A stretch of DNA of 64,000 bases from Terrabacter sp. Ter38 (GTDB lineage: Bacteria > Actinomycetota > Actinomycetes > Actinomycetales > Dermatophilaceae). The notes beneath the pieces are model-generated. The model worked only from the letters and a program-made list of their open reading frames with translations, was not told the origin of the DNA and made no database searches. The translations under genes and the position numbers were made by a program. The stretch is from positions 186,001-250,000 of the forward strand of contig NZ_JALJRZ010000007.1 in assembly GCF_024519435.1 (NCBI RefSeq). Direction: 5' to 3'. Within the stretch, counting starts at the first letter, position 1, and every line of letters starts with the position of its first letter. Below are positions 1 through 64,000 of this stretch, piece by piece.

Positions 1-1487
1 GGACGGGTCAGGCCCTCGAGCGCGATCCCGTTGAGGATCATGCCCATGCCGTTCTCGCGGATGCCGAAGTGCAGCGTGCGGCCGAACGGGCCGCCCTTCC
101 ACGTCGACGTCTGCTTCGAGGTGGGGATGAAGGACGGCTGGCCCTCCATCGTCGTGTTGTTGGACTCGGCGAGGTCGGCGGAGCCGCCCCAGAGCTCGGG
201 CATGACATCGGCGATGGCCGTGAGGACCTTGCCGGAGGCGGCGCGCGTCGCGACGCCCTTCTCGTCGGCGGGGAAGGTCGGCATCGCCTTGGCGAGGCCG
301 GCTGGGGCCTGACCCGCGAGGATGCGGTCGAGCAGGGCCGCTCGGTCGGGACTGGCCTTGCGCCACGCCTTGTACGCCTTGTCCCACTCGCGGTGGGCAG
401 CCTTGCCACGCTTGACGACGTCGCGGGCGTGCTTGAGGACGGCGGGTTCGACGACGAAGGTCTTCTTCGGGTCGAAGCCGAGCAGCTCCTTCGTCGCGCT
501 GATCTCCTCGTCTCCGAGGGCCGAGCCGTGGGACTTGCCGGTGTTCTGCTTCGTGGGCGCGGGCCACGCGATGATCGTGTGCAGCACGACGAGGGTCGGC
601 TTGTCCGTCACCCGGTCGCCGGAGCGGATCGCGGCAAGCAGCGCGTCGACGTCCTCGACGTAGGTCGCGCCGTCGGCGTCCTTGCGCCAGTCGACGCGGG
701 CGACGTGCCAGCCGTAGGCCTCGAAGCGCGCCGCGACGTCCTCGCTGAACGCGATGTCGGTGTCGTCCTCGATGGAGATCTGGTTGGCGTCGTAGACGAC
801 GGTGAGGTTGCCGAGCTCCTGGTGGCCCGCGAGGGCGCAGGCCTCGTGGGAGACGCCCTCCTGCATGTCGCCGTCGGAGGCGATGACGTAGACGTGGTGG
901 TCGAAGGGGCTCGTGCCCGGCTTCGCGTCCGGGTCGAAGAGGCCGCGCTGGCGACGCTGCGCCATGGCCATGCCGACGGCCGAGGCGAGGCCCGACCCGA
1001 GCGGGCCGGTCGTGATCTCGACACCGGGGGTGTGGTGGACCTCGGGGTGGCCCGGCGTGAGCGAGCCCCACGTGCGTAGCGACTTGAGGTCGTCGAGCGA
1101 GAGGCCGTAGCCGCTGAGGTAGAGCTGGATGTACTGCGTGAGGCTCGAGTGCCCGCAGGAGAGCACGAACCGGTCGCGCCCGAGCCAGGCCGGGTCGGAC
1201 GGGTCGTGCGTCATGACGTTCTGGTAGAGCAGGTACGCGAGCGGCGCGAGCGACATGGCCGTGCCGGGGTGGCCGTTGCCGACCTTCTGCACGGCGTCGG
1301 CGGCGAGCAGTCGCGTGGTGTCGACCGCGCGGACGTCGAGATCGCTCCAGCCGGCCTTCTTCGCCACGGGCAGCGGCAGACCCGGGTCGCGCTGTGCCAG
1401 CAGGCCCTTCGTCTTCGCGGTCCGCGTGGTGCCGGATCGGGTGGGCTTCTTCGCCTTCGTGGCGGTGCTGGACGCAGCAGTGGGCAC
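1..1487 (-). CDS. tkt: Transketolase, N-terminal part (runs off the window)
   Basis: Thiamine-diphosphate enzyme that moves two-carbon ketol units between sugar phosphates in the non-oxidative pentose phosphate pathway; cytosolic. The minus-strand frame is open from a GTG at 1487 to base 1, giving about 495 of the usual ~700 residues, so the C-terminal end is missing. Visible marks are GNGHPGTAMSLAP near the N-terminus, the cofactor/metal loop SDGDMQEGVSHEA (bases ~840-885) and FGIRENGMGMILNGI near the edge, which opens the pyrimidine-binding domain. The start is chosen for AAGGAGA about 8 nt upstream. About 45 residues rich in Lys, Thr and Ala precede the first conserved block, longer than I would expect for the family. 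It diverges from ctaB. Confidence 0.95.
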   Translation of the reverse strand, partial: MPTAASSTATKAKKPTRSGTTRTAKTKGLLAQRDPGLPLPVAKKAGWSDLDVRAVDTTRLLAADAVQKVGNGHPGTAMSLAPLAYLLYQNVMTHDPSDPAWLGRDRFVLSCGHSSLTQYIQLYLSGYGLSLDDLKSLRTWGSLTPGHPEVHHTPGVEITTGPLGSGLASAVGMAMAQRRQRGLFDPDAKPGTSPFDHHVYVIASDGDMQEGVSHEACALAGHQELGNLTVVYDANQISIEDDTDIAFSEDVAARFEAYGWHVARVDWRKDADGATYVEDVDALLAAIRSGDRVTDKPTLVVLHTIIAWPAPTKQNTGKSHGSALGDEEISATKELLGFDPKKTFVVEPAVLKHARDVVKRGKAAHREWDKAYKAWRKASPDRAALLDRILAGQAPAGLAKAMPTFPADEKGVATRAASGKVLTAIADVMPELWGGSADLAESNNTTMEGQPSFIPTSKQTSTWKGGPFGRTLHFGIRENGMGMILNGIALEGLTR

Positions 1488-1622
1488 GGAACGGGTCTCC
1501 TTCAACAAGGGTTGATCACGTACGGCCACGAGCCTAGTGCCCGCGCTGTTGAGCGACGACACCTCGCCCGGCGGTCGGAACGGCCACCTGTGGTGCGGTG
1601 CCGGCCGTCGGCGGCGACGGTC

Positions 1623-1628
1623 TAGACT
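1623..1628 (+). promoter_or_regulatory. Candidate -10 box of ctaB
   Basis: TAGACT lies 9 nt before the ATG at 1638, inside the 150-base gap between the divergent tkt and ctaB. A transcript starting about 7 nt after this box would have almost no leader. No convincing -35 is seen. Confidence 0.35.
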
Positions 1629-1637
1629 TGCGACGCA

Positions 1638-2651
1638 ATGCTCACGTACCCAGCGGGTCGGAGCGACGTACCAGCGGTGAGGATCTCAGTGACAACGGTG
1701 GACCCCCGCGCCGACCTCTCGGCGCTTCACGGTCCCGACGGCAGTGGGCTGAAGTTCCTCCTCGGGCAGTACGTCTCGCTGATGAAGCCGCGGATCATCG
1801 AGCTGCTCCTCATCACGACGATCCCCGTGATGTTCCTGGCGGAACAGGGCGTGCCCGACCTGTGGCTCGTCGTCGTCACCGTCGTCGGTGGCACGCTGTC
1901 CGCCGGTGCGGCCAACACCCTCAACTGCTACATCGACCGCGACATCGACGCCGTCATGCACCGCACGAGTCGTCGGCCGCTCGTCACCGGCACGGTCAGC
2001 CCACGGAGCGCTCTCGTGTTCGGGGTGGCGCTGGCCGTCGCGTCGACCGTCTGGCTGGGCCAACTCGTCAACTGGCTGAGCGCCTGGCTCGCCCTCGGGG
2101 CGCTGCTCTTCTACGTCTTCGGCTACACGATGCTGCTCAAGCGCCGCACGGCCCAGAACATCGTCTGGGGCGGCGCGGCCGGCTGCATGCCCGTGCTCAT
2201 CGGCTGGTCGGCCGTCACCGACTCGCTCAGCTGGTCGGCGTTCATCCTCTTCATGGTCATCTTCTTCTGGACGCCGCCGCACTACTGGCCGCTGTCGCTG
2301 CGCTACAAGGACGACTACGCCACGGCGCACGTGCCGATGCTGCCGGTCGTCGAGCGCTTCGTCGTCGTCGCGCGCCAGATCGTCGCCTACTCGTGGGCCA
2401 TGGTGCTCACGTCACTGGCGCTCGTGCCGGTCCAGCACGTCGGCTGGGTCTACACCTCTGCCGCCGTGGTCGCCGGGGCGCTCTTCCTCACCGAGGCGCA
2501 CCGCCTCCTCGCCAGGGCGAAGGCCGGTGCGGCCGAGGACGTCCTCAAGCCGATGCGCCTCTTCCACTTCTCGATCACGTACCTCACGGTCCTCTTCGTG
2601 GGAGTCGCGCTCGACCCCATCTGGCACCTGCCGCTGCCGTTCTTCTCCTGA
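1638..2651 (+). CDS. ctaB: Protoheme IX farnesyltransferase (haem O synthase)
   Basis: UbiA-type integral membrane prenyltransferase that adds farnesyl to haem b to make haem O, the precursor of haem a for cytochrome oxidase. The Asp-rich substrate motif [19 protein letters not shown] lies around residues 93-111, and a second conserved loop [19 protein letters not shown] follows, with several hydrophobic segments to the C-terminus. The length (337 residues) is slightly above family norm because of a soluble N-terminus. Two starts are possible: ATG 1638, close behind a TAGACT box, or in-frame GTG 1689 preceded by GTGAGGA, which would give 320 residues. The pathway partner ctaA lies 3 kb away on the other strand. 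Confidence 0.93.
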
Positions 2652-2696
2652 CCGGGGACCGCGCACTGAGGGGGTAGGCCGTGTGGTGCGGTCAGC
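2649..2696. terminator. Possible bidirectional terminator between convergent ctaB and GNAT-NUDIX
   Basis: The arms CTGACCG (2649-2655) and CGGTCAG (2690-2696) are perfect complements that also contain the two stop codons. GACCGC/GCGGTC (2658-2663, 2689-2694) offers an alternative pairing. The loop is long and there is no T-run, so this is only suggestive. Confidence 0.25.
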
Positions 2697-3705
2697 GGGT
2701 CGGCGTGCCGTCCTCGAGGTAGAGCGTGCCGCCGTCGTGCGCGACCAGCGCATCGAGCAGCCGCTCGTTGTAGGCGGCGACCCGCCCGGTCCAGTCCCCG
2801 GAGCCGACCCAGTGGACGCCGAGGATCTCGCGCTGCTGCAGGTGTGCCCGCTCGACGACGTCGGCGTCGACGGTGCCGAGGTCGAAGACGAAGACCGTCG
2901 CGTCGCCCCATCCGTGCAGGGCGGGGAGCCAGTTGACCGCGAGCAGCGGCCCGGCGGTGACGGTGAGGTCGAGCTCCTCGCGGACCTCGCGGACGACGCA
3001 CGCGGCGGGGGACTCGTGCCGGTCGACGACGCCGCCGGGGAGGTCCCACTCGCGCTTGTAGACCAGCTCGCACAGCAGCAGGTGCCCCGTGCCGGAGCGC
3101 AGGACGCCCTGGGCGATGGCGCGCTTCGTCGGCAGGGTCGAGTCGAGCATCGCCGTGAAGCCCTCGCGGGTGTCCGGATGCGCGTCGTCGCGTCGCCGAC
3201 CGAGCACGAGCGTGTCCTGGCGCACGCCGGCCAGGGTCGCGTTCCCGCGCAGCCGTCCCTCCCGGCGGAGACCGGCTCGCAGAGCGGTGCGCACGGAGGC
3301 CTTGTTGTCCGGGTTGACGTGCGCCTCGACGCGTTCGAGGTCGAGCGCCTCGAAGGCCCATTCGACGAGGAGGCGCACGGCCCGCCACGCGAGACCCTGT
3401 CCGCGATAGGGAGCGAACACCGCCCAGGACAGGACGCCGACACCGGGGTCCTGCACGCGCACGTCGACCGTGCCGGCGGGGCGGCCGCGCCACTGCACGA
3501 GGTAGGTGACCTTGGACCGGTCGGACCACTCGGCGTGGGTGCGCTCGATCCAGGTCCGGTGCTCGGCGGCCGGTGGTTCGACGGCGGGAAAGTCGAACCA
3601 CCGGGCGATCTCGCGGTCGTGGAGGGGACGGGTCTCGTCGCTGTCGTCGGTCGTCCACGGCCGCAGCACGAGCTCGCCCTCACGGAGCGTCGGCTGGTCG
3701 ATCAC
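2692..3705 (-). CDS. GNAT acetyltransferase-NUDIX hydrolase fusion
   Basis: Two enzyme domains in one 337-residue chain. Residues ~8-168 are a RimJ/RimL-like GNAT acetyltransferase (N-terminal LREGELVLRPW, acetyl-CoA loop RGQGLA around 101, then HVNPDNKASVRTALRAGLRR). Residues ~192-330 are a NUDIX hydrolase whose box reads GGVVDRHE-x7-REVREELDL (about 224-247), matching Gx5Ex7REUxEExGU except for Asp where the last Gly usually is. A protein or small-molecule acetyl acceptor and a nucleoside-diphosphate-type substrate are expected from the families, but neither can be named from sequence. It begins at a GTG 6 nt behind a TAGGCT box. It is convergent with ctaB and lies just downstream of the histidine kinase. 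Confidence 0.88.
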   Translation of the reverse strand: MIDQPTLREGELVLRPWTTDDSDETRPLHDREIARWFDFPAVEPPAAEHRTWIERTHAEWSDRSKVTYLVQWRGRPAGTVDVRVQDPGVGVLSWAVFAPYRGQGLAWRAVRLLVEWAFEALDLERVEAHVNPDNKASVRTALRAGLRREGRLRGNATLAGVRQDTLVLGRRRDDAHPDTREGFTAMLDSTLPTKRAIAQGVLRSGTGHLLLCELVYKREWDLPGGVVDRHESPAACVVREVREELDLTVTAGPLLAVNWLPALHGWGDATVFVFDLGTVDADVVERAHLQQREILGVHWVGSGDWTGRVAAYNERLLDALVAHDGGTLYLEDGTPTR

Positions 3706-3711
3706 CTCCCC

Positions 3712-3717
3712 AGCCTA
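3712..3717 (-). promoter_or_regulatory. -10 box of a leaderless promoter for the GNAT-NUDIX gene
   Basis: AGCCTA on the plus strand reads TAGGCT on the minus strand, with exactly 6 nt (GGGGAG) before the GTG start at 3705. The same box and spacing are found before the response regulator at 5462. The spacer also resembles a ribosome binding site but sits too close to the start to act as one. Confidence 0.5.
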
Positions 3718-4755
3718 GGGATGACCGCCGGGCACGGGCTCGCCGAGGGGTCCGGCGAGGGGCAGCGCCAGCTCGAACCGGCAGCCGGGGCCGGAGTTGG
3801 CCACGGTCACGTCGCCCCCGTGGGCCCGGGCGATCCCGCGCGCGACGGCGAGGCCGAGGCCGGCGCCCACGCCCGCAGCCGGCGTGCGCGCACTCGTTCC
3901 GCGCCAGCCCGGGTCGAAGAGCCGGTCGAGCTCGTCGGGAGGTATGCCGCCGCAGCCGTCCGCGACGCTGACGCGAGCGACGTCGTGGTCGGCGGTGAGG
4001 GAGATGTCGACCTGGCCGCCGGGGTCCGTGTGGGTCAGCGCGTTCGTGACGAGGTTGGCGAGGGCGCGCGAGACCTCACCGGCATCGGCCGAGGCCGTGA
4101 CGGACTCGGCCGGGGCTGACCCGCCCACGTGCACCCCCCGGCGATCCGCGAGGACGCGTGCAGACGCGAGGGCGTCGGACACGAGGTCGCCGAGGTCCAC
4201 GGGTGCGCGGTCGAGTCGCAGGGTGCCGGACTGCAGTCGCGACAGCGCGAGGAGCCCCCCGACCATGTCGGACATGCGGTCGGCCTCGGACCGGATGCGT
4301 GCGGGATAGCTGCCGTCGGCGGGGGCGTGGCCGTCCTCGATCGCCTCGGCCATCGCGCGGATGCCGGCGAGCGGGGTGCGCAGGTCGTGCGACACCCAGG
4401 CGACGAGCTCGCGGCGGCTCTCCTCGACCTGTCGGTCGCGGTCGCGCTCGGCGGCCTCCTCGGCGGAGGCGCGCATCAGCTCCTGCACGCGCCGGGCGAT
4501 GAGCCAGCCGAAGACCGCCGCGATGGGCAGGGAGGTCGCCGTCACGACGAGGACCACGGCCTGGTCGTGCTCGTTGATGAACATCGCGTGCGCCGTGACG
4601 ACCACGCCGAGGGCGACGCTGAGGATGACGACGACGGGTGCCAGCACCGCGGCTGCGACGAGCGAGCGGGACGCGAGCGCCCGGACGACGAGCGCCCCGA
4701 CCGTCCCGACGGCGACCGCCGCGAGCGCGGCCAGCAGGGCTGCCTCGGCGATCAC
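3715..4755 (-). CDS. Sensor histidine kinase
   Basis: Membrane sensor kinase of a two-component pair. Hydrophobic stretches around residues 1-25, 31-55 and 66-88 form the membrane part with almost no extracytoplasmic domain. A HAMP-like linker leads to the H-box ELVAWVSHDLRTPLAG (phospho-His near residue 123). The N-box is ANLVTNALTHTD, followed by a divergent G1 box (ADGCGGIPPDELDRLF) and GAGLGLAVARG. The start is placed at GTG 4755 because it overlaps the TGA of the response regulator as GTGA, which implies translational coupling; the frame stays open further upstream only inside that gene. The small sensor part suggests it reads a membrane or cytoplasmic cue. The signal is unknown. Confidence 0.9.
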   Translation of the reverse strand: MIAEAALLAALAAVAVGTVGALVVRALASRSLVAAAVLAPVVVILSVALGVVVTAHAMFINEHDQAVVLVVTATSLPIAAVFGWLIARRVQELMRASAEEAAERDRDRQVEESRRELVAWVSHDLRTPLAGIRAMAEAIEDGHAPADGSYPARIRSEADRMSDMVGGLLALSRLQSGTLRLDRAPVDLGDLVSDALASARVLADRRGVHVGGSAPAESVTASADAGEVSRALANLVTNALTHTDPGGQVDISLTADHDVARVSVADGCGGIPPDELDRLFDPGWRGTSARTPAAGVGAGLGLAVARGIARAHGGDVTVANSGPGCRFELALPLAGPLGEPVPGGHP

Positions 4756-5462
4756 GTCCCGACCGCCGATGCGGGGGCCGCGCCGTCCCACCGGTAGCCG
4801 ACCCCCCACACGGTCTGGAGCCGCACGGGTCGCGCCGGGTCGGTCTCCACCTTCTCGCGCAGCCGGCGTACGTGGACGGTGACCGTCGACTCGTCGCCGT
4901 ACTCCCAGCCCCACACCTGCTCCATCAGCTCGCGTCTGGAGAACGCGGTGCCCGGGTGGGCCATGAGGTGGGAGAGCAGGTCGAACTCGCGGCTGGTCAG
5001 GGCGAGCAGACCGTCGGCGAGCCAGGCCTGGTGGCGTCGGGTGTCGACGCGCAGGTCGTCGTCGACGAGCGTCGTCGTAGCGGGCGGTGCGGCGGGCGGT
5101 GCGGCACGGCGCAGGATCGACTGGATGCGCAGCACGAGCTCACGGCTGCTGAACGGCTTGGTCACATAGTCGTCCGCACCGATCTCGAGGCCGAGGACCC
5201 GGTCGGACTCCTCGCCCCGCGCGGTCAGCATGACGACCGGCAGGTCGCCGCGCTCGGCGCGCAGCCGGCGGAAGACCTCGAGGCCGTTGAGGCCGGGGAG
5301 GGTGAGGTCGAGCACGACGAGGTCGGGGGCGCGGTCGCGGGCCACGGTCAGCGCCGCAGGGCCGTCCTGCGCCTCGAGGACGTCGAGCCCGGCGCGGGTC
5401 AGGTAGCCGGAGACGACCTCGCGCAGCGTGGGGTCGTCGTCGACGACGAGGACGGTGGGCAC
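4752..5462 (-). CDS. Response regulator, OmpR/PhoB family
   Basis: DNA-binding partner of the kinase that follows it. The receiver domain (1-118) shows the acidic pocket VVDDD, phospho-acceptor Asp52 in VVLDLTLPG, Thr80 in VMLTA and Lys102 in DYVTKPFS. The C-terminal winged helix (about 135-230) has the typical TSREFDLLSHLM and VTVHVRRLREKVE blocks and ends in an RLQTVWGVGYRW wing. The GTG start at 5462 lies 6 nt behind a TAGGCT box, so the mRNA is probably leaderless. The stop overlaps the kinase start by 4 nt. ctaA lies upstream on the same strand after a 75-base gap, but the promoter here argues for a separate transcript. Confidence 0.95.
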   Translation of the reverse strand: MPTVLVVDDDPTLREVVSGYLTRAGLDVLEAQDGPAALTVARDRAPDLVVLDLTLPGLNGLEVFRRLRAERGDLPVVMLTARGEESDRVLGLEIGADDYVTKPFSSRELVLRIQSILRRAAPPAAPPATTTLVDDDLRVDTRRHQAWLADGLLALTSREFDLLSHLMAHPGTAFSRRELMEQVWGWEYGDESTVTVHVRRLREKVETDPARPVRLQTVWGVGYRWDGAAPASAVGT

Positions 5463-5468
5463 GTCCCC

Positions 5469-5474
5469 AGCCTA
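5469..5474 (-). promoter_or_regulatory. -10 box of a leaderless promoter for the two-component pair
   Basis: The minus strand reads TAGGCT, 6 nt (GGGGAC) before GTG 5462, the same layout as at 3712-3717. The flanking bases AGCCTAGG form a small palindrome that both sites share in part. Confidence 0.5.
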
Positions 5475-5537
5475 GGCAGCGACGGGCCCTTGGCGACGGC
5501 GAAAGTCCTTGCGGTCCGGTGACGTCCCGGACTGTCG

Positions 5538-6503
5538 TCAGACCGGATGGCGCCTCGTCGCGAGGACGCCGAAGGTCAGGGCGACGACGAGCAGGCTGGC
5601 CCCGAGCATGTGGAGCAGCACCAGCAGCTCGGGCAGCTTCGTGAAGTACTGGACGTAGCCGATGAGTCCCTGCGCGAGGGTGACGACGAGCACCATGGTC
5701 CAGGCGCGGCGGGCCTCGTCGGTGGTCGCCGTGATGCGAACGGCCACGAGGGTCGCGATGACGAGACCGCAGAAGAGCATGACGGCGTCGGCGTGCATCC
5801 ACGAGACGAACCGCGGGTCGAAGCCCGTGCGAGCGGGCCGGTCGGCGTCGCCCGAGTGCGGCCCCGAGCCGGTGACGATCGTGCCGAGGAGCAGCACGAC
5901 CGCGCCGACGGCGCTCGTGCCGAGGGCGAGCGTCCGCGCGAGCGGGTGCACGACGAGCTCACCCGGGCCGGAGACGTCGTCGCGGGCGCCACGCACGAGC
6001 ATCGTCGACAAGGACACGAGGACCATCGAGAGCAGGAAGTGCGACATGACGGTCCACGGGTTGAGGCCCGTGAGGACGGTGATGCCGCCGAGCACGGCCT
6101 GCGCGGGGATGCCGGCCAGGACGCCGATGGCGACCCGGTGGAGCCGCCGGCGCTCCGGCCAGTGCGTCAGCACGGCCCAGAGCGAGGCGAGGGCGAGCAC
6201 CGTGACGACGCTCGTCAACGTGCGGTTGCCGAACTCGACGAGATCGTGGAACTCGCTCTCGGGCGTCCGGACGGGGGTGAACGAGCCGGGTTGGCACTCC
6301 GGCCACGTGCTGCACCCGAGACCGCTGCCCGTGAGGCGCACGATGCCGCCGGTGACGACGATGCCGACCTCGCCGACGAGGTTGGCGAGCAGCAGGGGCC
6401 GCACCCAGGTGGGCCGGACGGCGGGGAGCCGGCCGGTGGCCCGGGCGAGACGGCTCGCGCCTGTCACGGGGGCGTCATCGGTCACGGGAGGCGTGGAGGA
6501 CAC
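5538..6503 (-). CDS. ctaA: Haem A synthase (COX15/CtaA family)
   Basis: Integral membrane mono-oxygenase-type enzyme that oxidises the C8 methyl of haem O to give haem A for the aa3 oxidase. The 321-residue protein has about eight hydrophobic helices in two repeats. The family signature TGGIVRLTGSGLGCSTWPEC (51-70) carries the loop Cys pair (64 and 70), and EFGNRTLTSVV and VMSHFLLSMVLVSL supply expected helix and haem-ligand regions. The start is a GTG at 6503, 6 nt behind TACCCT. It works with ctaB (1638-2651) and the SURF1 protein (37226-38026). Confidence 0.92.
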   Translation of the reverse strand: MSSTPPVTDDAPVTGASRLARATGRLPAVRPTWVRPLLLANLVGEVGIVVTGGIVRLTGSGLGCSTWPECQPGSFTPVRTPESEFHDLVEFGNRTLTSVVTVLALASLWAVLTHWPERRRLHRVAIGVLAGIPAQAVLGGITVLTGLNPWTVMSHFLLSMVLVSLSTMLVRGARDDVSGPGELVVHPLARTLALGTSAVGAVVLLLGTIVTGSGPHSGDADRPARTGFDPRFVSWMHADAVMLFCGLVIATLVAVRITATTDEARRAWTMVLVVTLAQGLIGYVQYFTKLPELLVLLHMLGASLLVVALTFGVLATRRHPV

Positions 6504-6509
6504 CCCGCA

Positions 6510-6539
6510 AGGGTATGCCGCCGAGCCGGGTCACCCGGC
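6510..6539 (-). promoter_or_regulatory. ctaA promoter: leaderless -10 box and upstream palindrome
   Basis: On the minus strand TACCCT (6510-6515) is followed by 6 nt (TGCGGG) and the GTG start of ctaA. Immediately upstream is a perfect 15-base palindrome, GCCGGGT-C-ACCCGGC (6525-6539), placed where a repressor would block RNA polymerase. A copy of the recurrent GTATGCC word (6513-6519) overlaps the box. The binding protein is unknown. Confidence 0.45.
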
Positions 6540-6610
6540 ATCGCCCCGGGTCGTCGGCACCGTGAGGACGGGCTGTCCCTCGCGACCGGGACGGGTGCCT
6601 GCGTGCCGGG

Positions 6611-7093
6611 TCAGGCCAGGTCGTTCCAGACCACGAGGGATCCCGCGTGACCGGCCAGCACGACGGCGACGATCGCGGCCACGGCCGAGAGCACGACGAA
6701 GGTGCCGATGAGGACGTCGAACGCATGCCCCTGCGGTGACTCCTCCTCCGGCGGTCGGACGAACCACAGGGCCACGAGCGTGAGGACCATGAAGAGCAGG
6801 CAGATGAGCTTGGCGCGGTCGCCCCACTCGGTGTGGTTGCTCAGCAGCTCGAGGTCCGTCGTGCTCGCACGCACCCGCACCACGCGTCGCTGCAGCGCCT
6901 CGCCGCTCTCCGCCGCGACGTACGCCGAGGCGCCCGAGATGATCGCCCCCGCAGCGGTCGGCCAACGCAGCAGCCGCCGCCACCCGGGGCGCACGACGTA
7001 GGCGATCGCGCACAGCGCCGAGAGGGGGACGAGCACGACGACCGCGTGGATCACGAGAGCGTGCATCGGGAGACCGAAGATGTAGTCGAACAC
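6611..7093 (-). CDS. DUF2231-type membrane protein
   Basis: A 160-residue membrane protein with four hydrophobic segments (about 8-34, 40-62, 90-110 and 128-152). The N-terminal GLPMHALVIHAVVVLVPLSA matches the 'MHPhvVHFPia' opening of DUF2231 proteins, whose in-membrane His residues suggest a haem- or redox-linked role that has not been proven. The start is GTG 7093, 4 nt after GGAGG; the open frame continues upstream but has no site to match. It lies between the ABC permease and ctaA on the same strand, so a link with haem or oxidase biogenesis is possible from context only. Confidence 0.75.
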   Translation of the reverse strand: MFDYIFGLPMHALVIHAVVVLVPLSALCAIAYVVRPGWRRLLRWPTAAGAIISGASAYVAAESGEALQRRVVRVRASTTDLELLSNHTEWGDRAKLICLLFMVLTLVALWFVRPPEEESPQGHAFDVLIGTFVVLSAVAAIVAVVLAGHAGSLVVWNDLA

Positions 7094-7170
7094 GTCGCCT
7101 CCAGGCCGGTGGGGGTCGTGGGGGTGGTGCGGCTTCGTCGTGCGGCCGTGCCGCGTCCAGTCTCGTCCGC

Positions 7171-7950
7171 TCAGTCGTCGAAGCGGAACAGACGCGCCGC
7201 CAGGACCGTGGCGATCAGTCCCCACGCGAGGACGACCCCGAGCGCGAGAAGGTTCAGCTGTCCGTCCACCAGGGCCGATCGGAGCCCGTCGGCCAGGCCT
7301 GCCGACGGCAGGAGCGCGACGACGTGCGACACCCCTGCCGGCAGCTCGCTCCGCGGGACGACGACACCCCCCACCGCGAGGAGCAGCACCCACACGAGGT
7401 TGGCGATCGCGAGCACCGCCTCCGCACGCAGGGTCCCCGCGAGCAGGAGCGCCAGGGCCACGAAGGCCCACGTGCCGAGGACGACGAAGAGGACGGCATA
7501 CGCGATCCCGGCCACCTCCGGTCGCCACCCGAGCGCGAGGCCGAGCCCGGCGATGACGCCGATCTGGATCGCCTCGACGGTCAGCGTGGCCGCCACCTTC
7601 GCCGCGACGAGCCCACCCCGCCCGAGCGGGGTGACGCCGAGGTAGCGCAGGACGGCGTAGCGACGGTCGAAGCCGGTCGAGATCGCCTGGGAGGTGAACG
7701 CGGCCGAGATGACGCAGAGGGCGATGACGCCCGGTGTGGCCACGTCGATGCGCGTGCCCGGGCCGAGCGACGGCGAGGTGGTGACGCTGAGGCCGACGAG
7801 GGCCAGGGCCGGCAGGACGAGCGAGACGAGCAGCTGCTCGCCGTTGCGCAGCAGGCTGCCCACCTCGAAGCGGGCCTGGGCGAGCACCCGGCGGCGAGGA
7901 GCAGCCGCTCGAGCGGCGGTCGGCGTCGTCGGGCTGGCTGAGGTGCTCAC
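7171..7950 (-). CDS. ABC transporter permease
   Basis: Membrane half of an ABC-2-type exporter, 259 residues with six predicted hydrophobic segments after a cytoplasmic N-terminal stretch (ARFEVGSLLRNGEQLLVSLV). The conserved DRRYAVLRYLGVTPLGRGGL loop between early helices is typical of this permease type. It starts at GTG 7950, overlapping the TGA of the ATPase gene as GTGA, so the two subunits are likely made in a fixed ratio. The substrate is not evident. ABC-2 pairs next to ctaA and the suf cluster are, as I recall, a recurrent actinobacterial neighbourhood, which favours a housekeeping rather than a drug-resistance role. Confidence 0.87.
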   Translation of the reverse strand: MSTSASPTTPTAARAAAPRRRVLAQARFEVGSLLRNGEQLLVSLVLPALALVGLSVTTSPSLGPGTRIDVATPGVIALCVISAAFTSQAISTGFDRRYAVLRYLGVTPLGRGGLVAAKVAATLTVEAIQIGVIAGLGLALGWRPEVAGIAYAVLFVVLGTWAFVALALLLAGTLRAEAVLAIANLVWVLLLAVGGVVVPRSELPAGVSHVVALLPSAGLADGLRSALVDGQLNLLALGVVLAWGLIATVLAARLFRFDD

Positions 7951-8657
7951 GCGGCTCCCTTGCGGGTCAGGCTGAAGTAGACGGCCTCGAGGGAGCGGCC
8001 TCCGGTCACCGAGGCCGGCGTCCCCTCGGCGACGGTGCGTCCCGCGTTCATGATGACGAGGTGGTCCGCGAGACGCTCGGCCTCCTCGAACGAATGGGTC
8101 GTCACGACGACGGTCGTCCCGGCGTCGCGCTGCTCGGCCACGAGCTCCCACACGTCGAGCCGTCCGTGCGGGTCGAGGCCGGCCGCCGGCTCGTCGAGGA
8201 AGAGCACCTCGGGGCGTCCGAGCAGCGACGCCGCGAGGGCGAGGCGCTGCTTCTGGCCACCCGAGAGGCGGCGCACCGTCGTCGAGGCGAAGTCCGTGAC
8301 GCCGAGCCGTCGCGCCACGGTGTCGACGTCGAGCGGGTCGGCGTAGAGGCGGGAGAGGTGGTGGAGCAGGCGCAGCGGCTTCGTGCCGTTGGGCAGGCCA
8401 CCGGCCTGGAGCATGACGCCGACGCGGGCCCGGTGGTCGGCGTCCGCCTGCCACGGGTCGCGGCCGAGCACCCGCACCGTGCCGCCGTCGGGTCGCCCGA
8501 GACCGACGGCGCACTCGATGGCGGTCGTCTTGCCCGCGCCGTTGGGGCCCAGGACCGCGGTGATGCGGCCGGCGGGGGCCGTCCACGTCAGCCCGTCGAG
8601 GGCAGACACCTGACCGAAGGTGCGGCGGAGGTCGGACAGTGTCACCGCATCGGTCAT
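7947..8657 (-). CDS. ABC transporter ATP-binding protein
   Basis: Nucleotide-binding subunit for the permease that follows. The 236 residues show Walker A LGPNGAGKTTAIEC, Q-loop VMLQAGGLPNG, signature LSGGQKQRLALA, Walker B VLFLDEPAAGLDP and H-loop VTTHSFEEAERL in the expected order, so it should be a working ATPase. It resembles the CcmA/DrrA class of single-NBD exporters. The ATG at 8657 is 8 nt behind TAGACT (minus strand, 8666-8671), close to leaderless. It diverges from psd. Confidence 0.93.
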   Translation of the reverse strand: MTDAVTLSDLRRTFGQVSALDGLTWTAPAGRITAVLGPNGAGKTTAIECAVGLGRPDGGTVRVLGRDPWQADADHRARVGVMLQAGGLPNGTKPLRLLHHLSRLYADPLDVDTVARRLGVTDFASTTVRRLSGGQKQRLALAASLLGRPEVLFLDEPAAGLDPHGRLDVWELVAEQRDAGTTVVVTTHSFEEAERLADHLVIMNAGRTVAEGTPASVTGGRSLEAVYFSLTRKGAA

Positions 8658-8796
8658 GGCGCATGAGTCTAGGCTCGGTGCCGACGACCCCGGTCACCGC
8701 ACCTCGGTCGCCACCGGCGTACCCCTCCGCCGTCCCCGCTCCGCCTGCCCCACTCGACCTGCTCACCACACTCGACCCTGACGGAGACCCCGACCC

Positions 8797-9462
8797 GTGA
8801 AGATCGACCCAGCCGCCAAGCCCTTCACCGCGATGGCCGCCGTGCCCACGGTGATCGCCGCGCTGGCCCGCCGACCGCGCACGACCGCCGCCCTCGGCCT
8901 GCTCACTGCGGGGGTGACCCTCTTCTTCCGCGACCCCGACCGAACCCCGGACCGCCTACCCGTGTCCGACCCCGACGTGGTGCTGGCCCCGGCCGACGGG
9001 ATCGTCATGCACGTGGGGGAGCCGCAGGCGGGCATCGCCCCGCCCGGTGAGTGGCAGCAGGTCAGCATCTTCCTGTCGCTGCTCGACGTGCACATGAACC
9101 GCTCGCCCTACGGCGGCCGCGTCATCGACGTCACCCACACGCCGGGCCGCTTCCTCGCCGCCTACCGCGCCGAGAGCGCGACGAAGAACGAGCGCAGCGA
9201 GATCATCGTCGAGCGCGTCGTCGGGGGACGGCCGCGCCGCATCGTCTACCGCCAGCTCGTCGGCCAGCTCGCGCGCCGCATCGTCACCCGCATCGAGCCC
9301 GGCGACGAGATCGCCACCGGCGCGCGCATGGGGCTGATGAAGTTCGGCTCGCGCATGGACGTCTTCGTGCCGCCGGAGGTGCAGCTCGAGGTCAGCAAGG
9401 GCAAGCGCGCCATCGGTGGGGAGACCGTGCTGGGCCGCTTCCCGGCGGCGGCCACCTCGTGA
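8797..9462 (+). CDS. psd: Phosphatidylserine decarboxylase proenzyme
   Basis: Makes phosphatidylethanolamine by decarboxylating phosphatidylserine, using a pyruvoyl group formed by self-cleavage. This is the short class: 221 residues with an N-terminal hydrophobic segment (about 12-44), FFRDPDR, the conserved FLSLLDVHMNRSP block (92-104) and the processing site MKFGSRMD, where cleavage between Gly184 and Ser185 would leave pyruvoyl on the small alpha chain. The start is a GTG at 8797 with GACGGAGA upstream at a longish spacing. The stop overlaps the start of pssA as GTGA, so the two consecutive pathway enzymes are translationally coupled. Confidence 0.92.
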   Translation: MKIDPAAKPFTAMAAVPTVIAALARRPRTTAALGLLTAGVTLFFRDPDRTPDRLPVSDPDVVLAPADGIVMHVGEPQAGIAPPGEWQQVSIFLSLLDVHMNRSPYGGRVIDVTHTPGRFLAAYRAESATKNERSEIIVERVVGGRPRRIVYRQLVGQLARRIVTRIEPGDEIATGARMGLMKFGSRMDVFVPPEVQLEVSKGKRAIGGETVLGRFPAAATS

Positions 9463-10403
9463 GCGGCGACGCGGCCTCCGCCTCCGACGACCGCCCCCGC
9501 CGGCGCGACCGGATGAGCCGGCGCATCCGCCTCGTGTCGGCCACCGGCGCCCGGGTCATCCCGCTCGACCGGCTCAACCCGCGCGTCCGGGCCCGGGCGA
9601 CCCTGCCGAGCCTCTTCACGCTCGGCAACATGCTGTGCGGCTTCTCGTCGGTGCTCCTGTCGTTCCAGGGGCACTTCCGCGCGGCCGCGGTGCTCGTCGG
9701 CATCTCGATCGTCCTCGACATCTGCGACGGTGCGGTGGCCCGCGCCGTCGGTGCCATCACGCCGTTCGGCCTGCAGTTCGACTCGCTCGCCGACCTCATC
9801 TCGTTCGGGATCGCCCCCGCGGTGCTCGTCTACACGTGGGCGCTGCCGGCCTACCCGGTCTGGGCCTGGGCCGGGGCGATGTTCTGGCTGGCCTGCGCGG
9901 CCTACCGCCTGGCCCGCTTCAACGTCACCATCGACCCCTTGGCCGACAAGCGCTACTTCGTCGGTCTCGCGAGCCCGGGCGCGGCCGGCGTCGTCATCTC
10001 GACGGTGCTCGCCATCGGCGACCCGCTCTACGACTGGGCACCCCTCGTGCCGGTTGTGGCCGGGGTGGTCCCGGCCGCGCTCATGGCTTCGTCGTTCCGC
10101 TTCCGCTCCTTCCGCGATCTCCTCTCGCCGCGCCACCTGCGGATCACGGTCCCGCTCGGCATCGTCATCGCGCTGGGGCTGGCGCTCTTCCCCGGCGCGA
10201 CGGGCATGGCGCTCGCGTACGGCTACGTGCTCACCTGCCCGCTGGGTTGGGTCACGGCCCCGCTGCGGAGGCGCTGGTTCGGGGAGGACGCCGTCGCGCC
10301 CCCGCGCACGCGGATGCCGTCGGTCATCATGCCGCCGGACCTCGATGACGACGACGATGACGACGACGGGGACGACGACGCTGACGACGCCGCCTGGCGG
10401 TAA
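9459..10403 (+). CDS. pssA: CDP-diacylglycerol-serine O-phosphatidyltransferase
   Basis: Integral membrane enzyme that joins CDP-diacylglycerol and serine to make phosphatidylserine, the substrate of Psd. The CDP-alcohol phosphotransferase motif is intact across residues 87-112: D-IC-DG-AV-AR, then Gly, Asp and a final Asp in GLQFDSLAD. About eight hydrophobic segments follow. The GTG start at 9459 is fixed by the 4-nt overlap with psd; the open frame extends upstream only inside psd. The C-terminus is a run of Asp interrupted by Gly and Ala (codons at 10343-10394), a low-complexity acidic tail that I do not recognise as a usual part of the family. Confidence 0.93.
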   Translation: MSGDAASASDDRPRRRDRMSRRIRLVSATGARVIPLDRLNPRVRARATLPSLFTLGNMLCGFSSVLLSFQGHFRAAAVLVGISIVLDICDGAVARAVGAITPFGLQFDSLADLISFGIAPAVLVYTWALPAYPVWAWAGAMFWLACAAYRLARFNVTIDPLADKRYFVGLASPGAAGVVISTVLAIGDPLYDWAPLVPVVAGVVPAALMASSFRFRSFRDLLSPRHLRITVPLGIVIALGLALFPGATGMALAYGYVLTCPLGWVTAPLRRRWFGEDAVAPPRTRMPSVIMPPDLDDDDDDDDGDDDADDAAWR

Positions 10404-10412
10404 GGACGACCT

Positions 10413-10450
10413 AACTGGAGTCGCAGCCCCAATTACGTCACAATGGTGTG
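10413..10450 (+). promoter_or_regulatory. suf operon promoter/operator
   Basis: AACTGGAG (10413-10420) and CCCCAATT (10427-10434) form an imperfect inverted repeat (6 of 8 positions) around a 6-base centre. It is followed by CACAAT (10439-10444), 6 nt and a GTG at 10451. This is the same -10/6 nt/start layout seen elsewhere in the window, so the mRNA is probably leaderless. The inverted repeat is well placed for SufR autoregulation. That SufR binds it is an inference. Confidence 0.5.
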
Positions 10451-11272
10451 GTGTTTATCGGAGCGCACGCCCCGCGTGAGGCGAAGAACGGCGAGGACGG
10501 CCAGCACGTCTCGCCGCTCGAGTCGCGCACGCGCTCCCGGGTGCTCCACATGGTCTCCGCCGACGGCCCGATCTCGGCCGCCGAGCTCGGGCGTCACCTC
10601 GACCTGACCCCGGCAGCCGTGCGTCGTCACCTCGACGCGCTCGTCGAGCAGGGCGCCGTCGTCCCGCACGAGCCCACGGGTGGCCGCCGCGGTCGCGGAC
10701 GTCCCGCTCGCGCCTACGTCGTGTCCGACGCCGGCCACAGCGCCCTCGAGGCCGACTACGACTCGCTCGCCGTCGAGGTGCTCCGCTACCTCGAGGAGCA
10801 CGCGGGACCCGCGGCCGTCGGTGACTTCGCCCGCAGCCGTGTCGGCGCGCTCGAGGAGCGGTATGCCGCTCGGCTGGCAGCCGCCGGCGACGACCCCGCC
10901 GCGCGCACCGAGGCCCTTGTCGAGGCGCTGAGCGAGGACGGCTTCGCCGCGACCGCGCGCCCCGTCGGCGCCGGGGGCCTGACCGGCGTCCAGCTGTGCC
11001 AGGGCCACTGCCCGGTGCAGCACGTCGCCACCGAGTTCCCGGCCTTCTGCGAGGCCGAGACCGACGCGTTCTCCCGGTTGCTCGGGGTGCACGTCCAGCG
11101 CCTCGCGACCCTCGCGGGCGGACACCACGTCTGCACGACGTTCGTCCCGACCGGTGGGATCGGCTCCCGCCCCCGGAAGACCACGCAGCCCCCGGGTGTT
11201 GACCCCGAGGCTGCCCCACCTCGTTCGAGCACCACCGACACGCTCACGCACGTCAAGGAAGGTTCCTCATGA
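10448..11272 (+). CDS. sufR: SufR-type Fe-S-sensing transcriptional regulator
   Basis: Repressor expected to control the suf operon according to Fe-S cluster status. A winged-helix DNA-binding domain covers about residues 28-95 ([20 protein letters not shown], then a [13 protein letters not shown] wing). The C-terminal part holds the ligand set C184-x3-C188, C201 and C229 in [18 protein letters not shown] and HHVCTTFVP, with cysteine spacing typical of actinobacterial SufR. Starts are GTG 10448 or the adjacent GTG 10451; the latter fits a leaderless transcript. The stop overlaps sufB as ATGA. A Pro/Thr/Ser-rich tail of about 40 residues after the last Cys is probably disordered. Confidence 0.88.
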
Positions 11273-12689
11273 CCACCCACATCGAAGAGCTGAACCCCGG
11301 CCTCAAGGGCATCGGCACCTACGAGTACGGCTGGGCCGACAGTGACGTGGCCGGGTCCACGGCACGTCGAGGGCTCAACGAGGACGTCGTGCGCGACATC
11401 TCGGCCCGCAAGAGCGAGCCGGAGTGGATGACGAAGCTGCGCCTCAAGAGCCTCAGCCTCTTCGGCAAGAAGCCCATGCCCTCGTGGGGCTCGGACCTCA
11501 CCGGCATCGACTTCCAGAACATCAAGTACTTCGTGAAGTCCACCGAGAAGCAGGCCGCCACGTGGGACGACCTGCCTGAGGACATCAAGAACACCTACGA
11601 CCGTCTGGGCATCCCGGAGGCCGAGAAGCAGCGCCTCGTCTCGGGTGTCGCAGCCCAGTACGAGTCGGAGGTCGTCTACCACCAGATCCGTGAGGACCTC
11701 GAGGCCCAGGGCGTCATCTTCCTCGACACCGACACGGCCCTGAAGGAGCACGAGGACCTCTTCCGCGAGCACTTCGCGACCGTCATCCCGGCCGGCGACA
11801 ACAAGTTCGCCGCGCTCAACACCGCCGTGTGGTCGGGGGGCTCGTTCATCTACGTCCCCAAGGGTGTCCACGTCGACATCCCGCTCCAGGCGTACTTCCG
11901 CATCAACACCGAGAACATGGGCCAGTTCGAGCGGACGCTGATCATCGCCGACGAGGGCTCCTACGTGCACTACGTCGAGGGGTGCACCGCCCCGATCTAC
12001 AAGTCGGACTCGCTCCACTCGGCCGTCGTCGAGATCATCGTCAAGAAGAACGCCCGTGTGCGCTACACGACGATCCAGAACTGGTCCAACAACGTCTACA
12101 ACCTCGTCACGAAGCGCGCGACCTGTGAGGCCGGTGCCACGATGGAGTGGGTCGACGGCAACATCGGCTCCAAGGTGACGATGAAGTACCCCGCCGTCTT
12201 CCTCATGGGCGAGCACGCCAAGGGCGAGACGCTGTCCATCGCCTTCGCCGGCGAGGGCCAGCACCAGGACACCGGCTCCAAGATGGTCCACGCGGCCCCC
12301 AACACGAAGAGCTCGATCATCAGCAAGTCGGTCGCCCGTGGCGGCGGCCGCGCGAGCTACCGCGGCCTCGTGCAGGTGCTCGAGGGTGCGTCGCACTCGG
12401 CCTCGACCGTGCGGTGCGACGCCTTGCTCGTCGACACGATCAGCCGATCCGACACCTACCCTTACGTCGACATCCGCGAGGACGACGTCTCGATGGGTCA
12501 CGAGGCCACGGTCTCGAAGGTGTCCGAGGACCAGCTCTTCTACCTCATGTCGCGCGGCATGGCCGAGGACGAGGCCATGGCGATGATCGTGCGCGGCTTC
12601 ATCGAGCCGATCGCGCGCGAGCTGCCCATGGAGTACGCCCTGGAGCTCAACCGCCTCATCGAGCTGCAGATGGAAGGAGCCGTCGGCTG

Positions 12690-12690
<1 letters not shown>
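11269..12690 (+). CDS. sufB: Fe-S cluster assembly scaffold SufB
   Basis: Scaffold subunit of the SufBCD complex on which nascent Fe-S clusters are built; cytosolic. The 473 residues match full family length with no insertion. Recognisable blocks are [20 protein letters not shown] near the N-terminus, [48 protein letters not shown] with the conserved Cys, and the C-terminal beta-helix end [20 protein letters not shown]. No intein interrupts it, unlike SufB of some mycobacteria. It follows sufR by a 4-nt overlap and overlaps sufD by one base. Confidence 0.97.
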
Positions 12691-16071
<3,381 letters not shown>

Positions 16072-16072
<1 letters not shown>

Positions 16073-16554
16073 TGGACCTCTACCAGGAGCTCATCCTCGA
16101 GCACTCCAAGCGCCCGCACCACGCGGGCCTGCGCGACCCGTTCGACGCCGAGGTGCACCACATCAACCCGACGTGCGGCGACGAGGTGACCCTTCGGGTC
16201 GATGTCACCGGTGACGGTGCCAAGGCTGTCGTGACCGACGTCTCCTACGAGGCGCAGGGCTGCTCGATCTCCGTCGCGAGCGCGTCCGTCCTCGCCGAGG
16301 AGGTCATCGGCCATCGGGTCGAGGAGGCTCTCGCGACCTTCGAGGCGATGCGCGCCATGCTGACCTCCCGCGGCCAGGTGGCCGGCGACGAGTCCGTCAT
16401 CGGGGACGGCGTCGCGTTCGCCGGCGTCTCGAAGTACCCCGCGCGCGTCAAGTGCGCCCTGCTCGGCTGGACCGCGTTCACCGATGCCCTCGCCCGAGCG
16501 GGTGTCGACATCACTTCCACGAGTTCCACCTCCCCCCAAGGAGCTTCGTCATGA
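16072..16554 (+). CDS. sufU: Sulfur-transfer protein SufU
   Basis: IscU-like, zinc-binding protein that accepts the persulfide from SufS in Gram-positive Suf systems. Conserved residues are C35 and D37 in NPTCGDEV, C64 in AQGCSISVAS and C128 in YPARVKCALLGW, the same set that binds zinc in B. subtilis SufU. There is an 18-19 residue insertion-type stretch (EEALATFEAMRAMLTSRGQV) before the last Cys, as in SufU and unlike IscU. The ATG at 16072 overlaps the sufS stop by one base, and the C-terminal Ser/Thr tail ends in an ATGA overlap with the next gene. Confidence 0.94.
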
Positions 16555-16877
16555 CCCAGACCACCACCCCGCCCAACGTGGCCGACGTCGAGGAGGCCAT
16601 GCGCGACGTCGTCGACCCCGAGCTCGGCATCAACGTCGTCGACCTCGGCCTCGTCTACGGCATCACCGTCGACGCGCAGTCGCACGCCGTCATCGACATG
16701 ACGCTGACGTCCGCCGCGTGCCCCCTCACCGACGTCATCGAGGACCAGACCGCGCAGGCGCTCGAGGGCCTCGTCACGACGCACCGCATCAACTGGGTGT
16801 GGATGCCGCCGTGGGGTCCCGACAAGATCACCGAGGACGGCCGCGAGCAGCTGCGCGCCCTCGGCTTCAACCTCTGA
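16551..16877 (+). CDS. DUF59/MIP18-family Fe-S assembly factor (SufT-like)
   Basis: Small (108-residue) MIP18-type protein thought to help load Fe-S clusters onto target enzymes. It has VVDPELGINVVDLGLVYGI (residues ~20-38) and the conserved Cys in LTSAACPLTDVIEDQ, then WVWMPPWGPDKITEDGREQL, all typical of the metal-sulfur assembly DUF59 group. The start is ATG 16551, which overlaps the sufU stop as ATGA and has AAGGAG at 16538-16543. It closes the suf operon; a 19-base gap separates it from the acVLRF1 gene. Confidence 0.92.
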   Translation: MTQTTTPPNVADVEEAMRDVVDPELGINVVDLGLVYGITVDAQSHAVIDMTLTSAACPLTDVIEDQTAQALEGLVTTHRINWVWMPPWGPDKITEDGREQLRALGFNL

Positions 16878-16896
16878 GCCAGCAGCACCCGCGCTC

Positions 16897-17523
16897 GTGA
16901 CGACGCGCGTCATCGAGGTCGACCCCGGGCGGTTCGACCGTTGGATGGCGGGATTCGCCGAGCGACACGGCCCCTACGACGCCGCCGAGGAGACCACTCC
17001 CGGCGGCGTCGTCGTGTCCGCGCGCGCGGCCGACGGATCGACCGTCGTGGCGACGCCGTTCGTCCACGAGCCGCTCGGTGTCATCCTCGTCAGGCGCGGC
17101 GGGTATGCCGTGGGGTTGGCCTCCGCCACCACCTTCACCGCCTCGAAGGTCGGGACCCGTCACGTGCAGTCGCGCACCGCGGCGGGCGGCTGGTCGCAGC
17201 AACGCTTCGCCCGCCGACGCGGCAAGCAGGCCGACGAGCTCGTCGATGCCGTCGTCGGCCACGCGCGACGGGTGCTCCTCGGGGACGACGAGTCACCGGC
17301 GACGGGAGCGGACGGCATACCTCACGGACTGGTCGTCGGTGGGGACCGCACGCTCGTGCGCGAGGTCCTCGACGCCGGAGCCCTGCGGGCCCTGGCGGGG
17401 CTGCCGATGCGTGAGCTCTACGACCTGCCCGACCCGAAGCGCGACGTGCTCGAGACCGCGCTGCGCCGTGGCCGATCCGTGCGCATCGAGTTGGACGAGG
17501 CGACGCCGGGCGGCGTCAGCTGA
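16897..17523 (+). CDS. acVLRF1-family peptidyl-tRNA hydrolase/release factor
   Basis: Actinobacterial relative of eukaryotic Vms1/ANKZF1, which cuts the peptidyl-tRNA bond on stalled 60S-type complexes during ribosome rescue. The release-factor-like catalytic loop GGWSQQRFARRRGKQA lies at residues 98-113, with the GxxQQR glutamine pair intact. The C-terminal part (KRDVLETALRRGRSVRIEL) is the usual acVLRF1 end. Length is 208 residues from a GTG at 16897. It follows the suf operon after only 19 bases and may be co-transcribed. The last 8 bases overlap the convergent metallopeptidase gene. Confidence 0.82.
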   Translation: MTTRVIEVDPGRFDRWMAGFAERHGPYDAAEETTPGGVVVSARAADGSTVVATPFVHEPLGVILVRRGGYAVGLASATTFTASKVGTRHVQSRTAAGGWSQQRFARRRGKQADELVDAVVGHARRVLLGDDESPATGADGIPHGLVVGGDRTLVREVLDAGALRALAGLPMRELYDLPDPKRDVLETALRRGRSVRIELDEATPGGVS

Positions 17524-18472
17524 CGGTGTCGACGCCGAAGGTGTTGCACTGGTTGAGGTCGCCCGTCTGGTATCCCTGCAGGAACCACTTCTGACGGGCC
17601 TCCGACGAGCCGTGCGTCCAGTTCTCGGGAGTGACGCGCCCCTGCATCTTCTTCTGGATGCGGTCGTCACCGACGGCTGACGCGGCCGAGAGCGCGGACG
17701 TGATGTCCTGCTCGGTGATGGGCTTGAGCAGTGGGGTGCCGTTGGCGTCGGTCGTCTCGGTCGCGTGCTTGACCCACGTCCCGGCGAGGCAGTCGGCCAT
17801 GAGCTCGATACGAACGGCGCCGGAGTTGGGGCCCTGGGGGTCCTGCTGCGCCCGGTCGAGGATGCCGAGCTGGTCCTGTACGTGGTGGCCGTACTCGTGC
17901 GCGATGACGTACTCCTTGGCGAGCTGGCCGCCGTCGGCGCCGAACTTGCTCTGCAGCTCCTCGAAGAAGCTCGCGTCGACGTAGACCTTGGCGTCGAGCG
18001 GGCAGTAGAACGGGCCGACCTGCGAGTTGGCGGTGCCGCACCCCGACGGGGTCTGGCCCTGGTAGATGACGGTCTTCACCGGCTCGTAGTTCATCTGGTA
18101 CTTCGGCAGCGTCTTGCCCCAGTAGTCCTGGACGCTGTTGACCGTCGCGATGATGAGGCAGACGTCGTTCTTGTTGGCGTCGGCGCCGGTCTTGCACTGG
18201 GAGAACTCGGCTTGGTCGACCTGGCCCGCGGCGGCGACCTGGCCGCTCTCGAGCTGCTGCGACGGGAGGCCACCGGCGCCCGTGCCGGAGTCACTGCCAC
18301 CACCGAGGATCTTGCCTCCGCCGAAGATGAGCATGAGCACGAGCAGGATGAGGCCGCCGATGCCTCCGCCGACCTGGATGCCGCCGGGGAAGCCTCCGCC
18401 TCCACCGCCGCCTCCGCTGCCACCGCTCTGCACCTGGGAGGTGTCGAGCTGGGCGCTGTCGTTGAAGCTCAT
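17516..18472 (-). CDS. Neutral zinc metallopeptidase, membrane-anchored
   Basis: YpfJ-type neutral zinc peptidase of 318 residues. A short cytoplasmic start and a Gly-rich stretch (17-38) lead to one transmembrane segment (about 38-50), so the catalytic domain should lie outside the membrane. The zinc site is HEYGHH (H192, E193, H196). The RIELMADCLAGTWVKH block supplies the further conserved Glu and Cys, and FSQCKTG, NDVCLIIATVN, GCGTANSQVGPFYCPLD and QCNTFGVD give other paired cysteines. The natural substrate is unknown. It overlaps the acVLRF1 gene tail to tail by 8 bases. Confidence 0.9.
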   Translation of the reverse strand: MSFNDSAQLDTSQVQSGGSGGGGGGGGFPGGIQVGGGIGGLILLVLMLIFGGGKILGGGSDSGTGAGGLPSQQLESGQVAAAGQVDQAEFSQCKTGADANKNDVCLIIATVNSVQDYWGKTLPKYQMNYEPVKTVIYQGQTPSGCGTANSQVGPFYCPLDAKVYVDASFFEELQSKFGADGGQLAKEYVIAHEYGHHVQDQLGILDRAQQDPQGPNSGAVRIELMADCLAGTWVKHATETTDANGTPLLKPITEQDITSALSAASAVGDDRIQKKMQGRVTPENWTHGSSEARQKWFLQGYQTGDLNQCNTFGVDTVS

Positions 18473-18602
18473 CTGCCGCTCCTCGGGTCGGGACCGGGGG
18501 GCCTCCCCGGTCCGGTCGAGATCACCCTAGTGCGCGCGGGGACCTGTGGACGTCGGCTGCTGGACCAGCGGCCGTGACGGTGTCGTACCCGGTGGGGCCG
18601 GG

Positions 18603-19586
18603 TCAGCGATGGGCGGGGCGGTCGCGGGTGGCGTCGGCGGCGCCCGCCGACTTCACGAGTCGCGCGGCGAGGTCCTCGGTGGCCTGGACGAGCGCGGGTG
18701 AGCCGACCACCTCGAAGGCCAGCGGGGTGACGGCGAGCTGGCGGGCGTACCACTCGGGCTCATCGGTCGTGGCCCGCAGCCGCACCCCACCCTCGACGGG
18801 CTCGAGGCGTCCGAGGCTGCGCGGGATCCAGCGCGTGGCCTCGTCGAGGTCGGCTCTGAGGAGGACGTCGACGTCGTGGCGCCAGCCCTGGGAGAGGTGC
18901 TCCTCCAGCGTCCGGAGGGCGTCGAGGTCGTCCGGGGGGTCGAAGGCCAGCGACGTCGTGAAGACCGACCGGACCCGGTCGACGCGCAGCGCGCGTCGGG
19001 CATCGCTCGTGTGGGACCAGCCAAGGAGGTACCACCGCTCGTGACGCAGGACGACGGCCCAGGGGTCGATCTCCATCGGTCGCTCGCGGCCGTCCTCGAG
19101 GCGGTAGTCGAGGCGCACCCGGCGCGACCTCGTGCACGCCTCGACGAGCTGGGCCGTCAGCGCAGGGTCGACGCGCAGGCTCGGGTCCGGAGGTGGCCCG
19201 GTGACTCGACGGACCGCCCGCACCGGCTCGGCGACCTGGTGGGGGAGCACGCGCAGGATCTTGGACAGAGCGGCCCCGACGAGCTCGGTCGGGTCGGCGG
19301 CGCCACGGTGGCCCTCGAGCACCGCCATGACGAGCCCGAGCGCCTCGGCAGCCGTGAACATCAGGGGAGGCAGACGCAGCCCACGGCCGACGCGGTAGCC
19401 GCCGTGCGGGCCGGTCACGGACTCGATCGGCAGGTCGGCCTCGCGGAGGATCGCGACGTAGCGGCGGGCGGCGCGCTCGGAGACGCCGAGGTGGGCGCCG
19501 AGCCGCTCAGCCGTGATGCCGGGACAGTCCTGGATGGCCTCGAGGGCCAGGAGCGCTCGCGCCGTGGGACTCGTGTCGTACCGCAT
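18603..19586 (-). CDS. WYL-domain transcriptional regulator
   Basis: DeoR/YafY-like regulator of 327 residues. An N-terminal HTH (about 8-60, ITAERLGAHLGVSERAARRY, then ESVTGPHGGYRVGRG wing) is followed by a linker and the WYL ligand-binding domain (about 150-235), with the WYL-type RHERWYLLGWSHTSDARRALRVDRV block, and a WCX-like C-terminal domain. The ATG at 19586 is preceded by GGAGGAGAG. It diverges from a DinB-family gene. Regulators of this kind often control the neighbouring gene, so the 149-base intergenic stretch is the likely operator region, although I see no clear repeat in it. Confidence 0.93.
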   Translation of the reverse strand: MRYDTSPTARALLALEAIQDCPGITAERLGAHLGVSERAARRYVAILREADLPIESVTGPHGGYRVGRGLRLPPLMFTAAEALGLVMAVLEGHRGAADPTELVGAALSKILRVLPHQVAEPVRAVRRVTGPPPDPSLRVDPALTAQLVEACTRSRRVRLDYRLEDGRERPMEIDPWAVVLRHERWYLLGWSHTSDARRALRVDRVRSVFTTSLAFDPPDDLDALRTLEEHLSQGWRHDVDVLLRADLDEATRWIPRSLGRLEPVEGGVRLRATTDEPEWYARQLAVTPLAFEVVGSPALVQATEDLAARLVKSAGAADATRDRPAHR

Positions 19587-19735
19587 ACCTCTCTCCTCCC
19601 GGACGCCTACCGTCCGGAACGACGGTATCGCTGGGCGGCGACGGTCGAGCCCGTCGAGGGGGATCCCATCCAGACCGGAGCCGCGCTCGATCGGTAGTCT
19701 GAGCCGTCACGCGCGACGTGCGACGAGGAGACGTC

Positions 19736-20494
19736 ATGGCAACCTTCGGCCCGACCGACGACCTGCAGGCGGCGGAGTTCGTCGACACGGACCTGCGTCG
19801 CGCGCGCTTCGTCGGCGCCGACATCTCCGGCGTGGTCATGCGCGGTGTGCAGGTGGAGGGCGTCGAGATCGACGCGCCCTGGCTGTTCGACGGCGAGACG
19901 TTCCTTCTCGTCAACGGCGTCGACGTGATCCCGCTCGTCGACGCCGAGCTGAACCGTCGCTTCCCGGGACGCGCCGACCGGCGTGCCACCGATCCGGAGG
20001 GACTCGCGACGGCCTGGGACCGGCTCGAGCGCACCTGGGCCTCCACGCTCGCGCGTGTCGACACCATGCCGGCCGGCACGGTCGACGTGTCCGTCGCCGG
20101 CGAGTGGTCGTTCGCCCAGACGTTGCGGCACCTCGTGCTGGCCACGGACACGTGGCTGCGCAAGGCGGTCCTCGGGGAGGAGCAGCCCTACCACCCCTAC
20201 GGGCTGATCGACGCTGCGACCCAGGACGACGGCTTCGACTCATCGGTCTTCGCCGACGTCACGCCGTCCTACGGCGAGGTCCTCGAGGTGCGGGCCGGAC
20301 GCGTCGCGATGGTGCGCGACGTCATCGCGGGCGTCACGCCCGCGCTGCTCGCGTCGGCCCGACCGAACCCGCACGACCCCGCCTACCCCGAGACGGTGCT
20401 CTCGTGCCTGCACACGATCCTCGAGGAGGAGTGGGAGCACCACCGCTACGCCGTGCGCGACCTCGACGTCATCGAGAGCGGCGAGGGCGCCTGA
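19736..20494 (+). CDS. DinB-family protein with N-terminal pentapeptide-like stretch
   Basis: A 252-residue protein. The N-terminal ~45 residues show a short pentapeptide-repeat-like run (AAEFVDTDLRRARFVGADIS), and the rest is a DinB/DUF664-type four-helix domain (ERTWASTLARVDTMP, AGEWSFAQTLRHLVLATDTW, EEEWEHHRYAVRDLDVIE). Metal-binding His residues are seen in LRHLVLATD and EHHRY, but catalytic activity is not established for this group; some relatives use mycothiol or bacillithiol. The start is ATG 19736 with GAGGAG at 19725-19730; an earlier ATG at 19718 has no such site. It diverges from the WYL regulator. Confidence 0.86.
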   Translation: MATFGPTDDLQAAEFVDTDLRRARFVGADISGVVMRGVQVEGVEIDAPWLFDGETFLLVNGVDVIPLVDAELNRRFPGRADRRATDPEGLATAWDRLERTWASTLARVDTMPAGTVDVSVAGEWSFAQTLRHLVLATDTWLRKAVLGEEQPYHPYGLIDAATQDDGFDSSVFADVTPSYGEVLEVRAGRVAMVRDVIAGVTPALLASARPNPHDPAYPETVLSCLHTILEEEWEHHRYAVRDLDVIESGEGA

Positions 20495-20513
20495 CCGGTG
20501 GCCTGAGCCGTCG

Positions 20514-20867
20514 TCAGCTGGGCTGCCACAGCTCGATCCGGTTGCCCTCCGGGTCCGTGACCCAGCCGAACCGTCCGACGCCGGCCAGGTCCTGGCTCTC
20601 GGCGTCGACCTCCGCCCCGGCGGCGCGCAGCTGGGCGAGCAGGGCGTCCAGGTCGCCGACCCGGACGTTGAGCATCACCTGCTGGGTGCGGGCGCCGAGG
20701 TAGTCCGTGTCGGCCGGGAACGCGGCGAACACCGTTGGCCCGGCCTCCTGCAGCCACAGGCCGTTGCCGTCGACGTCCAGTCCCAGGACCTCGCGGTACC
20801 AGGTGGTGAGGGCCGCGGGGTCCGCAGACCTGAGGAAGTAGCCGCCGATGCCGAGGACGCGTTCCAT
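20514..20867 (-). CDS. VOC-family (glyoxalase/bleomycin-resistance-like) protein
   Basis: A single 117-residue beta-alpha-beta-beta-beta double module. It opens GIGGYFLRSADPAALTTWYR, contains NVRVGDLDALLAQLRAAG and ends FGWVTDPEGNRIELWQP, with the metal-ligand Glu in the last strand. Its family covers glyoxalases, dioxygenases and antibiotic-binding proteins, so no specific substrate can be given. The start is ATG 20867. It is convergent with the DinB gene with only 19 bases between stops. Confidence 0.88.
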   Translation of the reverse strand: MERVLGIGGYFLRSADPAALTTWYREVLGLDVDGNGLWLQEAGPTVFAAFPADTDYLGARTQQVMLNVRVGDLDALLAQLRAAGAEVDAESQDLAGVGRFGWVTDPEGNRIELWQPS

Positions 20868-20901
20868 GCCGACAGCATGGCAGGGCCGGCGGTCGGAGGT
20901 C

Positions 20902-21204
20902 CTACGAGGCGATGCGGTCCCGACGGTCGGGACCGGAGCCCCGTGGGCCCGCGCCGACCTCGGGCGGGTTGATCTCGGCCCACACCGCATCGAGGGACAG
21001 CCCGAGGACCTCCGCGATGGCTGCGATCGTCGGGAACGCGGGGGTGGCCACGCGGCCGGACTCGATCTTGCGGAGGGTCTCGGGCGAGATCCGTGCCTCG
21101 AGGGCGGTCTCGAGCATCGTGCGATCCCCGCGGGCCCGACGCAGCAGGGCGCCGAGGCGCTGTCCGCGCTCGACCTCCGCGGGTGTGAGCGGCAACCTGA
21201 CCAT
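20902..21204 (-). CDS. XRE-family helix-turn-helix regulator
   Basis: A 100-residue DNA-binding protein. The HTH covers about residues 12-75 (GQRLGALLRRARGDRT, ISPETLRKIESGRVATPAFP, IAAIAEVLGLSLDAVWAEI), and the remaining tail is short and basic, so there is no separate sensor domain. The ATG at 21204 is 7 nt behind TAGGAT, close to leaderless, and repeated CCGGGATA units lie immediately upstream. It diverges from the methionine aminopeptidase gene, and I infer that it regulates both itself and that gene. Confidence 0.88.
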   Translation of the reverse strand: MVRLPLTPAEVERGQRLGALLRRARGDRTMLETALEARISPETLRKIESGRVATPAFPTIAAIAEVLGLSLDAVWAEINPPEVGAGPRGSGPDRRDRIAS

Positions 21205-21211
21205 GACCACG

Positions 21212-21246
21212 ATCCTAGACCGGGATAACATGGCCGGGATAGTTAT
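21212..21246. promoter_or_regulatory. Shared XRE/map promoter region with repeated CGGGATA
   Basis: ATCCTA (21212-21217, TAGGAT on the minus strand) is the -10 candidate for the XRE gene. CGGGATA occurs twice, at 21221-21227 and 21235-21241 (14-base period), and GATAGTTAT at the right end offers a -10 for map. TAAC (21226-21229) and GTTA (21242-21245) bracket the right half as a weak dyad. The layout suits an autoregulator controlling two divergent promoters. Confidence 0.5.
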
Positions 21247-21279
21247 TGGTCGCACCGCAGCCGCATCGAAAGGCGCCGC

Positions 21280-22062
21280 ATGATCGAGATCCTCAGCCCC
21301 TCCGAGCTGCCCCGCGCGAGGGCCGCGGGAGCTCTCGTCGCCGACGTCCTGCAGACCCTGAAGGGCCGCGCTGCCGTGGGCACCAACCTCCTGGACATCG
21401 ACGGCTGGGCGAAGGCCATGATCCTCGAGGCGGGAGCCACGTCCTGCTACGTCGACTACGCACCGTCCTTCGGACGGGGCCCGTTCGGCCACTACATCTG
21501 CACCTCGGTCAACGACGCCGTGCTCCACGGGCTGCCCCACGACCGGGCGCTCGCCGACGGCGACCTGCTGTCGCTCGACCTCGCCGTGAACCTGGGCGGC
21601 GTCGTCGCCGACTCCGCGATCAGCGTCGTCGTGGGCGAGGCCAGACCTCCGGAGAGCGTCGCGATGATCGAGACCACCGAGCGTGCGCTCGCCGCCGGCA
21701 TCGCCGCGGCCGGGCCGGGCGCCCGGGTCGGGGACCTCTCGCATGCCATCGGCTCGGTCCTCTCCGACGCGGGCTACCCGATCAACACCCAGTTCGGGGG
21801 CCACGGCGTCGGGTCGACGATGCACCAGGACCCGCACGTGGCCAACACCGGACGGCCGGGCCGCGGCTACACGCTGCGCCCCGGGCTGCTGCTCGCCCTC
21901 GAGCCCTGGGTCATGGCCGGCACCGCCGAGCTCGTGACCGATGCCGACGGGTGGACGCTCCGGAGCGCCACCGGCAGTCGCACGGCCCACAGCGAGCACA
22001 CGATCGCGATCACGGACGACGGCGCCGAGATCCTCACCCTGCCGACGGCGTCGCGGCCCTAG
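21280..22062 (+). CDS. map: Methionine aminopeptidase, type I
   Basis: Dinuclear metallopeptidase that removes the initiator Met from new proteins. All five metal ligands of the M24 fold can be placed: Asp in LLSLDLAVNLGG, Asp in GVVADSAI, His in GGHGVGSTMHQ, Glu in LALEPWVMAG and Glu in AHSEHTIAIT. The substrate-pocket His is in VLHGLPHDR. Length is 260 residues with no N-terminal SH3-type extension. It is unlikely to be the only Met aminopeptidase, because the main actinobacterial copy usually lies with secY/adk/infA and not next to an XRE regulator. A conditionally expressed paralogue is the best reading. Confidence 0.93.
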   Translation: MIEILSPSELPRARAAGALVADVLQTLKGRAAVGTNLLDIDGWAKAMILEAGATSCYVDYAPSFGRGPFGHYICTSVNDAVLHGLPHDRALADGDLLSLDLAVNLGGVVADSAISVVVGEARPPESVAMIETTERALAAGIAAAGPGARVGDLSHAIGSVLSDAGYPINTQFGGHGVGSTMHQDPHVANTGRPGRGYTLRPGLLLALEPWVMAGTAELVTDADGWTLRSATGSRTAHSEHTIAITDDGAEILTLPTASRP

Positions 22063-22125
22063 CTCCGACGCGCACCGACGCGGCGGCGTCCGCGGGACGT
22101 CCGGCCCGGCCGTCGCCGTGCAGTG

Positions 22126-23142
22126 TCAGGAGACGACGACGGAGTCCGGGGTGGTCGTCGTCAGGCGCATCCGGACCGGGACGACGTCGCCGATCCGTGG
22201 GGGAGCGACGCCGGACGGCAGCACGAGGAGACTGCACTGCATGTGCGGCGGCTCGGCGAAACGCGGCATGACGCCCGACACCGTGAAGGGCGAACGCACC
22301 CGGTGCGCCGCCTCGAGCACGCCCTCCGTGACGGCGATGGCACGCGACCGGGCGGTGGCGGCCGAGGAGGGGCTCTCCATGGCGACGCCGTGCGACGTGC
22401 CGCCGCTGACGACCACGAGGTGGCCCGCGGCGACCGCTCGCTGTCGATAACCGACCCGCGTTCCCTTGGTGACGGGTCGCACGTCGAGCACGTGCGCGCG
22501 CACCTCGTAGGAGCCCTGGTCGGCGTACCAGAGGTCGGTGCCGATGCGCGGCCGGAACTCGTGGTCCGGGAACCGCGCTGCGAGAGTGACGAGCTCGGCG
22601 GGTGAGACGTGCGAGACGAACCACGTCCGCACGCCCGGGACGGCGGCGATGAAACGGGAGATCTCCTCGACGTGCCCCGTGCCGAGCGGGAGGTGCAGCG
22701 TGACCCCGACCGCGTCGGCGACGCCCGCCAGACCGGCGACGTCCACGACGGGTGTCCCGTAGCGGTTCATCGACGTGAGCCCCTCGACCACGACCCGCGC
22801 GTCCGCCAGCACCGCGCGAAGGCTCGCGAGGTCGGGCTCGGTTGTCACGGTGTGCACGACGCGCCGGTTCGCGAGGTCGGCCAGGTCGGCGTGGACGGCC
22901 GCGCGGTAGGGCTCCATGACGAGCACGTCACCGCCGAACGCGCCCAGCGCAGAGGGCAGCTCGGCGTAGGTGCCGATCGCGACCATGGGTACTCCCAGGC
23001 GGGCGGCCTCGCCGCAGAGCAGGTCGCGGCCGAAGCCGTATCCGTTGCCCTTGACGACGGGAACCAGGCCGGGGTGCTCGGCGACGAAACGGTCGTGGCC
23101 GGCGCGCCAGCGCTCACCGTCGACGTGGAGGAACAAGGTCAC
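22126..23142 (-). CDS. Alanine-racemase-like PLP protein
   Basis: Fold-type III PLP protein of 338 residues. The N-terminal barrel carries the PLP lysine K31 in VPVVKGNGYGFG (racemase consensus VKANAYGHG), and the later RPRIGTDLWYA and GTRVGYRQR blocks align with the racemase RPG-xx-Y and catalytic-Tyr (VSYG) regions, though both diverge. It is about 30-40 residues shorter than housekeeping Alr and has an unusual C-terminus (PPHMQCSLLVLPSG). It begins 6 nt after the stop of a FemX-like gene on the same strand. I infer amino-acid racemisation or an epimerase role linked to cell-wall cross-bridges. It could also be a PLP-binding protein without racemase activity. Confidence 0.78.
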   Translation of the reverse strand: MTLFLHVDGERWRAGHDRFVAEHPGLVPVVKGNGYGFGRDLLCGEAARLGVPMVAIGTYAELPSALGAFGGDVLVMEPYRAAVHADLADLANRRVVHTVTTEPDLASLRAVLADARVVVEGLTSMNRYGTPVVDVAGLAGVADAVGVTLHLPLGTGHVEEISRFIAAVPGVRTWFVSHVSPAELVTLAARFPDHEFRPRIGTDLWYADQGSYEVRAHVLDVRPVTKGTRVGYRQRAVAAGHLVVVSGGTSHGVAMESPSSAATARSRAIAVTEGVLEAAHRVRSPFTVSGVMPRFAEPPHMQCSLLVLPSGVAPPRIGDVVPVRMRLTTTTPDSVVVS

Positions 23143-23148
23143 GACCGA

Positions 23149-24267
23149 TCACCGCCGCTTCATGTAGAGGTCGAATGCCTTGTAGAGCAAGCGGTTCAGT
23201 GGAAGATCCCACTCGCCGGCCAGCCGCACCGCCTCGCCGCCGGTGCCGACCTTGAAGCGGATGAGCCCGATGTGCGGGTTCGACTCGTCGACCGTGTTGG
23301 TGATGCCGCGCAGGTCGTAGACCTCGGCGCCGGCTGCGATCGAGTCCTGCATCATCCGCCACTGGATGGCCGTCGAGCCCTGCAGCTCGCGCTTGGCCGA
23401 GGTCGACGCGCCGTAGGAGTACCAGGCGTGCTCGCCGACCCGGATGAAGATCGTCGACGCGAGGACGTCGCCGTCGTGCTCGGCGAGGTAGACGCGGATC
23501 CGGTCGGGGTCCTCGGCCGACAGCGCTGCGTACATCTGCTCGAAGTAGGCGAGGCCACGCGGCGTGAAGCGGTCGCGCTCGGCGGTCTCGACGTACGTGC
23601 GATGGAAGGCCGGCAGGTCGGCGGCGTCGCCGACCCGGACCGTGACGCCGTTCTTCGCTGTCTTCTTGATGTTGCGACGCCACAGCTGGTTCATGCCGGC
23701 GAGGACGTCGGCCTCGGTGCGGCCCGCGAGCGGCACCTGGAAGACGTACTCCGGCTGACCGGCGGCGAAGCCGTCGTCGGGGCTGAGGTGGCGGAAGCCC
23801 AACCGCTGCAGCTCGGCGACGACCGCCGTGCCCACCGGCTCGACGACGTCGGGCGTCGCGTCGTCGTAGCGGCGGACGGCCGGGTCGCCGATGGCGGCCT
23901 TGATCGTGGCCGTGCGCCAGCGGTGCGTCGCCACGGGCGGCCCGAGCCGCAGCGCGAAGGCGCCCTTGGCCCTGAGGTGGTCTCGGAGCGCGCGGAGCAG
24001 CTCGACGAGCCGCGGTGAGGCCCAGTCGATGCAGGGACCCTCGGGCACGTAGGCCAGCGACCGCTTGAGGCGCGGCAGTGAACGGTGCAGCACGAGCGCG
24101 GCGCCGACCATCTCTTCGCCCTCGAACCAGCCGACCGACTCGGCGCGCCACTCCTTCTTGACGTCGGCCCAGGCCGGCGTCTGGAGGAAGCTCGCCGAGG
24201 GCTGGGACCGCAGCCAGGCACGGTGCTCGGCTGCGGAGATGTCACGAACGGAGATGGGCGCGTTCAC
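23149..24267 (-). CDS. FemX/FemAB-type peptidoglycan bridge aminoacyltransferase
   Basis: Aminoacyl-tRNA-dependent transferase that adds residues to the lipid II peptide side chain. The 372 residues form the paired GNAT-like fold. FLQTPAWADVKKEWRAESVGW opens it, YVPEGPCIDWASPRL and NQLWRRNIKKTAKNGVTVRV follow, and the C-terminal sub-domain has AWYSYGASTSAKRELQGSTA and GITNTVDESNPHIGLIRFKVG. No long coiled-coil arm is inserted, which favours FemX-like first-residue transferases. The start is GTG 24267, 8 nt behind TAGCGT. The racemase-like gene follows after 6 bases, which suggests one operon for interpeptide bridge synthesis. Confidence 0.9.
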   Translation of the reverse strand: MNAPISVRDISAAEHRAWLRSQPSASFLQTPAWADVKKEWRAESVGWFEGEEMVGAALVLHRSLPRLKRSLAYVPEGPCIDWASPRLVELLRALRDHLRAKGAFALRLGPPVATHRWRTATIKAAIGDPAVRRYDDATPDVVEPVGTAVVAELQRLGFRHLSPDDGFAAGQPEYVFQVPLAGRTEADVLAGMNQLWRRNIKKTAKNGVTVRVGDAADLPAFHRTYVETAERDRFTPRGLAYFEQMYAALSAEDPDRIRVYLAEHDGDVLASTIFIRVGEHAWYSYGASTSAKRELQGSTAIQWRMMQDSIAAGAEVYDLRGITNTVDESNPHIGLIRFKVGTGGEAVRLAGEWDLPLNRLLYKAFDLYMKRR

Positions 24268-24386
24268 GCTGGCTCACGCTACCCGAGCGCGACGGGTCCC
24301 CCGACACGCCTCGCCCGCCGGACGGCATACGCCATCTGCGCCGCGCCCGGCACGGCGGGGCCGACCGAGGGCGTGTGCCGTCTCGC

Positions 24387-27089
24387 TCAGGCCCAGCCCA
24401 TGGTGCGCGGGTCGGGGGGCAGGCGCGGGTTGAGCAGGTGCGCGACGAGGGCCGTCCACCCGGTCTGGTGCGTCGCGCCGAGGCCCTCGCCGGTGTCGCC
24501 GTCGAAGTACTCCGAGAACGTCGGGTGCGCTGACCACAGCGGGTCCGGCGAGGACTCGATGCGCTTGCCGTCGGAGGGGCGTCGACCGTCAACGGGGCGA
24601 AAGAGCGCCGTCAGGCCGCCGTCGATGACGTCGGCAGCCTCGTCGAGCGTGCGCCAGTCGCCCGAGCCGGTCGGGATCTCGATCCGGAAGTCGTCGCCGA
24701 AGTAGCGGCCGTAGGTGCGCAGCTTGTCGGCGAGCAGGACGTTCGTGGGGAACCACACGGGCCCGCGCCAGTTGGAGTTGCCGCCGAACATGCCCGTGCG
24801 CGACTCGCCTGGCTCGTACTCGATCGAGACGGTCTCGTTGCCGAGCGTCGCCGTCACGGCCTGGCGCGTCGCGGCCGACAGCGACCGGATCCCGTAGGGG
24901 GACAAGAACTCCTCCGAGTCGAACATCCGCTCGAGGATGCGGCGCAGGCGCTTCGGCGGCACGAGGGTGAGGAGCATCTTGCCGTCCTCGCGGGCGAGCA
25001 TCGGCTTGACGAGCTCGGGCCGGCGCTGCTGGAGCCACTGGAAGCGGCTCGTCACGTCGGGGCACTCGTCGACGACCCACGAGGGGATCTCCGTCGCGCC
25101 GAGGATCGGCAGCAGGCCGACCATCGAGCGCACCCGCATGTGCGGCGCGCGCCCGTCGGGCTGCACGAGGACGTCGTAGTAGAAGCCGTCCTCCTCGTGC
25201 CACAGCGACTTGTCGCTCGACCCGAAGTGCCGCATCGCCTGGGCGATCGAGAGGAAGTGCTCGAGGAACTTCGTCGCGACGTCGTCCCACGCCTTGTCGG
25301 TGCGCGCGAGCTCGAGCGAGATCTTGAGCATCTGCTGGCAGTAGAAGGCCATCCAGCTCGTCGCGTCGGACTGCTCGAGGCGGAAGCCCGGCGGCAGGGG
25401 GGCGGAGCGGTTGAAGAGGCCGATGTTGTCCATCCCGAGGAAGCCGCCCTCGAAGAGGTTGGAGCCGTTGGCGTCCTTGCGGTTGACCCACCACGCGAAG
25501 TTGAGCAGCAGCTTGGTGAAGACGCGGACGAGGAACTCGCGGTCGCGGTAGCCGTCGATGCGGTAGACGTGCCACGCCGCCCACGCGTGGACTGGCGGGT
25601 TGACGTCACCGAACGCCCACTCGTACGCCGGGAGCTGGCCGTTGGGGTGCATGGCCCACTCGCGACACATGAGGAGCAGCTGCTCCTTGGCGAACTCGGG
25701 GTCGACGTGGGCGAGCGGGATCGTGTGGAACGCAAGGTCCCACGCGGCGAACCACGGGTACTCCCACTCGTCGGGCATCGAGATGACGTCGGCGAGCGCG
25801 AGGTGCTTCCAGTGCTCGTTGCGGCCCTTCCTGCGCGACTCGGCGACCGCCGGGCCGACGGGGTCGCCGTCGACCCACTGGCGCACGTCGTAGCGGTAGA
25901 GCTGCTTGCCCCACAGCAGGCCGGCGTACGCCCGGCGCGCGACGTGGCGGTCGGCCTCGTCGAGGGAGGCGTCGATGACGTGGCCGTAGAACTCGTCGGC
26001 CTCGGCCGACCGTGAGCCCAGCACCTCCTCGAAGGGCTCGCCGAACCACTCGAGCCCGGGGTCGCCGGTCGCGAGGCGCAGGTCGACCGTGACGGTCTCA
26101 CCCGGCCCGACGGCGTCGAAGCGGTACCAGAACGAGCACTTGCTGCCGTAGCCGCCGGGGTTGACGGCCTGGGTGCGGCCGTGGACGACCCGCTCGTTGA
26201 TCGAGTCCTTCGGGTAGCGCGACTGGTTGGCGAGCGGGTCGTCGCCGAAGACCTGGTGGGCGTTCGTCTCGTTGTCGCAGAAGAGCGTCGTCGGCGAGCC
26301 GGACGCGGCGAGGACGTAGCGGCCGAGGAAGCCGTGCGTCACCTCGGCGGCGCGGTAGCCACGCGTCGGGCGTCCGTTCCGGCGGATCTCGCGCAGCTCG
26401 GTGACGCGGTCGTCGACACCCCAGGACCAGGTGTTGCGCAGCCAGATGGTCGGCAGCACGTGGAGGGGAGCGGCGGTCGGTCCGTGGTTGGTCGCCGTGA
26501 TCCGGATGCACATGTCGTCGGGGGCGGCCTTGGCGTACGTCATCGTGACGTCGAAGAACTCGTTGTCGTCGAGGATGCCCGTGTCGCCGAGCTCGAACTC
26601 CCGCTCGTCGCGGGTGCGCTCGCGGTTCTCACGCCGCAGCTGCTCGTAGGGGAACTCGGCCTGCGGGTAGCGGTAGAGCCACTGCATCCACGAGTGCGTC
26701 GGAGTGCCGTCGAGGGCCCACCAGTACTCCTTGGCGTCCTCCCCGTGGTTGCCCTCCTCGTTCGTCAGCCCGAAGAGACGCTCCTTGAGGATCGGGTCCT
26801 TGCCGTTCCACAGGGCCACGGAGACGTTGAGGAAGCCGAAGCGGTCGCTGATGCCGCCGAGCCCGTCCTCGCCCCAGCGGTAGGCGCGTGACACGGCCTG
26901 GTCGAAGGGGAACTCCGACCAGGCGTTGCCCTCGGCCGAGTAGTCCTCGCGGACCGTGCCCCACTGCCGGCCGGAGAGGTAGGGACCCCAGAGGCGCCAC
27001 GGGGCGTCGTGTCCGGGGGAGTCGATGAGCCGCGCGTGCTCCGCACTGAGCGGTTCACCCGGGGGCAGGGGGACGTTCATGGGGGACAT
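24387..27089 (-). CDS. MGH1/GH63-type glucosidase
   Basis: Large (900-residue) glycoside hydrolase of the GH63-related group that includes mannosylglycerate hydrolases and bacterial alpha-glucosidases; probably cytosolic, with no signal peptide. The N-terminal beta-domain carries the typical RLWGPYLSGRQWGTVREDYS and YRWGEDGLGGISDRFGF. The (alpha/alpha)6 barrel carries WEYPWFAAWDLAFHTIPLAH, HPNGQLPAYEWAFGDVNPPV, EGGFLGMDNIGLFNRS and GGNSNWRGPVWFPTNVLL. These aromatic and acidic clusters include the general acid (Asp of AAWD) expected for the family. Substrate candidates are short glucosides, trehalose-like or glucosylglycerate-like compatible solutes. It starts at ATG 27089 (or 27080). Confidence 0.9.
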   Translation of the reverse strand: MSPMNVPLPPGEPLSAEHARLIDSPGHDAPWRLWGPYLSGRQWGTVREDYSAEGNAWSEFPFDQAVSRAYRWGEDGLGGISDRFGFLNVSVALWNGKDPILKERLFGLTNEEGNHGEDAKEYWWALDGTPTHSWMQWLYRYPQAEFPYEQLRRENRERTRDEREFELGDTGILDDNEFFDVTMTYAKAAPDDMCIRITATNHGPTAAPLHVLPTIWLRNTWSWGVDDRVTELREIRRNGRPTRGYRAAEVTHGFLGRYVLAASGSPTTLFCDNETNAHQVFGDDPLANQSRYPKDSINERVVHGRTQAVNPGGYGSKCSFWYRFDAVGPGETVTVDLRLATGDPGLEWFGEPFEEVLGSRSAEADEFYGHVIDASLDEADRHVARRAYAGLLWGKQLYRYDVRQWVDGDPVGPAVAESRRKGRNEHWKHLALADVISMPDEWEYPWFAAWDLAFHTIPLAHVDPEFAKEQLLLMCREWAMHPNGQLPAYEWAFGDVNPPVHAWAAWHVYRIDGYRDREFLVRVFTKLLLNFAWWVNRKDANGSNLFEGGFLGMDNIGLFNRSAPLPPGFRLEQSDATSWMAFYCQQMLKISLELARTDKAWDDVATKFLEHFLSIAQAMRHFGSSDKSLWHEEDGFYYDVLVQPDGRAPHMRVRSMVGLLPILGATEIPSWVVDECPDVTSRFQWLQQRRPELVKPMLAREDGKMLLTLVPPKRLRRILERMFDSEEFLSPYGIRSLSAATRQAVTATLGNETVSIEYEPGESRTGMFGGNSNWRGPVWFPTNVLLADKLRTYGRYFGDDFRIEIPTGSGDWRTLDEAADVIDGGLTALFRPVDGRRPSDGKRIESSPDPLWSAHPTFSEYFDGDTGEGLGATHQTGWTALVAHLLNPRLPPDPRTMGWA

Positions 27090-27125
27090 CGTGCTGCATC
27101 GATGTGTCTCCCGCGTTACGCCCCC

Positions 27126-27641
27126 TCACTCACGCAGCGGCGCCAACAGCCGGTGGGGCTCCCGGAGCCTTGCGGACAGCGGGTTGGTGGGCGGGTCCGC
27201 GCCGGCTCCGGGTCCCGGCCGGGTCTCGAGCTCGGCCGCCGGGGGTGTCGCTCCGCACACGGGGCAGCGCCCGGACACGTCGACGTCGGCGTCGCAAGGC
27301 AGGTGACGGAAGAGCCGCCTCGACCCGCGAGGGGAGGTCGTGGCGTCCCCCCACCGCATGAGCGCGTGGACGGCGGGCCAGAGCGCCTCGCCGGAGGGGG
27401 TGAGGACGTACGCGTCGTGACCGCCCTGCGGCCGGCGCTCGAGGACGCCGGCCTCGACGAGCGACCCGAGCCGTCGGGTCAGGACCGCCTTGGAGATGCC
27501 GAGGCGGCGACGGAAGTCGGTGAACCGGGTGACCCCGAGGAAGGCGTCGCGCACGAGCAGCAGCGACCACCGCTCGCCGACGACCTCGAGAGCCTTGGCG
27601 AGCGAGCAGTCCTGTCCGCTGTAGTCCGTCCCGAGTGCCAT
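27126..27641 (-). CDS. HxlR-family transcriptional regulator
   Basis: MarR-like winged-helix regulator of the HxlR group, 171 residues. The N-terminus has the family Cys in DCSLAKALEVVGERWSLLLV, then LGISKAVLTRRLGSLVEAG (recognition helix) and LTPSGEALWPAVHALMRWGD. A C-terminal extension of about 55 residues contains C-x9-CPVC (DADVDVSGRCPVCGATPP), a possible zinc knuckle seen in a subset of HxlR proteins. The ATG at 27641 lies 6 nt behind TACATT, and a perfect palindrome lies just beyond that. It diverges from the MFS exporter, which I infer to be its main target. Confidence 0.9.
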   Translation of the reverse strand: MALGTDYSGQDCSLAKALEVVGERWSLLLVRDAFLGVTRFTDFRRRLGISKAVLTRRLGSLVEAGVLERRPQGGHDAYVLTPSGEALWPAVHALMRWGDATTSPRGSRRLFRHLPCDADVDVSGRCPVCGATPPAAELETRPGPGAGADPPTNPLSARLREPHRLLAPLRE

Positions 27642-27647
27642 GGAATG

Positions 27648-27678
27648 AATGTACGTCTTGGTCTGTTCAACAGACCAA
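27648..27678. promoter_or_regulatory. HxlR/MFS operator: perfect 21-base palindrome and leaderless -10
   Basis: AATGTA at 27648-27653 reads TACATT on the minus strand, 6 nt before the HxlR ATG. At 27658-27678 the arm TTGGTCTGTT, a single C and the exact complement arm AACAGACCAA make a perfect 21-base palindrome. It sits just upstream of the HxlR -10 and 20 bases before the MFS start, so one bound dimer could shut both genes. Arm length and symmetry are well beyond chance. Confidence 0.75.
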
Positions 27679-27698
27679 TCGGATCCACGGAGGACGTC

Positions 27699-29186
27699 AT
27701 GAGCCGCACCCGGCAGGCAGCACCCCGGACGACGACGCGCGGGACGACCGCGCCCCCGGCCATCGCGCCCCGAGCCGGCGACCAGGCCCGCCGGGCGCTC
27801 GCCGTGGCCGCGGTCGGCACGGCACTGGCCCTCGTCGCCTTCACGGCCCCGCTGGCCACGGTCGGCTCCGTGACCGCGGCGCTCGGATCGGACGTCGCCG
27901 GGCGCACGTGGATCCTCAGCTCGATGGGCATCGGGCTCGGGGCGGCTCTGCTGACGGCAGGCACCCTGGCCGACGACCGCGGTCGTCGTCGCGTCCTCGT
28001 CGGGGGGCTGGTCGTCCTCGCCGCGTCGAGTCTCGCGGCCGCCCTCGCCGGAGGCACGCTCGTGTTCGTCCTTGCCCGGGTCGGGGAGGGCATCGGCGCT
28101 GCGGCGGTCATCGCGGCGAGCCTCGGCCTCGTCGCTCACTGGTTCGAGCCCGGCCCGGCCCGGGCGGCCGCGAGCGGGGTGTGGGGTGCGAGTGTCGGAG
28201 GCGGCATCGCCCTGGGCCCGCTCGTCGCGAGCGCCTTCGACCGCTGGGCGTCGTGGCGCGACACGTACGTCGTCCTCGCCGTGGCGTCGCTCGTGCTGGC
28301 CGCGGTCGCACGACGCGGGCTGGACGAGGTCCGGTCGCACGAACGTCGACCGCTCGACGCGCTCGGCGCGACGCTTCTCGCCGTTGCGACCTCGGGCTTC
28401 CTCGCCGCACTCGTCGAGGGTCGGAGCGGGTGGGGTCGGCCGGAGGTCCTCGTCCTGCTCGGTGTGGGTGCGGTCTCATCTGCCGCGTTCGTGTTCGCCG
28501 AGTGGCGCACGTCCTTCCCGATGGTCGACCCGTCCCTCTTCCGGGACGGCCGGTTCGTCGCCGCGAGTGCGGCTGCGCTCGCGACAGGCGCGGGCGCGAT
28601 CGGCCTGCTCTCCTTCCTCCCCGGCTTCCTCGCCCTGGCGCTCGGTCTGCCCGCGACGACCTCCGCCGTCCTCTTCCTCGCCTGGTCCGGTACGAGCGTC
28701 GTGTTCGCCCTGGTGGCCCGGCGGCTACCGGCGCGGTGGTCCGGCAGAGCGCAGCTGGCGGGTGGGCTCGTCGTCGTCGCAGCAGGTCAGATCGCACTGT
28801 CGGGGATCACGCCCGGGTCCTCCTGGGCCCGGTTCCTGCCCGGCCTGCTCGTCGCGGGTGTGGGCAGCGGTGTCCTCAACGCCGCCCTCGGGCGTGAGGC
28901 CGTCGCGAGCGTGCCGGCGGGCCGGGGCGGGATGGGTAGCGGCGCGAACAACACGGCCCGCTACCTCGGCTCGTCCATCGGGGTCACCGTGGTCGCTGTC
29001 GTCGTCGCGGCGCACGCGGGGTCCGGTTCCGGAGCGGCCGGACTCGTGGCCGGTTGGAACGTCGCCGCTGGGGTGACCGCCGGTATCTCGCTCGTCGGGG
29101 CCGTCGTCGTGTGGGCCACGACGGTGACGGATCGACGACGGGCCGCCGCGGCCGTCAGGTACGCCGTCGGCGACCCGAGCGACTGA
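27699..29186 (+). CDS. MFS transporter (DHA2-like drug exporter)
   Basis: Proton-driven exporter with about 14 hydrophobic segments in 495 residues, as in the DHA2/EmrB-QacA group. After a Thr/Ala/Pro-rich cytoplasmic start, helix 2-3 loop LADDRGRRRVLVGG matches the MFS motif A region, and RVGEGIGAAAVIAASLGLV and GGGIALGPLVASAFDRWASW correspond to motifs B and C of antiporters. The ATG at 27699 has GGAGG at 27689-27693. The adjacent HxlR regulator and palindromic operator suggest induction by a small toxic compound. The substrate cannot be told. Confidence 0.92.
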   Translation: MSRTRQAAPRTTTRGTTAPPAIAPRAGDQARRALAVAAVGTALALVAFTAPLATVGSVTAALGSDVAGRTWILSSMGIGLGAALLTAGTLADDRGRRRVLVGGLVVLAASSLAAALAGGTLVFVLARVGEGIGAAAVIAASLGLVAHWFEPGPARAAASGVWGASVGGGIALGPLVASAFDRWASWRDTYVVLAVASLVLAAVARRGLDEVRSHERRPLDALGATLLAVATSGFLAALVEGRSGWGRPEVLVLLGVGAVSSAAFVFAEWRTSFPMVDPSLFRDGRFVAASAAALATGAGAIGLLSFLPGFLALALGLPATTSAVLFLAWSGTSVVFALVARRLPARWSGRAQLAGGLVVVAAGQIALSGITPGSSWARFLPGLLVAGVGSGVLNAALGREAVASVPAGRGGMGSGANNTARYLGSSIGVTVVAVVVAAHAGSGSGAAGLVAGWNVAAGVTAGISLVGAVVVWATTVTDRRRAAAAVRYAVGDPSD

Positions 29187-29190
29187 CCGC

Positions 29191-29221
29191 TTGACCTTCG
29201 ACCCGGTCGAGGGACCAGTCT
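29191..29221 (+). promoter_or_regulatory. MerR-type promoter/operator of the fusion gene
   Basis: TTGACC (29191-29196) and CAGTCT (29216-29221) are separated by 19 bases, the stretched spacing typical of MerR-controlled promoters. The spacer holds an inverted repeat CCTTCGAC (29195-29202) / GTCGAGGG (29206-29213), 7 of 8 complementary around a 3-base centre. The ATG follows 7 nt after the -10. I infer autoregulation by the encoded MerR domain. Confidence 0.6.
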
Positions 29222-29228
29222 TCTCGTC

Positions 29229-30335
29229 ATGCCCGCCGACCTCGAGCCCGCTGCCGACGACGACCGCCTCCTGACGATCGGTGAGGTCGCTCGTCGGAGC
29301 GGCCTCACCGCGAGCGCCCTGCGCTTCTACGACCGTGAAGGCGTGCTCGTGCCGGCCGATGTCGACGCCCTGACGGGCTATCGGAGGTATGCCGTCGCGC
29401 AGGTCCGCGCTGCCCGTCTCCTCGCGTCGCTGCGCCGGGTCGGCATGCCTCTCGCCGAGGTCGCGCTCGTGCTCGACGAGGACGCGCGCGGGGCGTCCGG
29501 CGCTGCCGCTGACGTCGTCACCGCCCACGAGCAGCGTCTCGTCGACGGTCTGGCGGACGCCCGGAACGAGATCGTGCGCACCCTGGCCCTCCTCGCCGAG
29601 CGCGACCTCGCGGGGGTGCAGGCGTGTCGGGTCGCGGTTCGCGCAGGACACCTCGCAGCGGCGCTGGCCTCGGTGCGGTTCGCCGTGGCGCCGGGGGAGC
29701 CGGTCGCGGGTGCCCCCGACGGAGTGGACCTGCGCGTGCTCACGGGGATCCTCCTCGAGGTGTGCGGCGGCGAGGTGCGGTGCGTCGCGACCGACCGCTA
29801 CCGCCTCGCCGTCGGGTGGGCGCCCGTCGCCGGCCCGCCGGCGGCGTCGCCGGACGAGCCGGTGGCGGCCGTCGTCCCGGTCGGATGGGCCGAGCGCGTC
29901 ACCAAGGCGTGCGCCGCCGTCGGCGCGGACTCCGAGGTCGAGCTCGAGCTACGGCCGGGGAGGGTGGGCGCGCTCGTCGACGGTGCGCTGGTCGCGACCC
30001 CCGTGGTCCCCGGCTCCTTCCCCGACTACCGCAGCATCGTGGCCACCGACCCGGGTCGGGTCGCCGTCGCCGCCGACGGCCTCCAGGCGCGCCTGCCGGT
30101 GGAGGCCCGGACGGTCGGCCTCGTCGTGCGTGACGGCTCGGTCCACGTGTCCGTCGGGGACGACGCAGGTGCCGACGTCCTCGTCGATCCCGAGTTCCTC
30201 CACGAGGCGCTCGCCGTCGCCGGCCCCCGGCCGACGCTCGTGCTCGACGGTGCGCACCGCCCCCTGGCGATCCGCGGTGACGGGGCCGGTTTCTCCGTCC
30301 TCATGCCCGTGGCGAAGGACGGCCCGCGCCCGTGA
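29229..30335 (+). CDS. MerR regulator fused to DNA sliding-clamp (DnaN) domains 2 and 3
   Basis: A 368-residue fusion. Residues ~14-85 are a MerR DNA-binding domain (LLTIGEVARRSGLTASALRF, then YRRYAVAQVRAARLLASLRR) and ~86-130 the helix that dimerises MerR proteins. From ~135 the chain matches DnaN. Domain 2 has DLRVLTGILLEV and ATDRYRLAV (187-195). Domain 3 has GSFPDYRSIVA (262-272), VLVDPEFLHEALAVAG and the C-terminal clamp ending FSVLMPV (355-361). Clamp domain 1 is absent, its place taken by MerR. A ligand-binding use of the clamp fold, or real clamp/replisome interaction, are both open. The stop overlaps the next small gene as GTGA. Confidence 0.85.
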   Translation: MPADLEPAADDDRLLTIGEVARRSGLTASALRFYDREGVLVPADVDALTGYRRYAVAQVRAARLLASLRRVGMPLAEVALVLDEDARGASGAAADVVTAHEQRLVDGLADARNEIVRTLALLAERDLAGVQACRVAVRAGHLAAALASVRFAVAPGEPVAGAPDGVDLRVLTGILLEVCGGEVRCVATDRYRLAVGWAPVAGPPAASPDEPVAAVVPVGWAERVTKACAAVGADSEVELELRPGRVGALVDGALVATPVVPGSFPDYRSIVATDPGRVAVAADGLQARLPVEARTVGLVVRDGSVHVSVGDDAGADVLVDPEFLHEALAVAGPRPTLVLDGAHRPLAIRGDGAGFSVLMPVAKDGPRP

Positions 30336-30652
30336 GCGTGCTCGTCCACCTGTGCCTCGGGTGCGGCCACCAGAGCGCCTGGCACGAGGGCGGCAACGGC
30401 GGCTACACGCCCTGCCGGTGCTGCCGAGCCGGGACGGCTGACCCCGACCCCGCGCCGATGCTGCTGCCGACGTCGACCTCGCCCGGCGGCATACCCGAAC
30501 CTCTGTGGGAGCCGGGCACCCGGCGGAACGTGGGCACGATGCACGCCTCCCGCGTGTGCGGGTGCGTGGCCTGCCACGAGGCCGCCCTGCGGATATCGCG
30601 TCGAGAGCACCCCTTCGCGGCTCCTAGACTGGTGGGGTTGTCCGGCCGCTGA
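30332..30652 (+). CDS. Small Cys-rich protein, function unknown
   Basis: A 106-residue protein coupled by a GTGA overlap to the MerR-clamp fusion. Eight cysteines fall in clusters: C8-x2-C11 followed by H13 and H18, then C28-x-C30-C31, and C76-x-C78-x2-C81-H82. Two zinc-ribbon-like sites are plausible. The middle (33-70) is Pro/Thr-rich and probably flexible. No enzyme motif is recognised. The tight coupling suggests that it acts with the fusion protein or in the same response. Confidence 0.65.
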   Translation: MSVLVHLCLGCGHQSAWHEGGNGGYTPCRCCRAGTADPDPAPMLLPTSTSPGGIPEPLWEPGTRRNVGTMHASRVCGCVACHEAALRISRREHPFAAPRLVGLSGR

Positions 30653-30681
30653 CGTAGTGCGGCACCGATAGGAGGAATGCC

Positions 30682-32280
30682 GTGATCGTCGCCACCGGGA
30701 TCGAGCTGCGCGCCGGGGCGCGCCTGCTCGTCGAGGACGCCAGCTTCAGGATCGACGCGGGCGACCGCATCGGCCTCGTCGGACGCAACGGTGCCGGCAA
30801 GACGACCCTGACCAAGGTGCTCGCGGGGGAGGGCCAGCCGGCCGCCGGCACGGTGACCCGCACGGGCGCCGTCGGCTACCTGCCGCAGGACCCCCGCACC
30901 GGCGACCTCGAGATGCTCGCCCGCGACCGCATCCTCTCCGCCCGCGGGTTGGACGCCATCGTGCGCCAGCGCTCAGAGGCCGAGGCGCGGATGGGCAGCG
31001 ACGACGAGAAGGTCCGCGACAAGGCGATGCGCGCCTACACCCGGCTCGAGGTGGAGTTCGAGGCCCAGGGCGGGTATGCCGCCGAGTCCGAGGCCGCCTC
31101 GATCGCCAGCGCCCTCAACCTCGAGGAGCGCATCCTCGGCCAACCGCTCGGCACCCTCTCGGGTGGCCAGCGTCGCCGCGTCGAGCTGTCGCGGATCCTC
31201 TTCTCCGGCAACGAGACCCTGCTCCTCGACGAGCCGACCAACCACCTCGACGCCGACTCGATCATCTGGCTGAGGGAGTACCTCCGCGCCTACAAGGGCG
31301 GGCTCATCATCATCAGCCACGACGCCGAGATGCTCGATGCCGTCGTCAACAAGGTCTACCACCTCGACGCGAACCGCTCGGCCCTCGACGTCTACAACGT
31401 CAACTGGAAGACCTACCTCCAGGCGCGCGAGACGGATGAGAAGCGCCGCCGCCGCGAGCTGCAGAACGCCCAGAAGAAGGCCGGTGCGCTCATGGCGCAG
31501 GCCGACAAGATGCGCGCCAAGGCGACCAAGGCGACAGCGGCCCAGAACATGGCCAAGCGCGCCGAGCGACTCCTCGCCGGCGTCGAGGGTGAGCGGGTCC
31601 AGGACAAGGTGGCCAAGCTCCGCTTCCCCAAGCCGGCCGCCTGCGGCAAGACGCCCCTGCGCGCGTCCGGGCTCTCCCGCTCGTACGGCTCGCTCGAGGT
31701 CTTCACCGACGTCGACCTCGCCATCGACCGCGGGAGCAAGGTCGTGGTGCTCGGTCTCAACGGTGCTGGCAAGACGACGCTGCTGCGCATGCTCGCCGGC
31801 GTCGACACCCCCGACACCGGCGAGGTCGAGCCCGGTCACGGGCTGCGGCTCGGCTACTACGCCCAGGAGCACGAGAACCTCGACGTCGGTCGCACGGTCC
31901 TCGAGAACATGAAGTCGGCCGCGCCGGAGCTCGGCGAGACCGAGGTGCGCAAGGTGCTGGGCTCCTTCCTCTTCTCCGGCGACGACGTCCACAAGCCCGC
32001 GGGCGTGCTGTCGGGCGGCGAGAAGACACGTCTGTCGCTCGCACTCCTCGTCGTCTCGGCGGCCAACGTGCTGCTCCTCGACGAGCCGACGAACAACCTC
32101 GACCCGGCCTCGCGGGCCGAGATCCTCGGGGCCCTGTCGACCTTCGAGGGTGCCGTCGTGCTCGTGACCCACGACGAAGGGGCCGTCGAGGCGCTCGAGC
32201 CCGAGCGCATCCTGCTGCTGCCCGACGGCGTCGAGGACCTCTGGGGACCGGACTACCTCGACCTCATCTCGCTCGCCTGA
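30682..32280 (+). CDS. ABC-F family ATPase
   Basis: Soluble protein with two ABC ATPase domains and no membrane part (532 residues), of the ABC-F class that acts on ribosomes. Domain 1 has GLVGRNGAGKTTLTKVL (about 32-48), LSGGQRRRVELSRIL and LLLDEPTNHLDADSI. The linker 250-320 is long, Lys/Arg-rich and helical (KRRRRELQNAQKKAGAL), the P-site tRNA interaction motif region. Domain 2 has VLGLNGAGKTTLLRML (about 355-370), LSGGEKTRLSLALL and LLLDEPTNNLDPAS. The GTG at 30682 has a strong AGGAGGA at 30670-30676. It is more likely a translation factor or general resistance ABC-F than a transporter. Confidence 0.93.
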   Translation: MIVATGIELRAGARLLVEDASFRIDAGDRIGLVGRNGAGKTTLTKVLAGEGQPAAGTVTRTGAVGYLPQDPRTGDLEMLARDRILSARGLDAIVRQRSEAEARMGSDDEKVRDKAMRAYTRLEVEFEAQGGYAAESEAASIASALNLEERILGQPLGTLSGGQRRRVELSRILFSGNETLLLDEPTNHLDADSIIWLREYLRAYKGGLIIISHDAEMLDAVVNKVYHLDANRSALDVYNVNWKTYLQARETDEKRRRRELQNAQKKAGALMAQADKMRAKATKATAAQNMAKRAERLLAGVEGERVQDKVAKLRFPKPAACGKTPLRASGLSRSYGSLEVFTDVDLAIDRGSKVVVLGLNGAGKTTLLRMLAGVDTPDTGEVEPGHGLRLGYYAQEHENLDVGRTVLENMKSAAPELGETEVRKVLGSFLFSGDDVHKPAGVLSGGEKTRLSLALLVVSAANVLLLDEPTNNLDPASRAEILGALSTFEGAVVLVTHDEGAVEALEPERILLLPDGVEDLWGPDYLDLISLA

Positions 32281-32313
32281 GCCTGTCGGCACCCATCGTG
32301 CGGCGCCACTGGC

Positions 32314-32319
32314 TACGTT
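32314..32319 (+). promoter_or_regulatory. -10 box of a leaderless promoter (membrane protein at 32326)
   Basis: TACGTT, 6 nt (GGCGCC) before the ATG at 32326, in the 45-base gap after the ABC-F gene. There is no ribosome binding site before the start, which supports leaderless initiation. Confidence 0.4.
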
Positions 32320-32325
32320 GGCGCC

Positions 32326-33039
32326 ATGACATCGAGCTCGAGGCGACGACGGCGCCGTGAGACGCGCTCGAGCGCGGGGGAGAACCGCCTGTGGCCCGCG
32401 CTCGCCGTCGTCGTGGCGGCGCTCGCGTATGCCGTGCTGCCGGAGAACCTGCTCGTCGGCCCCCGCCTGGCCATCCCGGTCGTCGAGCTCGCGCTGCTGG
32501 GGGCGCTCATCGTGACGAACCCGCGCCGCCTCGTCCGCCAGACTCGGTGGTCGCGCGGCATGTCGATGGTCCTCGCATGCGTGGTCATCGCCACGAACCT
32601 CGTCGCGCTCGCGATGCTCGTCCAGACCCTCACGGAGTCGAAGCCCGGCGGCATGCCGCTGCTCCTCGCCGGCATGCAGGTGTGGCTCACCAACGTCATC
32701 GGCTTCGGGCTGCTCTTCTGGGAGCTCGACCGCGGCGGCCCGGTCGCGCGACACACCGTCGCGCGCGACCGCATGCCGCCCGCCGACTGGCGCTTCTCAC
32801 AGGACGAGAACCAGGACACGATCACCGAGGTCGCCGCGACGTCGAGCGAGCGCAGCAACTGGCGGCCGGAGTTCATCGACTACCTCTACGTGTCGCTCAC
32901 GAACTCGAGCGCCTTCAGCCCCACCGACACGATGCCGCTGTCGGCCCGGGCCAAGGCCCTCATGGGTCTCGAGGCGACGGCCGCCCTCCTCACAGCGTTG
33001 CTCGTCGTGGCGCGAGCCGTGGGCGCCCTGGGGCAGTGA
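32326..33039 (+). CDS. Integral membrane protein, DUF1345-like
   Basis: A 237-residue membrane protein. After an Arg-rich start (RRRRRRETR) it has hydrophobic segments at about 22-40, 45-63, 78-103, 110-132 and 210-235. The end carries the distinctive FIDYLYVSLTNSSAFSPTD, then SARAKALMGLEATAALLTAL, resembling the Asp-containing end of DUF1345 membrane proteins and also the pore end of two-TM potassium channels. No function is established. The ATG at 32326 is preceded by a leaderless-type -10. Confidence 0.75.
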   Translation: MTSSSRRRRRRETRSSAGENRLWPALAVVVAALAYAVLPENLLVGPRLAIPVVELALLGALIVTNPRRLVRQTRWSRGMSMVLACVVIATNLVALAMLVQTLTESKPGGMPLLLAGMQVWLTNVIGFGLLFWELDRGGPVARHTVARDRMPPADWRFSQDENQDTITEVAATSSERSNWRPEFIDYLYVSLTNSSAFSPTDTMPLSARAKALMGLEATAALLTALLVVARAVGALGQ

Positions 33040-33053
33040 GCCCGCTCCGGGTA

Positions 33054-33100
33054 CACATAAGCAAATAGTTTGGCTCACATAATGGATGGTTATTGTATCT
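33054..33100 (+). promoter_or_regulatory. AT-rich promoter region with CACATAA repeats
   Basis: A short AT-rich island in very GC-rich DNA. CACATAA occurs at 33054-33060 and 33076-33082, 22 bases (two helical turns) apart, and TTGGCT (33070-33075) with TGTATC (33094-33099) gives a -35/-10 pair with 18-base spacing. It lies just before the zinc-ribbon gene at 33129. The spacing of the repeats suggests an activator or repressor site. Confidence 0.4.
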
Positions 33101-33128
33101 GGGTGGGTCGATCAGGACACTGAGTGCC

Positions 33129-33341
33129 ATGCCCACCGACCACCACCTCACCTGCCCGTACTGCTCGGGCGAGGACCTGACGCCGTTCCCGGACCCCACC
33201 TCCGCGTGGTCGTGCCTGGACTGTGCGCGCGTCCTCCGGGTCGAGCTGGTCCAACCTGCGTCGGTGACCGGATGGGGTGTCCTGCGCGTCGTGCGGCCTG
33301 CACCGGCCGGCCGGGCGGTCGTTCCGGCGGTCGCGGCCTGA
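33129..33341 (+). CDS. Small zinc-ribbon protein
   Basis: A 70-residue protein with C9-x2-C12 (LTCPYCSG) and C29-x2-C32 (WSCLDCARVL) spaced like a zinc ribbon, then a hydrophobic Val/Ala/Pro-rich tail. The start is taken as ATG 33129, which gives the usual length of such ribbons; the open frame extends back to an ATG at 33093 inside the AT-rich promoter. No partner is evident from the neighbours. Similar small ribbons occur near sulfur-assimilation genes in actinobacteria, but none are present here. Confidence 0.65.
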   Translation: MPTDHHLTCPYCSGEDLTPFPDPTSAWSCLDCARVLRVELVQPASVTGWGVLRVVRPAPAGRAVVPAVAA

Positions 33342-33369
33342 GGCCGATGGCATCGCCATGACCCGCGGG

Positions 33370-33375
33370 TAGCCT
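33370..33375 (+). promoter_or_regulatory. -10 box of a leaderless promoter (enoyl-CoA hydratase)
   Basis: TAGCCT followed by 6 nt (GCGTCC) and the ATG at 33382, the same spacing as at 3712, 5469, 6510, 32314 and 38033. Confidence 0.45.
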
Positions 33376-33381
33376 GCGTCC

Positions 33382-34155
33382 ATGACGCATCCGCACCTCG
33401 TCGTCGAGACCGACGGACCTGTCCGCACCCTCACGCTCGACCACCCGGAGAAGCGCAACGCGCAGACCCCGTCGCTGTGGGCGGCTCTCGCCGACGAGGC
33501 GCGGTCGGTCCCCGAGGACGTACGCGTCGTCGTCCTCCGCGGGGCCGGTGACGCCTTCTCCGCCGGCATCGACACCGCCATGTTCACCCCGGAGGGCGTG
33601 CCCGGGGAGGAGAGCGTCGCCCAGCTCGCCGCGGGAGGTCCGGAGGCCGTCCAGCGCGGGATCGCGGCCTACCAGCAGGGCTTCACCTCGTGGTCGGAGT
33701 GCCCGGCCGTCGTCGTGGCCCAGGTGCACGGCTACGCGATCGGCGCCGGTTTCCAGCTCGCGCTCGCAGCCGATCTGCGTGTCGCGGCGCTCGACGCGTG
33801 GTTCGCCATGCGCGAGACGAGCCTCGGTCTCGTGCCAGACCTCGGGGGCACCGGCCCGCTCGTCCACCTCGTCGGCTACGCCCGGGCCCTCGAGATCTGT
33901 GCGACGGGGCGCAAGATCTCGGCGCCCGAGGCGCACAGCATCGGACTCGTCGGCACCCTCGCGCCGGCGGCGGACCTCGAGGAGGTGACCGGTTCCCTCG
34001 TCGAGGCGCTGCTCGCCGCGCCGGCACCCGCACTCCGGGCGCTCAAGCCGCTGTTGCGGGGCGCGATGGACGGAGACCGCGACGCGCAGCTCGCCCGGGA
34101 GCGGGAGGCCCAGACCGGGCTGCTCCAGGGGATGCTCGGCGGATTCGGCGCCTGA
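33382..34155 (+). CDS. Enoyl-CoA hydratase/isomerase family protein
   Basis: Crotonase-fold enzyme of 257 residues acting on a CoA thioester. The opening TLTLDHPEKRNAQTPSLWAA and oxyanion loops AFSAGIDTAMF (about 57-67) and HGYAIGAGFQLALAADLRVA are intact. MRETSLGLVPDLGGTGPLVH places Glu at one of the two catalytic positions and Asp (VPDLGG) at the other, a pattern commonly seen in isomerase- or hydratase-like paralogues. The precise substrate cannot be given. It stands alone, in front of the ABC exporter gene. Confidence 0.92.
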   Translation: MTHPHLVVETDGPVRTLTLDHPEKRNAQTPSLWAALADEARSVPEDVRVVVLRGAGDAFSAGIDTAMFTPEGVPGEESVAQLAAGGPEAVQRGIAAYQQGFTSWSECPAVVVAQVHGYAIGAGFQLALAADLRVAALDAWFAMRETSLGLVPDLGGTGPLVHLVGYARALEICATGRKISAPEAHSIGLVGTLAPAADLEEVTGSLVEALLAAPAPALRALKPLLRGAMDGDRDAQLAREREAQTGLLQGMLGGFGA

Positions 34156-34245
34156 GCCGCGCCGCGTCTCCGGTCGATCCGGGGCCCGAGGGAATCGCTG
34201 TCGGTCCCTCGGGGTTGGATCAAGGGACTGAAGGAGGTCTGTGCC

Positions 34246-36174
34246 GTGGGCATGCAGCCGTGGATGGCGATGCGATCGATGTCGCGCGACTCGTCGGTGG
34301 CCGAGCGGAGCCTGTCGCCGGGCACCCGCCGCCGCGTTCTGACGTATGCCGCGCCGTACCGTCGGGCGATCATCGCCTTCCTCGCGGTCGTCGTCGTCGA
34401 CTCGGTGCTCGTCGTCACGGTGCCGCTCCTGATCAAGAGCCTCGTCGACGACGGAGTCATCCCCAAGGACTCGTCCGTCGTCGTCCGGCTCTCGCTTATC
34501 GTCGCGGTGATCGCCATCGCGGACGCCGTGCTGACGGTCATCTCGCGGTGGTACTCCTCGCGCATCGGTGAGGGTCTGATCAACGACCTCCGCACCCAGG
34601 TCTTCGCACACGTGCTGCGCCAGCCGATCGCCTTCTTCACCCGCGCTCAGACAGGCTCCCTGGTCTCCCGGCTCAACAACGACGTCGTCGGCGCGCAGCA
34701 GGCGTTCACGTCCGTGCTGTCCAACGTCGTCTCCAACATCGTGTCGGTGGTGCTCGTCATCGCGGCGATGCTCGCCCTGTCGTGGCAGCTGACGTTGGGC
34801 TCGCTGCTGCTCGTGCCGCTCTTCCTCATCCCGGCCAAGCTCATGGGCCAGCGGCTCGCGAGCCTTGCGCACCGCCAGATGACGCTCAACGCCGACATGG
34901 GCACGCGGATGACCGAGCGCTTCAACGTCGCCGGTGCTCTGCTCGTCAAGCTCTTCGGCAATCCCGCCCGTGAGGGGGCCGAGTACGCCGAGCGCGCCGG
35001 CCGGGTGCGAGACATCGGCATCCAGATCGCGCTCAACCGCACGATCTTCATGGCCGCCCTCACCCTCGTCGCGGCGCTGGCGACCGCGATGATCTACGGC
35101 TTCGGTGGCGTCATGGCCGTCAACGGCACGCTCTCCGTCGGCACGCTGCTGGCCCTGGCCGCGCTGCTCGCCCGCCTCTACGGCCCGCTTACCTCCCTGT
35201 CCAACGTGCGGGTCGACATCATGACGGCGCTCATCTCCTTCGAGCGCGTCTTCGAGGTGCTCGACCTCGAGCCGCTCGTCAAGGAGCGGCCCGGTGCCGT
35301 CGACCTGCCCAGCGGACCCCTCGGGGTCGAGCTCGACCACGTCGCGTTCCGCTACCCGTCCGCCGACGAGGTATCGCTCGCCTCGCTCGAGTCCGTGGCG
35401 TCCGGTGACAGGCGCGGCAGCGGCGTCGTGCTCCACGACGTCACCGTCGCGGCTCCCTCCGGTCACCTCGTCGCGCTCGTCGGACCCTCGGGTGCCGGCA
35501 AGACGACGCTGACCTCGCTCGTGTCACGGCTCTACGACCCGAGCGAGGGCGCGGTGCGCATCGGTGGCGTCGACCTGCGCGACGTCACGATGACCTCGCT
35601 GCGCGACCGCGTGGGCGTCGTGACCCAGGAGGCCCACCTCTTCCACGACACGATCCGGGCCAACCTGCTCTACGCGCGGCCCGACGCCACCGACGACGAG
35701 ATCCACGCCGCCCTGCGGGCCGCGCAGATCAGCGACCTCGTCGCCGAGCTCCCCGAAGGCCTCGACACCGTCGTCGGCGACCGCGGCCACCGGCTCAGCG
35801 GCGGCGAGAAGCAACGGCTCGCGATCGCGCGGCTGCTTCTCAAGGCTCCCGACGTCGTCGTGCTCGACGAGGCGACGGCGCATCTCGACTCCGAGTCGGA
35901 GGTCGCGGTGCAGCGCGCGCTCGACGCGGCCCTCGAGGGGCGCACCTCGATCGTCATCGCGCACCGCCTGTCGACGATCCGCCAGGCGGACCTCATCGTC
36001 GTGCTGGACCACGGCCGTGTCATCGAGACCGGCCGTCACTCCGAGCTGCTCGCGGCGGGTGGCCTGTATGCCGACCTCCACGCGACGCAGTTCGACGACC
36101 AGACCGTCGAGCGGCCCGGGCGAGCCGACCGTGAGCTCACGGGGCTGGAGCGCGACGCGCTCGACCACGTCTGA
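34246..36174 (+). CDS. ABC exporter (fused permease-ATPase half-transporter)
   Basis: A 642-residue type IV ABC exporter that dimerises to form a full pump. Six membrane segments lie between about 45 and 320 (IAFLAVVVVDSVLVVTVPLL is the first). The NBD follows with Walker A VGPSGAGKTTLTSL (about 410-423), Q-loop VGVVTQEAHLFHDTIRANLL, signature HRLSGGEKQRLAIARLLL (about 515-532), Walker B VVVLDEATAHLDSES and H-loop IVIAHRLSTIRQADLI. Catalytic Glu is present. An insertion of about 15 residues (SLESVASGDRRGSGV) separates the first NBD strands. GTG 34246 has a perfect AAGGAGGT at 34231-34238. Substrate unknown; lipid or drug export is usual. Confidence 0.94.
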   Translation: MGMQPWMAMRSMSRDSSVAERSLSPGTRRRVLTYAAPYRRAIIAFLAVVVVDSVLVVTVPLLIKSLVDDGVIPKDSSVVVRLSLIVAVIAIADAVLTVISRWYSSRIGEGLINDLRTQVFAHVLRQPIAFFTRAQTGSLVSRLNNDVVGAQQAFTSVLSNVVSNIVSVVLVIAAMLALSWQLTLGSLLLVPLFLIPAKLMGQRLASLAHRQMTLNADMGTRMTERFNVAGALLVKLFGNPAREGAEYAERAGRVRDIGIQIALNRTIFMAALTLVAALATAMIYGFGGVMAVNGTLSVGTLLALAALLARLYGPLTSLSNVRVDIMTALISFERVFEVLDLEPLVKERPGAVDLPSGPLGVELDHVAFRYPSADEVSLASLESVASGDRRGSGVVLHDVTVAAPSGHLVALVGPSGAGKTTLTSLVSRLYDPSEGAVRIGGVDLRDVTMTSLRDRVGVVTQEAHLFHDTIRANLLYARPDATDDEIHAALRAAQISDLVAELPEGLDTVVGDRGHRLSGGEKQRLAIARLLLKAPDVVVLDEATAHLDSESEVAVQRALDAALEGRTSIVIAHRLSTIRQADLIVVLDHGRVIETGRHSELLAAGGLYADLHATQFDDQTVERPGRADRELTGLERDALDHV

Positions 36175-36192
36175 GCACGGCCGTCGGCTCAG
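36171..36192. terminator. Possible bidirectional terminator between convergent genes
   Basis: CTGAGC (36171-36176) pairs with GCTCAG (36187-36192), enclosing the self-complementary ACGGCCGT. It spans both stop regions of the convergent ABC exporter and SRPBCC gene. There is no T-run on either strand. Confidence 0.35.
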
Positions 36193-36758
36193 GCGCGGTC
36201 GTGTTCCAGCCGTTCCTCGAGCCCGACGGCGAGGCCGGCCACGGTGACGAGGTCCACGAGACCTCCGAGGCTTCGGGCCAGCCCGCGGTGACGCACCGGT
36301 CCGAGTCGGAGACGCAGGTGGACCCGCGTCCGGTGGCCGTCGGCCCGCTGCAGCCGGAGGCACCACGTCAGGTCGGTGCGGCCTCGGGTGGAGGCGAAGA
36401 GCAGGTGCGCGGCCGGTTCGAGCTCGACGACCGTGAAGGTCGCGTCAGCACCGCCCCAGTCGGGGATGACGTCCCCGACCGCGAGCCCCTGCAGGGCCGG
36501 GTCGAGGTGACGCAGGGCCCGGCGTGACCGCGGGACGGCGCGTTCGACGGTCCGCGGGAGGTACCAGCCGGCGCGTCGCCTGCCGAGCTGGACGAGCCAC
36601 GGCCAGACCCGCTCGGGCGCGCCCGACACGGTGAAGGCCCGGTCCATGACCACGTCGGCGGACACGAGGGCGTCGCCGGGCAGCTGGGCCCGCCGCTCGG
36701 CGACGGTCGGTCGGGCGAGCAGCCGGAGATGGTCGGGCGCGGAGTCGCCGGTCGTCAT
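36189..36758 (-). CDS. SRPBCC-superfamily protein
   Basis: A 189-residue protein with a START/polyketide-cyclase-like fold. The N-terminal strand VVMDRAFTVSGAPERVWPWL runs into VQLGRRRAGWYLPRTVER, the typical 'vWpWLvQlGygRaGwY' opening of this subgroup. DVIPDWGGADATFTVVELEP and LTWCLRLQRADGHRTRVHLR follow. The fold binds hydrophobic ligands in a deep cavity; no catalytic residues are defined. ATG 36758 is chosen over an upstream in-frame ATG that lies inside the VOC gene. The gap to that gene is 19 bases, so SURF1-VOC-SRPBCC may be one transcript. Confidence 0.82.
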   Translation of the reverse strand: MTTGDSAPDHLRLLARPTVAERRAQLPGDALVSADVVMDRAFTVSGAPERVWPWLVQLGRRRAGWYLPRTVERAVPRSRRALRHLDPALQGLAVGDVIPDWGGADATFTVVELEPAAHLLFASTRGRTDLTWCLRLQRADGHRTRVHLRLRLGPVRHRGLARSLGGLVDLVTVAGLAVGLEERLEHDRA

Positions 36759-36777
36759 CGTCGTGCCGCGGGCCCGC

Positions 36778-37143
36778 TCATCGCGAGAGTTGCTGGAGCG
36801 CCCACGTGTTGCCGTCCGGGTCGCTGAGGTGTGCGTACTTGACGCCACCCATGTCCTGGACCTCTGAGACGTCGACCCCGTTGCCGGTCAGCATCTCCCG
36901 CGCCTCGTCGATGTCATCGACGACGAGGTGCAGGTTCTGCACGCGGGGCGCGTCGGGCGCGCTCATCCCGACGCCGATGACGATCGAGCAGCTCGACCCC
37001 GGGGGCGTCAGCTGCACGACCCGCATGCCGTTCCCAGGTTCGACGTCGTGGTCGAGGACGAAGCCCATGCCCTGGGCGTAGAACGCCAGACTGGCGTCGA
37101 CGTCGGTGGTCGGGAGGGGGACGAGTTCCAGGCGCATGTCCAT
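36778..37143 (-). CDS. VOC-family protein
   Basis: A 121-residue single VOC unit: MRLELVPLPTTDVDASLAFY at the start, NLHLVVDDIDEAREMLTGNG in the middle, and YAHLSDPDGNTWALQQL at the end, with a Glu-to-Ala type change at the last metal-ligand position (TWALQ where relatives have a Glu). It may therefore bind a ligand without metal catalysis. The start is ATG 37143 with AGAGGAG 7 nt upstream; the open frame runs further back but would then overlap SURF1. Substrate unknown. Confidence 0.86.
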   Translation of the reverse strand: MDMRLELVPLPTTDVDASLAFYAQGMGFVLDHDVEPGNGMRVVQLTPPGSSCSIVIGVGMSAPDAPRVQNLHLVVDDIDEAREMLTGNGVDVSEVQDMGGVKYAHLSDPDGNTWALQQLSR

Positions 37144-37225
37144 GCGGGGCTCCTCTGAAGGGTGACGGCGGGATCTGACGTCGACCTTCTCATCCGGGAG
37201 GCTCCGCGCGGCGGAGGGCTCGTCC

Positions 37226-38026
37226 TCAGGCATCCTCCTCGTCCCAGATGCGCACCTTCTTCGGCTTGACGGGGACCGCGTCGGGTCCGGCCGTCACGGC
37301 ACGCCGGGTGGCCGCCTCCCGCCGGATGGCGAAGAAGATGAAGACGAGCCCGCCGGACATGAAGAGCCACCACTGGTAGGCATACGCCTGGTGGGGCCCC
37401 AGGTCCTCCTCGGGGCGGGGCAGCAGACGCAGCGGGTGATCGCCCGCGGCCGCGGTCGGCACCTGTGCGCCGAGGACGACGTACGCGTCCACCGGGCTCA
37501 GCGACGGCACCTGCGTCCGCGCGTCGGCGATGTTGATGCTCGCCATCTGCGGCCGAGGCAGGTCGCGGCCGAGACTCACCTCCCCGGTGCGTAGCCATCC
37601 GGTGATCTGCACCGGGCCGGATGGCGGCGGGTCGACGGGCGGGCTGGTCTCGGCGTCGTTCGCGTTGGGCACCCAGCCCCGGTCGACGAGGAGCGTCAGA
37701 TCGCCCGTCCGCATCGGCGTCAGCACCTCGAAACCCACCGTCGCGTCGAGCGTCCGGTTGCGGACGAGCAGGTCTGCGCCGGTGGCATACGTACCCGTCA
37801 GCATGACCCGGGTCCACTGCCGCTCCGCGGGGATCGGCGCCGCGACCATGGCGGGAGCGAAGGCGACCGGCGCGGCGCCGTAGTTGTGGGCGATGGCCTC
37901 GACCTTGGTCCGCTGCTCGACATGGCGGTGCCACTGCCACTGGCCGAGGTAGAAGCAGGCGACCCCGAAGAGGACCGCGGCGAGGGTCCACAGCAGCCAC
38001 CGCCGCGTCAGCCAGAGTCGAAGCAC
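37226..38026 (-). CDS. SURF1-family cytochrome oxidase assembly protein
   Basis: Membrane chaperone that helps insert haem a into cytochrome c oxidase subunit I. There are two transmembrane segments, at about residues 8-28 (WLLWTLAAVLFGVACFYLG, ending in GQWQWHRH) and 213-232 (WWLFMSGGLVFIFFAIRR). The extracytoplasmic domain has the SURF1 marks GTYATGADLLVRNR, VLTPMRTGDLTLLVDRGWVP and GPHQAYAYQWW. Length is 266 residues. The GTG at 38026 lies 6 nt behind TACCGT, so it is likely leaderless. It serves the same oxidase as ctaA and ctaB, 30 kb away in this window. Confidence 0.92.
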   Translation of the reverse strand: MLRLWLTRRWLLWTLAAVLFGVACFYLGQWQWHRHVEQRTKVEAIAHNYGAAPVAFAPAMVAAPIPAERQWTRVMLTGTYATGADLLVRNRTLDATVGFEVLTPMRTGDLTLLVDRGWVPNANDAETSPPVDPPPSGPVQITGWLRTGEVSLGRDLPRPQMASINIADARTQVPSLSPVDAYVVLGAQVPTAAAGDHPLRLLPRPEEDLGPHQAYAYQWWLFMSGGLVFIFFAIRREAATRRAVTAGPDAVPVKPKKVRIWDEEDA

Positions 38027-38032
38027 GGATCG

Positions 38033-38038
38033 ACGGTA
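38033..38038 (-). promoter_or_regulatory. -10 box of a leaderless promoter (SURF1)
   Basis: ACGGTA on the plus strand reads TACCGT on the minus strand, followed by 6 nt (CGATCC) and the GTG at 38026. Confidence 0.45.
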
Positions 38039-38292
38039 CCCGGCCTCGTGGCGGCCCCGGGTACCGGCCCGGCTCTGACCTGCGGTTACGTCACCTCGCA
38101 GCCCAGGGCTCGCGCGACCGCCTTCGAGCCCTCGCCCAGGCTGAAGTGGTCGAGGGGCGTCGGCCGTCCCCGTCCAGACGCCGGCCGTCCCCAATCCGTA
38201 GGGTAGGAGCGACCTAGCCTGCTCCCCGTGAGGGCTGCCGGCCCAGGTTCGAGGCCGGTGCGCGAGCACCGAAGTGCCCAGGGGTCAGGAGG

Positions 38293-39048
38293 TCACGACT
38301 CTTCGAGCTCAGACAGCGTGCCGGTCGCGATGACCTCTCGCGCGAGCTCGCGGAGTTTGAGGTTGCGGTTCTGTGATGCCCGGGTGAGGGCCAGGAAGGC
38401 CTGTTCGTCCGTGAGCACAAAGCGGCTCATGAGAATGCCGCACGCCTGGCCGATCCGCTGCCGGGTGACCATGGCGGCCCGGAGGTCGGCCATCTCTCGC
38501 GCGAGTTCGAGCAAGGCGGCCGCCTGCGTTGCGACGGCCTCCGCCAGCTCGAGCATCGACAGGTCGAGGTCGCCCTCACCGACCGTGTACACGCTGAGAG
38601 CCCCCACGACCCGTGTCCGGTGCCTGAGAGGCACTGCCAGTTGCAGGTCAACGCCGAGGCGACGGGACACGTGGTGGACGTTCGGGAAGCGCGTGGCGCG
38701 GTCGGCGCCGGTCACGATCACAGGGAGTCCAGTTCGAATGGCTTCCGCGATGGCGCCGTCGTTCGTCGCCAGCTGCGCCTCAGCCATCGCTCGCGCCACC
38801 GGCGTCGTGGCCACGGCCGGCGCGTCGGCCCAGGTTCGCGGATGCACGACACTGACGTGCCGGAAGCGTGGATCCGCGGCCCTCACCCCCGCCAACAACG
38901 CCTGAAGCGTCGCTGTCTGCTCCGAAGCCTCCGGTGGGACCTCAACCGGTGACCCGAAACGGGGTTCTGTCATGCCTGCGGGGGAACCCGACACCTCAAA
39001 GGTGGCCTCTGACGCACCGGTCACCGGCTTGTGGCTTGTGTCTGTCAT
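38293..39048 (-). CDS. GAF-ANTAR domain regulator
   Basis: A 251-residue sensor and RNA-binding antiterminator. A GAF domain covers about residues 35-180 (AIAEAIRTGLPVIVTGADRA, DLQLAVPLRHRTRVVGALSV). The C-terminal ANTAR three-helix bundle runs about 185-240, with the signature AMVTRQRIGQACGILMSRF, then EQAFLALTRASQNRNLKLRE. ANTAR binds paired hexaloops in target leader RNAs; the GAF part would gate this. The start is ATG 39048 behind GGGAGG. The minus-strand word TGTAAACT (39139-39146) could be its -10. A related but broken ANTAR gene lies at 43413. Confidence 0.88.
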   Translation of the reverse strand: MTDTSHKPVTGASEATFEVSGSPAGMTEPRFGSPVEVPPEASEQTATLQALLAGVRAADPRFRHVSVVHPRTWADAPAVATTPVARAMAEAQLATNDGAIAEAIRTGLPVIVTGADRATRFPNVHHVSRRLGVDLQLAVPLRHRTRVVGALSVYTVGEGDLDLSMLELAEAVATQAAALLELAREMADLRAAMVTRQRIGQACGILMSRFVLTDEQAFLALTRASQNRNLKLRELAREVIATGTLSELEES

Positions 39049-39501
39049 GTGGCCTCCCAGTCGCGGCCGGCCTCTCACCCATGGTCGCGAAGCCCTTACG
39101 CGAGCCCTGCTCGCTCCGTGCCGGTCACGCCCGAGAAGAGTTTACAGCGGCGTCGCTCAAGCGTGTGGTGTGGTGATCCACGACGTTGGTGGCAGTGCTC
39201 TGGCCGAACGCGATCTCTGACGCCCGGCCAGTGGAGGCCGTACGGACCAACTGGCACGCCGCCTTGCCCACTGCCGCGGATCGCGCCCGGGATCGCCCGG
39301 TCACCCGAGTTCCACGTGACCGTGTGTTGAGGGCCTGACTGGCTGGCCTTCGACTTCCACGGTCTGCCCAACCTGCAAACGAGCACATCCGGAGAACTGT
39401 CACGCCCCGCCACACCATTCGCCTCGCTTGGGCAGGGAACACCGGGTCCGCGGCATGTGTGGATGTTCGCCCGAGGCCCTGCCGTTCTGGCCTCGCTAGC
39501 G
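39049..39501. other. Non-coding stretch
   Basis: No convincing gene in either strand; the short open frames lack protein-like composition or start sites. It holds the likely ANTAR promoter on the minus strand (TGTAAACT at 39139-39146) and otherwise nothing I recognise. Confidence 0.6.
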
Positions 39502-40305
39502 TCAGCCGCTCACGTGGGCAGTGTTGTCGAGCCAGTGCTGTGCGAGGCCGGTGTCACCCGCAACTCTCACGTGAGCCGCGCGGTCCACGAGGGACAGTCG
39601 TCGGGTCAGGACCAGGAGCAGCGAACGTGCCGTGCCACTCACTGTGACATCGGCCCTCTCGGTTCTCAGCTGCCACTTGGCCCCGTCCGGCCGCCGTTCG
39701 ATGAACCACGCGCCGGCGTCGTCATCGATGTCGGTGGCCACCCACTGCAAGGTCTGCCCGGTGCCACGGATGGCGTGAGCGGACTCCGGTCGCTGCCGCT
39801 CCCACGTAGGGGAGGTGAGCATCGCGAAGTGGTTGCTGATGAGCACGCTCGCGATGTCGGCCTCGATGTCGATGGGTCGTCCCGCCGTCGTGGCCGCGTC
39901 AACGCCGTGAACCACCGCCTCGTTCAGGACGCTGACCAGCCAGAACCGGGCCCCGGACCGTTCGTCACCTGCGGGGTTGAACACCGGCGCGTCCAGCGCG
40001 TCCTCAGAGCACGCGCTCGCGACGCGCCGCGCGGACGCCGACAGCCACGCCTGCCATTGCTCGGAGTCCGTGGGCACCTCGGCGAATTCCGTTGGCAACT
40101 GCGTCGGGTCCGTGATGCGCCGCTCGATGATCTCCGCGACCCAGTGCTGGGTCTGGCCCACGTGCGCGACCAGGTCGGTGGTTGTCCACCCCTGGGCGGT
40201 GGGCACCCCCGCGGCGGGTCCGGACGCAACGGCCGACTCCGCCAGACGCTGGGTGTGTTCAAGGATGGCTTGCCGTTCGCGTGCCGCGGTCAACTCCACC
40301 ATCAT
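39502..40305 (-). CDS. Maleylpyruvate isomerase-type mycothiol-dependent protein
   Basis: A 267-residue protein of the MDMPI group, common in actinobacteria. The N-terminal DinB-like four-helix domain shows GWTTTDLVAHVGQTQHWVAE (first metal His) and WLVSVLNEAVVHGVDAATTA with H-x3-D for the metal site. The C-terminal domain (about 170-265) has SGTARSLLLVLTRRL. These proteins use mycothiol as cofactor or simply bind metal; the substrate here is unknown. The start is ATG 40305 with GGGAGCAG upstream. Confidence 0.85.
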   Translation of the reverse strand: MMVELTAARERQAILEHTQRLAESAVASGPAAGVPTAQGWTTTDLVAHVGQTQHWVAEIIERRITDPTQLPTEFAEVPTDSEQWQAWLSASARRVASACSEDALDAPVFNPAGDERSGARFWLVSVLNEAVVHGVDAATTAGRPIDIEADIASVLISNHFAMLTSPTWERQRPESAHAIRGTGQTLQWVATDIDDDAGAWFIERRPDGAKWQLRTERADVTVSGTARSLLLVLTRRLSLVDRAAHVRVAGDTGLAQHWLDNTAHVSG

Positions 40306-40727
40306 GACTCTGCTCCCTCAGGCCGCTGTCGTTGTTGGGTGAGGGTAGTCGTCCTCAACGCGGATGTGCAGCAAGAGGCTCACGCGGATGGTCGGCTGTT
40401 CGGGGCCCGTCTGCCGTCGGTGTTCGCCGCAGCGCATCCGGAGAGGGAGTGTCGTCGCGCGCACAGACACCGGGCCGTGTCACGGCCATCGTTGAGGGAA
40501 CAGCCGACGCCGCAGAGACATTGAAGGAGGCCACCATGAACACCTCCACCGACTACACCGGTCGCAGGGCCCGCGCGAAGCAGGTTCGGTCCGGGCGAGA
40601 CGTCGCGTCCGGCGTCTGCCCCGAGGTGAGCGGTTCAGCGCTGCCCGGCGCGTTTGCCAGGCGAGCCGGTGGTGTTCCGGCAGGCATGGAACGGACGCTG
40701 CTCGAAAGAGGAAGAGCCATCCGCGCG
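40306..40727. other. Intergenic stretch with an isolated strong ribosome binding site
   Basis: GAAGGAGG followed by CCACC and an ATG at 40536 is a near-ideal start. It is in frame with the hydrolase gene and would add 64 residues in front of that protein's signal peptide. The first ~20 codons (beginning MNTSTDYTGRRARAKQ) look genuine and the rest less so, so this may be the remnant of a separate small gene. Confidence 0.4.
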
Positions 40728-41621
40728 ATGCGGTGGTCCCGTCCTCGAGCCGTCGCGGCGGCGGCGCTGAGCATGCTGGTCGTGTTGCTCGGGTGCACGA
40801 CAACGGACCCGGCGTCCTCGCCCGGGGCACCGGCCACGCCGGCACTCCACTCGAGCCCGGCGACGCTGGAGGCCGAGCAGGACCTCGTCGTCGACGGTCG
40901 CCACTTCAAGGCGCAATGCACCGGGCGAGGACGATCAGTGCTGCTCGTCAACGGTTACGACGCCACAATGGACGAGTGGGCGGACGTGCCCACCCGTCTC
41001 GGCGCCACCGCCCGCACCTGCATGTACGACCGCCTCGGGACCGGGCGCAGCGACGCACCGCCTCCGAGCCAGACGTTCGAAGACCTCGCGGACGATCTCG
41101 ACGGGGTCATCTCGGCCCTTCGGCTACCCCGTCCGGTCGTGGTCGTCGCGTCGGACCTCGGCGGCCCGATCGCTGTCACCTGGGCCGCGCACCACCAGCG
41201 CGACGCGCGGGCCCTGGTGATGCTCGACACCATCCCGCCCGGCTGGCAGGCGGTCCTGCCCTCCCTGTTGCCGCCGCCGGACCCGGGGGACCCCGAGCTG
41301 ACCGGGCTCCTCCGGGCTGTGCGCCGCTTCGACGTCCCCCTGACCAACCGCGAGAGCCTCGACCCGACATCGTGGGCCGCCTACGACCGCATCAGCAGCC
41401 TCGACGCGCCGCTCTGGGTTCTCGTCGCCGACGTGCCCCCACGGCTGCCCTGGGCCGTTGACGCCGTCAAGTTCACCGCGGCGTGGCAGGCTGGGCAGAG
41501 CCGGCTGGCCGGTCTGTCCTTCGACCGCCACCTCGTCACCGCGGCCGGCGCCGACACCATCATCTGGTTGGGACGCCTCGACCTGGTGCTGTCAACGGTG
41601 GCCGCCGCGCTGAACACCTGA
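40728..41621 (+). CDS. Lipoprotein of the alpha/beta-hydrolase fold, altered active site
   Basis: A 297-residue protein from ATG 40728 that begins with a lipoprotein signal (RPRAVAAAALSMLVVLLGC, lipid-modified Cys at about 23). The hydrolase fold is clear: VLLVNGYDATMDEWADVPTR, CMYDRLGTGRSD, then VVVVASDLGGPIAVTWAAHH. Relatives read VVVGHSLGG there; here the nucleophile position is Asp (A-S-D-L-G-G). At the C-terminus the usual His (as in GADH) is Thr (GADTIIWLGRLD). It may be a haloalkane-dehalogenase-like Asp enzyme without its His, or a pseudoenzyme. A strong upstream start at 40536 would give 361 residues. Confidence 0.75.
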   Translation: MRWSRPRAVAAAALSMLVVLLGCTTTDPASSPGAPATPALHSSPATLEAEQDLVVDGRHFKAQCTGRGRSVLLVNGYDATMDEWADVPTRLGATARTCMYDRLGTGRSDAPPPSQTFEDLADDLDGVISALRLPRPVVVVASDLGGPIAVTWAAHHQRDARALVMLDTIPPGWQAVLPSLLPPPDPGDPELTGLLRAVRRFDVPLTNRESLDPTSWAAYDRISSLDAPLWVLVADVPPRLPWAVDAVKFTAAWQAGQSRLAGLSFDRHLVTAAGADTIIWLGRLDLVLSTVAAALNT

Positions 41622-41642
41622 AGGGGCCAGCCGACCGGACGT

Positions 41643-41666
41643 GCCGTGCTCAGCGCGGCATGAGCG
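41643..41666. repeat. Dispersed 24-base repeat, copy 1
   Basis: Copy 2 is at 62993-63016; 22 of 24 bases agree around the common core CTCAGCGCGGCATG. TGCCG (41642-41646) can pair with CGGCA (41656-41660). Both copies lie downstream of genes, so a terminator role is possible. Confidence 0.4.
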
Positions 41667-41740
41667 AGCGATACCCCACCCCGGCTGGCTCCCTCACTCT
41701 GCTCGAGTCGAACGGCATCGTCACGGCCCACAAAAGGCGG

Positions 41741-41989
41741 CTAGTCGTCGGCTTCGCCCTGCTGGGTGGCCTTTCTCCGCTCGAACAGCCAGTGGACCTC
41801 GTGGGTGTCCGGGTGCCTCCACTCGCGGAGCCGGTACTCGAACCCCGGCAGCAGCACGAGCGGGATCGGATCCGGCGACGCCGGTGCGACCGCCCCGACG
41901 ACGATCTTCGAATCAGCAGGGATGAACGGGGACTGCGCAGGGATGGGTGCAGTCACGATCTCTACCGGGTCTCCATACGGGCGCGCCAT
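41741..41989 (-). CDS. Hypothetical protein
   Basis: An 82-residue reading frame from ATG 41989 with a protein-like composition: a hydrophobic, Pro-rich first half (VEIVTAPIPAQSPFIPADSK, VGAVAPASPDPIPLVLLPG) and a charged second half (EYRLREWRHPDTHEVHWLFE). No family is recognised and the ribosome binding site is weak. It is convergent with the hydrolase gene. I accept it with limited confidence because the alternative frames over this stretch are much less protein-like. Confidence 0.5.
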   Translation of the reverse strand: MARPYGDPVEIVTAPIPAQSPFIPADSKIVVGAVAPASPDPIPLVLLPGFEYRLREWRHPDTHEVHWLFERRKATQQGEADD

Positions 41990-42260
41990 CCAACGGACGC
42001 TAGCACAAGCGCCAGAGCGAATCCCCAAAGCAGGCAGTTAGAGGACACATACAACCCTGATAGGATTCCGCCAGCACCAACGGTGAAAGGCCATCGTTCG
42101 TGGCCACCACCGACAGGACCAACCAGATGAACCGCAGCACGCCGGCCGCCCCCCATGTCCCGCCGACCGCCCGGTTCACCGTGGTGAGCGAACGCCGAGG
42201 CTCCAAAGAAGCGTCGACCGCGCCGCACCTGGCAGGTGCGACAGGGGCGGTGGACACGCC

Positions 42261-43187
42261 ATGAACCGGCTCCACGCGGGCTTTGTCCTGGGCGGCAGGT
42301 ACGCCCTCACCGGTCACCTGGCCTCCGGGGGGATGGCGGATGTCTGGGCTGGACACGACCAGGTGCTCCATCGTGACGTCGCGGTCAAGGTGATGCGCCC
42401 CGACAGCGACCACGAGAAACAGTTCGCCCTGCGGTTCCAGGACGAAGCCGTGCACTCCGCCCGGCTGATGCACACCAACATCGCGGCCCTCTTCGACTAC
42501 GGCGAGGACGACGGACTGGCCTACCTGGTGATGGAGCTGGTCGACGGGCAGCCACTGTCCGCGATCCTGCGCGAACGAGGCCAATTGCCCCATGAAGAAG
42601 TCCGCTCCATCATGGGTCAGGCAGCCCTCGCGCTGGCTGTCGCCCACCAGGCCCGCGTGGTCCACCGCGACGTCAAGCCCGCCAACATCATGGTGCGCGA
42701 GGACGGCCTCGTGAAGCTGACCGACTTCGGCATCGCACGGGCCCTCGACGCGTCGGGCCACACACGGCACGGCGAGCTGCTCGGCACGCCCAACTACATG
42801 AGCCCCGAGCAAGCACTCGGACACGCCGCGACAGGAGTCAGTGACCTCTACGCCCTCGGCGTCGTCGCCCACGAGATGCTCTCGGGCAAACGCCCCTTCG
42901 ACCGGGGCACGCCCATCGCCACCGCGCTCAGCCACGTCCAGGAGCCCCCGCCGCCACTGCCCGCGGACGTGCCTGAGGACCTCGCCCACGTGATCGAAGA
43001 CTGCCTCATCAAGGACCCACTACACCGGCCGCCCCATGCCACCGCGGTCGCCCTGCGGCTCGGACTCGGCGACAACGAGAGCCTGGGCCTCGGCTTGGGA
43101 CTTGACTGGTCCCAAGACAACACAGCCGCCCAGAGAGCCGACGCGGAAGGCCCCACGCCGGACACGCTCGCGACCGAACGGACCTGA
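42261..43187 (+). CDS. Serine/threonine protein kinase
   Basis: Hanks-type kinase of 308 residues. All catalytic marks are present: a Gly-rich loop variant LASGGMADVW (20-29), Lys43 in VAVKVM, Glu62, HRDVKPANIM (136-145, catalytic Asp137), DFGIA (155-159), GTPNYMSPEQA and SDLYALGVVAHEMLSGKRPF. The sequence stops shortly after the kinase domain with no transmembrane segment or PASTA repeats, so it is a soluble kinase unlike PknB. Substrates are unknown. The start is ATG 42261. Confidence 0.9.
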   Translation: MNRLHAGFVLGGRYALTGHLASGGMADVWAGHDQVLHRDVAVKVMRPDSDHEKQFALRFQDEAVHSARLMHTNIAALFDYGEDDGLAYLVMELVDGQPLSAILRERGQLPHEEVRSIMGQAALALAVAHQARVVHRDVKPANIMVREDGLVKLTDFGIARALDASGHTRHGELLGTPNYMSPEQALGHAATGVSDLYALGVVAHEMLSGKRPFDRGTPIATALSHVQEPPPPLPADVPEDLAHVIEDCLIKDPLHRPPHATAVALRLGLGDNESLGLGLGLDWSQDNTAAQRADAEGPTPDTLATERT

Positions 43188-43412
43188 ATGGCCGCTCGAG
43201 AGGCTCACCCGGCACGGGTGATCTCGACAGCGGCTCGGACCGAACGTCCGACGCACACGCACCTGCACGCTCTGCGGCGAGACCGACATCATCGAACGCG
43301 ACATGCCCGGCCCTCCGCCGGGAACGACGCCGGGGCGGCTGGGGCATACGACTGGACCCGTGCGGGGGTTCGTCGGGAGGACTCGGAGCCGGGCATCGCA
43401 CCCTCATGCCGG

Positions 43413-43822
43413 CTAGCGCACGGGCAGCTCCCCGGTAGCGACGACGTCGCAGGCGACCGCATGTAGTTTGCGGTTCTGGTGAGAACTGACGAGGCGGAGC
43501 ATCTCGAACGCGGTCTCGCGCGTCACTTTGTCATGGCCATGACAATCCCGATGGCGACCCCGATGTCGCGACAGGTTTCCAGCGCACGAGCGAGGGTCGT
43601 GGCTTCCATGCCGACCCGTGCCAGCTCGTCCTCCAGCCGCCATGCGGCACCTTCCGCGGAGCCCCGAGGACCGGACTGGTCACCGCGAGGCGCCACCTCG
43701 CGTTCTTCGCCGGATTCGAGACCGCGGCGCTGCGGAGGAGTCTGACCTCGGGCTCGTGCAGTCGCCGCTGTGTCCCTCGTCGTCTGCCCAAGGGCGCTGC
43801 CGATGCTGGGGGTGGCGTTCAT
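43413..43822 (-). pseudogene. Frameshifted ANTAR-domain regulator
   Basis: Two overlapping minus-strand frames together make one ANTAR protein. Frame one (43822 to 43523) ends LARALETCRDIGVAIGIVMA then MTK and a stop. Frame two carries on with VTRETAFEMLRLVSSHQNRK and LHAVACDVVATGELP down to 43413. The break is at ACAAAGTGACG (minus strand): one extra G after AAAG would restore AMTK-VTRE. Either a base was lost (mutation or assembly error), or ribosomes slip -1 at A-AAG. It starts 13 bases after pyrE on the same strand. Confidence 0.75.
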
Positions 43823-43835
43823 CCGGCTGTGCTGC

Positions 43836-44378
43836 TCAGCGCTGGACTTCGTCCAGATCCGCCTTGGTCATGACCGACACGGTTCCCAGGCCCAGCTCGT
43901 GCAACGTGTTGGCGCCCGGCTCGGACCGGTCGATGGCGCACACCACGCTATGCACGGTCGCGCCCAGCTCGCGGAGCGCTACCGCTGCGTTCCGCGCGGC
44001 ACCGCCCGTGGTGATGATGTCCTCAACGAGCGTGACCGTACGGTCGGCGAAATCGCCGCCCTCGGCCAGTCGGCAGGTGCCGTACGTCTTGGCCTCCTTA
44101 CGCACGAAGATGGCGGGCAGCCCAGTTAGGGCGCTGACCATTGTTGCGATCGGGACACCTCCGAGCTCGAGCCCTCCTAACACCTGCGTATCCGACGGCA
44201 ACAGGGGCACCATGTGCTCGGCCACCCGCCGCAGCAGGCGAGGGTCTCCCTCGAAACGGTACTTGTCGAAATACTCGTTCGTGATGCGTCCACTGCGAAG
44301 CGTGAACTCCCCTCGGATACGACACGTCGAGTCGATGAGGACAGTGAGTTCACGAATGTCGGTGGGCACGAGCCACAT
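43836..44378 (-). CDS. pyrE: Orotate phosphoribosyltransferase
   Basis: Transfers phosphoribosyl from PRPP to orotate to make OMP in pyrimidine synthesis. The 180-residue protein has the PRPP loop TVTLVEDIITTGGAA (114-128), the mobile catalytic loop FVRKEAKTYGTCRLAEGG (91-108) and LGGLELGGVPIATMVS (67-82). It stands away from other pyr genes in a gene-poor, partly decayed area, so it may be a second copy or an orotate-like PRTase with another base specificity. It may be co-transcribed with the broken ANTAR gene. Confidence 0.87.
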   Translation of the reverse strand: MWLVPTDIRELTVLIDSTCRIRGEFTLRSGRITNEYFDKYRFEGDPRLLRRVAEHMVPLLPSDTQVLGGLELGGVPIATMVSALTGLPAIFVRKEAKTYGTCRLAEGGDFADRTVTLVEDIITTGGAARNAAVALRELGATVHSVVCAIDRSEPGANTLHELGLGTVSVMTKADLDEVQR

Positions 44379-44568
44379 CGTGCCACTGGACCAGAAGAAG
44401 CAACGCCTTCAACGAACGCACACGGAGCGGCACTTGCGGACGTTGGAGTCCATTGTGAAATCAGGCAGGGAGGGCTGTCGACGTCATGGCCACAACGAGT
44501 GCTCACAAGCCGACGGTCGCGCCGAAGAGAACCACCGCGGCTGTGAGCCTGACGAACAGGTCGACTTG

Positions 44569-44901
44569 ATGAACGCCGTCCACGGCGCCCTCGTCGCGGC
44601 GTTCAAGATCCCCGAGGAGGACCGCTTCATCCGGCTGACCGAGTTCGAGCCGCATGCCATGGTCAATGGGCTCCACGACGGCGTAGCCAACACGTACGTG
44701 CGCGTCACGGTCGATTGCTTCTCCGGCCGTTCGATCTCGGCCAAGCGCGAGCTCTACCGACAAATCGTGGACCGACTCGCCGAGCACGACATCCCTCGAG
44801 AACACGTGTCGATCCTCCTGCGTGAGAGCGCGCCCGAGAACTGGGGGTCGGGCGGCATCGCGGCGAGTGACCACGACCTCGGCTTCAAGATCAACGTCTG
44901 A
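44569..44901 (+). CDS. Tautomerase-family protein lacking the N-terminal proline
   Basis: A 110-residue tautomerase-superfamily chain: NAVHGALVAAFKIPEEDRFI, YVRVTVDCFSGRSISAKREL and HVSILLRESAPENWGSGGIA are the expected helix, second strand and C-terminal blocks of the two-unit group. What is missing is the first beta-strand with the catalytic Pro1 (relatives begin MPL-type). ATG 44569 is the only ATG in frame for over 100 bases, and it begins already at the first helix. It is therefore either a truncated remnant or a gene whose 5' end was replaced. Non-homologous DNA appears to start upstream of about 44560. Confidence 0.65.
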   Translation: MNAVHGALVAAFKIPEEDRFIRLTEFEPHAMVNGLHDGVANTYVRVTVDCFSGRSISAKRELYRQIVDRLAEHDIPREHVSILLRESAPENWGSGGIAASDHDLGFKINV

Positions 44902-45438
44902 TGCGCAGGGCGCGGCGTGCCCCGACGAAGGTCCGACGAGCGGCAGATCCGGACGTCTCGGGAGGCTGCGCCCGACCGGGGTCTTGGCTAGGTTTCGTCC
45001 GGGAGACCTACGAGGCCGGGGATGGCACGTTGACGCGCCGAGGCGTGGCCGAGTTCGCTCCTCTGTACACGTCGTCGACGAATCGCCTCGCGGCAGTTGC
45101 GGCCGTTTCTCGCCGGGCGATCTGCGGGCCGCGAGATTAGGGGTGGGGGGTCACATGAAGTGGGACCGTCGCGGCGCGATCGGGCCAAGGACGGCAGCGA
45201 ATCGTGCAGGCCGGCCACCTGTTGGCCCACCAAGGCGTCGTCGCCGCCAGCACGAAGTCAGTTCGTTTCCGAGGTTAGCTCTTGGCAACGAAGCGACAGG
45301 CCGGTCGGAGCTTTCAGGCATTTGACCACTTCCGTCGCGCGAGGCTCCAGGGCTTCGTAGCTTGCGCCCGTCGGGCGTGCGGCGCGGAGTCGTCCTCCGC
45401 GCGTTCGTCACCGTGCTCCGCGAACTGAGAGACACGCC
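44902..45438. other. Gene-poor stretch
   Basis: No supported gene. The open frames of 75-95 codons on either strand have compositions typical of shadow frames in GC-rich DNA. Lies between the truncated tautomerase and the DUF6325 pair. Confidence 0.55.
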
Positions 45439-45603
45439 CTAGATGCGTCGCCGGCGTCGGCCAGGGGTGACGGCAGCCGCGACCACTGCGGTCTTGGCTA
45501 CCGGCGACGGGCCTGGTGAGACTGCCTTGGCGACGACAGCGGTCTTGGCCACGGGGTGGCCGATGACGCCGGCCCGTCCTATCCGAGCTGCTCGTAGGGG
45601 CAT
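45439..45603 (-). CDS. 54-residue repeat-containing micro-protein downstream of DUF6325
   Basis: A short frame beginning ATG 45603, one base after the DUF6325 stop, and ending TAG at 45439-45441. It opens MPLRAARIGRAGVIGHP and then contains the unit VAKTAVVAKAVSPG followed after three residues by VAKTAVVAAAVTPG, then a basic end GRRRRI. The two units are 12 of 14 identical but differ at several silent third bases, so selection acts at the protein level. The tight coupling argues that it is translated. The hydrophobic/basic make-up suggests membrane or partner binding. Function unknown. Confidence 0.65.
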   Translation of the reverse strand: MPLRAARIGRAGVIGHPVAKTAVVAKAVSPGPSPVAKTAVVAAAVTPGRRRRRI

Positions 45604-45604
45604 G

Positions 45605-46060
45605 TCACTCTCCTTCGCTCGCGTTGTCGTCGGCCTCGATCGAGGCGATGATGGCCTGGATGGGGATTCGACCGTCTGCGATGAGCTGTCCGCCCGACCG
45701 CCGTGCGGCGGATGCGAACGGCGCGGCCCACAAGTTCTCCCAGATCAGGACGCCGGCCGTGCTTCCCGGGTCCATGGCGGCCGCGAGATTCTCCACGTCG
45801 TCGGCCGCCAGGAGCTCTGCCAGCTCTGTCTCGAGCTTCTGGAGCTCCCCGAGGTCCCCGACGTCGGCGAGCTCGTTGGCCTCGACGGATCCATCCGCAT
45901 CCTTGGTCAGGATCAGGATGTCGATCACCCGGATCGTCCCGGCATCGACCAGAGCGATCAGCTCTTTGGCCATCTCGCCGGTGAAGTTGCTTGCTCCTGC
46001 TGGGAACTCGACGACCACATAGTCGACGGGGCCTAGCTCGTCCAGCGATGTCACAGTCAT
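45605..46060 (-). CDS. DUF6325-family protein
   Basis: A 151-residue protein whose opening ELGPVDYVVVEFPAGASNFT and following EMAKELIALVDAGTIRVIDI (residues ~9-48) match DUF6325, an actinobacterial family without known function. Mid-region TAGVLIWENLWAAPFASAAR and C-terminal GGQLIADGRIPIQAIIASIE are also typical. It is acidic and soluble. AGAAGGA stands before ATG 46060. A repeat micro-protein follows immediately, and a sulfatase gene diverges upstream. Members are often found in stress-type loci with SHOCT-domain proteins; here the micro-ORF occupies that place. Confidence 0.8.
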   Translation of the reverse strand: MTVTSLDELGPVDYVVVEFPAGASNFTGEMAKELIALVDAGTIRVIDILILTKDADGSVEANELADVGDLGELQKLETELAELLAADDVENLAAAMDPGSTAGVLIWENLWAAPFASAARRSGGQLIADGRIPIQAIIASIEADDNASEGE

Positions 46061-46607
46061 CGCAGTTCCTTCTGGTTGGCGGGCCGAACCGCGCCCGATG
46101 GTCAGGGGCGCTGTCGCGACCCGTCGCTCCTGCAGGTGGGTGCCGCTGTCATCGGCCGGCCGTGGTCGGCCGGTGTGGCAGCGCCGGAATGGCGGGTCAC
46201 CGGGATGACCTGGTCTGTCGCCTGGGCCTTGGACCCGTGGGTGGGTCGGCGACTACCGCGGGGCCCGGACGAGAGCCTGCTCTGCTCGTGAGCAGCATGC
46301 GTGACCATCTCGCCTCCCGCGTCTTCAGGCAGACACCACAACGGTGATGAACCGGAGAGAAAAGGTCGGTCGTGCAGGTGCGTTGGCCTGATCCGCCCGA
46401 TGGAACCGGGGACGACACCCCGCCCACCCATGGTCCGTCACACTACCGCCGTCCGGAACGGGCGGGCAATGGTTCCCCATCGACCTGCGGAGTCGGTCGG
46501 CCTCGGATCATTCCGTGAGGTTGATGCCGGTCGACGTCGTTCCGGCCTAGCGTCGTCGCGTCTCGTGGTGCTCTTCCGGCCGACGAGCTCGCACTGGGAG
46601 GGTTCCG
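46061..46607. other. Intergenic stretch between divergent DUF6325 and sulfatase genes
   Basis: No supported gene in 547 bases. It should contain two divergent promoters, but I see no clear boxes. GGGAGGG just before 46608 is the sulfatase ribosome binding site. Confidence 0.5.
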
Positions 46608-48974
46608 ATGAGCAATGACCGTCACGCGCGAACGATGTTGCCGATACCCGATCGGGCGGCGCCCGGTCTGACCACCTACGACGCCAAGGACCCGGACACC
46701 GTCTTCCCGCCGATAGAGCCGCTGCTTCCTCCGGAAGGGGCCCCCAACGTCCTGGTGATCCTGCTCGACGACGTGGGCTTCGGGGCCTCGAGCGCTTTCG
46801 GCGGTCCCTGCAGCACCCCCGTCGCGGAACGGCTGGTTGCCGGCGGCCTGCGCTACAACCGGTTCCACACGACGGCCCTCTGTGCCCCTTCACGGGCCGC
46901 GTTGCTGACCGGGCGTAACCACCACTCGGTCGGGATGGGGAGCATCACCGAGACGGCCACGTCGGCGCCCGGCAACAGCTCGGTCCGGCCCAACACCAAG
47001 GCCCCGTTGGCGATGACCCTGAAGCTCAACGGGTACTCCACTGCACAGTTCGGCAAGTGCCACGAAGTCCCTGTCTGGCAGTCCTCCCCGATGGGTCCGT
47101 TTGACGCGTGGCCCTCGGGGGGCGGGGGATTCGAGACGTTCTACGGGTTCATCGGTGGAGAGAACAACCAGTGGGACCCGGCCCTCTACGACGGCACGAC
47201 CCCCGTCGAGCCGCCGGCCACTGCCGAGGAGGGCTACCACCTCACCGAGGACCTCGCGGACCGGGCGTGCAGCTGGGTGCGACAGCAGCAGGCCCTGATG
47301 CCCGACCGTCCCTTCTTCATCTACTTCGCGCCGGGCGCGACGCACGCACCGCACCACGTACCGACGGAATGGGCGGAGCGGTATGCCGGTCGGTTCGACG
47401 ACGGCTGGGATACCTTGCGCGAGAACACCTTCGCCCGGCAGAAGGAGCTCGGCGTGATCCCCGCCGATGCCGATCTCACCCCCAGGCACGACGAGATCAC
47501 CGCCTGGGACGACATGCCCGAGCAGCTCAAGCCGGTGCTCGCTCGCCAGATGGAAGTCTATGCCGGCTTCCTCGAGCACACCGACCACCACGTGGGCCGG
47601 CTGATCGACGCGATCGACGACCTGGGTTTGCTCGACGACACGCTCATCTACTACATCATCGGTGACAACGGCGCGTCGGCCGAGGGCACCATGAACGGCG
47701 CCTTCAACGAGATGGCCAACTTCAACGGCATGGCCGCCCTGGAGACTCCCGAGTTCATGGTGAGCAAGATGGACGAGCTCGGTACTCCCACCTCGTACAA
47801 CCACTACTCGGTCGGCTGGGCCTGGGCGATGAACACCCCCTTGCAGTGGACCAAGCAGGTCGCTTCCCACTGGGGCGGCACCCGCAACGGCACGATCGTC
47901 CACTGGCCCAAGGGGATCGAGCAGCGCGGCGGACTGCGCTCGCAGTTCACCCACCTGATCGACCTGGCGCCGACGATCCTCGAGGCTGCCGGCCTGCCCG
48001 AACCGACCATGGTCAACGGCGTGCAACAGTCGCCCATCGAGGGCACCAGCATGCTCTACACCTTCAATGATGCCGAGGCTCCGGAGCGCCACGACCTCCA
48101 GTACTTCGAGATGTTCGCCAACCGGGGCATCTACCACCGCGGGTGGAGCGCGGTCACCAAACACCGCACCCCCTGGGTGATGGTGGGCGGGGACCTGCCC
48201 GCCTTCGACGACGATGTCTGGGAGCTCTACGACGGCGGGACCGACTTCAGCCAGGCGCGCAACCTGGCCGCCGAGCACCCCGAGATGCTCGCCAAGCTGC
48301 AACGGCTGTGGCTGATCGAAGCCGCCAAGTACAACGTGCTGCCGATGGATGACCGCACCTCGGAGCGACTCGACCCGGGCATGGCCGGCCGCCCCACCTT
48401 GATCCGCGGCACGTCCCAGCTGTTCTACCCCGGGATGGGCCGGCTCTCGGAAAACAGTGTGGTGAGCATCAAGAACAAGTCCTTCACCGTCACCGCCGAG
48501 GTAGACGTCTCCGACGGCGGCGCCAATGGCGTGATCATCGCGCAGGGCGGCCGATTCGGCGGTTGGGCCGTCTACGTCAAGGACGCCAAGGCGAAGTTCG
48601 TCTACAACCTCCTCGGCATCCAGGAGTTCGCGGTCGAGGCCGAGACGCCGATCCCCGCGGGGACGCACCAGGTGCGAATGGAGTTCGCCTACGACGGAGG
48701 TGGACTGGCCAGGGGTGGGGCGGTGACCCTGTACTACGACGGGTCCGCGGTGGGCCGCGGCCGGGTCGGAGCCACACAGGCGATGATCTTCTCCGCCGAC
48801 GAGACCACCGACATCGGCCATGAGACCGGAACCACGGTCACCCCCGACTACACGCCAGCGACGAGCCGCTTCACCGGGAAGATCCACTGGGTGCAGATCG
48901 ACCTCGGGGACGACGACCACGACCATATGATCGACCCGGAGGAACGCCTCCGTATCGCCATGGCCAGGCAGTAG
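46608..48974 (+). CDS. Arylsulfatase (type I, formylglycine-dependent)
   Basis: Sulfate-ester hydrolase of 788 residues. The metal site begins NVLVILLDDVGFG (47-59). The modification site is C92-A-P-S-R in TTALCAPSRAALLTGRNHH, matching C-x-P-S-R, so Cys92 should become formylglycine. Further blocks are GKCHEVPVW, APGATHAPHHVP and IYYIIGDNGASAEGTMNG. The C-terminal ~180 residues (from about GTSQLFYPGMGRLSENSVVS) form a beta-rich domain usual in this long subgroup. No signal peptide is seen, so it appears cytosolic. GGGAGGG precedes the ATG. The enzyme that makes its formylglycine is encoded 16 bases downstream. Confidence 0.94.
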   Translation: MSNDRHARTMLPIPDRAAPGLTTYDAKDPDTVFPPIEPLLPPEGAPNVLVILLDDVGFGASSAFGGPCSTPVAERLVAGGLRYNRFHTTALCAPSRAALLTGRNHHSVGMGSITETATSAPGNSSVRPNTKAPLAMTLKLNGYSTAQFGKCHEVPVWQSSPMGPFDAWPSGGGGFETFYGFIGGENNQWDPALYDGTTPVEPPATAEEGYHLTEDLADRACSWVRQQQALMPDRPFFIYFAPGATHAPHHVPTEWAERYAGRFDDGWDTLRENTFARQKELGVIPADADLTPRHDEITAWDDMPEQLKPVLARQMEVYAGFLEHTDHHVGRLIDAIDDLGLLDDTLIYYIIGDNGASAEGTMNGAFNEMANFNGMAALETPEFMVSKMDELGTPTSYNHYSVGWAWAMNTPLQWTKQVASHWGGTRNGTIVHWPKGIEQRGGLRSQFTHLIDLAPTILEAAGLPEPTMVNGVQQSPIEGTSMLYTFNDAEAPERHDLQYFEMFANRGIYHRGWSAVTKHRTPWVMVGGDLPAFDDDVWELYDGGTDFSQARNLAAEHPEMLAKLQRLWLIEAAKYNVLPMDDRTSERLDPGMAGRPTLIRGTSQLFYPGMGRLSENSVVSIKNKSFTVTAEVDVSDGGANGVIIAQGGRFGGWAVYVKDAKAKFVYNLLGIQEFAVEAETPIPAGTHQVRMEFAYDGGGLARGGAVTLYYDGSAVGRGRVGATQAMIFSADETTDIGHETGTTVTPDYTPATSRFTGKIHWVQIDLGDDDHDHMIDPEERLRIAMARQ

Positions 48975-48990
48975 TAGCGGCCTCAGCAAC

Positions 48991-49938
48991 GTGTCGCCGA
49001 CCGCCGTCACCCGCGCCGGGATGGCTTACGTACCCGGAGGCACCTTCGCCATGGGCAGCGAGCGGTTCTACCCGGAGGAAGGGCCCGTCACCCGCGTCAC
49101 CGTCGGCGACCTGTGGGTGGACGAGCACCCCGTGACGAACGACCAGTTCGCGCGGTTCGTGGCCGAGACGGGACACGTGACCGTGCCCGAGCGTGCGCCC
49201 ACGCCGGACGACTTCCCCGGGGCCGACCCCGAGCTCCTCGTGCCGGGCTCGCAGGTGTTCACCCCGACGCGTGGGCCGGTGCCGCTCGACGACTGGACCC
49301 GTTGGTGGCGCTGGCAGCCCGACGCGGACTGGCGTCACCCGACAGGTCCGGGCAGCGGCATCGACGATAGGCCGGACCACCCTGTCGTCCACGTCGGCTG
49401 GGAGGACGCGACAGCGTACGCCAACTGGGCCGGCAAGCTGCTGCCGACGGAAGCCGAGTGGGAACATGCCGCCCGGGGCGGCATCGACGGCGCGACCTAT
49501 CCGTGGGGTGAGGAGTTCTGTCCCGACGGGCTGTTCATGGCGAACACCTGGGTGGGACGGTTCCCGTTCGAGAACCTGCACCCGCACGGGTTCCTCGGCA
49601 CGTCGCCCGTCCGGAGCTTCCCGCCCAACGGGTTCGGCCTCTACGACGTCGCCGGCAACGTCTGGGAGTGGACGAATAGCCCGTGGACCGACCGGCCGGG
49701 GACACCGAGCGATCCCTCGTCCGCCGCCAACATGGAGACGCCGGAGCACGAGCACCACTCGTGCTGTGCCCCTGAGACCCCGGTGAGGCTCTCCGAGGCA
49801 GACCGACGCGTCACGAAGGGCGGATCCCACCTCTGCGCGCCGTCCTACTGCCACCGCTATCGCCCTGCGGCCCGCCAGGGCCACGGGGTGCGCAGCACCA
49901 CCGGTCACGTCGGGTTCAGGTGCGTCGCTCGTCCGTAG
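48991..49938 (+). CDS. Formylglycine-generating enzyme (FGE/SUMF1 family)
   Basis: Copper-dependent oxidase that converts the sulfatase active-site Cys to formylglycine. The 315 residues show VPGGTFAMGSERFYPEEGPV at the start, PVVHVGWEDATAYANWAGKL, LPTEAEWEHAARGG and YDVAGNVWEWTNSPW. The catalytic pair C282 and C287 sits in GGSHLCAPSYCHRYRPAARQ, ending VGFRC. Both cysteines are present, so this is a true FGE rather than a non-catalytic relative. It begins at GTG 48991, 16 bases after the sulfatase stop, and forms a self-sufficient two-gene unit with it. Confidence 0.95.
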   Translation: MSPTAVTRAGMAYVPGGTFAMGSERFYPEEGPVTRVTVGDLWVDEHPVTNDQFARFVAETGHVTVPERAPTPDDFPGADPELLVPGSQVFTPTRGPVPLDDWTRWWRWQPDADWRHPTGPGSGIDDRPDHPVVHVGWEDATAYANWAGKLLPTEAEWEHAARGGIDGATYPWGEEFCPDGLFMANTWVGRFPFENLHPHGFLGTSPVRSFPPNGFGLYDVAGNVWEWTNSPWTDRPGTPSDPSSAANMETPEHEHHSCCAPETPVRLSEADRRVTKGGSHLCAPSYCHRYRPAARQGHGVRSTTGHVGFRCVARP

Positions 49939-49980
49939 GCACCCTGCATGTCGTTGATCGAGGAGCACCAGAAAGGCCAC

Positions 49981-50160
49981 ATGACCGGAGCCTTGAGCGT
50001 CTTCGCCCTGCTGGTCGTCGTGCTCGTCAGCCAGTCGGTGCGATTCAGCAAGACCTTCGTGACCGCACCCATCATCTTCCTCGCCGGCGGCGGTGTCGTC
50101 GGGCGAACCCTTGTCGACGTGAGGGTCGAGGGTGCCGCCAGACTTGGTCGTGCTCAGGGT
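49981..50160 (+). pseudogene. Truncated cation:proton antiporter N-terminus
   Basis: The frame starting ATG 49981 reads TGALSVFALLVVVLVSQSVR, then FSKTFVTAPIIFLAGGGVVG, which is the first helix pair of CPA1-type Na+/H+ antiporters. After about 45 residues the similarity ends (RTLVDVRVEGAARLGRAQG), and the frame runs into the 3' end of a lipoprotein gene on the other strand. The remaining ~350+ residues expected for a transporter are absent. AAAGG before the ATG suggests that it once had a working start. The end coordinate given is where similarity is lost, approximately. Confidence 0.55.
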
Positions 50161-50681
50161 GCCGCCTCGGCCGTCGGCCGGCTTCGCTCCAGCCCGCACT
50201 CGTTGTACATCGATGTATCTCCGGTCTCGATCGTGGCGACGTAGACGTACCAAGCCCCGTCATGCTGCGCCAAGAGTCGACAGGCCGCCGGCCACCCTGT
50301 CATCTCGAATACTGGTGACTGGGCTGGAATGTACCCGGCCGAGTGCTCGGTCGCGTCCGGCAACTTTGACTGAGTCATCTCGTTGAGCTTGGAGAACGTG
50401 CACGAGACCCGAAAGAGCTCTGGACCGAGCTGCTTCGGTGTCGAGGTCTGGGGCCGCTCGGGCCGGGAGCTGTACGTGACCCCGTCGTGCACCACAAAGT
50501 CAGTGAAGTCGATCAGCGCGCTCTGCGCCGGCTTGATGACCACCGGCGGGCAGCCAGGCACCGCTACGGTCGTCAACACTGCTGCCGTGGGTGCGATCCG
50601 GACCGGCTGCACGCACCCGCAGAGCGCCGCCGCGACGAGGACGACGGCTGCGCTCCTGACATGCTGAGCTGACGGGGTCAT
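50154..50681 (-). CDS. Hypothetical lipoprotein
   Basis: A 175-residue exported protein. The N-terminus is a lipoprotein signal, SAAVVLVAAALCGC, with lipid Cys at about 23. The mature part has further Cys in AVPGCPPVV, RVSCTFSKL, PAACRLLAQ and YNECGLERS, allowing two disulphides, and no family I recognise. AWYVYVATIETGDTSMY and VVHDGVTYSSR look like beta strands. It probably binds a ligand or envelope component. Its 3' end meets the antiporter stump, so this may be where the two segments were joined. Confidence 0.7.
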   Translation of the reverse strand: MTPSAQHVRSAAVVLVAAALCGCVQPVRIAPTAAVLTTVAVPGCPPVVIKPAQSALIDFTDFVVHDGVTYSSRPERPQTSTPKQLGPELFRVSCTFSKLNEMTQSKLPDATEHSAGYIPAQSPVFEMTGWPAACRLLAQHDGAWYVYVATIETGDTSMYNECGLERSRPTAEAAP

Positions 50682-50891
50682 GGCTTGAACGTAAGAGTCA
50701 GCGTGGCGACAGATCGGGCGTCCCGAGCCTCGTCACCACATTGTGACGACGTCCGCTGTTCGGCACGACCGATCGGCGGCATCGTCGGACGTCAGGTGGA
50801 AGCCAGAAGGCAAGCGCCTCCCAAGTCCCCATTGGTTCATGACGTGCGCGATTGTTGACGGCATCAACATCGGCCGAACAGAAGGATAGCC

Positions 50892-51248
50892 ATGTCGCAG
50901 TACGCCGTCATGTTCCCCGCCGACGACGAGCTCGAGTGGGGGGCTGCCACTGACGCAGAGCGCCAAGTCACGTTCGACACCGACTACGAGTTCGGGCAGT
51001 TGCTCGCAGCTCATGGCGGCGCCGTCACCGGAGGAGCTGGGCTGCAGGACAGCAGGTATGCACGCACCCTCAGTCGCGGCTCGGACTCTCGAACGGTCGT
51101 CTCGGCCGGCCCGTGGCGGCCTGGATCCGAGCAGCTCACCGGCTTCTTCCTCGTCACGTGCGACGACTACGACGCCCTCGTCGAGGCGGCAGCGGTGCTC
51201 GTCAAAGTCCACCCCGTCGTCGAGATCCGTCCGGTCACCGAGTTCTGA
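50892..51248 (+). CDS. YciI-like protein
   Basis: A 118-residue ferredoxin-like-fold protein of the YCII/DGPF type: QYAVMFPADDELEWGAATDA, then FGQLLAAHGGAVTGGAGLQD, GPWRPGSEQLTGFFLVTCDD and AAAVLVKVHPVVEIRPV. Proteins of this type are often encoded next to ECF sigma factors; none is present here. The usual His/Asp putative active site is partly retained (His41, Asp of CDDYD). No reaction is known. GAAGGA lies before ATG 50892. Confidence 0.85.
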   Translation: MSQYAVMFPADDELEWGAATDAERQVTFDTDYEFGQLLAAHGGAVTGGAGLQDSRYARTLSRGSDSRTVVSAGPWRPGSEQLTGFFLVTCDDYDALVEAAAVLVKVHPVVEIRPVTEF

Positions 51249-51574
51249 TGTCGCTCCGAACAGTTGCCCCGTTGCCGAACAGGGAGCTAGATGCATTGAC
51301 TCTGCCTACGCCGCCGCATCATCCTGCGGAACTCGCTGCCTCCGGCTGGTTGGGTCGGGCTCACCGCGTTGGGACTGTCCTATGGATGCTCAGGCCCGGC
51401 AATCTGGCGAAGCTGCAGCAGTAGTCCGCCAGCCCGCCATCAGCGGGAGCGGACGTGCAGCGCGGCAATCCTCGGCGTTCGACCCAGCGCGGCATATCTC
51501 TTCCTCGGCGGGCAGTGGGTACACCCCTCGACGAGTTCGGTGCCGCGGTGGATCATGACCGTTGACGGGAGGCG
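51249..51574. other. Non-coding stretch
   Basis: No supported gene. AGCGCGGCA occurs twice close together (about 51456 and 51490). A GGGAGG at 51567-51572 belongs to the next gene. Confidence 0.5.
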
Positions 51575-52255
51575 GTGGTGACGTTGCCATCCACTGTTGG
51601 CGAGTTCGTCAGCGAGGGGTTCGACTATGACTGCGGTCGCCAGGTCACCGCGTACGTCCCGCCGCATCCCATCGAGGCGGTGGTGTTCGCCGGCGACGGT
51701 CAGCTTCTCGCACGGTGGGGGACAGACCTCGAGGCGGCCGATGTACCTCCCACGTTGATCGTCGGAGTTCACCGCTCGGCTGATGAGGCGCTGCGCCTGC
51801 ACGAGTACTCACCCGGTTTCGACCCGGAGCGGTTCGCTGCGCATGAGGCGTTCTTCGTCAAGGACGTCCGCGCATGGGTCCAGTCGCGCTTCGGGCTGGC
51901 GATGCCCGCTGCGCGCACCGCGGTGTATGGGGTCTCCGCGAGTGGCGAGCTGGCGCTCGCCCTGGGACTTCGGCATCCAGACATCTACGGTGCGGTCTTC
52001 TGTACCTCTCCGGGAGCGGGCTTCCAACCACCGGCGACGATGCCGAGCTCGCTGCCGAGGGCGTACTTCGTTGCCGGAACCCTGGAGCCGTTCTTCCACG
52101 AGAATGCCTCCCGCTGGGCAACAGCGTTCCGCGAAGCAGGCGCGGACGTCCTCATGACCGAGCGCGTCGGATCGCATGGCGACGCCTTCTGGCGCCGTGA
52201 GCTGCCACTCATGGTGGCATGGGCGTTCGGACGGTGGGGCGGTGCCCGCGCATAA
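51575..52255 (+). CDS. Esterase-like alpha/beta-hydrolase
   Basis: A 226-residue hydrolase of the enterochelin-esterase/esterase D type. VVFAGDGQLLARWGTDLEAA and LIVGVHRSADEALRLHEYSP open the fold. The nucleophile elbow is YGVSASGELALALGL (G-x-S-x-S-G form) and the catalytic His is in RVGSHGDAFWRREL. Relatives cleave phosphate, carboxylic or siderophore esters. The start is one of two adjacent GTG codons, 51575 or 51578; the second has better spacing to GGGAGG. There is no export signal. Confidence 0.85.
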   Translation: MVTLPSTVGEFVSEGFDYDCGRQVTAYVPPHPIEAVVFAGDGQLLARWGTDLEAADVPPTLIVGVHRSADEALRLHEYSPGFDPERFAAHEAFFVKDVRAWVQSRFGLAMPAARTAVYGVSASGELALALGLRHPDIYGAVFCTSPGAGFQPPATMPSSLPRAYFVAGTLEPFFHENASRWATAFREAGADVLMTERVGSHGDAFWRRELPLMVAWAFGRWGGARA

Positions 52256-52420
52256 GTACGACTGCGCTGATCGCGGCAGGAGAGGACGCCCGGCTCAGGT
52301 CATGGTTCTTGCGCAGCTCACAGCCCGGTGGCGCCGGGCTGCGTGAGTAGGTTTGTCAGCGCCTAGGCCGCGGAGGTGCCCGTGCGCGCCGCGGGCTCGA
52401 CAGCTGAGATCAGGTGGCTG

Positions 52421-53395
52421 ATGGAGTACACGTCGCTGGGGCCTACAGGCGTCAACGTCTCCAGGATCTGCTTAGGGACCGCGACCTTCGGGGTGGCGCC
52501 GAATGAGCGCGATGCCGAGCGGGTGGTCCATGCCGCGCTGGACCTGGGCATCAACTTCTTCGACACCGCGAACGTCTACGGGCACATGCCCACCTTCGAC
52601 CGGGCGGGCGCGCCGCCCGCGTCCGAACGGCAACCGGCCGAGGTCATCCTCGGGCGAGCACTCGCCGGTCGGCGTGACGAGGTGGTGGTGGCGACGAAGT
52701 CGCGCGAAGTGGTGGGGCCGGGCGTGAACGACCGTGGGCTGTCACGCCGGCACATCATCCAGCAGGTCGAGGACAGCCTGGCCAGGCTGGGAACGGACTA
52801 CATCGACCTGTACTACGCGCATGCCCCGGATGCCGACACGGCTCTGGAGCAGACCCTGTCGACGTATGACGACCTGGTACGGCAGGGCAAACTGCGGTAC
52901 GTGGCGCTGTCCAACTATCCGGCGTGGCAGGTCACTCAAGCGTTGTGGATCGCCGATGACCGCCGCTTGCACGCTCCCGTTTGTGTCCAGGTGAAGTACA
53001 ACCTCATCGACCGCGCTGCCGAGCGTGAGTTGGCTCCGGCGTGTGTCGAGTTCGGTCTTTCCCTGGTCCCGTACGCTCCCCTGCACGGTGGCCTGCTCGC
53101 AGGGATGGGCGTTCTGGAGCGCGAGGTCCAAGGGGACATGCGGTTCTCGGGTCCGGGGTTCAGCGATGCAGAGCTGGACGTGGGACGGGCCATCGAGAGG
53201 TGCAGCGAGGAGTGGGGTCTGCGGCCCCACCAGATTTCCCTCGCGTGGCTTCTGTCCCGCCAGGCGGTCGCCTCCGCCATCGTCGGTGCCGAGACAGTCG
53301 ATGAGATCACGGCCAATGCCTCGGCCGCGGACGTTGTCCTCGAGGATGCCCAGCTCGACGCCCTGACCGCTCTGAGCATCGACACCACCAGCTGA
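52421..53395 (+). CDS. Aldo/keto reductase
   Basis: NADPH-dependent TIM-barrel oxidoreductase of 324 residues. It starts at ATG 52421 (MEYTSLGPTGVNVSRICLGT, the standard beginning), although the open frame extends 15 codons upstream. The catalytic tetrad is in place: Asp and Tyr in NFFDTANVYGH, Lys in VVVATKSREV, His in LYYAHAPDADTAL. The nucleotide-binding end is VASAIVGAETVDEITANASA. It belongs to the YajO/Gfo-like open-chain aldehyde group. It is monocistronic, and a strong hairpin follows its stop. Confidence 0.92.
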   Translation: MEYTSLGPTGVNVSRICLGTATFGVAPNERDAERVVHAALDLGINFFDTANVYGHMPTFDRAGAPPASERQPAEVILGRALAGRRDEVVVATKSREVVGPGVNDRGLSRRHIIQQVEDSLARLGTDYIDLYYAHAPDADTALEQTLSTYDDLVRQGKLRYVALSNYPAWQVTQALWIADDRRLHAPVCVQVKYNLIDRAAERELAPACVEFGLSLVPYAPLHGGLLAGMGVLEREVQGDMRFSGPGFSDAELDVGRAIERCSEEWGLRPHQISLAWLLSRQAVASAIVGAETVDEITANASAADVVLEDAQLDALTALSIDTTS

Positions 53396-53884
53396 AGTGA
53401 CCGCCGGAACGGACCTGCTGACCAGCAGGTCTCCTGAGCCCGCCCATCGGCATGTGGGCGAGACGCATGCGCCCGGCAGGTGCCGGATAGACGCACTTCC
53501 AGGACCGCTTGGATAGTGTCCGGCGAGGGTCGCGAGGGCCGCCTCGCCAGTCGCATCACTCACGGGCCAGCTTTGGCCATCGGGACCGGTCCGGTTGTGG
53601 CTGATCGTGAGTTGGCCCCGCGACTTGGTCAGACCGGGCGAACGTCAGTCGTGCCAGGCGCGCTGGCCCAGCCCGTCGATGCCCGCCCGAACGTCGTCAT
53701 CACCGCCTGCCAGCGAGCGGATTCATCGAGGCCGCAACCGATTTGAGTGGCAGGCAGACCCCTTCGGGCGACCTCCACCCCCACACTCATCGGCGAGGAC
53801 CCGCAGACTCTGAAGGGGCGTCCGGCGGGTGGCTCGTGCACCATGAGGGGAGGGGCTCCTGAAGACAATGTTGGGGAGGGCGAC
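53396..53884. other. Intergenic stretch before aminopeptidase
   Basis: Contains the hairpin at 53412-53431 and, at its right end, GGGGAGGG for the pepN-like gene. No supported gene in between. Confidence 0.5.
53412..53431 (+). terminator. Hairpin terminator of the aldo/keto reductase gene
   Basis: A perfect 8-bp stem GACCTGCT/AGCAGGTC with loop GACC, beginning 17 bases after the stop codon. There is no T-run, as is common in high-GC actinobacteria. Confidence 0.55.
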
Positions 53885-56356
53885 ATGACGCAGGACGAGG
53901 CGGCGGACGGCACTGTGGACGTCCGGAGCCTTACCCAGGTCGAGGGGCACGAGCGAGCGGGTCTGGTCATGGTCGGCCGGTATGACATGACGGTCGACCT
54001 AACGGGATTGCTGGCGGGGGCCGAGGTGGCGTGCGTCTCGCAGGTCACCTTCGGGTGCCGGGAGCCGGGGGCGGAGACGTTCGTCGACTGTGCCGCGACC
54101 GTCCTGGAGGCGAGCCTGAATGGCGTTGCCCTGGCACCGCCGGTGAGGGGTCGGATCGTTCTGCCTGACCTGGCCGAGCACAACACGCTGCGGGTGTCGT
54201 CGGTCCAGGCGAATACGACCGAGGGTCGTGGGGTGCATCGGGCGGTCGACCCAACCGACGGGGAGGTGTACGTGTGGCTGTCCTTCGAGCCCGACGAGGC
54301 CCACCATGTGTTCGCGTGCTTTGACCAACCGGACCTGAAGGCCCCGCACGGCTTCACCGTCACCGCCCCCCGCAGCTGGATGGTGCTGAGCAACAGTGGC
54401 GACCCGGCTGTCGAGGACGTTGCAGACGCGCGTCGCTGGACGTTCCCGGATACCCCGCCGTTGTCGACGTTCAACACGGTGGTCAACGCGGGACCCTTCC
54501 ACCAGGTCCGCCGCGACGCGGACGGTCATGACCTGGGCATTCTGGCCCGCCGCTCGCTCGCCGACGTCCTCGAGCGGGACGCCGAGGAGATCTTCACCCT
54601 CACCAGGCAGGGACTCGGCTTCTTCGCCTCGGCCTTCGGTATGGAGTTCCCGCAGCGCAAGCTCGACCAGGCCTTCATGCCGGAGTTCGGGGGAGCCATG
54701 GAGAACTACGGATGCATCACCTGGTCGGACAGTTTTCTGCGGCGGACGCCGCCGACCCGGGCCGAGTCGGATCTTCTGTCGAGGTACCTGCTCCACGAGA
54801 TCGCCCACCTGTGGTTCGGCAACATCGTCACGATGCGGTGGTGGGACGACCTGTGGCTCAGCGAAGCCTTCGCCGAGTTCGCCAGCAACTGGGCCGCGGT
54901 GGAGGCGACGAGGCACACCGACGCCAGAGCGGTGCACCTGGTCGTGGAGAAGGTCAAGGCGTACCTGGCGGACCAAGGACCGTCATCCCACCCGATTCGT
55001 CAACCGGCCCCGGACGTGGCGGCCGCCGCGTCCGGGTTCGACGCCATCACCTACGCCAAGGGTGCCTCGGCCCTGCACCAGCTAATGACCTACGTGGGTG
55101 AGCCGGCCTTTCGCGCGGGCTTGGCGGCCTACCTCGCCAAGCATGCCTGGGGCAACAGCACGCTCGAAGACCTCATGGACGCGATGGCGACCAGTAGCGG
55201 ACGCGACCTTCGAGGGTGGCAGAGGGAGTGGCTCGACGCGGCGGGCACCGATGATCTCTTTGTTGAGCGGCACGGCGACCTGACCGAGCTCCGCGCGTCG
55301 GGACCCGGCCGTCCACCCCGGCGGCACGTCCTCGCGGTCGGCGCCTACCGTCGACACGACGAAGCGCTGGAGCGCACGGCCCTGGTCCGGGTCGAGGTCC
55401 GCGGTGGTCGCACCCCTGTGGACCTGCCGACCGATGCCGACCTGTGTCTCGTCAACGACGAAGACCTCACCTTCGCCACCGTACGTCTGGACCCTGCCGC
55501 GCAAGAGGCGCTCGTCGGGCTCGCTGCCGACCTGCCCGACCCGATGTCACGCGCCGTCGCGGTGACCACCCTGTGGAACCAGCTCGTCGCCGGCGATGCA
55601 TCGGCGGCCGAGGTCGTGCACGCCGTGACAGCGGTCCTCGCCGTCGAGACCTCGCACTCGCTCATCGAGCCGTACCTCACCCTGGCAGCGGATATGGCTG
55701 AGCTGTGGTGCCCGGACTCCGCGCGGGCGACTCTCACCGACCTGGTGGCCGCAACCTGCCGCCGGCTGGCCGGGGACCCGGACCGTCGCCGGGTCGCGCT
55801 GCGTGCGCACGCGCGCACCGCAGCCGACCTCGACCAGCTGGCGTGGCTGCTCGAGCAGGCGCCCGACGACGTGGCCCTCCGGTGGCGCGTGCTGGCCCGC
55901 ACGGCGGAGCTGGGAGGCGCGACGGACGCCGAGGTCCAAGCGCTGCGAGACCGCGACCCCGACCCCGACGCCTGGGTGAGCGCGCTCGCCGTTACGGCCG
56001 TGACGCCACACCCCGCCGCAAAGGAGGCGGTGTGGCAGGCGCTGGCGGTCAGCCGCACCGTGCCCATCGGGTCGTTTGTCCAGGTCGCGAACTCCTTCTG
56101 GAGGCCGGGACAGGACCACCTCCTCCAGCCGTACACACAGCGCTACCTGGATCTCCTTCCCGAGCTGCACCTCACGAGCCTGGACATCCCCACCATCACC
56201 AGCCGACTGTTCCCCACCTTCGCCATCGAGCCGGACGACATCCGGCGCATCGAGACGGCCGCCGAGACCGCCGCACCCGTGGTCCGCAGAACCGTCAAAG
56301 CCCGGGCAGACGTGGTGAGGCGAATGCTCCGAGCCCGCCACCTCCGGCCCTCGTGA
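53885..56356 (+). CDS. pepN: Aminopeptidase N (M1 family)
   Basis: Zinc exopeptidase that trims N-terminal residues from peptides; 823 residues, cytosolic. The exopeptidase motif GAMENYG (270-276) and zinc site H304-E305-x2-H308 in LLHEIAHLWFGNIV, with third ligand Glu327 in LWLSEAFAEF, are intact. The C-terminal half is the helical ERAP1-like domain of the actinobacterial (Streptomyces PepN) type, ending RRTVKARADVVRRML. The start is ATG 53885 with GGGGAGGG 4 nt upstream; in-frame ATG 53843 is an alternative. As M1 peptidases are often housekeeping, this may be a second copy in an accessory setting. Confidence 0.93.
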   Translation: MTQDEAADGTVDVRSLTQVEGHERAGLVMVGRYDMTVDLTGLLAGAEVACVSQVTFGCREPGAETFVDCAATVLEASLNGVALAPPVRGRIVLPDLAEHNTLRVSSVQANTTEGRGVHRAVDPTDGEVYVWLSFEPDEAHHVFACFDQPDLKAPHGFTVTAPRSWMVLSNSGDPAVEDVADARRWTFPDTPPLSTFNTVVNAGPFHQVRRDADGHDLGILARRSLADVLERDAEEIFTLTRQGLGFFASAFGMEFPQRKLDQAFMPEFGGAMENYGCITWSDSFLRRTPPTRAESDLLSRYLLHEIAHLWFGNIVTMRWWDDLWLSEAFAEFASNWAAVEATRHTDARAVHLVVEKVKAYLADQGPSSHPIRQPAPDVAAAASGFDAITYAKGASALHQLMTYVGEPAFRAGLAAYLAKHAWGNSTLEDLMDAMATSSGRDLRGWQREWLDAAGTDDLFVERHGDLTELRASGPGRPPRRHVLAVGAYRRHDEALERTALVRVEVRGGRTPVDLPTDADLCLVNDEDLTFATVRLDPAAQEALVGLAADLPDPMSRAVAVTTLWNQLVAGDASAAEVVHAVTAVLAVETSHSLIEPYLTLAADMAELWCPDSARATLTDLVAATCRRLAGDPDRRRVALRAHARTAADLDQLAWLLEQAPDDVALRWRVLARTAELGGATDAEVQALRDRDPDPDAWVSALAVTAVTPHPAAKEAVWQALAVSRTVPIGSFVQVANSFWRPGQDHLLQPYTQRYLDLLPELHLTSLDIPTITSRLFPTFAIEPDDIRRIETAAETAAPVVRRTVKARADVVRRMLRARHLRPS

Positions 56357-56447
56357 CCACGACCCTGCAGCCGCCTCGCCTCGGCTCGCGAGGGCGCACG
56401 ACCGCTGCGTAGTCCGTCCCGTGAACCTGCTCGGATGACGAGCGCTG

Positions 56448-57113
56448 TCAGGCGGCCACCGCGATGGGCCATCTCGAGGCCACGAACCAGCATCCGCATC
56501 CGGAGAGCAGCCCGATCGCGGCGCCCCCGATCACGTCGACGGGCCAGTGCGCGCCAATGTAGAGCCGGTTCAGCGCCACCAGGCTAGCGAGGATCACGCC
56601 GACAATCCGTTGCGGCCATGTCAGCCAGGGCCACAGCGCCGCGACGAGGCCGACGGCGACACTCGTGTGGGCGGAGGGGTAGGCGTCGCCGTAGGGGTCC
56701 TTGGGGTAACCGTGCACGTCCAGCCCGACGATCGACGCGGTCGGTCGGGATTGGTGGGCCAAGCGCTTGAGCGTCTGGGTGATCACCTCGGAGATCGCGA
56801 CGCTGATGACGATCGCCCGCAGCACCTCCCATCGAGCGCCTCGGGTTGTGGCCATGACCCAGCCGCCGAGGGTGAGCCCGACCACTGCCAGGGGCACGGG
56901 GCGGAACAGCGGGTTGGTGACGGCCAGCACGGTCCCGAGGGGTGGGGGTGGGTCGTTGATCCATGAGACGAAGCTGGTCTGCGCATCGGCTGCTCCCGGC
57001 TGCAGCGCCAACCACCACGTCGCAGCGATCACCAGTGCAGCCAACGTCGCCAGCACGCCGGACCTGGCCGGCGAGGGCACGGTCCTTACCTGGTGGGCGC
57101 CGGTGACATTCAT
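56448..57113 (-). CDS. PAP2-superfamily membrane phosphatase
   Basis: Membrane phosphatase acting on lipid or polyprenyl phosphates. The 221 residues contain the three-part active site: KRLAHQSRP (K-x6-RP), PSAHTS, and SLVALNRLYIGAHWPVDV (SR-x5-H-x3-D type, with Asn-Arg). There are about six hydrophobic helices, as usual. ATG 57113 has AGGAGG 5 nt upstream; the open frame runs further back but without protein-like sequence. The IS element sits about 150 bases upstream, so its promoter region may have been altered. Confidence 0.9.
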   Translation of the reverse strand: MNVTGAHQVRTVPSPARSGVLATLAALVIAATWWLALQPGAADAQTSFVSWINDPPPPLGTVLAVTNPLFRPVPLAVVGLTLGGWVMATTRGARWEVLRAIVISVAISEVITQTLKRLAHQSRPTASIVGLDVHGYPKDPYGDAYPSAHTSVAVGLVAALWPWLTWPQRIVGVILASLVALNRLYIGAHWPVDVIGGAAIGLLSGCGCWFVASRWPIAVAA

Positions 57114-57261
57114 CGTGGCCTCCTCGCGGTTCTTCACGATGTCGGCCCAACCTACAGACGTCCCCTCGTCGTCCGCTGCACGAGTTGCCAGCCATTCCGA
57201 CAGGGCGGATGTGGCCGTCAGTATGGTCGGAGACCTGGCGCGCTGGCGGCATGGACCGGTC

Positions 57262-57269
57262 TGGGTGTG
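57262..57269. repeat. Target-site duplication, left
   Basis: TGGGTGTG directly before the left end of the insertion element; repeated at 58702-58709. A preceding C matches as well, so the duplication could be counted as 9. Confidence 0.75.
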
Positions 57270-57390
57270 AGTTGAGTCCATAGCGTTGGTGTACGACGAC
57301 ACCGGTGAGCGTGTCCCTGCACATGCAGGTGCGGTCACCGCGTGATCCTTCGAGTGAACCTCTCACAGAACCCTCGAATGGAGCATCGCG

Positions 57391-58650
57391 ATGACCGCGA
57401 ACACCAGTATCGACCCTGCCCTTTTCCTGCACGAACAGCTGTCCCAGGCGAGCCCTGATCTGATGCGTGAGCTGCTCGGCACGTTCGTCAACGCGTTGCT
57501 GTCCGCGCAGGCCGACAGCGTGTGCGGCGCCGAGTACGGGGTCCGCAGCCCCGACCGGGTCAACACGCGCAACGGCTACCGGCACCGTGACCTCGACACC
57601 CGCGCCGGCACCTTGGATGTCGCGGTGCCGAAGCTGCGTGAGGGGACCTTCTTCCCGGACTGGCTGCTCGAGCGGCACCGCCGTGCGGAGGCGGCGCTGA
57701 CGACGGTCGTGGCGACCTGCTACCTGCTGGGCGTCAGCACCCGGCGGATGGACAAGCTCGTCAAGACGCTCGGGATCACCGGCCTGTCCAAGTCGCAGGT
57801 GTCGGTGATGGCCAAGGACCTCGACGAGCAGGTCGCCGCGTTCCGCACCCGACCCCTGAACGAGGGGCCGTACACGTTCGTCGCGGCCGACGCGCTGACG
57901 ATGAAGGTCCGCGAGGCCGGCCGGGTCGTGAAGGTGGCGGTGATGGTCGCGACCGGCGTCAACTCCGACGGCTACCGTGAGGTCCTCGGGATCCACACGG
58001 CCACAACAGAATCGAGCGCTGGCTGGCTCGGGTTCTTCCGGGACCTGACGGCCCGCGGACTCACCGACGTCGCGCTCGTCACGAGCGACGCGCACGCCGG
58101 CCTCGTCGAGGCCATAGGGGCAACCCTGCCGAACGCGTCCTGGCAACGCTGCCGCACCCACTACGCCGCGAACCTGATGGCCGTGACGCCGAAGTCGCAG
58201 TGGGGGTGGGTCAAGGCGCTACTTCACTCGGTGTACGACCAGCCCGACTCCGAGGCCGTGAACGCCCAGTTCGACCGGGTCCTCGAGGGCCTGTACGAGA
58301 AGCTCCCCGCCGTGGCCGAGCACCTCGAGCTCGCCCGCGCCGACATCCTCGCCTTCACCGTGTTCCCGAAGGAGATCTGGCGCCAGATCTGGTCCAACAA
58401 CCCGAACGAGCGCCTCAACCGTGAGATCCGCCGCCGCACCGACGTCGTCGGCATCTTCCCCAACCGGGAGGCGATCATCCGCCTCGTCGGGGCCGTCCTG
58501 GCGGAGCAGCACGACGAGTGGGCCGAGCAGCGCCGCTACCTCGGCCTGGAAGCGCTGAGGAACGCCCGAGCCGTCCTGACCGACCGCACCACCGACGACG
58601 ATCGTGAGGAGGTGACCAACGACCTGATCGCCGCGGCGATCACCGCCTAA
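57391..58650 (+). CDS. IS256-family transposase
   Basis: DDE transposase of 419 residues, full family length. The catalytic triad is D167 in FVAADALTMKV, D233 in LVTSDAHAGL and E340 in NNPNERLNREIRRRT, the last in the signature E-R-L-N-R-E-I-R-R-R. The characteristic insertion between the second Asp and Glu includes the CHxxxN-like WQRCRTHYAANLM. The N-terminal DNA-binding region has GTRNGYR-like VNTRNGYRHRDLDT. No frameshift or stop interrupts it. It starts at ATG 57391, 121 bases in from the left end. Confidence 0.97.
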   Translation: MTANTSIDPALFLHEQLSQASPDLMRELLGTFVNALLSAQADSVCGAEYGVRSPDRVNTRNGYRHRDLDTRAGTLDVAVPKLREGTFFPDWLLERHRRAEAALTTVVATCYLLGVSTRRMDKLVKTLGITGLSKSQVSVMAKDLDEQVAAFRTRPLNEGPYTFVAADALTMKVREAGRVVKVAVMVATGVNSDGYREVLGIHTATTESSAGWLGFFRDLTARGLTDVALVTSDAHAGLVEAIGATLPNASWQRCRTHYAANLMAVTPKSQWGWVKALLHSVYDQPDSEAVNAQFDRVLEGLYEKLPAVAEHLELARADILAFTVFPKEIWRQIWSNNPNERLNREIRRRTDVVGIFPNREAIIRLVGAVLAEQHDEWAEQRRYLGLEALRNARAVLTDRTTDDDREEVTNDLIAAAITA

Positions 58651-58673
58651 CCGAACGACCCCGACGGATCACC

Positions 58674-58701
58674 GTCGTACACCACCGATACGGACTTGAC
58701 C
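58674..58701 (-). repeat. Right terminal inverted repeat of the IS256 element
   Basis: Reads GGTCAAGTCC outward-in on the minus strand, against AGTTGAGTCC at the left end (57270-57279). Both continue into a shared GGTGTACGAC. Confidence 0.8.
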
Positions 58702-58709
58702 TGGGTGTG
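58702..58709. repeat. Target-site duplication, right
   Basis: TGGGTGTG, the same as 57262-57269. Confidence 0.75.
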
Positions 58710-59652
58710 CGTCGCGCAGGCACGCCCGGCATCCCGCAGGCGGCGGTCAGACGCACCCACTGCGGCATGCTCGGACGGGTCACAACAGGCTCATCGCATC
58801 AGTGGGTGTCGTCGTGGCTGTCGGCTTTCGAGGTGTCCGGCACGGATCTTCGGCTTCGGCTGTACTTCTATCCTCGCGTTCCGGACCGACAGGTCGAGGT
58901 CAAACGCGTACTGCCATTTGCCGTAGCTACCGCCGAGGCTCAGCGATCAACACCACCAGCCCCGCGTCAGATTCGCGGTGCCCTGTGCCCAAGTAGGACG
59001 TTAAACGGGTGGCCGCAGACCCCTGATCGCGGGAGTGAGCGGGGGTGGAACCGGAGTCGTCGCGAACCCACACGGTCTAGCCCGCCTACTCCCAGTTGGC
59101 GATCTCGGCCATCGCCATCACCGCGTCCACACGAACCCGGGCGGAGTACGGTCGCGCAGGAGCTTGGTTGACGGTGGTGCGCTCGTCGCCCACGAGGCTT
59201 GCGGCTGTGGCGGCTGGACAGGTTGCCAGCCCGAGTGGCTGTCCACCGAGGCCCTAACGCGGCTGCGCTCCGCTCACCCGCCAGAGCTTGTCGGCTGCCA
59301 CGGCAGGCCCACCTGGGTCGTCGTATGGGGCAGCGAAGAGGGCCAGGTCGTCTATCTCCACGGGGACGTCGGGTGGGGCGACGAGCACCGCTGGCGACTG
59401 CGTGCGGAGCGCGAACCCGTGTATCTGATCGCGTTTACCGCGGCAACAGCGGACGTTCAAACCCCAGAGACGATGCATTGCGAGAGACGCGTCAGGTGCA
59501 CGAACGGGCCACTGATGGTCACCCGGTTCGGCTCCTCAAGCGCGGCCGGCGGGTCGGGGGCGCGAATTGGGGTCTCCTCAGATGGGGACCTTGCGTAGTC
59601 GGCGTTCGGATCCCTCGGGTGCCCTCTGGGTGTTGAGACATGGGGCAGCAGG
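58710..59652. other. Gene-poor stretch with one doubtful reading frame
   Basis: No confident gene. On the plus strand a frame ending at 59598 contains a moderately protein-like middle part (about 59200-59440: GWTGCQPEWLSTEALTRL, TWVVVWGSEEGQVVYLHGDV). It lacks a good start, and both ends look random. This could be a decayed gene. The minus strand near 59590-59640 has a T-arm-like word but no tRNA fold. Confidence 0.35.
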
Positions 59653-62600
59653 TCACAGCCCGGCGCCGCCCGTGGTGGCCGGGGCTGGCTGCACCCCGCG
59701 TCTCCGGCGCCGCGCGGCGCCCCAGGCTGCGGACCCCGCGACGAGCAGGATGATCACACCCAGCCCCACGGCATACCACGGCAGGTCGGTGGGGACGCCG
59801 AGGTAGACCGTGATCCCGAGGATCCGCGACAGGCCCCACGGCAGGAGGGCGAGCTGGTCGTTCCACAGCGTCAACGCTCGCTCGGTGCCGATCAGGCCCA
59901 CGGGCACACCAGCGGCAACGAGGGCGACGCCAACCACGGCCAGAGCTGTCGACACGGCGCGGGCACGCCCGAGCTGCGGGCGCAGCGACCACGCGGCGGC
60001 GACGAGCACCCACCCGAACAGCGCGAACGCCACGACGACGTATGCCGTTCGTGCCGCGGGGTCCGTCCAGAAGGCGAACCAGTAGCCGCCGGGCCCGCGG
60101 GGAGCCAATACCGCGGAGAGCAGGACGACGCGAAGGAGCACCGAGCCGCCCACTGCGGCGATCACGGGCCAGGGGTCACGGCCGCGGAGAACGAGGGCGA
60201 GGACCCCGGCGAGGGACAGCCAGCCCACGGCGATCAGGGCGACGTGGGCCGGCGCGAGCAGCGAGGTCTGGACGAGTCGGCTCACAGCCAGCGCCGCCAC
60301 CGGAACACCGAGAACCAGGAGGCGGTCGGTCCGGCGCAGCCCCTCGGTGAGCTCCCCGGCGCGCCAGGGTCGCGTGCCCGCCACCCACAGCGCCCGTGCG
60401 GCGGGCCTGGAGATCCGACCTCTCCCGAGTGCGCCGATGGCCAGCCAGCCGACCACCAGCGCGAGCAGCACCCTGGCCAGCCCGGCCATCGCAGGGTCCC
60501 GGTCGGCGTGCTCCATCCCCAGGCGAGCCGCTTCGAAGTTGTATGCCGGCAGGTCGAGGTCGCCTGCCCACTTGCGCTCGTTGTCGGTCGCGGCCGTCTC
60601 GAAGCGTGCTCGTGCCGTCGACCACTGGTCCTGTGCGTCGGCGGAGCCGGTGTCGAGCCACTGAGCGTGGCGCAGCACCATGGTGCGGTAGGCCGCAAGC
60701 GTGGTCAGCAGGTCGACCTCGAAGTCGAGCGTCCGTCGGAGCTGAGAGCGCAGGGCCGGGTCGCGCCAGCCGCTCGTGGGGGCGTGGTCCACCGCGTCCT
60801 GCATACGCAGCGCCGCGCTGACCGCGCGCTCGCCACCAGCGATCGCCTCGTCGAGATGGTCCCGGCTGACGGCATACACGAGGTCTAGGACCCCACTGTC
60901 GCCCGTGAGGATGTCCCACTCGAAGATCCACATCATCGGTGGGGGCTCCAGTCCGAGCGCGAACACTCGTTGCTGGGCGAACGGGCCGACGTACAGTCCC
61001 TCGGTGATCGCCCGGCGCGAGTCCGCCATTGCCGTCGTCACGGCAGAGACGACGGCCGCATCGCCTGAGAACCACCGTCGCGCCCAGTCAGCGGTGACTG
61101 CTGCCGGATCCGTGTCCGGGTCGCGTGCGAGGCGTACGGCCAAGGCAGTGTTCAGCTCGTAGAGCTGCCAGAATCCCGTCTTGAGTTCGAGGGTCATCGG
61201 GCCGGCGCGCCACGGTCCCCCGTCCTGGGTCCAGGTCCAGATCCCCTCGACGCGCGGGTTCGCCGCGAGGAACCGCTTGATCGCTTGCTGGTAGAGGTCG
61301 CCGAGATCGTTCGGCAGCGCGCCGAAGCCTTCGAACTCACGTCGGCTCTGCAGCTCGATGATTCGGCGCTGGCTGCCGATCTCGAGAGTGTCGTTGAAGG
61401 GCAGGTGGCTGTAGAAGTCGCCGAGCGTGTACTTCGTCGACACGATGAGATGATCCGAGTCGATCCCGTCGAGCACCGCGTGGTAGGACGCACGGTCGGT
61501 GTGCATAGCGCCGACGGCTCCGACCCCGACGCTCCATGTCCGGAAGACGACCTCGCGGTCGGCGCGCTCAGCCTGGGCAACGAACGTGCGCAGCATCGAT
61601 CGCACCGCCGGGACCGTCGTGACGCCGAGCTGCGAGTAGTAGTCCCACCCCGGCAGGTCATAGACGCGGCCGGCCTCGCCGATGCGGATGACGACGCCAC
61701 CGATGTACGGCATGGTGCGGTACAGCTCGTCCATCCCGGCGGCATACACCTGCCAGAAGTCGTCGCGCTCGGTCGTCAACGACCCGAACCGCCGCTCGAG
61801 GTAGGACTGCAGTGGGGTGCTCAACGTGAGCATGTCGGTCCGGAAGAGGACCTTGAGGCCGAGCTCGTGGGCGTGCTGCCAGATGGGACCGAAGGACTTG
61901 CGCATCGCGAGCGCGCGCGCCACGTGCTCGTCGCCTGCGGCATACACGGCGTGGCTGTCGCCGACGTCGGAGAAGGTGAGGTACTCGAGCAGCCCGGGCA
62001 CCGCGACGGCTGTGTACCCCTCCGCGATCAGGTGCCGGAAGTAGGTGTCGGCGTCGGACTCGACGGAACGGAGGGCTGCCTGGTCGACGAATGGGGCGCC
62101 AGGCAGGATGGCGTCGGTGAACGCCTTGGAGTTGTGCGAGTAGTCGTCGCCGCGAGACCACGCGCTGGGGTCGGGCCTGACGCCGACCGCTCCGAGATCG
62201 GCCATCCGGAAGGCGAGGCGGGAGCGCACCTGCCTACCGAGGTGCTCAGTCAGGGGTCGACCGTCCCGCACGGCGAGTGCGAGGTCGTAGACACCTCTGG
62301 CCGCGCCCGCCGGGGTTGCGGCTCGGACGACCAAGGCGCTTGCCGATCCGTCGAGCCGGTACGAGTCGTCGGTCTCGCTCTTGGCGCCGGGGGGTACTTC
62401 GAGGCCGCCGGCGCCACTGTCCTCGGCGCCCGTCGTCAGCACGGTGAGAGTCGCCGTGCCCGTGAGGGCATCAGCGTCAGCCAGGGCGTCGCGCAGCTCC
62501 GCGACGGCCGCTTGAGTTCGCCTGTCGGACGGCGCGACGACACGGGTCAGCCTAGGAGGGGCAACGGAGGCGGCTGGGGCTGCCACGCGCGGCGTCTCGA

Positions 62601-62730
62601 CCGGCACGGTCTTGGCCTGGCTCCTGATGCCGAGCGTGCTCGACAGTCCGGTGCCGACCGCGAGGCCGGTCAGCAGCAGCACCAGGACCGTGACACCCAC
62701 GGCAACCCAGCGCCGCACACCCGATTTCAT
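59653..62730 (-). CDS. Membrane-anchored GH67-like (alpha-glucuronidase-fold) protein
   Basis: A 1025-residue protein in three parts. (1) Signal anchor at 7-30 and a linker, then a GH67N/GH20b-like alpha-beta domain (about 60-165, LVVRAATPAGAARGVYDLAL). (2) A TIM barrel similar to alpha-glucuronidases: SDADTYFRHLIAEGYTAVAV, GGVVIRIGEAGRVYDLPGWD, VVFRTWSVGVGAVGAMHTDR, LIVSTKYTLGDFYSHLPFND, ELQSRREFEGFGALP and VEGIWTWTQDGGPWRAG, then a helical domain. (3) About seven transmembrane helices from ~730 to ~1005 with a basic tail. GH67 enzymes are normally soluble, so the membrane part is unusual. Substrate unknown; a role in envelope glycan processing is inferred. Confidence 0.75.
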   Translation of the reverse strand: MKSGVRRWVAVGVTVLVLLLTGLAVGTGLSSTLGIRSQAKTVPVETPRVAAPAASVAPPRLTRVVAPSDRRTQAAVAELRDALADADALTGTATLTVLTTGAEDSGAGGLEVPPGAKSETDDSYRLDGSASALVVRAATPAGAARGVYDLALAVRDGRPLTEHLGRQVRSRLAFRMADLGAVGVRPDPSAWSRGDDYSHNSKAFTDAILPGAPFVDQAALRSVESDADTYFRHLIAEGYTAVAVPGLLEYLTFSDVGDSHAVYAAGDEHVARALAMRKSFGPIWQHAHELGLKVLFRTDMLTLSTPLQSYLERRFGSLTTERDDFWQVYAAGMDELYRTMPYIGGVVIRIGEAGRVYDLPGWDYYSQLGVTTVPAVRSMLRTFVAQAERADREVVFRTWSVGVGAVGAMHTDRASYHAVLDGIDSDHLIVSTKYTLGDFYSHLPFNDTLEIGSQRRIIELQSRREFEGFGALPNDLGDLYQQAIKRFLAANPRVEGIWTWTQDGGPWRAGPMTLELKTGFWQLYELNTALAVRLARDPDTDPAAVTADWARRWFSGDAAVVSAVTTAMADSRRAITEGLYVGPFAQQRVFALGLEPPPMMWIFEWDILTGDSGVLDLVYAVSRDHLDEAIAGGERAVSAALRMQDAVDHAPTSGWRDPALRSQLRRTLDFEVDLLTTLAAYRTMVLRHAQWLDTGSADAQDQWSTARARFETAATDNERKWAGDLDLPAYNFEAARLGMEHADRDPAMAGLARVLLALVVGWLAIGALGRGRISRPAARALWVAGTRPWRAGELTEGLRRTDRLLVLGVPVAALAVSRLVQTSLLAPAHVALIAVGWLSLAGVLALVLRGRDPWPVIAAVGGSVLLRVVLLSAVLAPRGPGGYWFAFWTDPAARTAYVVVAFALFGWVLVAAAWSLRPQLGRARAVSTALAVVGVALVAAGVPVGLIGTERALTLWNDQLALLPWGLSRILGITVYLGVPTDLPWYAVGLGVIILLVAGSAAWGAARRRRRGVQPAPATTGGAGL

Positions 62731-63033
62731 GGGTGCAACCTAAACCAGGAACTCAGGGCGCTCGGCGGCCGGGTTGTCGCTGCAGGCAGTGTTGATTCCC
62801 GTGATGTGAACACGCCCCCGAGCGTCCTCGCCCATCTGTACCGGGATCCCAACCTTGGCCCGGCTCTGCTGGCCAACCAGGCGCTCCTCAGAAACCCGTG
62901 AACATCTTCTGCAAGGGGCTAAATGTCCCTAGTCGGGCGTCTGACCCTGCTCGTCGTCTAGCGCCTGGTCGCGGCAAAGTCGGACGAGCGTAGCCGTCCT
63001 CAGCGCGGCATGTGCGCGCGATGGACGGAAGCG
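62731..63033. other. Non-coding stretch with repeat copy 2
   Basis: No supported gene; a 31-codon plus-strand frame near 62805-62900 is too short to judge. The 24-base dispersed repeat occupies 62993-63016. Confidence 0.5.
62993..63016. repeat. Dispersed 24-base repeat, copy 2
   Basis: Matches 41643-41666 at 22 of 24 bases. It lies 18 bases beyond the end of the minus-strand VOC gene. Confidence 0.4.
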
Positions 63034-63432
63034 TCACCCCGTGTTCGTGGGAGGCCACTCGACAAGTGGTTTACCGATCTCCCATTCATGACCGCATGGA
63101 TCGACAACCCGGCCAACGAGCCACCCGTGCTCCTGATCGACGGGCGACTTCTCAGTCGCGCCGGCCGCGACCGCCCTCCCGTGCACGGCCGCGGGATCGT
63201 CGACGACAAGCAGGATTCGACCTGTTGAACCGCCGACGTTCCGAGGCACCAGTCGCTCGGAACTCGCCCCGGCGGTGGCTACCCAGAAGACGGCTTCGCC
63301 GATCGCCAATTGAGCAACGATGTCTTCCCCGTCGCCCGTCATGTGAAGCCGCCTGGCTCCGAAGGCGTTCTCGTAGAAGCTGACAGCAGAGGCGCCGGCG
63401 TCTACCCACAACTCAGGTTGGATGGTCGTCAT
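63034..63432 (-). CDS. VOC-family (PhnB-like) protein
   Basis: A 132-residue VOC protein: IQPELWVDAGASAVSFYENA and FGARRLHMTGDGEDIVAQLA at the start, AIGEAVFWVA, then LLVVDDPAAVHGRAVAAGAT and WLVGRVVDPCGHEWEIGKP at the end. The order of elements and the DPxGHxWxI ending are those of PhnB/glyoxalase-like proteins. Metal ligands are partly present (final Glu in WEIGK). The start is ATG 63432. No operon partner. Substrate unknown. Confidence 0.85.
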   Translation of the reverse strand: MTTIQPELWVDAGASAVSFYENAFGARRLHMTGDGEDIVAQLAIGEAVFWVATAGASSERLVPRNVGGSTGRILLVVDDPAAVHGRAVAAGATEKSPVDQEHGWLVGRVVDPCGHEWEIGKPLVEWPPTNTG

Positions 63433-63625
63433 CGCTGTAGTCTCCAGCAGGCCCGTACAACGCGCACTCGGCGGCAGATGCGTGCGTACCTGCGGACCAC
63501 CTGGGCCACGTCCCAGCCACCCAGCGCCTAGGCGGCAGCGCTTCAACCTGGGGGTCGAGCCACCCGTTATCAGCCCTGAGGATCGGGACGAGCGCTGGGC
63601 GCCTCGGCGCGCCCGGCCTAGACGG

Positions 63626-64000
63626 TCATTCGCCAGTGGGGCCGCCCGCAAGCTCGGCCACGATGTCGAGATGGCCGACATGTCTGGCGTACTCCTGTAC
63701 GAGGTGGAGCAGCACCCTTTCGAGTGTTGCCGGTGGCTGACCATCCCACCGAGGGCCGGGCCTTCCGACATCGGTCAGAGCGTGGGCCCGAATGATGGCG
63801 TTGCTGCGTCCGGACTGCTCGCGGAAGGCCACGAGTAGGTCGGTGAGAGGCTCGGTGTCGTCCACGAACCAGTGCCCATTGCGGCTGTCCGCCCACGGCT
63901 CGGCAACCGTGGCACCTTCGAATCCCCACACGAGCCATCGCTGCTCGACACGCGTCAGGTGCTTCAAGAGCTCTACCGGTGTCCACGCAGACGGGAGTCT
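63626..64000 (-). CDS. DinB-family (DUF664) protein, N-terminus outside the window
   Basis: The minus-strand frame stays open through base 64000, so at least 124 residues are present and the N-terminal ~50 are missing. TPVELLKHLTRVEQRWLVWG carries the first metal His of the four-helix DinB fold. SNAIIRAHALTDVGRPG and TLERVLLHLVQEYARHVGHL give the second metal site H-x3-H (ARHVGHLD). A TTG at 63967 could be mistaken for a start, but the family similarity runs through it. Thiol-dependent enzymes and inert members both occur in the family. Confidence 0.85.
   Translation of the reverse strand, partial: RLPSAWTPVELLKHLTRVEQRWLVWGFEGATVAEPWADSRNGHWFVDDTEPLTDLLVAFREQSGRSNAIIRAHALTDVGRPGPRWDGQPPATLERVLLHLVQEYARHVGHLDIVAELAGGPTGE

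Follow-up and report, generated by a model that had tools for sequence, protein, structure and literature searches.

A MerR regulator fused to domains 2 and 3 of the sliding clamp in Actinomycetes, a candidate sensor of clamp-pocket occupancy

Introduction

Polymerases dock at the sliding clamp (DnaN, or beta clamp) in a pocket between its domains 2 and 3. MerR activators of the BmrR/Mta type, which the protein described here resembles, combine a promoter with a 19-bp spacer and a drug-binding domain. Griselimycin binds the hydrophobic pocket between clamp domains II and III, and mycobacterial resistance to it involves amplification of dnaN together with the ori region; both statements come from PMC5694481, which also describes the clamp-blocking protein SocB. 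In PMC10817943, second DnaN genes (griR and mypR), which code for full-length clamps, are reported from the biosynthetic clusters of griselimycin and mycoplanecin producers. TipA is presented in PMC7762955 as sensor, activator, and neutralizer in a single gene, with two start codons from which TipAL and TipAS are made.

We describe here a regulator that would work like TipA but stands outside the TipA class and that is built from DnaN but is no clamp. As in the TipA class (TipAL/TipAS, AlbA, and SkgA), a MerR helix-turn-helix (HTH) is followed by a C-terminal ligand domain, with a promoter predicted to be autoregulated, and 58 of 81 relatives have a putative start with a Shine-Dalgarno sequence that would yield the ligand domain alone, comparable to TipAS. 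Unlike in that class, the predicted sensor is a sliding-clamp fold with no match to the TipAS domain, the operator of the relatives is also found at dnaN and at genes of the major facilitator superfamily (MFS), and the copy analyzed here has no internal start. As in DnaN, domains 2 and 3 lie end to end and the pocket residues are kept, whereas MerR stands in place of domain 1 and the strand with I305 is deleted in all 81 fusions. The clamp fold is also what distinguishes it from BmrR/Mta, which have a GyrI-like domain. GriR and MypR share with it the provision of an additional copy of the drug-binding clamp surface, and Virgisporangium ochraceum even has a second full-length DnaN under the operator of the fusion; GriR and MypR are, however, clamps in biosynthetic clusters, while the fusion is a regulator. 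No prior description of a MerR-clamp fusion or of a clamp-fold sensor was found among the open-access papers that were searched.

Results

Domain architecture of the fusion

The fusion (368 amino acids) is encoded on the forward strand at positions 29229 to 30335 of the window, that is, the whole stretch of 64,000 nucleotides from Terrabacter sp. Ter38 that was analyzed. Judged by sequence, its N-terminal half is MerR: residues 14 to 127 (29268 to 29609, forward strand) comprise a winged HTH and a long helix (residues 90 to 127), a candidate dimerization helix predicted in a confident model, and MerR_1 (PF13411) matched residues 16 to 84 with an E value of 2e-14 (53.9 bits against a cutoff of 21.6). 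The clamp part, residues 132 to 363 (29622 to 30317, forward strand), corresponds to beta-clamp domains 2 and 3 and contains the pocket motifs ATDRYRLA, FPDYR, and LMPV. Here, the Pfam model of the clamp central domain (DNA_pol3_beta_2) matched residues 168 to 266 (E value of 2.6e-10), the NCBIfam dnaN profile residues 168 to 275 (3.9e-9), and mycobacterial clamps aligned with residues 151 to 344 at ca. 4e-8 (phmmer). The Pfam search up to an E value of 1 listed MerR_1, MerR, and DNA_pol3_beta_2, with no match to the TipAS effector domain. Among proteins of solved structure, the relatives of the first half were MerR regulators, and those of the second half were mycobacterial and other clamps. 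A family profile made from 15 fusions matched the canonical DnaN proteins of the phylum through its clamp half, over positions ca. 126 to 350 and with E values down to 1e-43, and therefore domains 2 and 3 are both present; the similarity extends well beyond a single short motif.

An AlphaFold2 model with a 49-sequence alignment as input (mean pLDDT of 88.8 and pTM of 0.72) gave the same picture. Its residues 132 to 363 aligned with residues 125 to 366 of E. coli beta (VIA-align Z of 22.9 and rmsd of 2.2 over 213 residues), and the top 50 Foldseek rows were clamps or clamp complexes. In the structural alignment, clamp domain 1 was absent, leaving the fusion with two of the three domains that define DnaN. 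An earlier note, made from the letters of this DNA, had read the open reading frame (ORF) as a MerR regulator that replaces domain 1 ahead of DnaN domains 2 and 3, with limits at about residues 14 to 130 and 135 to 362, and had proposed structure prediction against DnaN as a check. Profiles and model bear this out, with the limits placed at 14 to 127 and 132 to 363. The net charge of the clamp half (family median of −12 and −8 in the window, compared to −6 for domains 2 and 3 of E. coli and −12 for those of the DnaN of the window's genome) was dropped as a test of DNA sliding on the inner surface, as the values were uninformative.

Promoter and operator of the fusion gene

Directly upstream, at 29191 to 29221 on the forward strand, we found a MerR-type promoter/operator, made up of TTGACC (29191 to 29196), the arms TCGACC and GGTCGA around a single C, and CAGTCT (29216 to 29221), with a spacer of 19 bp. 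The start codon (ATG, 29229) is located 8 nt past the promoter, and the transcript is therefore probably leaderless. A dyad within a promoter with a long spacer (19 to 20 bp), as is characteristic of MerR regulators, was found in the window (19 bp) and in 79 of the 81 loci, always directly upstream from the fusion, the exceptions being two Rhodococcus loci; the operator that the earlier note had assigned to the gene is thus a conserved feature. Scanning of the window's genome allowing up to two mismatches gave five sites, with the fusion promoter as the sole exact one and the other four carrying two mismatches, while the reversed pattern used as control gave none. From the position of the operator, the promoter looks autoregulated.

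The pocket is retained and the ring interface is lost

To evaluate conservation, the DnaN proteins of E. coli and of the window's genome were aligned with 81 fusions, and we examined 20 positions that we take, from the clamp literature, to form the pocket for partners and griselimycin. Their mean entropy among the 81 fusions was 0.77, compared to 1.71 for all 227 clamp columns, and a mean this low did not occur in 100,000 random draws of 20 columns. The pocket, whose domain 3 residues the earlier note had suggested looking for, is thus better conserved than any other part of the clamp half. T172, R176, M362, and P363 (E. coli numbering here and below) were retained in 80 or 81 of the 81 sequences. 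In the window, the pocket core is canonical (L155, T172, R176, L177, P242, M362, and P363) and its edge departs from the consensus (S246, D320, H344, A365, and K366).

The stretch equivalent to E. coli 296 to 311, which includes I305 and presumably pairs with domain 1 of the neighboring subunit in the clamp ring, is mostly deleted in the fusions, with the I305-to-D307 columns gapped in all 81; I272/L273, which we likewise take to be interface residues, are not conserved. The title of structure 3PWE, an R103C/I305C clamp, agrees with I305 as a residue of the ring interface. A protein of this predicted makeup cannot form the known clamp ring as such. Among the functions that the earlier note had considered, DNA sensing by encirclement is disfavored, because the fusion has neither domain 1 nor the interface strand. 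Reading of a ligand or peptide through the retained pocket is favored, because conservation is highest there, in contrast to the lost ring interface.

An internal start at the domain junction

The 58 junction starts mentioned above are in frame (53 ATG and 5 GTG, one of the latter counted but doubtful) and preceded by a Shine-Dalgarno duplex of −6 kcal/mol or lower; 48 of the 81 fusions reach −8 kcal/mol. All 53 junction ATGs attained the −6 threshold, compared to 10 of the 279 in-frame ATGs elsewhere in the same genes (1 of 279 at −8); with ATG and GTG taken together, 184 of 1,591 control starts reached −6 and 56 of 1,591 reached −8, the junction being scored by its best start and the control by every start. 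Depending on the lineage, the Shine-Dalgarno sequence appears as GGAGGAG (encoding Pro-Glu-Glu) or AGGGAG (Arg-Glu), and therefore the DNA motif is kept while the residues change. The junction start is missing from 23 fusions, the window's own among them; groups that lack it are the clade of the window, Ornithinimicrobium, a Micromonospora subclade, and Rhodococcus.

Distribution and phylogeny

When 394 genomes of the class were sampled, 32 of them, belonging to 15 of 138 genera, had a profile match at an E value of ≤1e-45, a few of these matches covering part of the profile only. The related loci used for comparison correspond to the 80 best among 433 candidates that were confirmed in a scan of named genomes, a sample that leans toward the query, and include Terrabacter, Terracoccus, Humibacillus, Intrasporangium, Ornithinimicrobium, Metallococcus, Micromonospora, Actinoplanes, Asanoa, Virgisporangium, Streptomyces, Kitasatospora, Pseudonocardia, Rhodococcus, and others. 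The fusion is thus a family of Actinomycetes. In Micromonospora, 127 of 131 genomes had a match at 1e-60; this set was taken as Micromonospora on the agreement of its fusions and dnaN places with named Micromonospora loci, and six of the 127 matches end at profile positions 206 to 250, three of these being from a divergent subfamily. No plasmid-borne copies were found at an E value of 1e-20 in a plasmid collection. Split MerR/clamp gene pairs were considered and none was established, the single TGA codons near match ends being terminal stops.

In the tree, the window protein fell within a clade of seven Terrabacter and Humibacillus sequences (support of 100/99), and 13 divergent fusions stood on one side of a branch supported at 100/100. 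The 15 members of the divergent subfamily that were read have a MerR-type promoter upstream with another core sequence, and most of them miss the junction start. Sixteen divergent loci, from Streptomyces-like and other genomes, have a core of their own, of the TTGACCTTC-AGTTGGTTGAAG type. Three further loci encode close MerR proteins with a different C-terminal half, presumably resembling a PP2C-type phosphatase by its motifs, and may be a second sensor/output fusion; two of the three have a Met exactly at the junction.

The operator upstream from dnaN

A matrix derived from 79 operators was run across ca. 1.3 kb upstream from the canonical dnaN of 50 fusion genomes; among 252,738 background positions, all scores above −1.2 were the operator or its reverse complement. 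In named Micromonospora genomes with a main-clade fusion, 24 of 26 had an operator ca. 690 to 710 bp upstream from dnaN (scores of 22.6 to 42.6), and none was found there in the 24 fusion genomes from outside Micromonospora or in the window's genome. In two regions that were read, the site comes directly after the dnaA stop codon, and in Micromonospora it is followed by a stretch rich in DnaA-box-like sequences. Because the promoter is ca. 0.7 kb from dnaN, across an oriC-like region, it may act on the origin instead of dnaN.

The site was found in 7 of 8 further Micromonospora genomes with the fusion, and in G1222, and it was absent from three genomes with no fusion match (G1204, G1245, and G1275) and three with the divergent subfamily only (G1276, G1223, and G1177); G1213, a fragmented assembly with no fusion match detected, has it. 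Overall, 32 of 35 Micromonospora genomes with a main-clade fusion had the site versus 1 of 7 without (Fisher P value of 1e-4, ignoring kinship). Five of the further fusion-positive sites and one of the named set read TGGAC or TCGAC instead of TTGAC.

The second full-length DnaN of V. ochraceum, 45% identical to Micromonospora DnaN, has an operator ca. 48 bp upstream (score of 33.9) and stands alone, with no evident biosynthetic cluster around it. None of the five other second full-length DnaN genes (four Micromonospora and one Pseudonocardia) had an operator, and a general rule for spare clamps was discarded, with one of six carrying it. In the four Micromonospora genomes, the second DnaN (61 to 78% identical) is preceded by small mobile-element-like genes. 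The genome of the window has a single canonical DnaN match besides the fusion.

Other genes behind the operator

A pattern scan detected at least one operator site at ≤1 mismatch in 58 of 61 Micromonospora genomes. The three others are G1204, which lacks a fusion, G1177, whose only fusion is of the divergent subfamily, and G1178, in which the fusion is present. Among 20 third sites hand-picked for reading, six preceded MFS transporters (two types, three each), six YunG-like genes (some of these copies are frameshifted), and eight a family of 158 to 168 amino acids or fragments of it. In all, seven MFS sites of the two types were read, the first type being found at one additional locus, and one protein of each type matched MFS_1 in Pfam. 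Coordinates placed sites 41 to 54 kb from dnaN in 12 of the 61 genomes, three of which were read. One YunG-like protein matched YunG (PF24585; E value of 2e-40), and a member of the small-protein family had no Pfam match. Actinoplanes and Asanoa share with Micromonospora the YunG-like and small-protein genes behind the operator. YunG-like genes were seen directly behind it at nine loci of these three genera, and the small-protein family at 11 loci, most of which have the start codon ca. 38 nt away from the −35 box. Two Actinoplanes sites had no convincing target, and several Streptomyces and Kitasatospora genomes have one or two operator sites only.

Neighborhood in the window

The fusion is followed by a cysteine-rich ORF of 106 amino acids (30332 to 30652, forward strand), whose GTG overlaps the fusion's TGA (GTGA) and whose product is predicted to be a translationally coupled accessory protein. 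It had no Pfam or NCBIfam match and may, given its cysteine pattern, bind metal. The overlap confirms the coupling that the earlier note had described. Its broader idea, a unit of operator, fusion, and cysteine-rich protein, stands in part: the fusion is a family across Actinomycetes, but the partner, with the same overlap, is present in 10 of the 80 related loci, from Intrasporangiaceae, Ornithinimicrobium-like, and Metallococcus genomes, and is lacking in Humibacillus.

An ABC-F type ATPase gene (30682 to 32280) follows downstream of the cysteine-rich ORF within 33 bp, and its position is conserved by synteny among loci of Terrabacter, Humibacillus, and Intrasporangium. Upstream from the fusion there is an MFS transporter gene (27720 to 29186) with a divergent regulator ORF that we take to be HxlR-like (27126 to 29186 together), a pair that adjoins the fusion in some close relatives only. 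This MFS gene was rejected as part of the system, having its own divergent regulator-like ORF and no operator of the fusion's type. The surroundings of the fusion gene in the window showed no biosynthetic cluster. The survey of genome neighborhoods proposed in the earlier note yielded no partner conserved across genera in the 71 loci where the fusion was called (the gene caller missed it in 10 of 81); conserved partners were rejected as a clue, as we saw genus-level synteny only, e.g., serS downstream in Micromonospora.

Discussion

We propose a sensor of pocket occupancy because the fusion joins a clamp pocket to its own promoter and, in most relatives, to signals for a second product and, in Micromonospora, its operator stands upstream from dnaN. 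The reading we prefer, to which we would give an even chance, is that of a self-amplifying activator that senses whether the clamp pocket is occupied, probably by clamp-directed natural products, and that increases both clamp dosage and export. The clamp half is predicted to have lost the ability to form a DNA-encircling ring, but its domains 2 and 3 still have the hydrophobic pocket between them. Once this pocket is filled, most likely by such a natural product, the MerR dimer would twist the 19-bp-spaced promoter and switch on the fusion itself, multiplying the decoy pocket. In most relatives, the internal start would yield the clamp half as a separate product, in the way that TipAS arises from TipA, and this fragment could sequester the ligand. 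Canonical dnaN would be switched on in Micromonospora from the promoter just after dnaA, the spare full-length clamp in one Virgisporangium, and so would MFS transporters, which would export the ligand; the cell would end up with additional target, a sponge, and export. In the genome of the window, the circuit seems to have shrunk to the fusion plus the coupled cysteine-rich protein. The restriction of the dnaN operator to Micromonospora, its absence from 3 of 35 main-clade genomes there, and its presence in G1213 count against this reading, as do the variant sites with TGGAC or TCGAC, the distance of the promoter from dnaN, the single operator among six second DnaN genes, the 23 fusions with no junction start, and the edge of the window's pocket. 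The reading also does not account for the operator at YunG-like genes and at the 158-to-168-amino-acid family, nor for the two Actinoplanes sites with no convincing target.

A bolder version, to which we lean slightly less than we doubt it, holds that the clamp's own pocket senses clamp-directed antibiotics and that the answer is clamp dosage, through the MerR promoter between dnaA and dnaN, together with a self-amplifying decoy. If true, a drug target would have become the sensor that governs how much of this target is made, and inducible transcription would enter the oriC region.

The strongest alternative is an endogenous sensor, whose pocket would read free clamp-binding proteins (e.g., polymerases or repair factors unloaded under replication stress) and fit dnaN expression to demand with no antibiotic involved. 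Host partners do dock in this pocket, Micromonospora has the operator at dnaN itself, and a fusion present in nearly all genomes of that genus looks more like housekeeping than like a resistance cassette. The MFS transporters under the same operator do not fit, however, an internal start releasing a sponge fragment would blunt such sensing, and the few Micromonospora genomes without the dnaN site are hard to reconcile with it. On balance, we consider it unlikely.

We find it more improbable still that the clamp fold now serves as a general binding domain for small molecules or multiple drugs, comparable to the GyrI-like domain in BmrR, with ligands that have nothing to do with the clamp. Exporters, YunG-like genes, and a small-protein family share the operator, as would suit a general drug sensor, and dnaN is no visible target in most genera. 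However, what has been conserved is the exact pocket for clamp partners rather than a new cavity, and a sensor of this kind would not be expected to have its operator at dnaN and also next to a spare clamp gene.

Very little weight goes to the view that the link to dnaN is an accident of lineage and that the fusion is a relic regulating itself and nothing else of importance. It could draw on the own operator as the sole exact site in the window's genome and on the one or two sites in several Streptomyces and Kitasatospora genomes, but pocket and operator are strongly conserved over several families, and the co-occurrence of fusion and dnaN site argues against it. Least probable of all is an anti-phage or anti-toxin alarm in which a decoy clamp detects clamp-blocking phage or toxin proteins such as Gp168 and SocB: these do bind clamps (a Gp168-clamp complex, 7evp, was among the structural matches, and SocB is described in PMC5694481), but no defense genes were noticed among recurrent neighbors in the 71 loci, and exporters under the operator suggest small molecules.

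So far, sliding clamps have been familiar as components of the replication machinery and as targets of drugs. If our preferred reading of pocket occupancy is right, the fusion would be a ready-made biosensor for clamp inhibitors, an inducible route of tolerance to griselimycin-type drugs would be predicted in many soil actinobacteria, and transcription of dnaN and of the origin region would be tied to a ligand. What these bacteria sense through the clamp pocket could be tested directly with one purified protein and one promoter.
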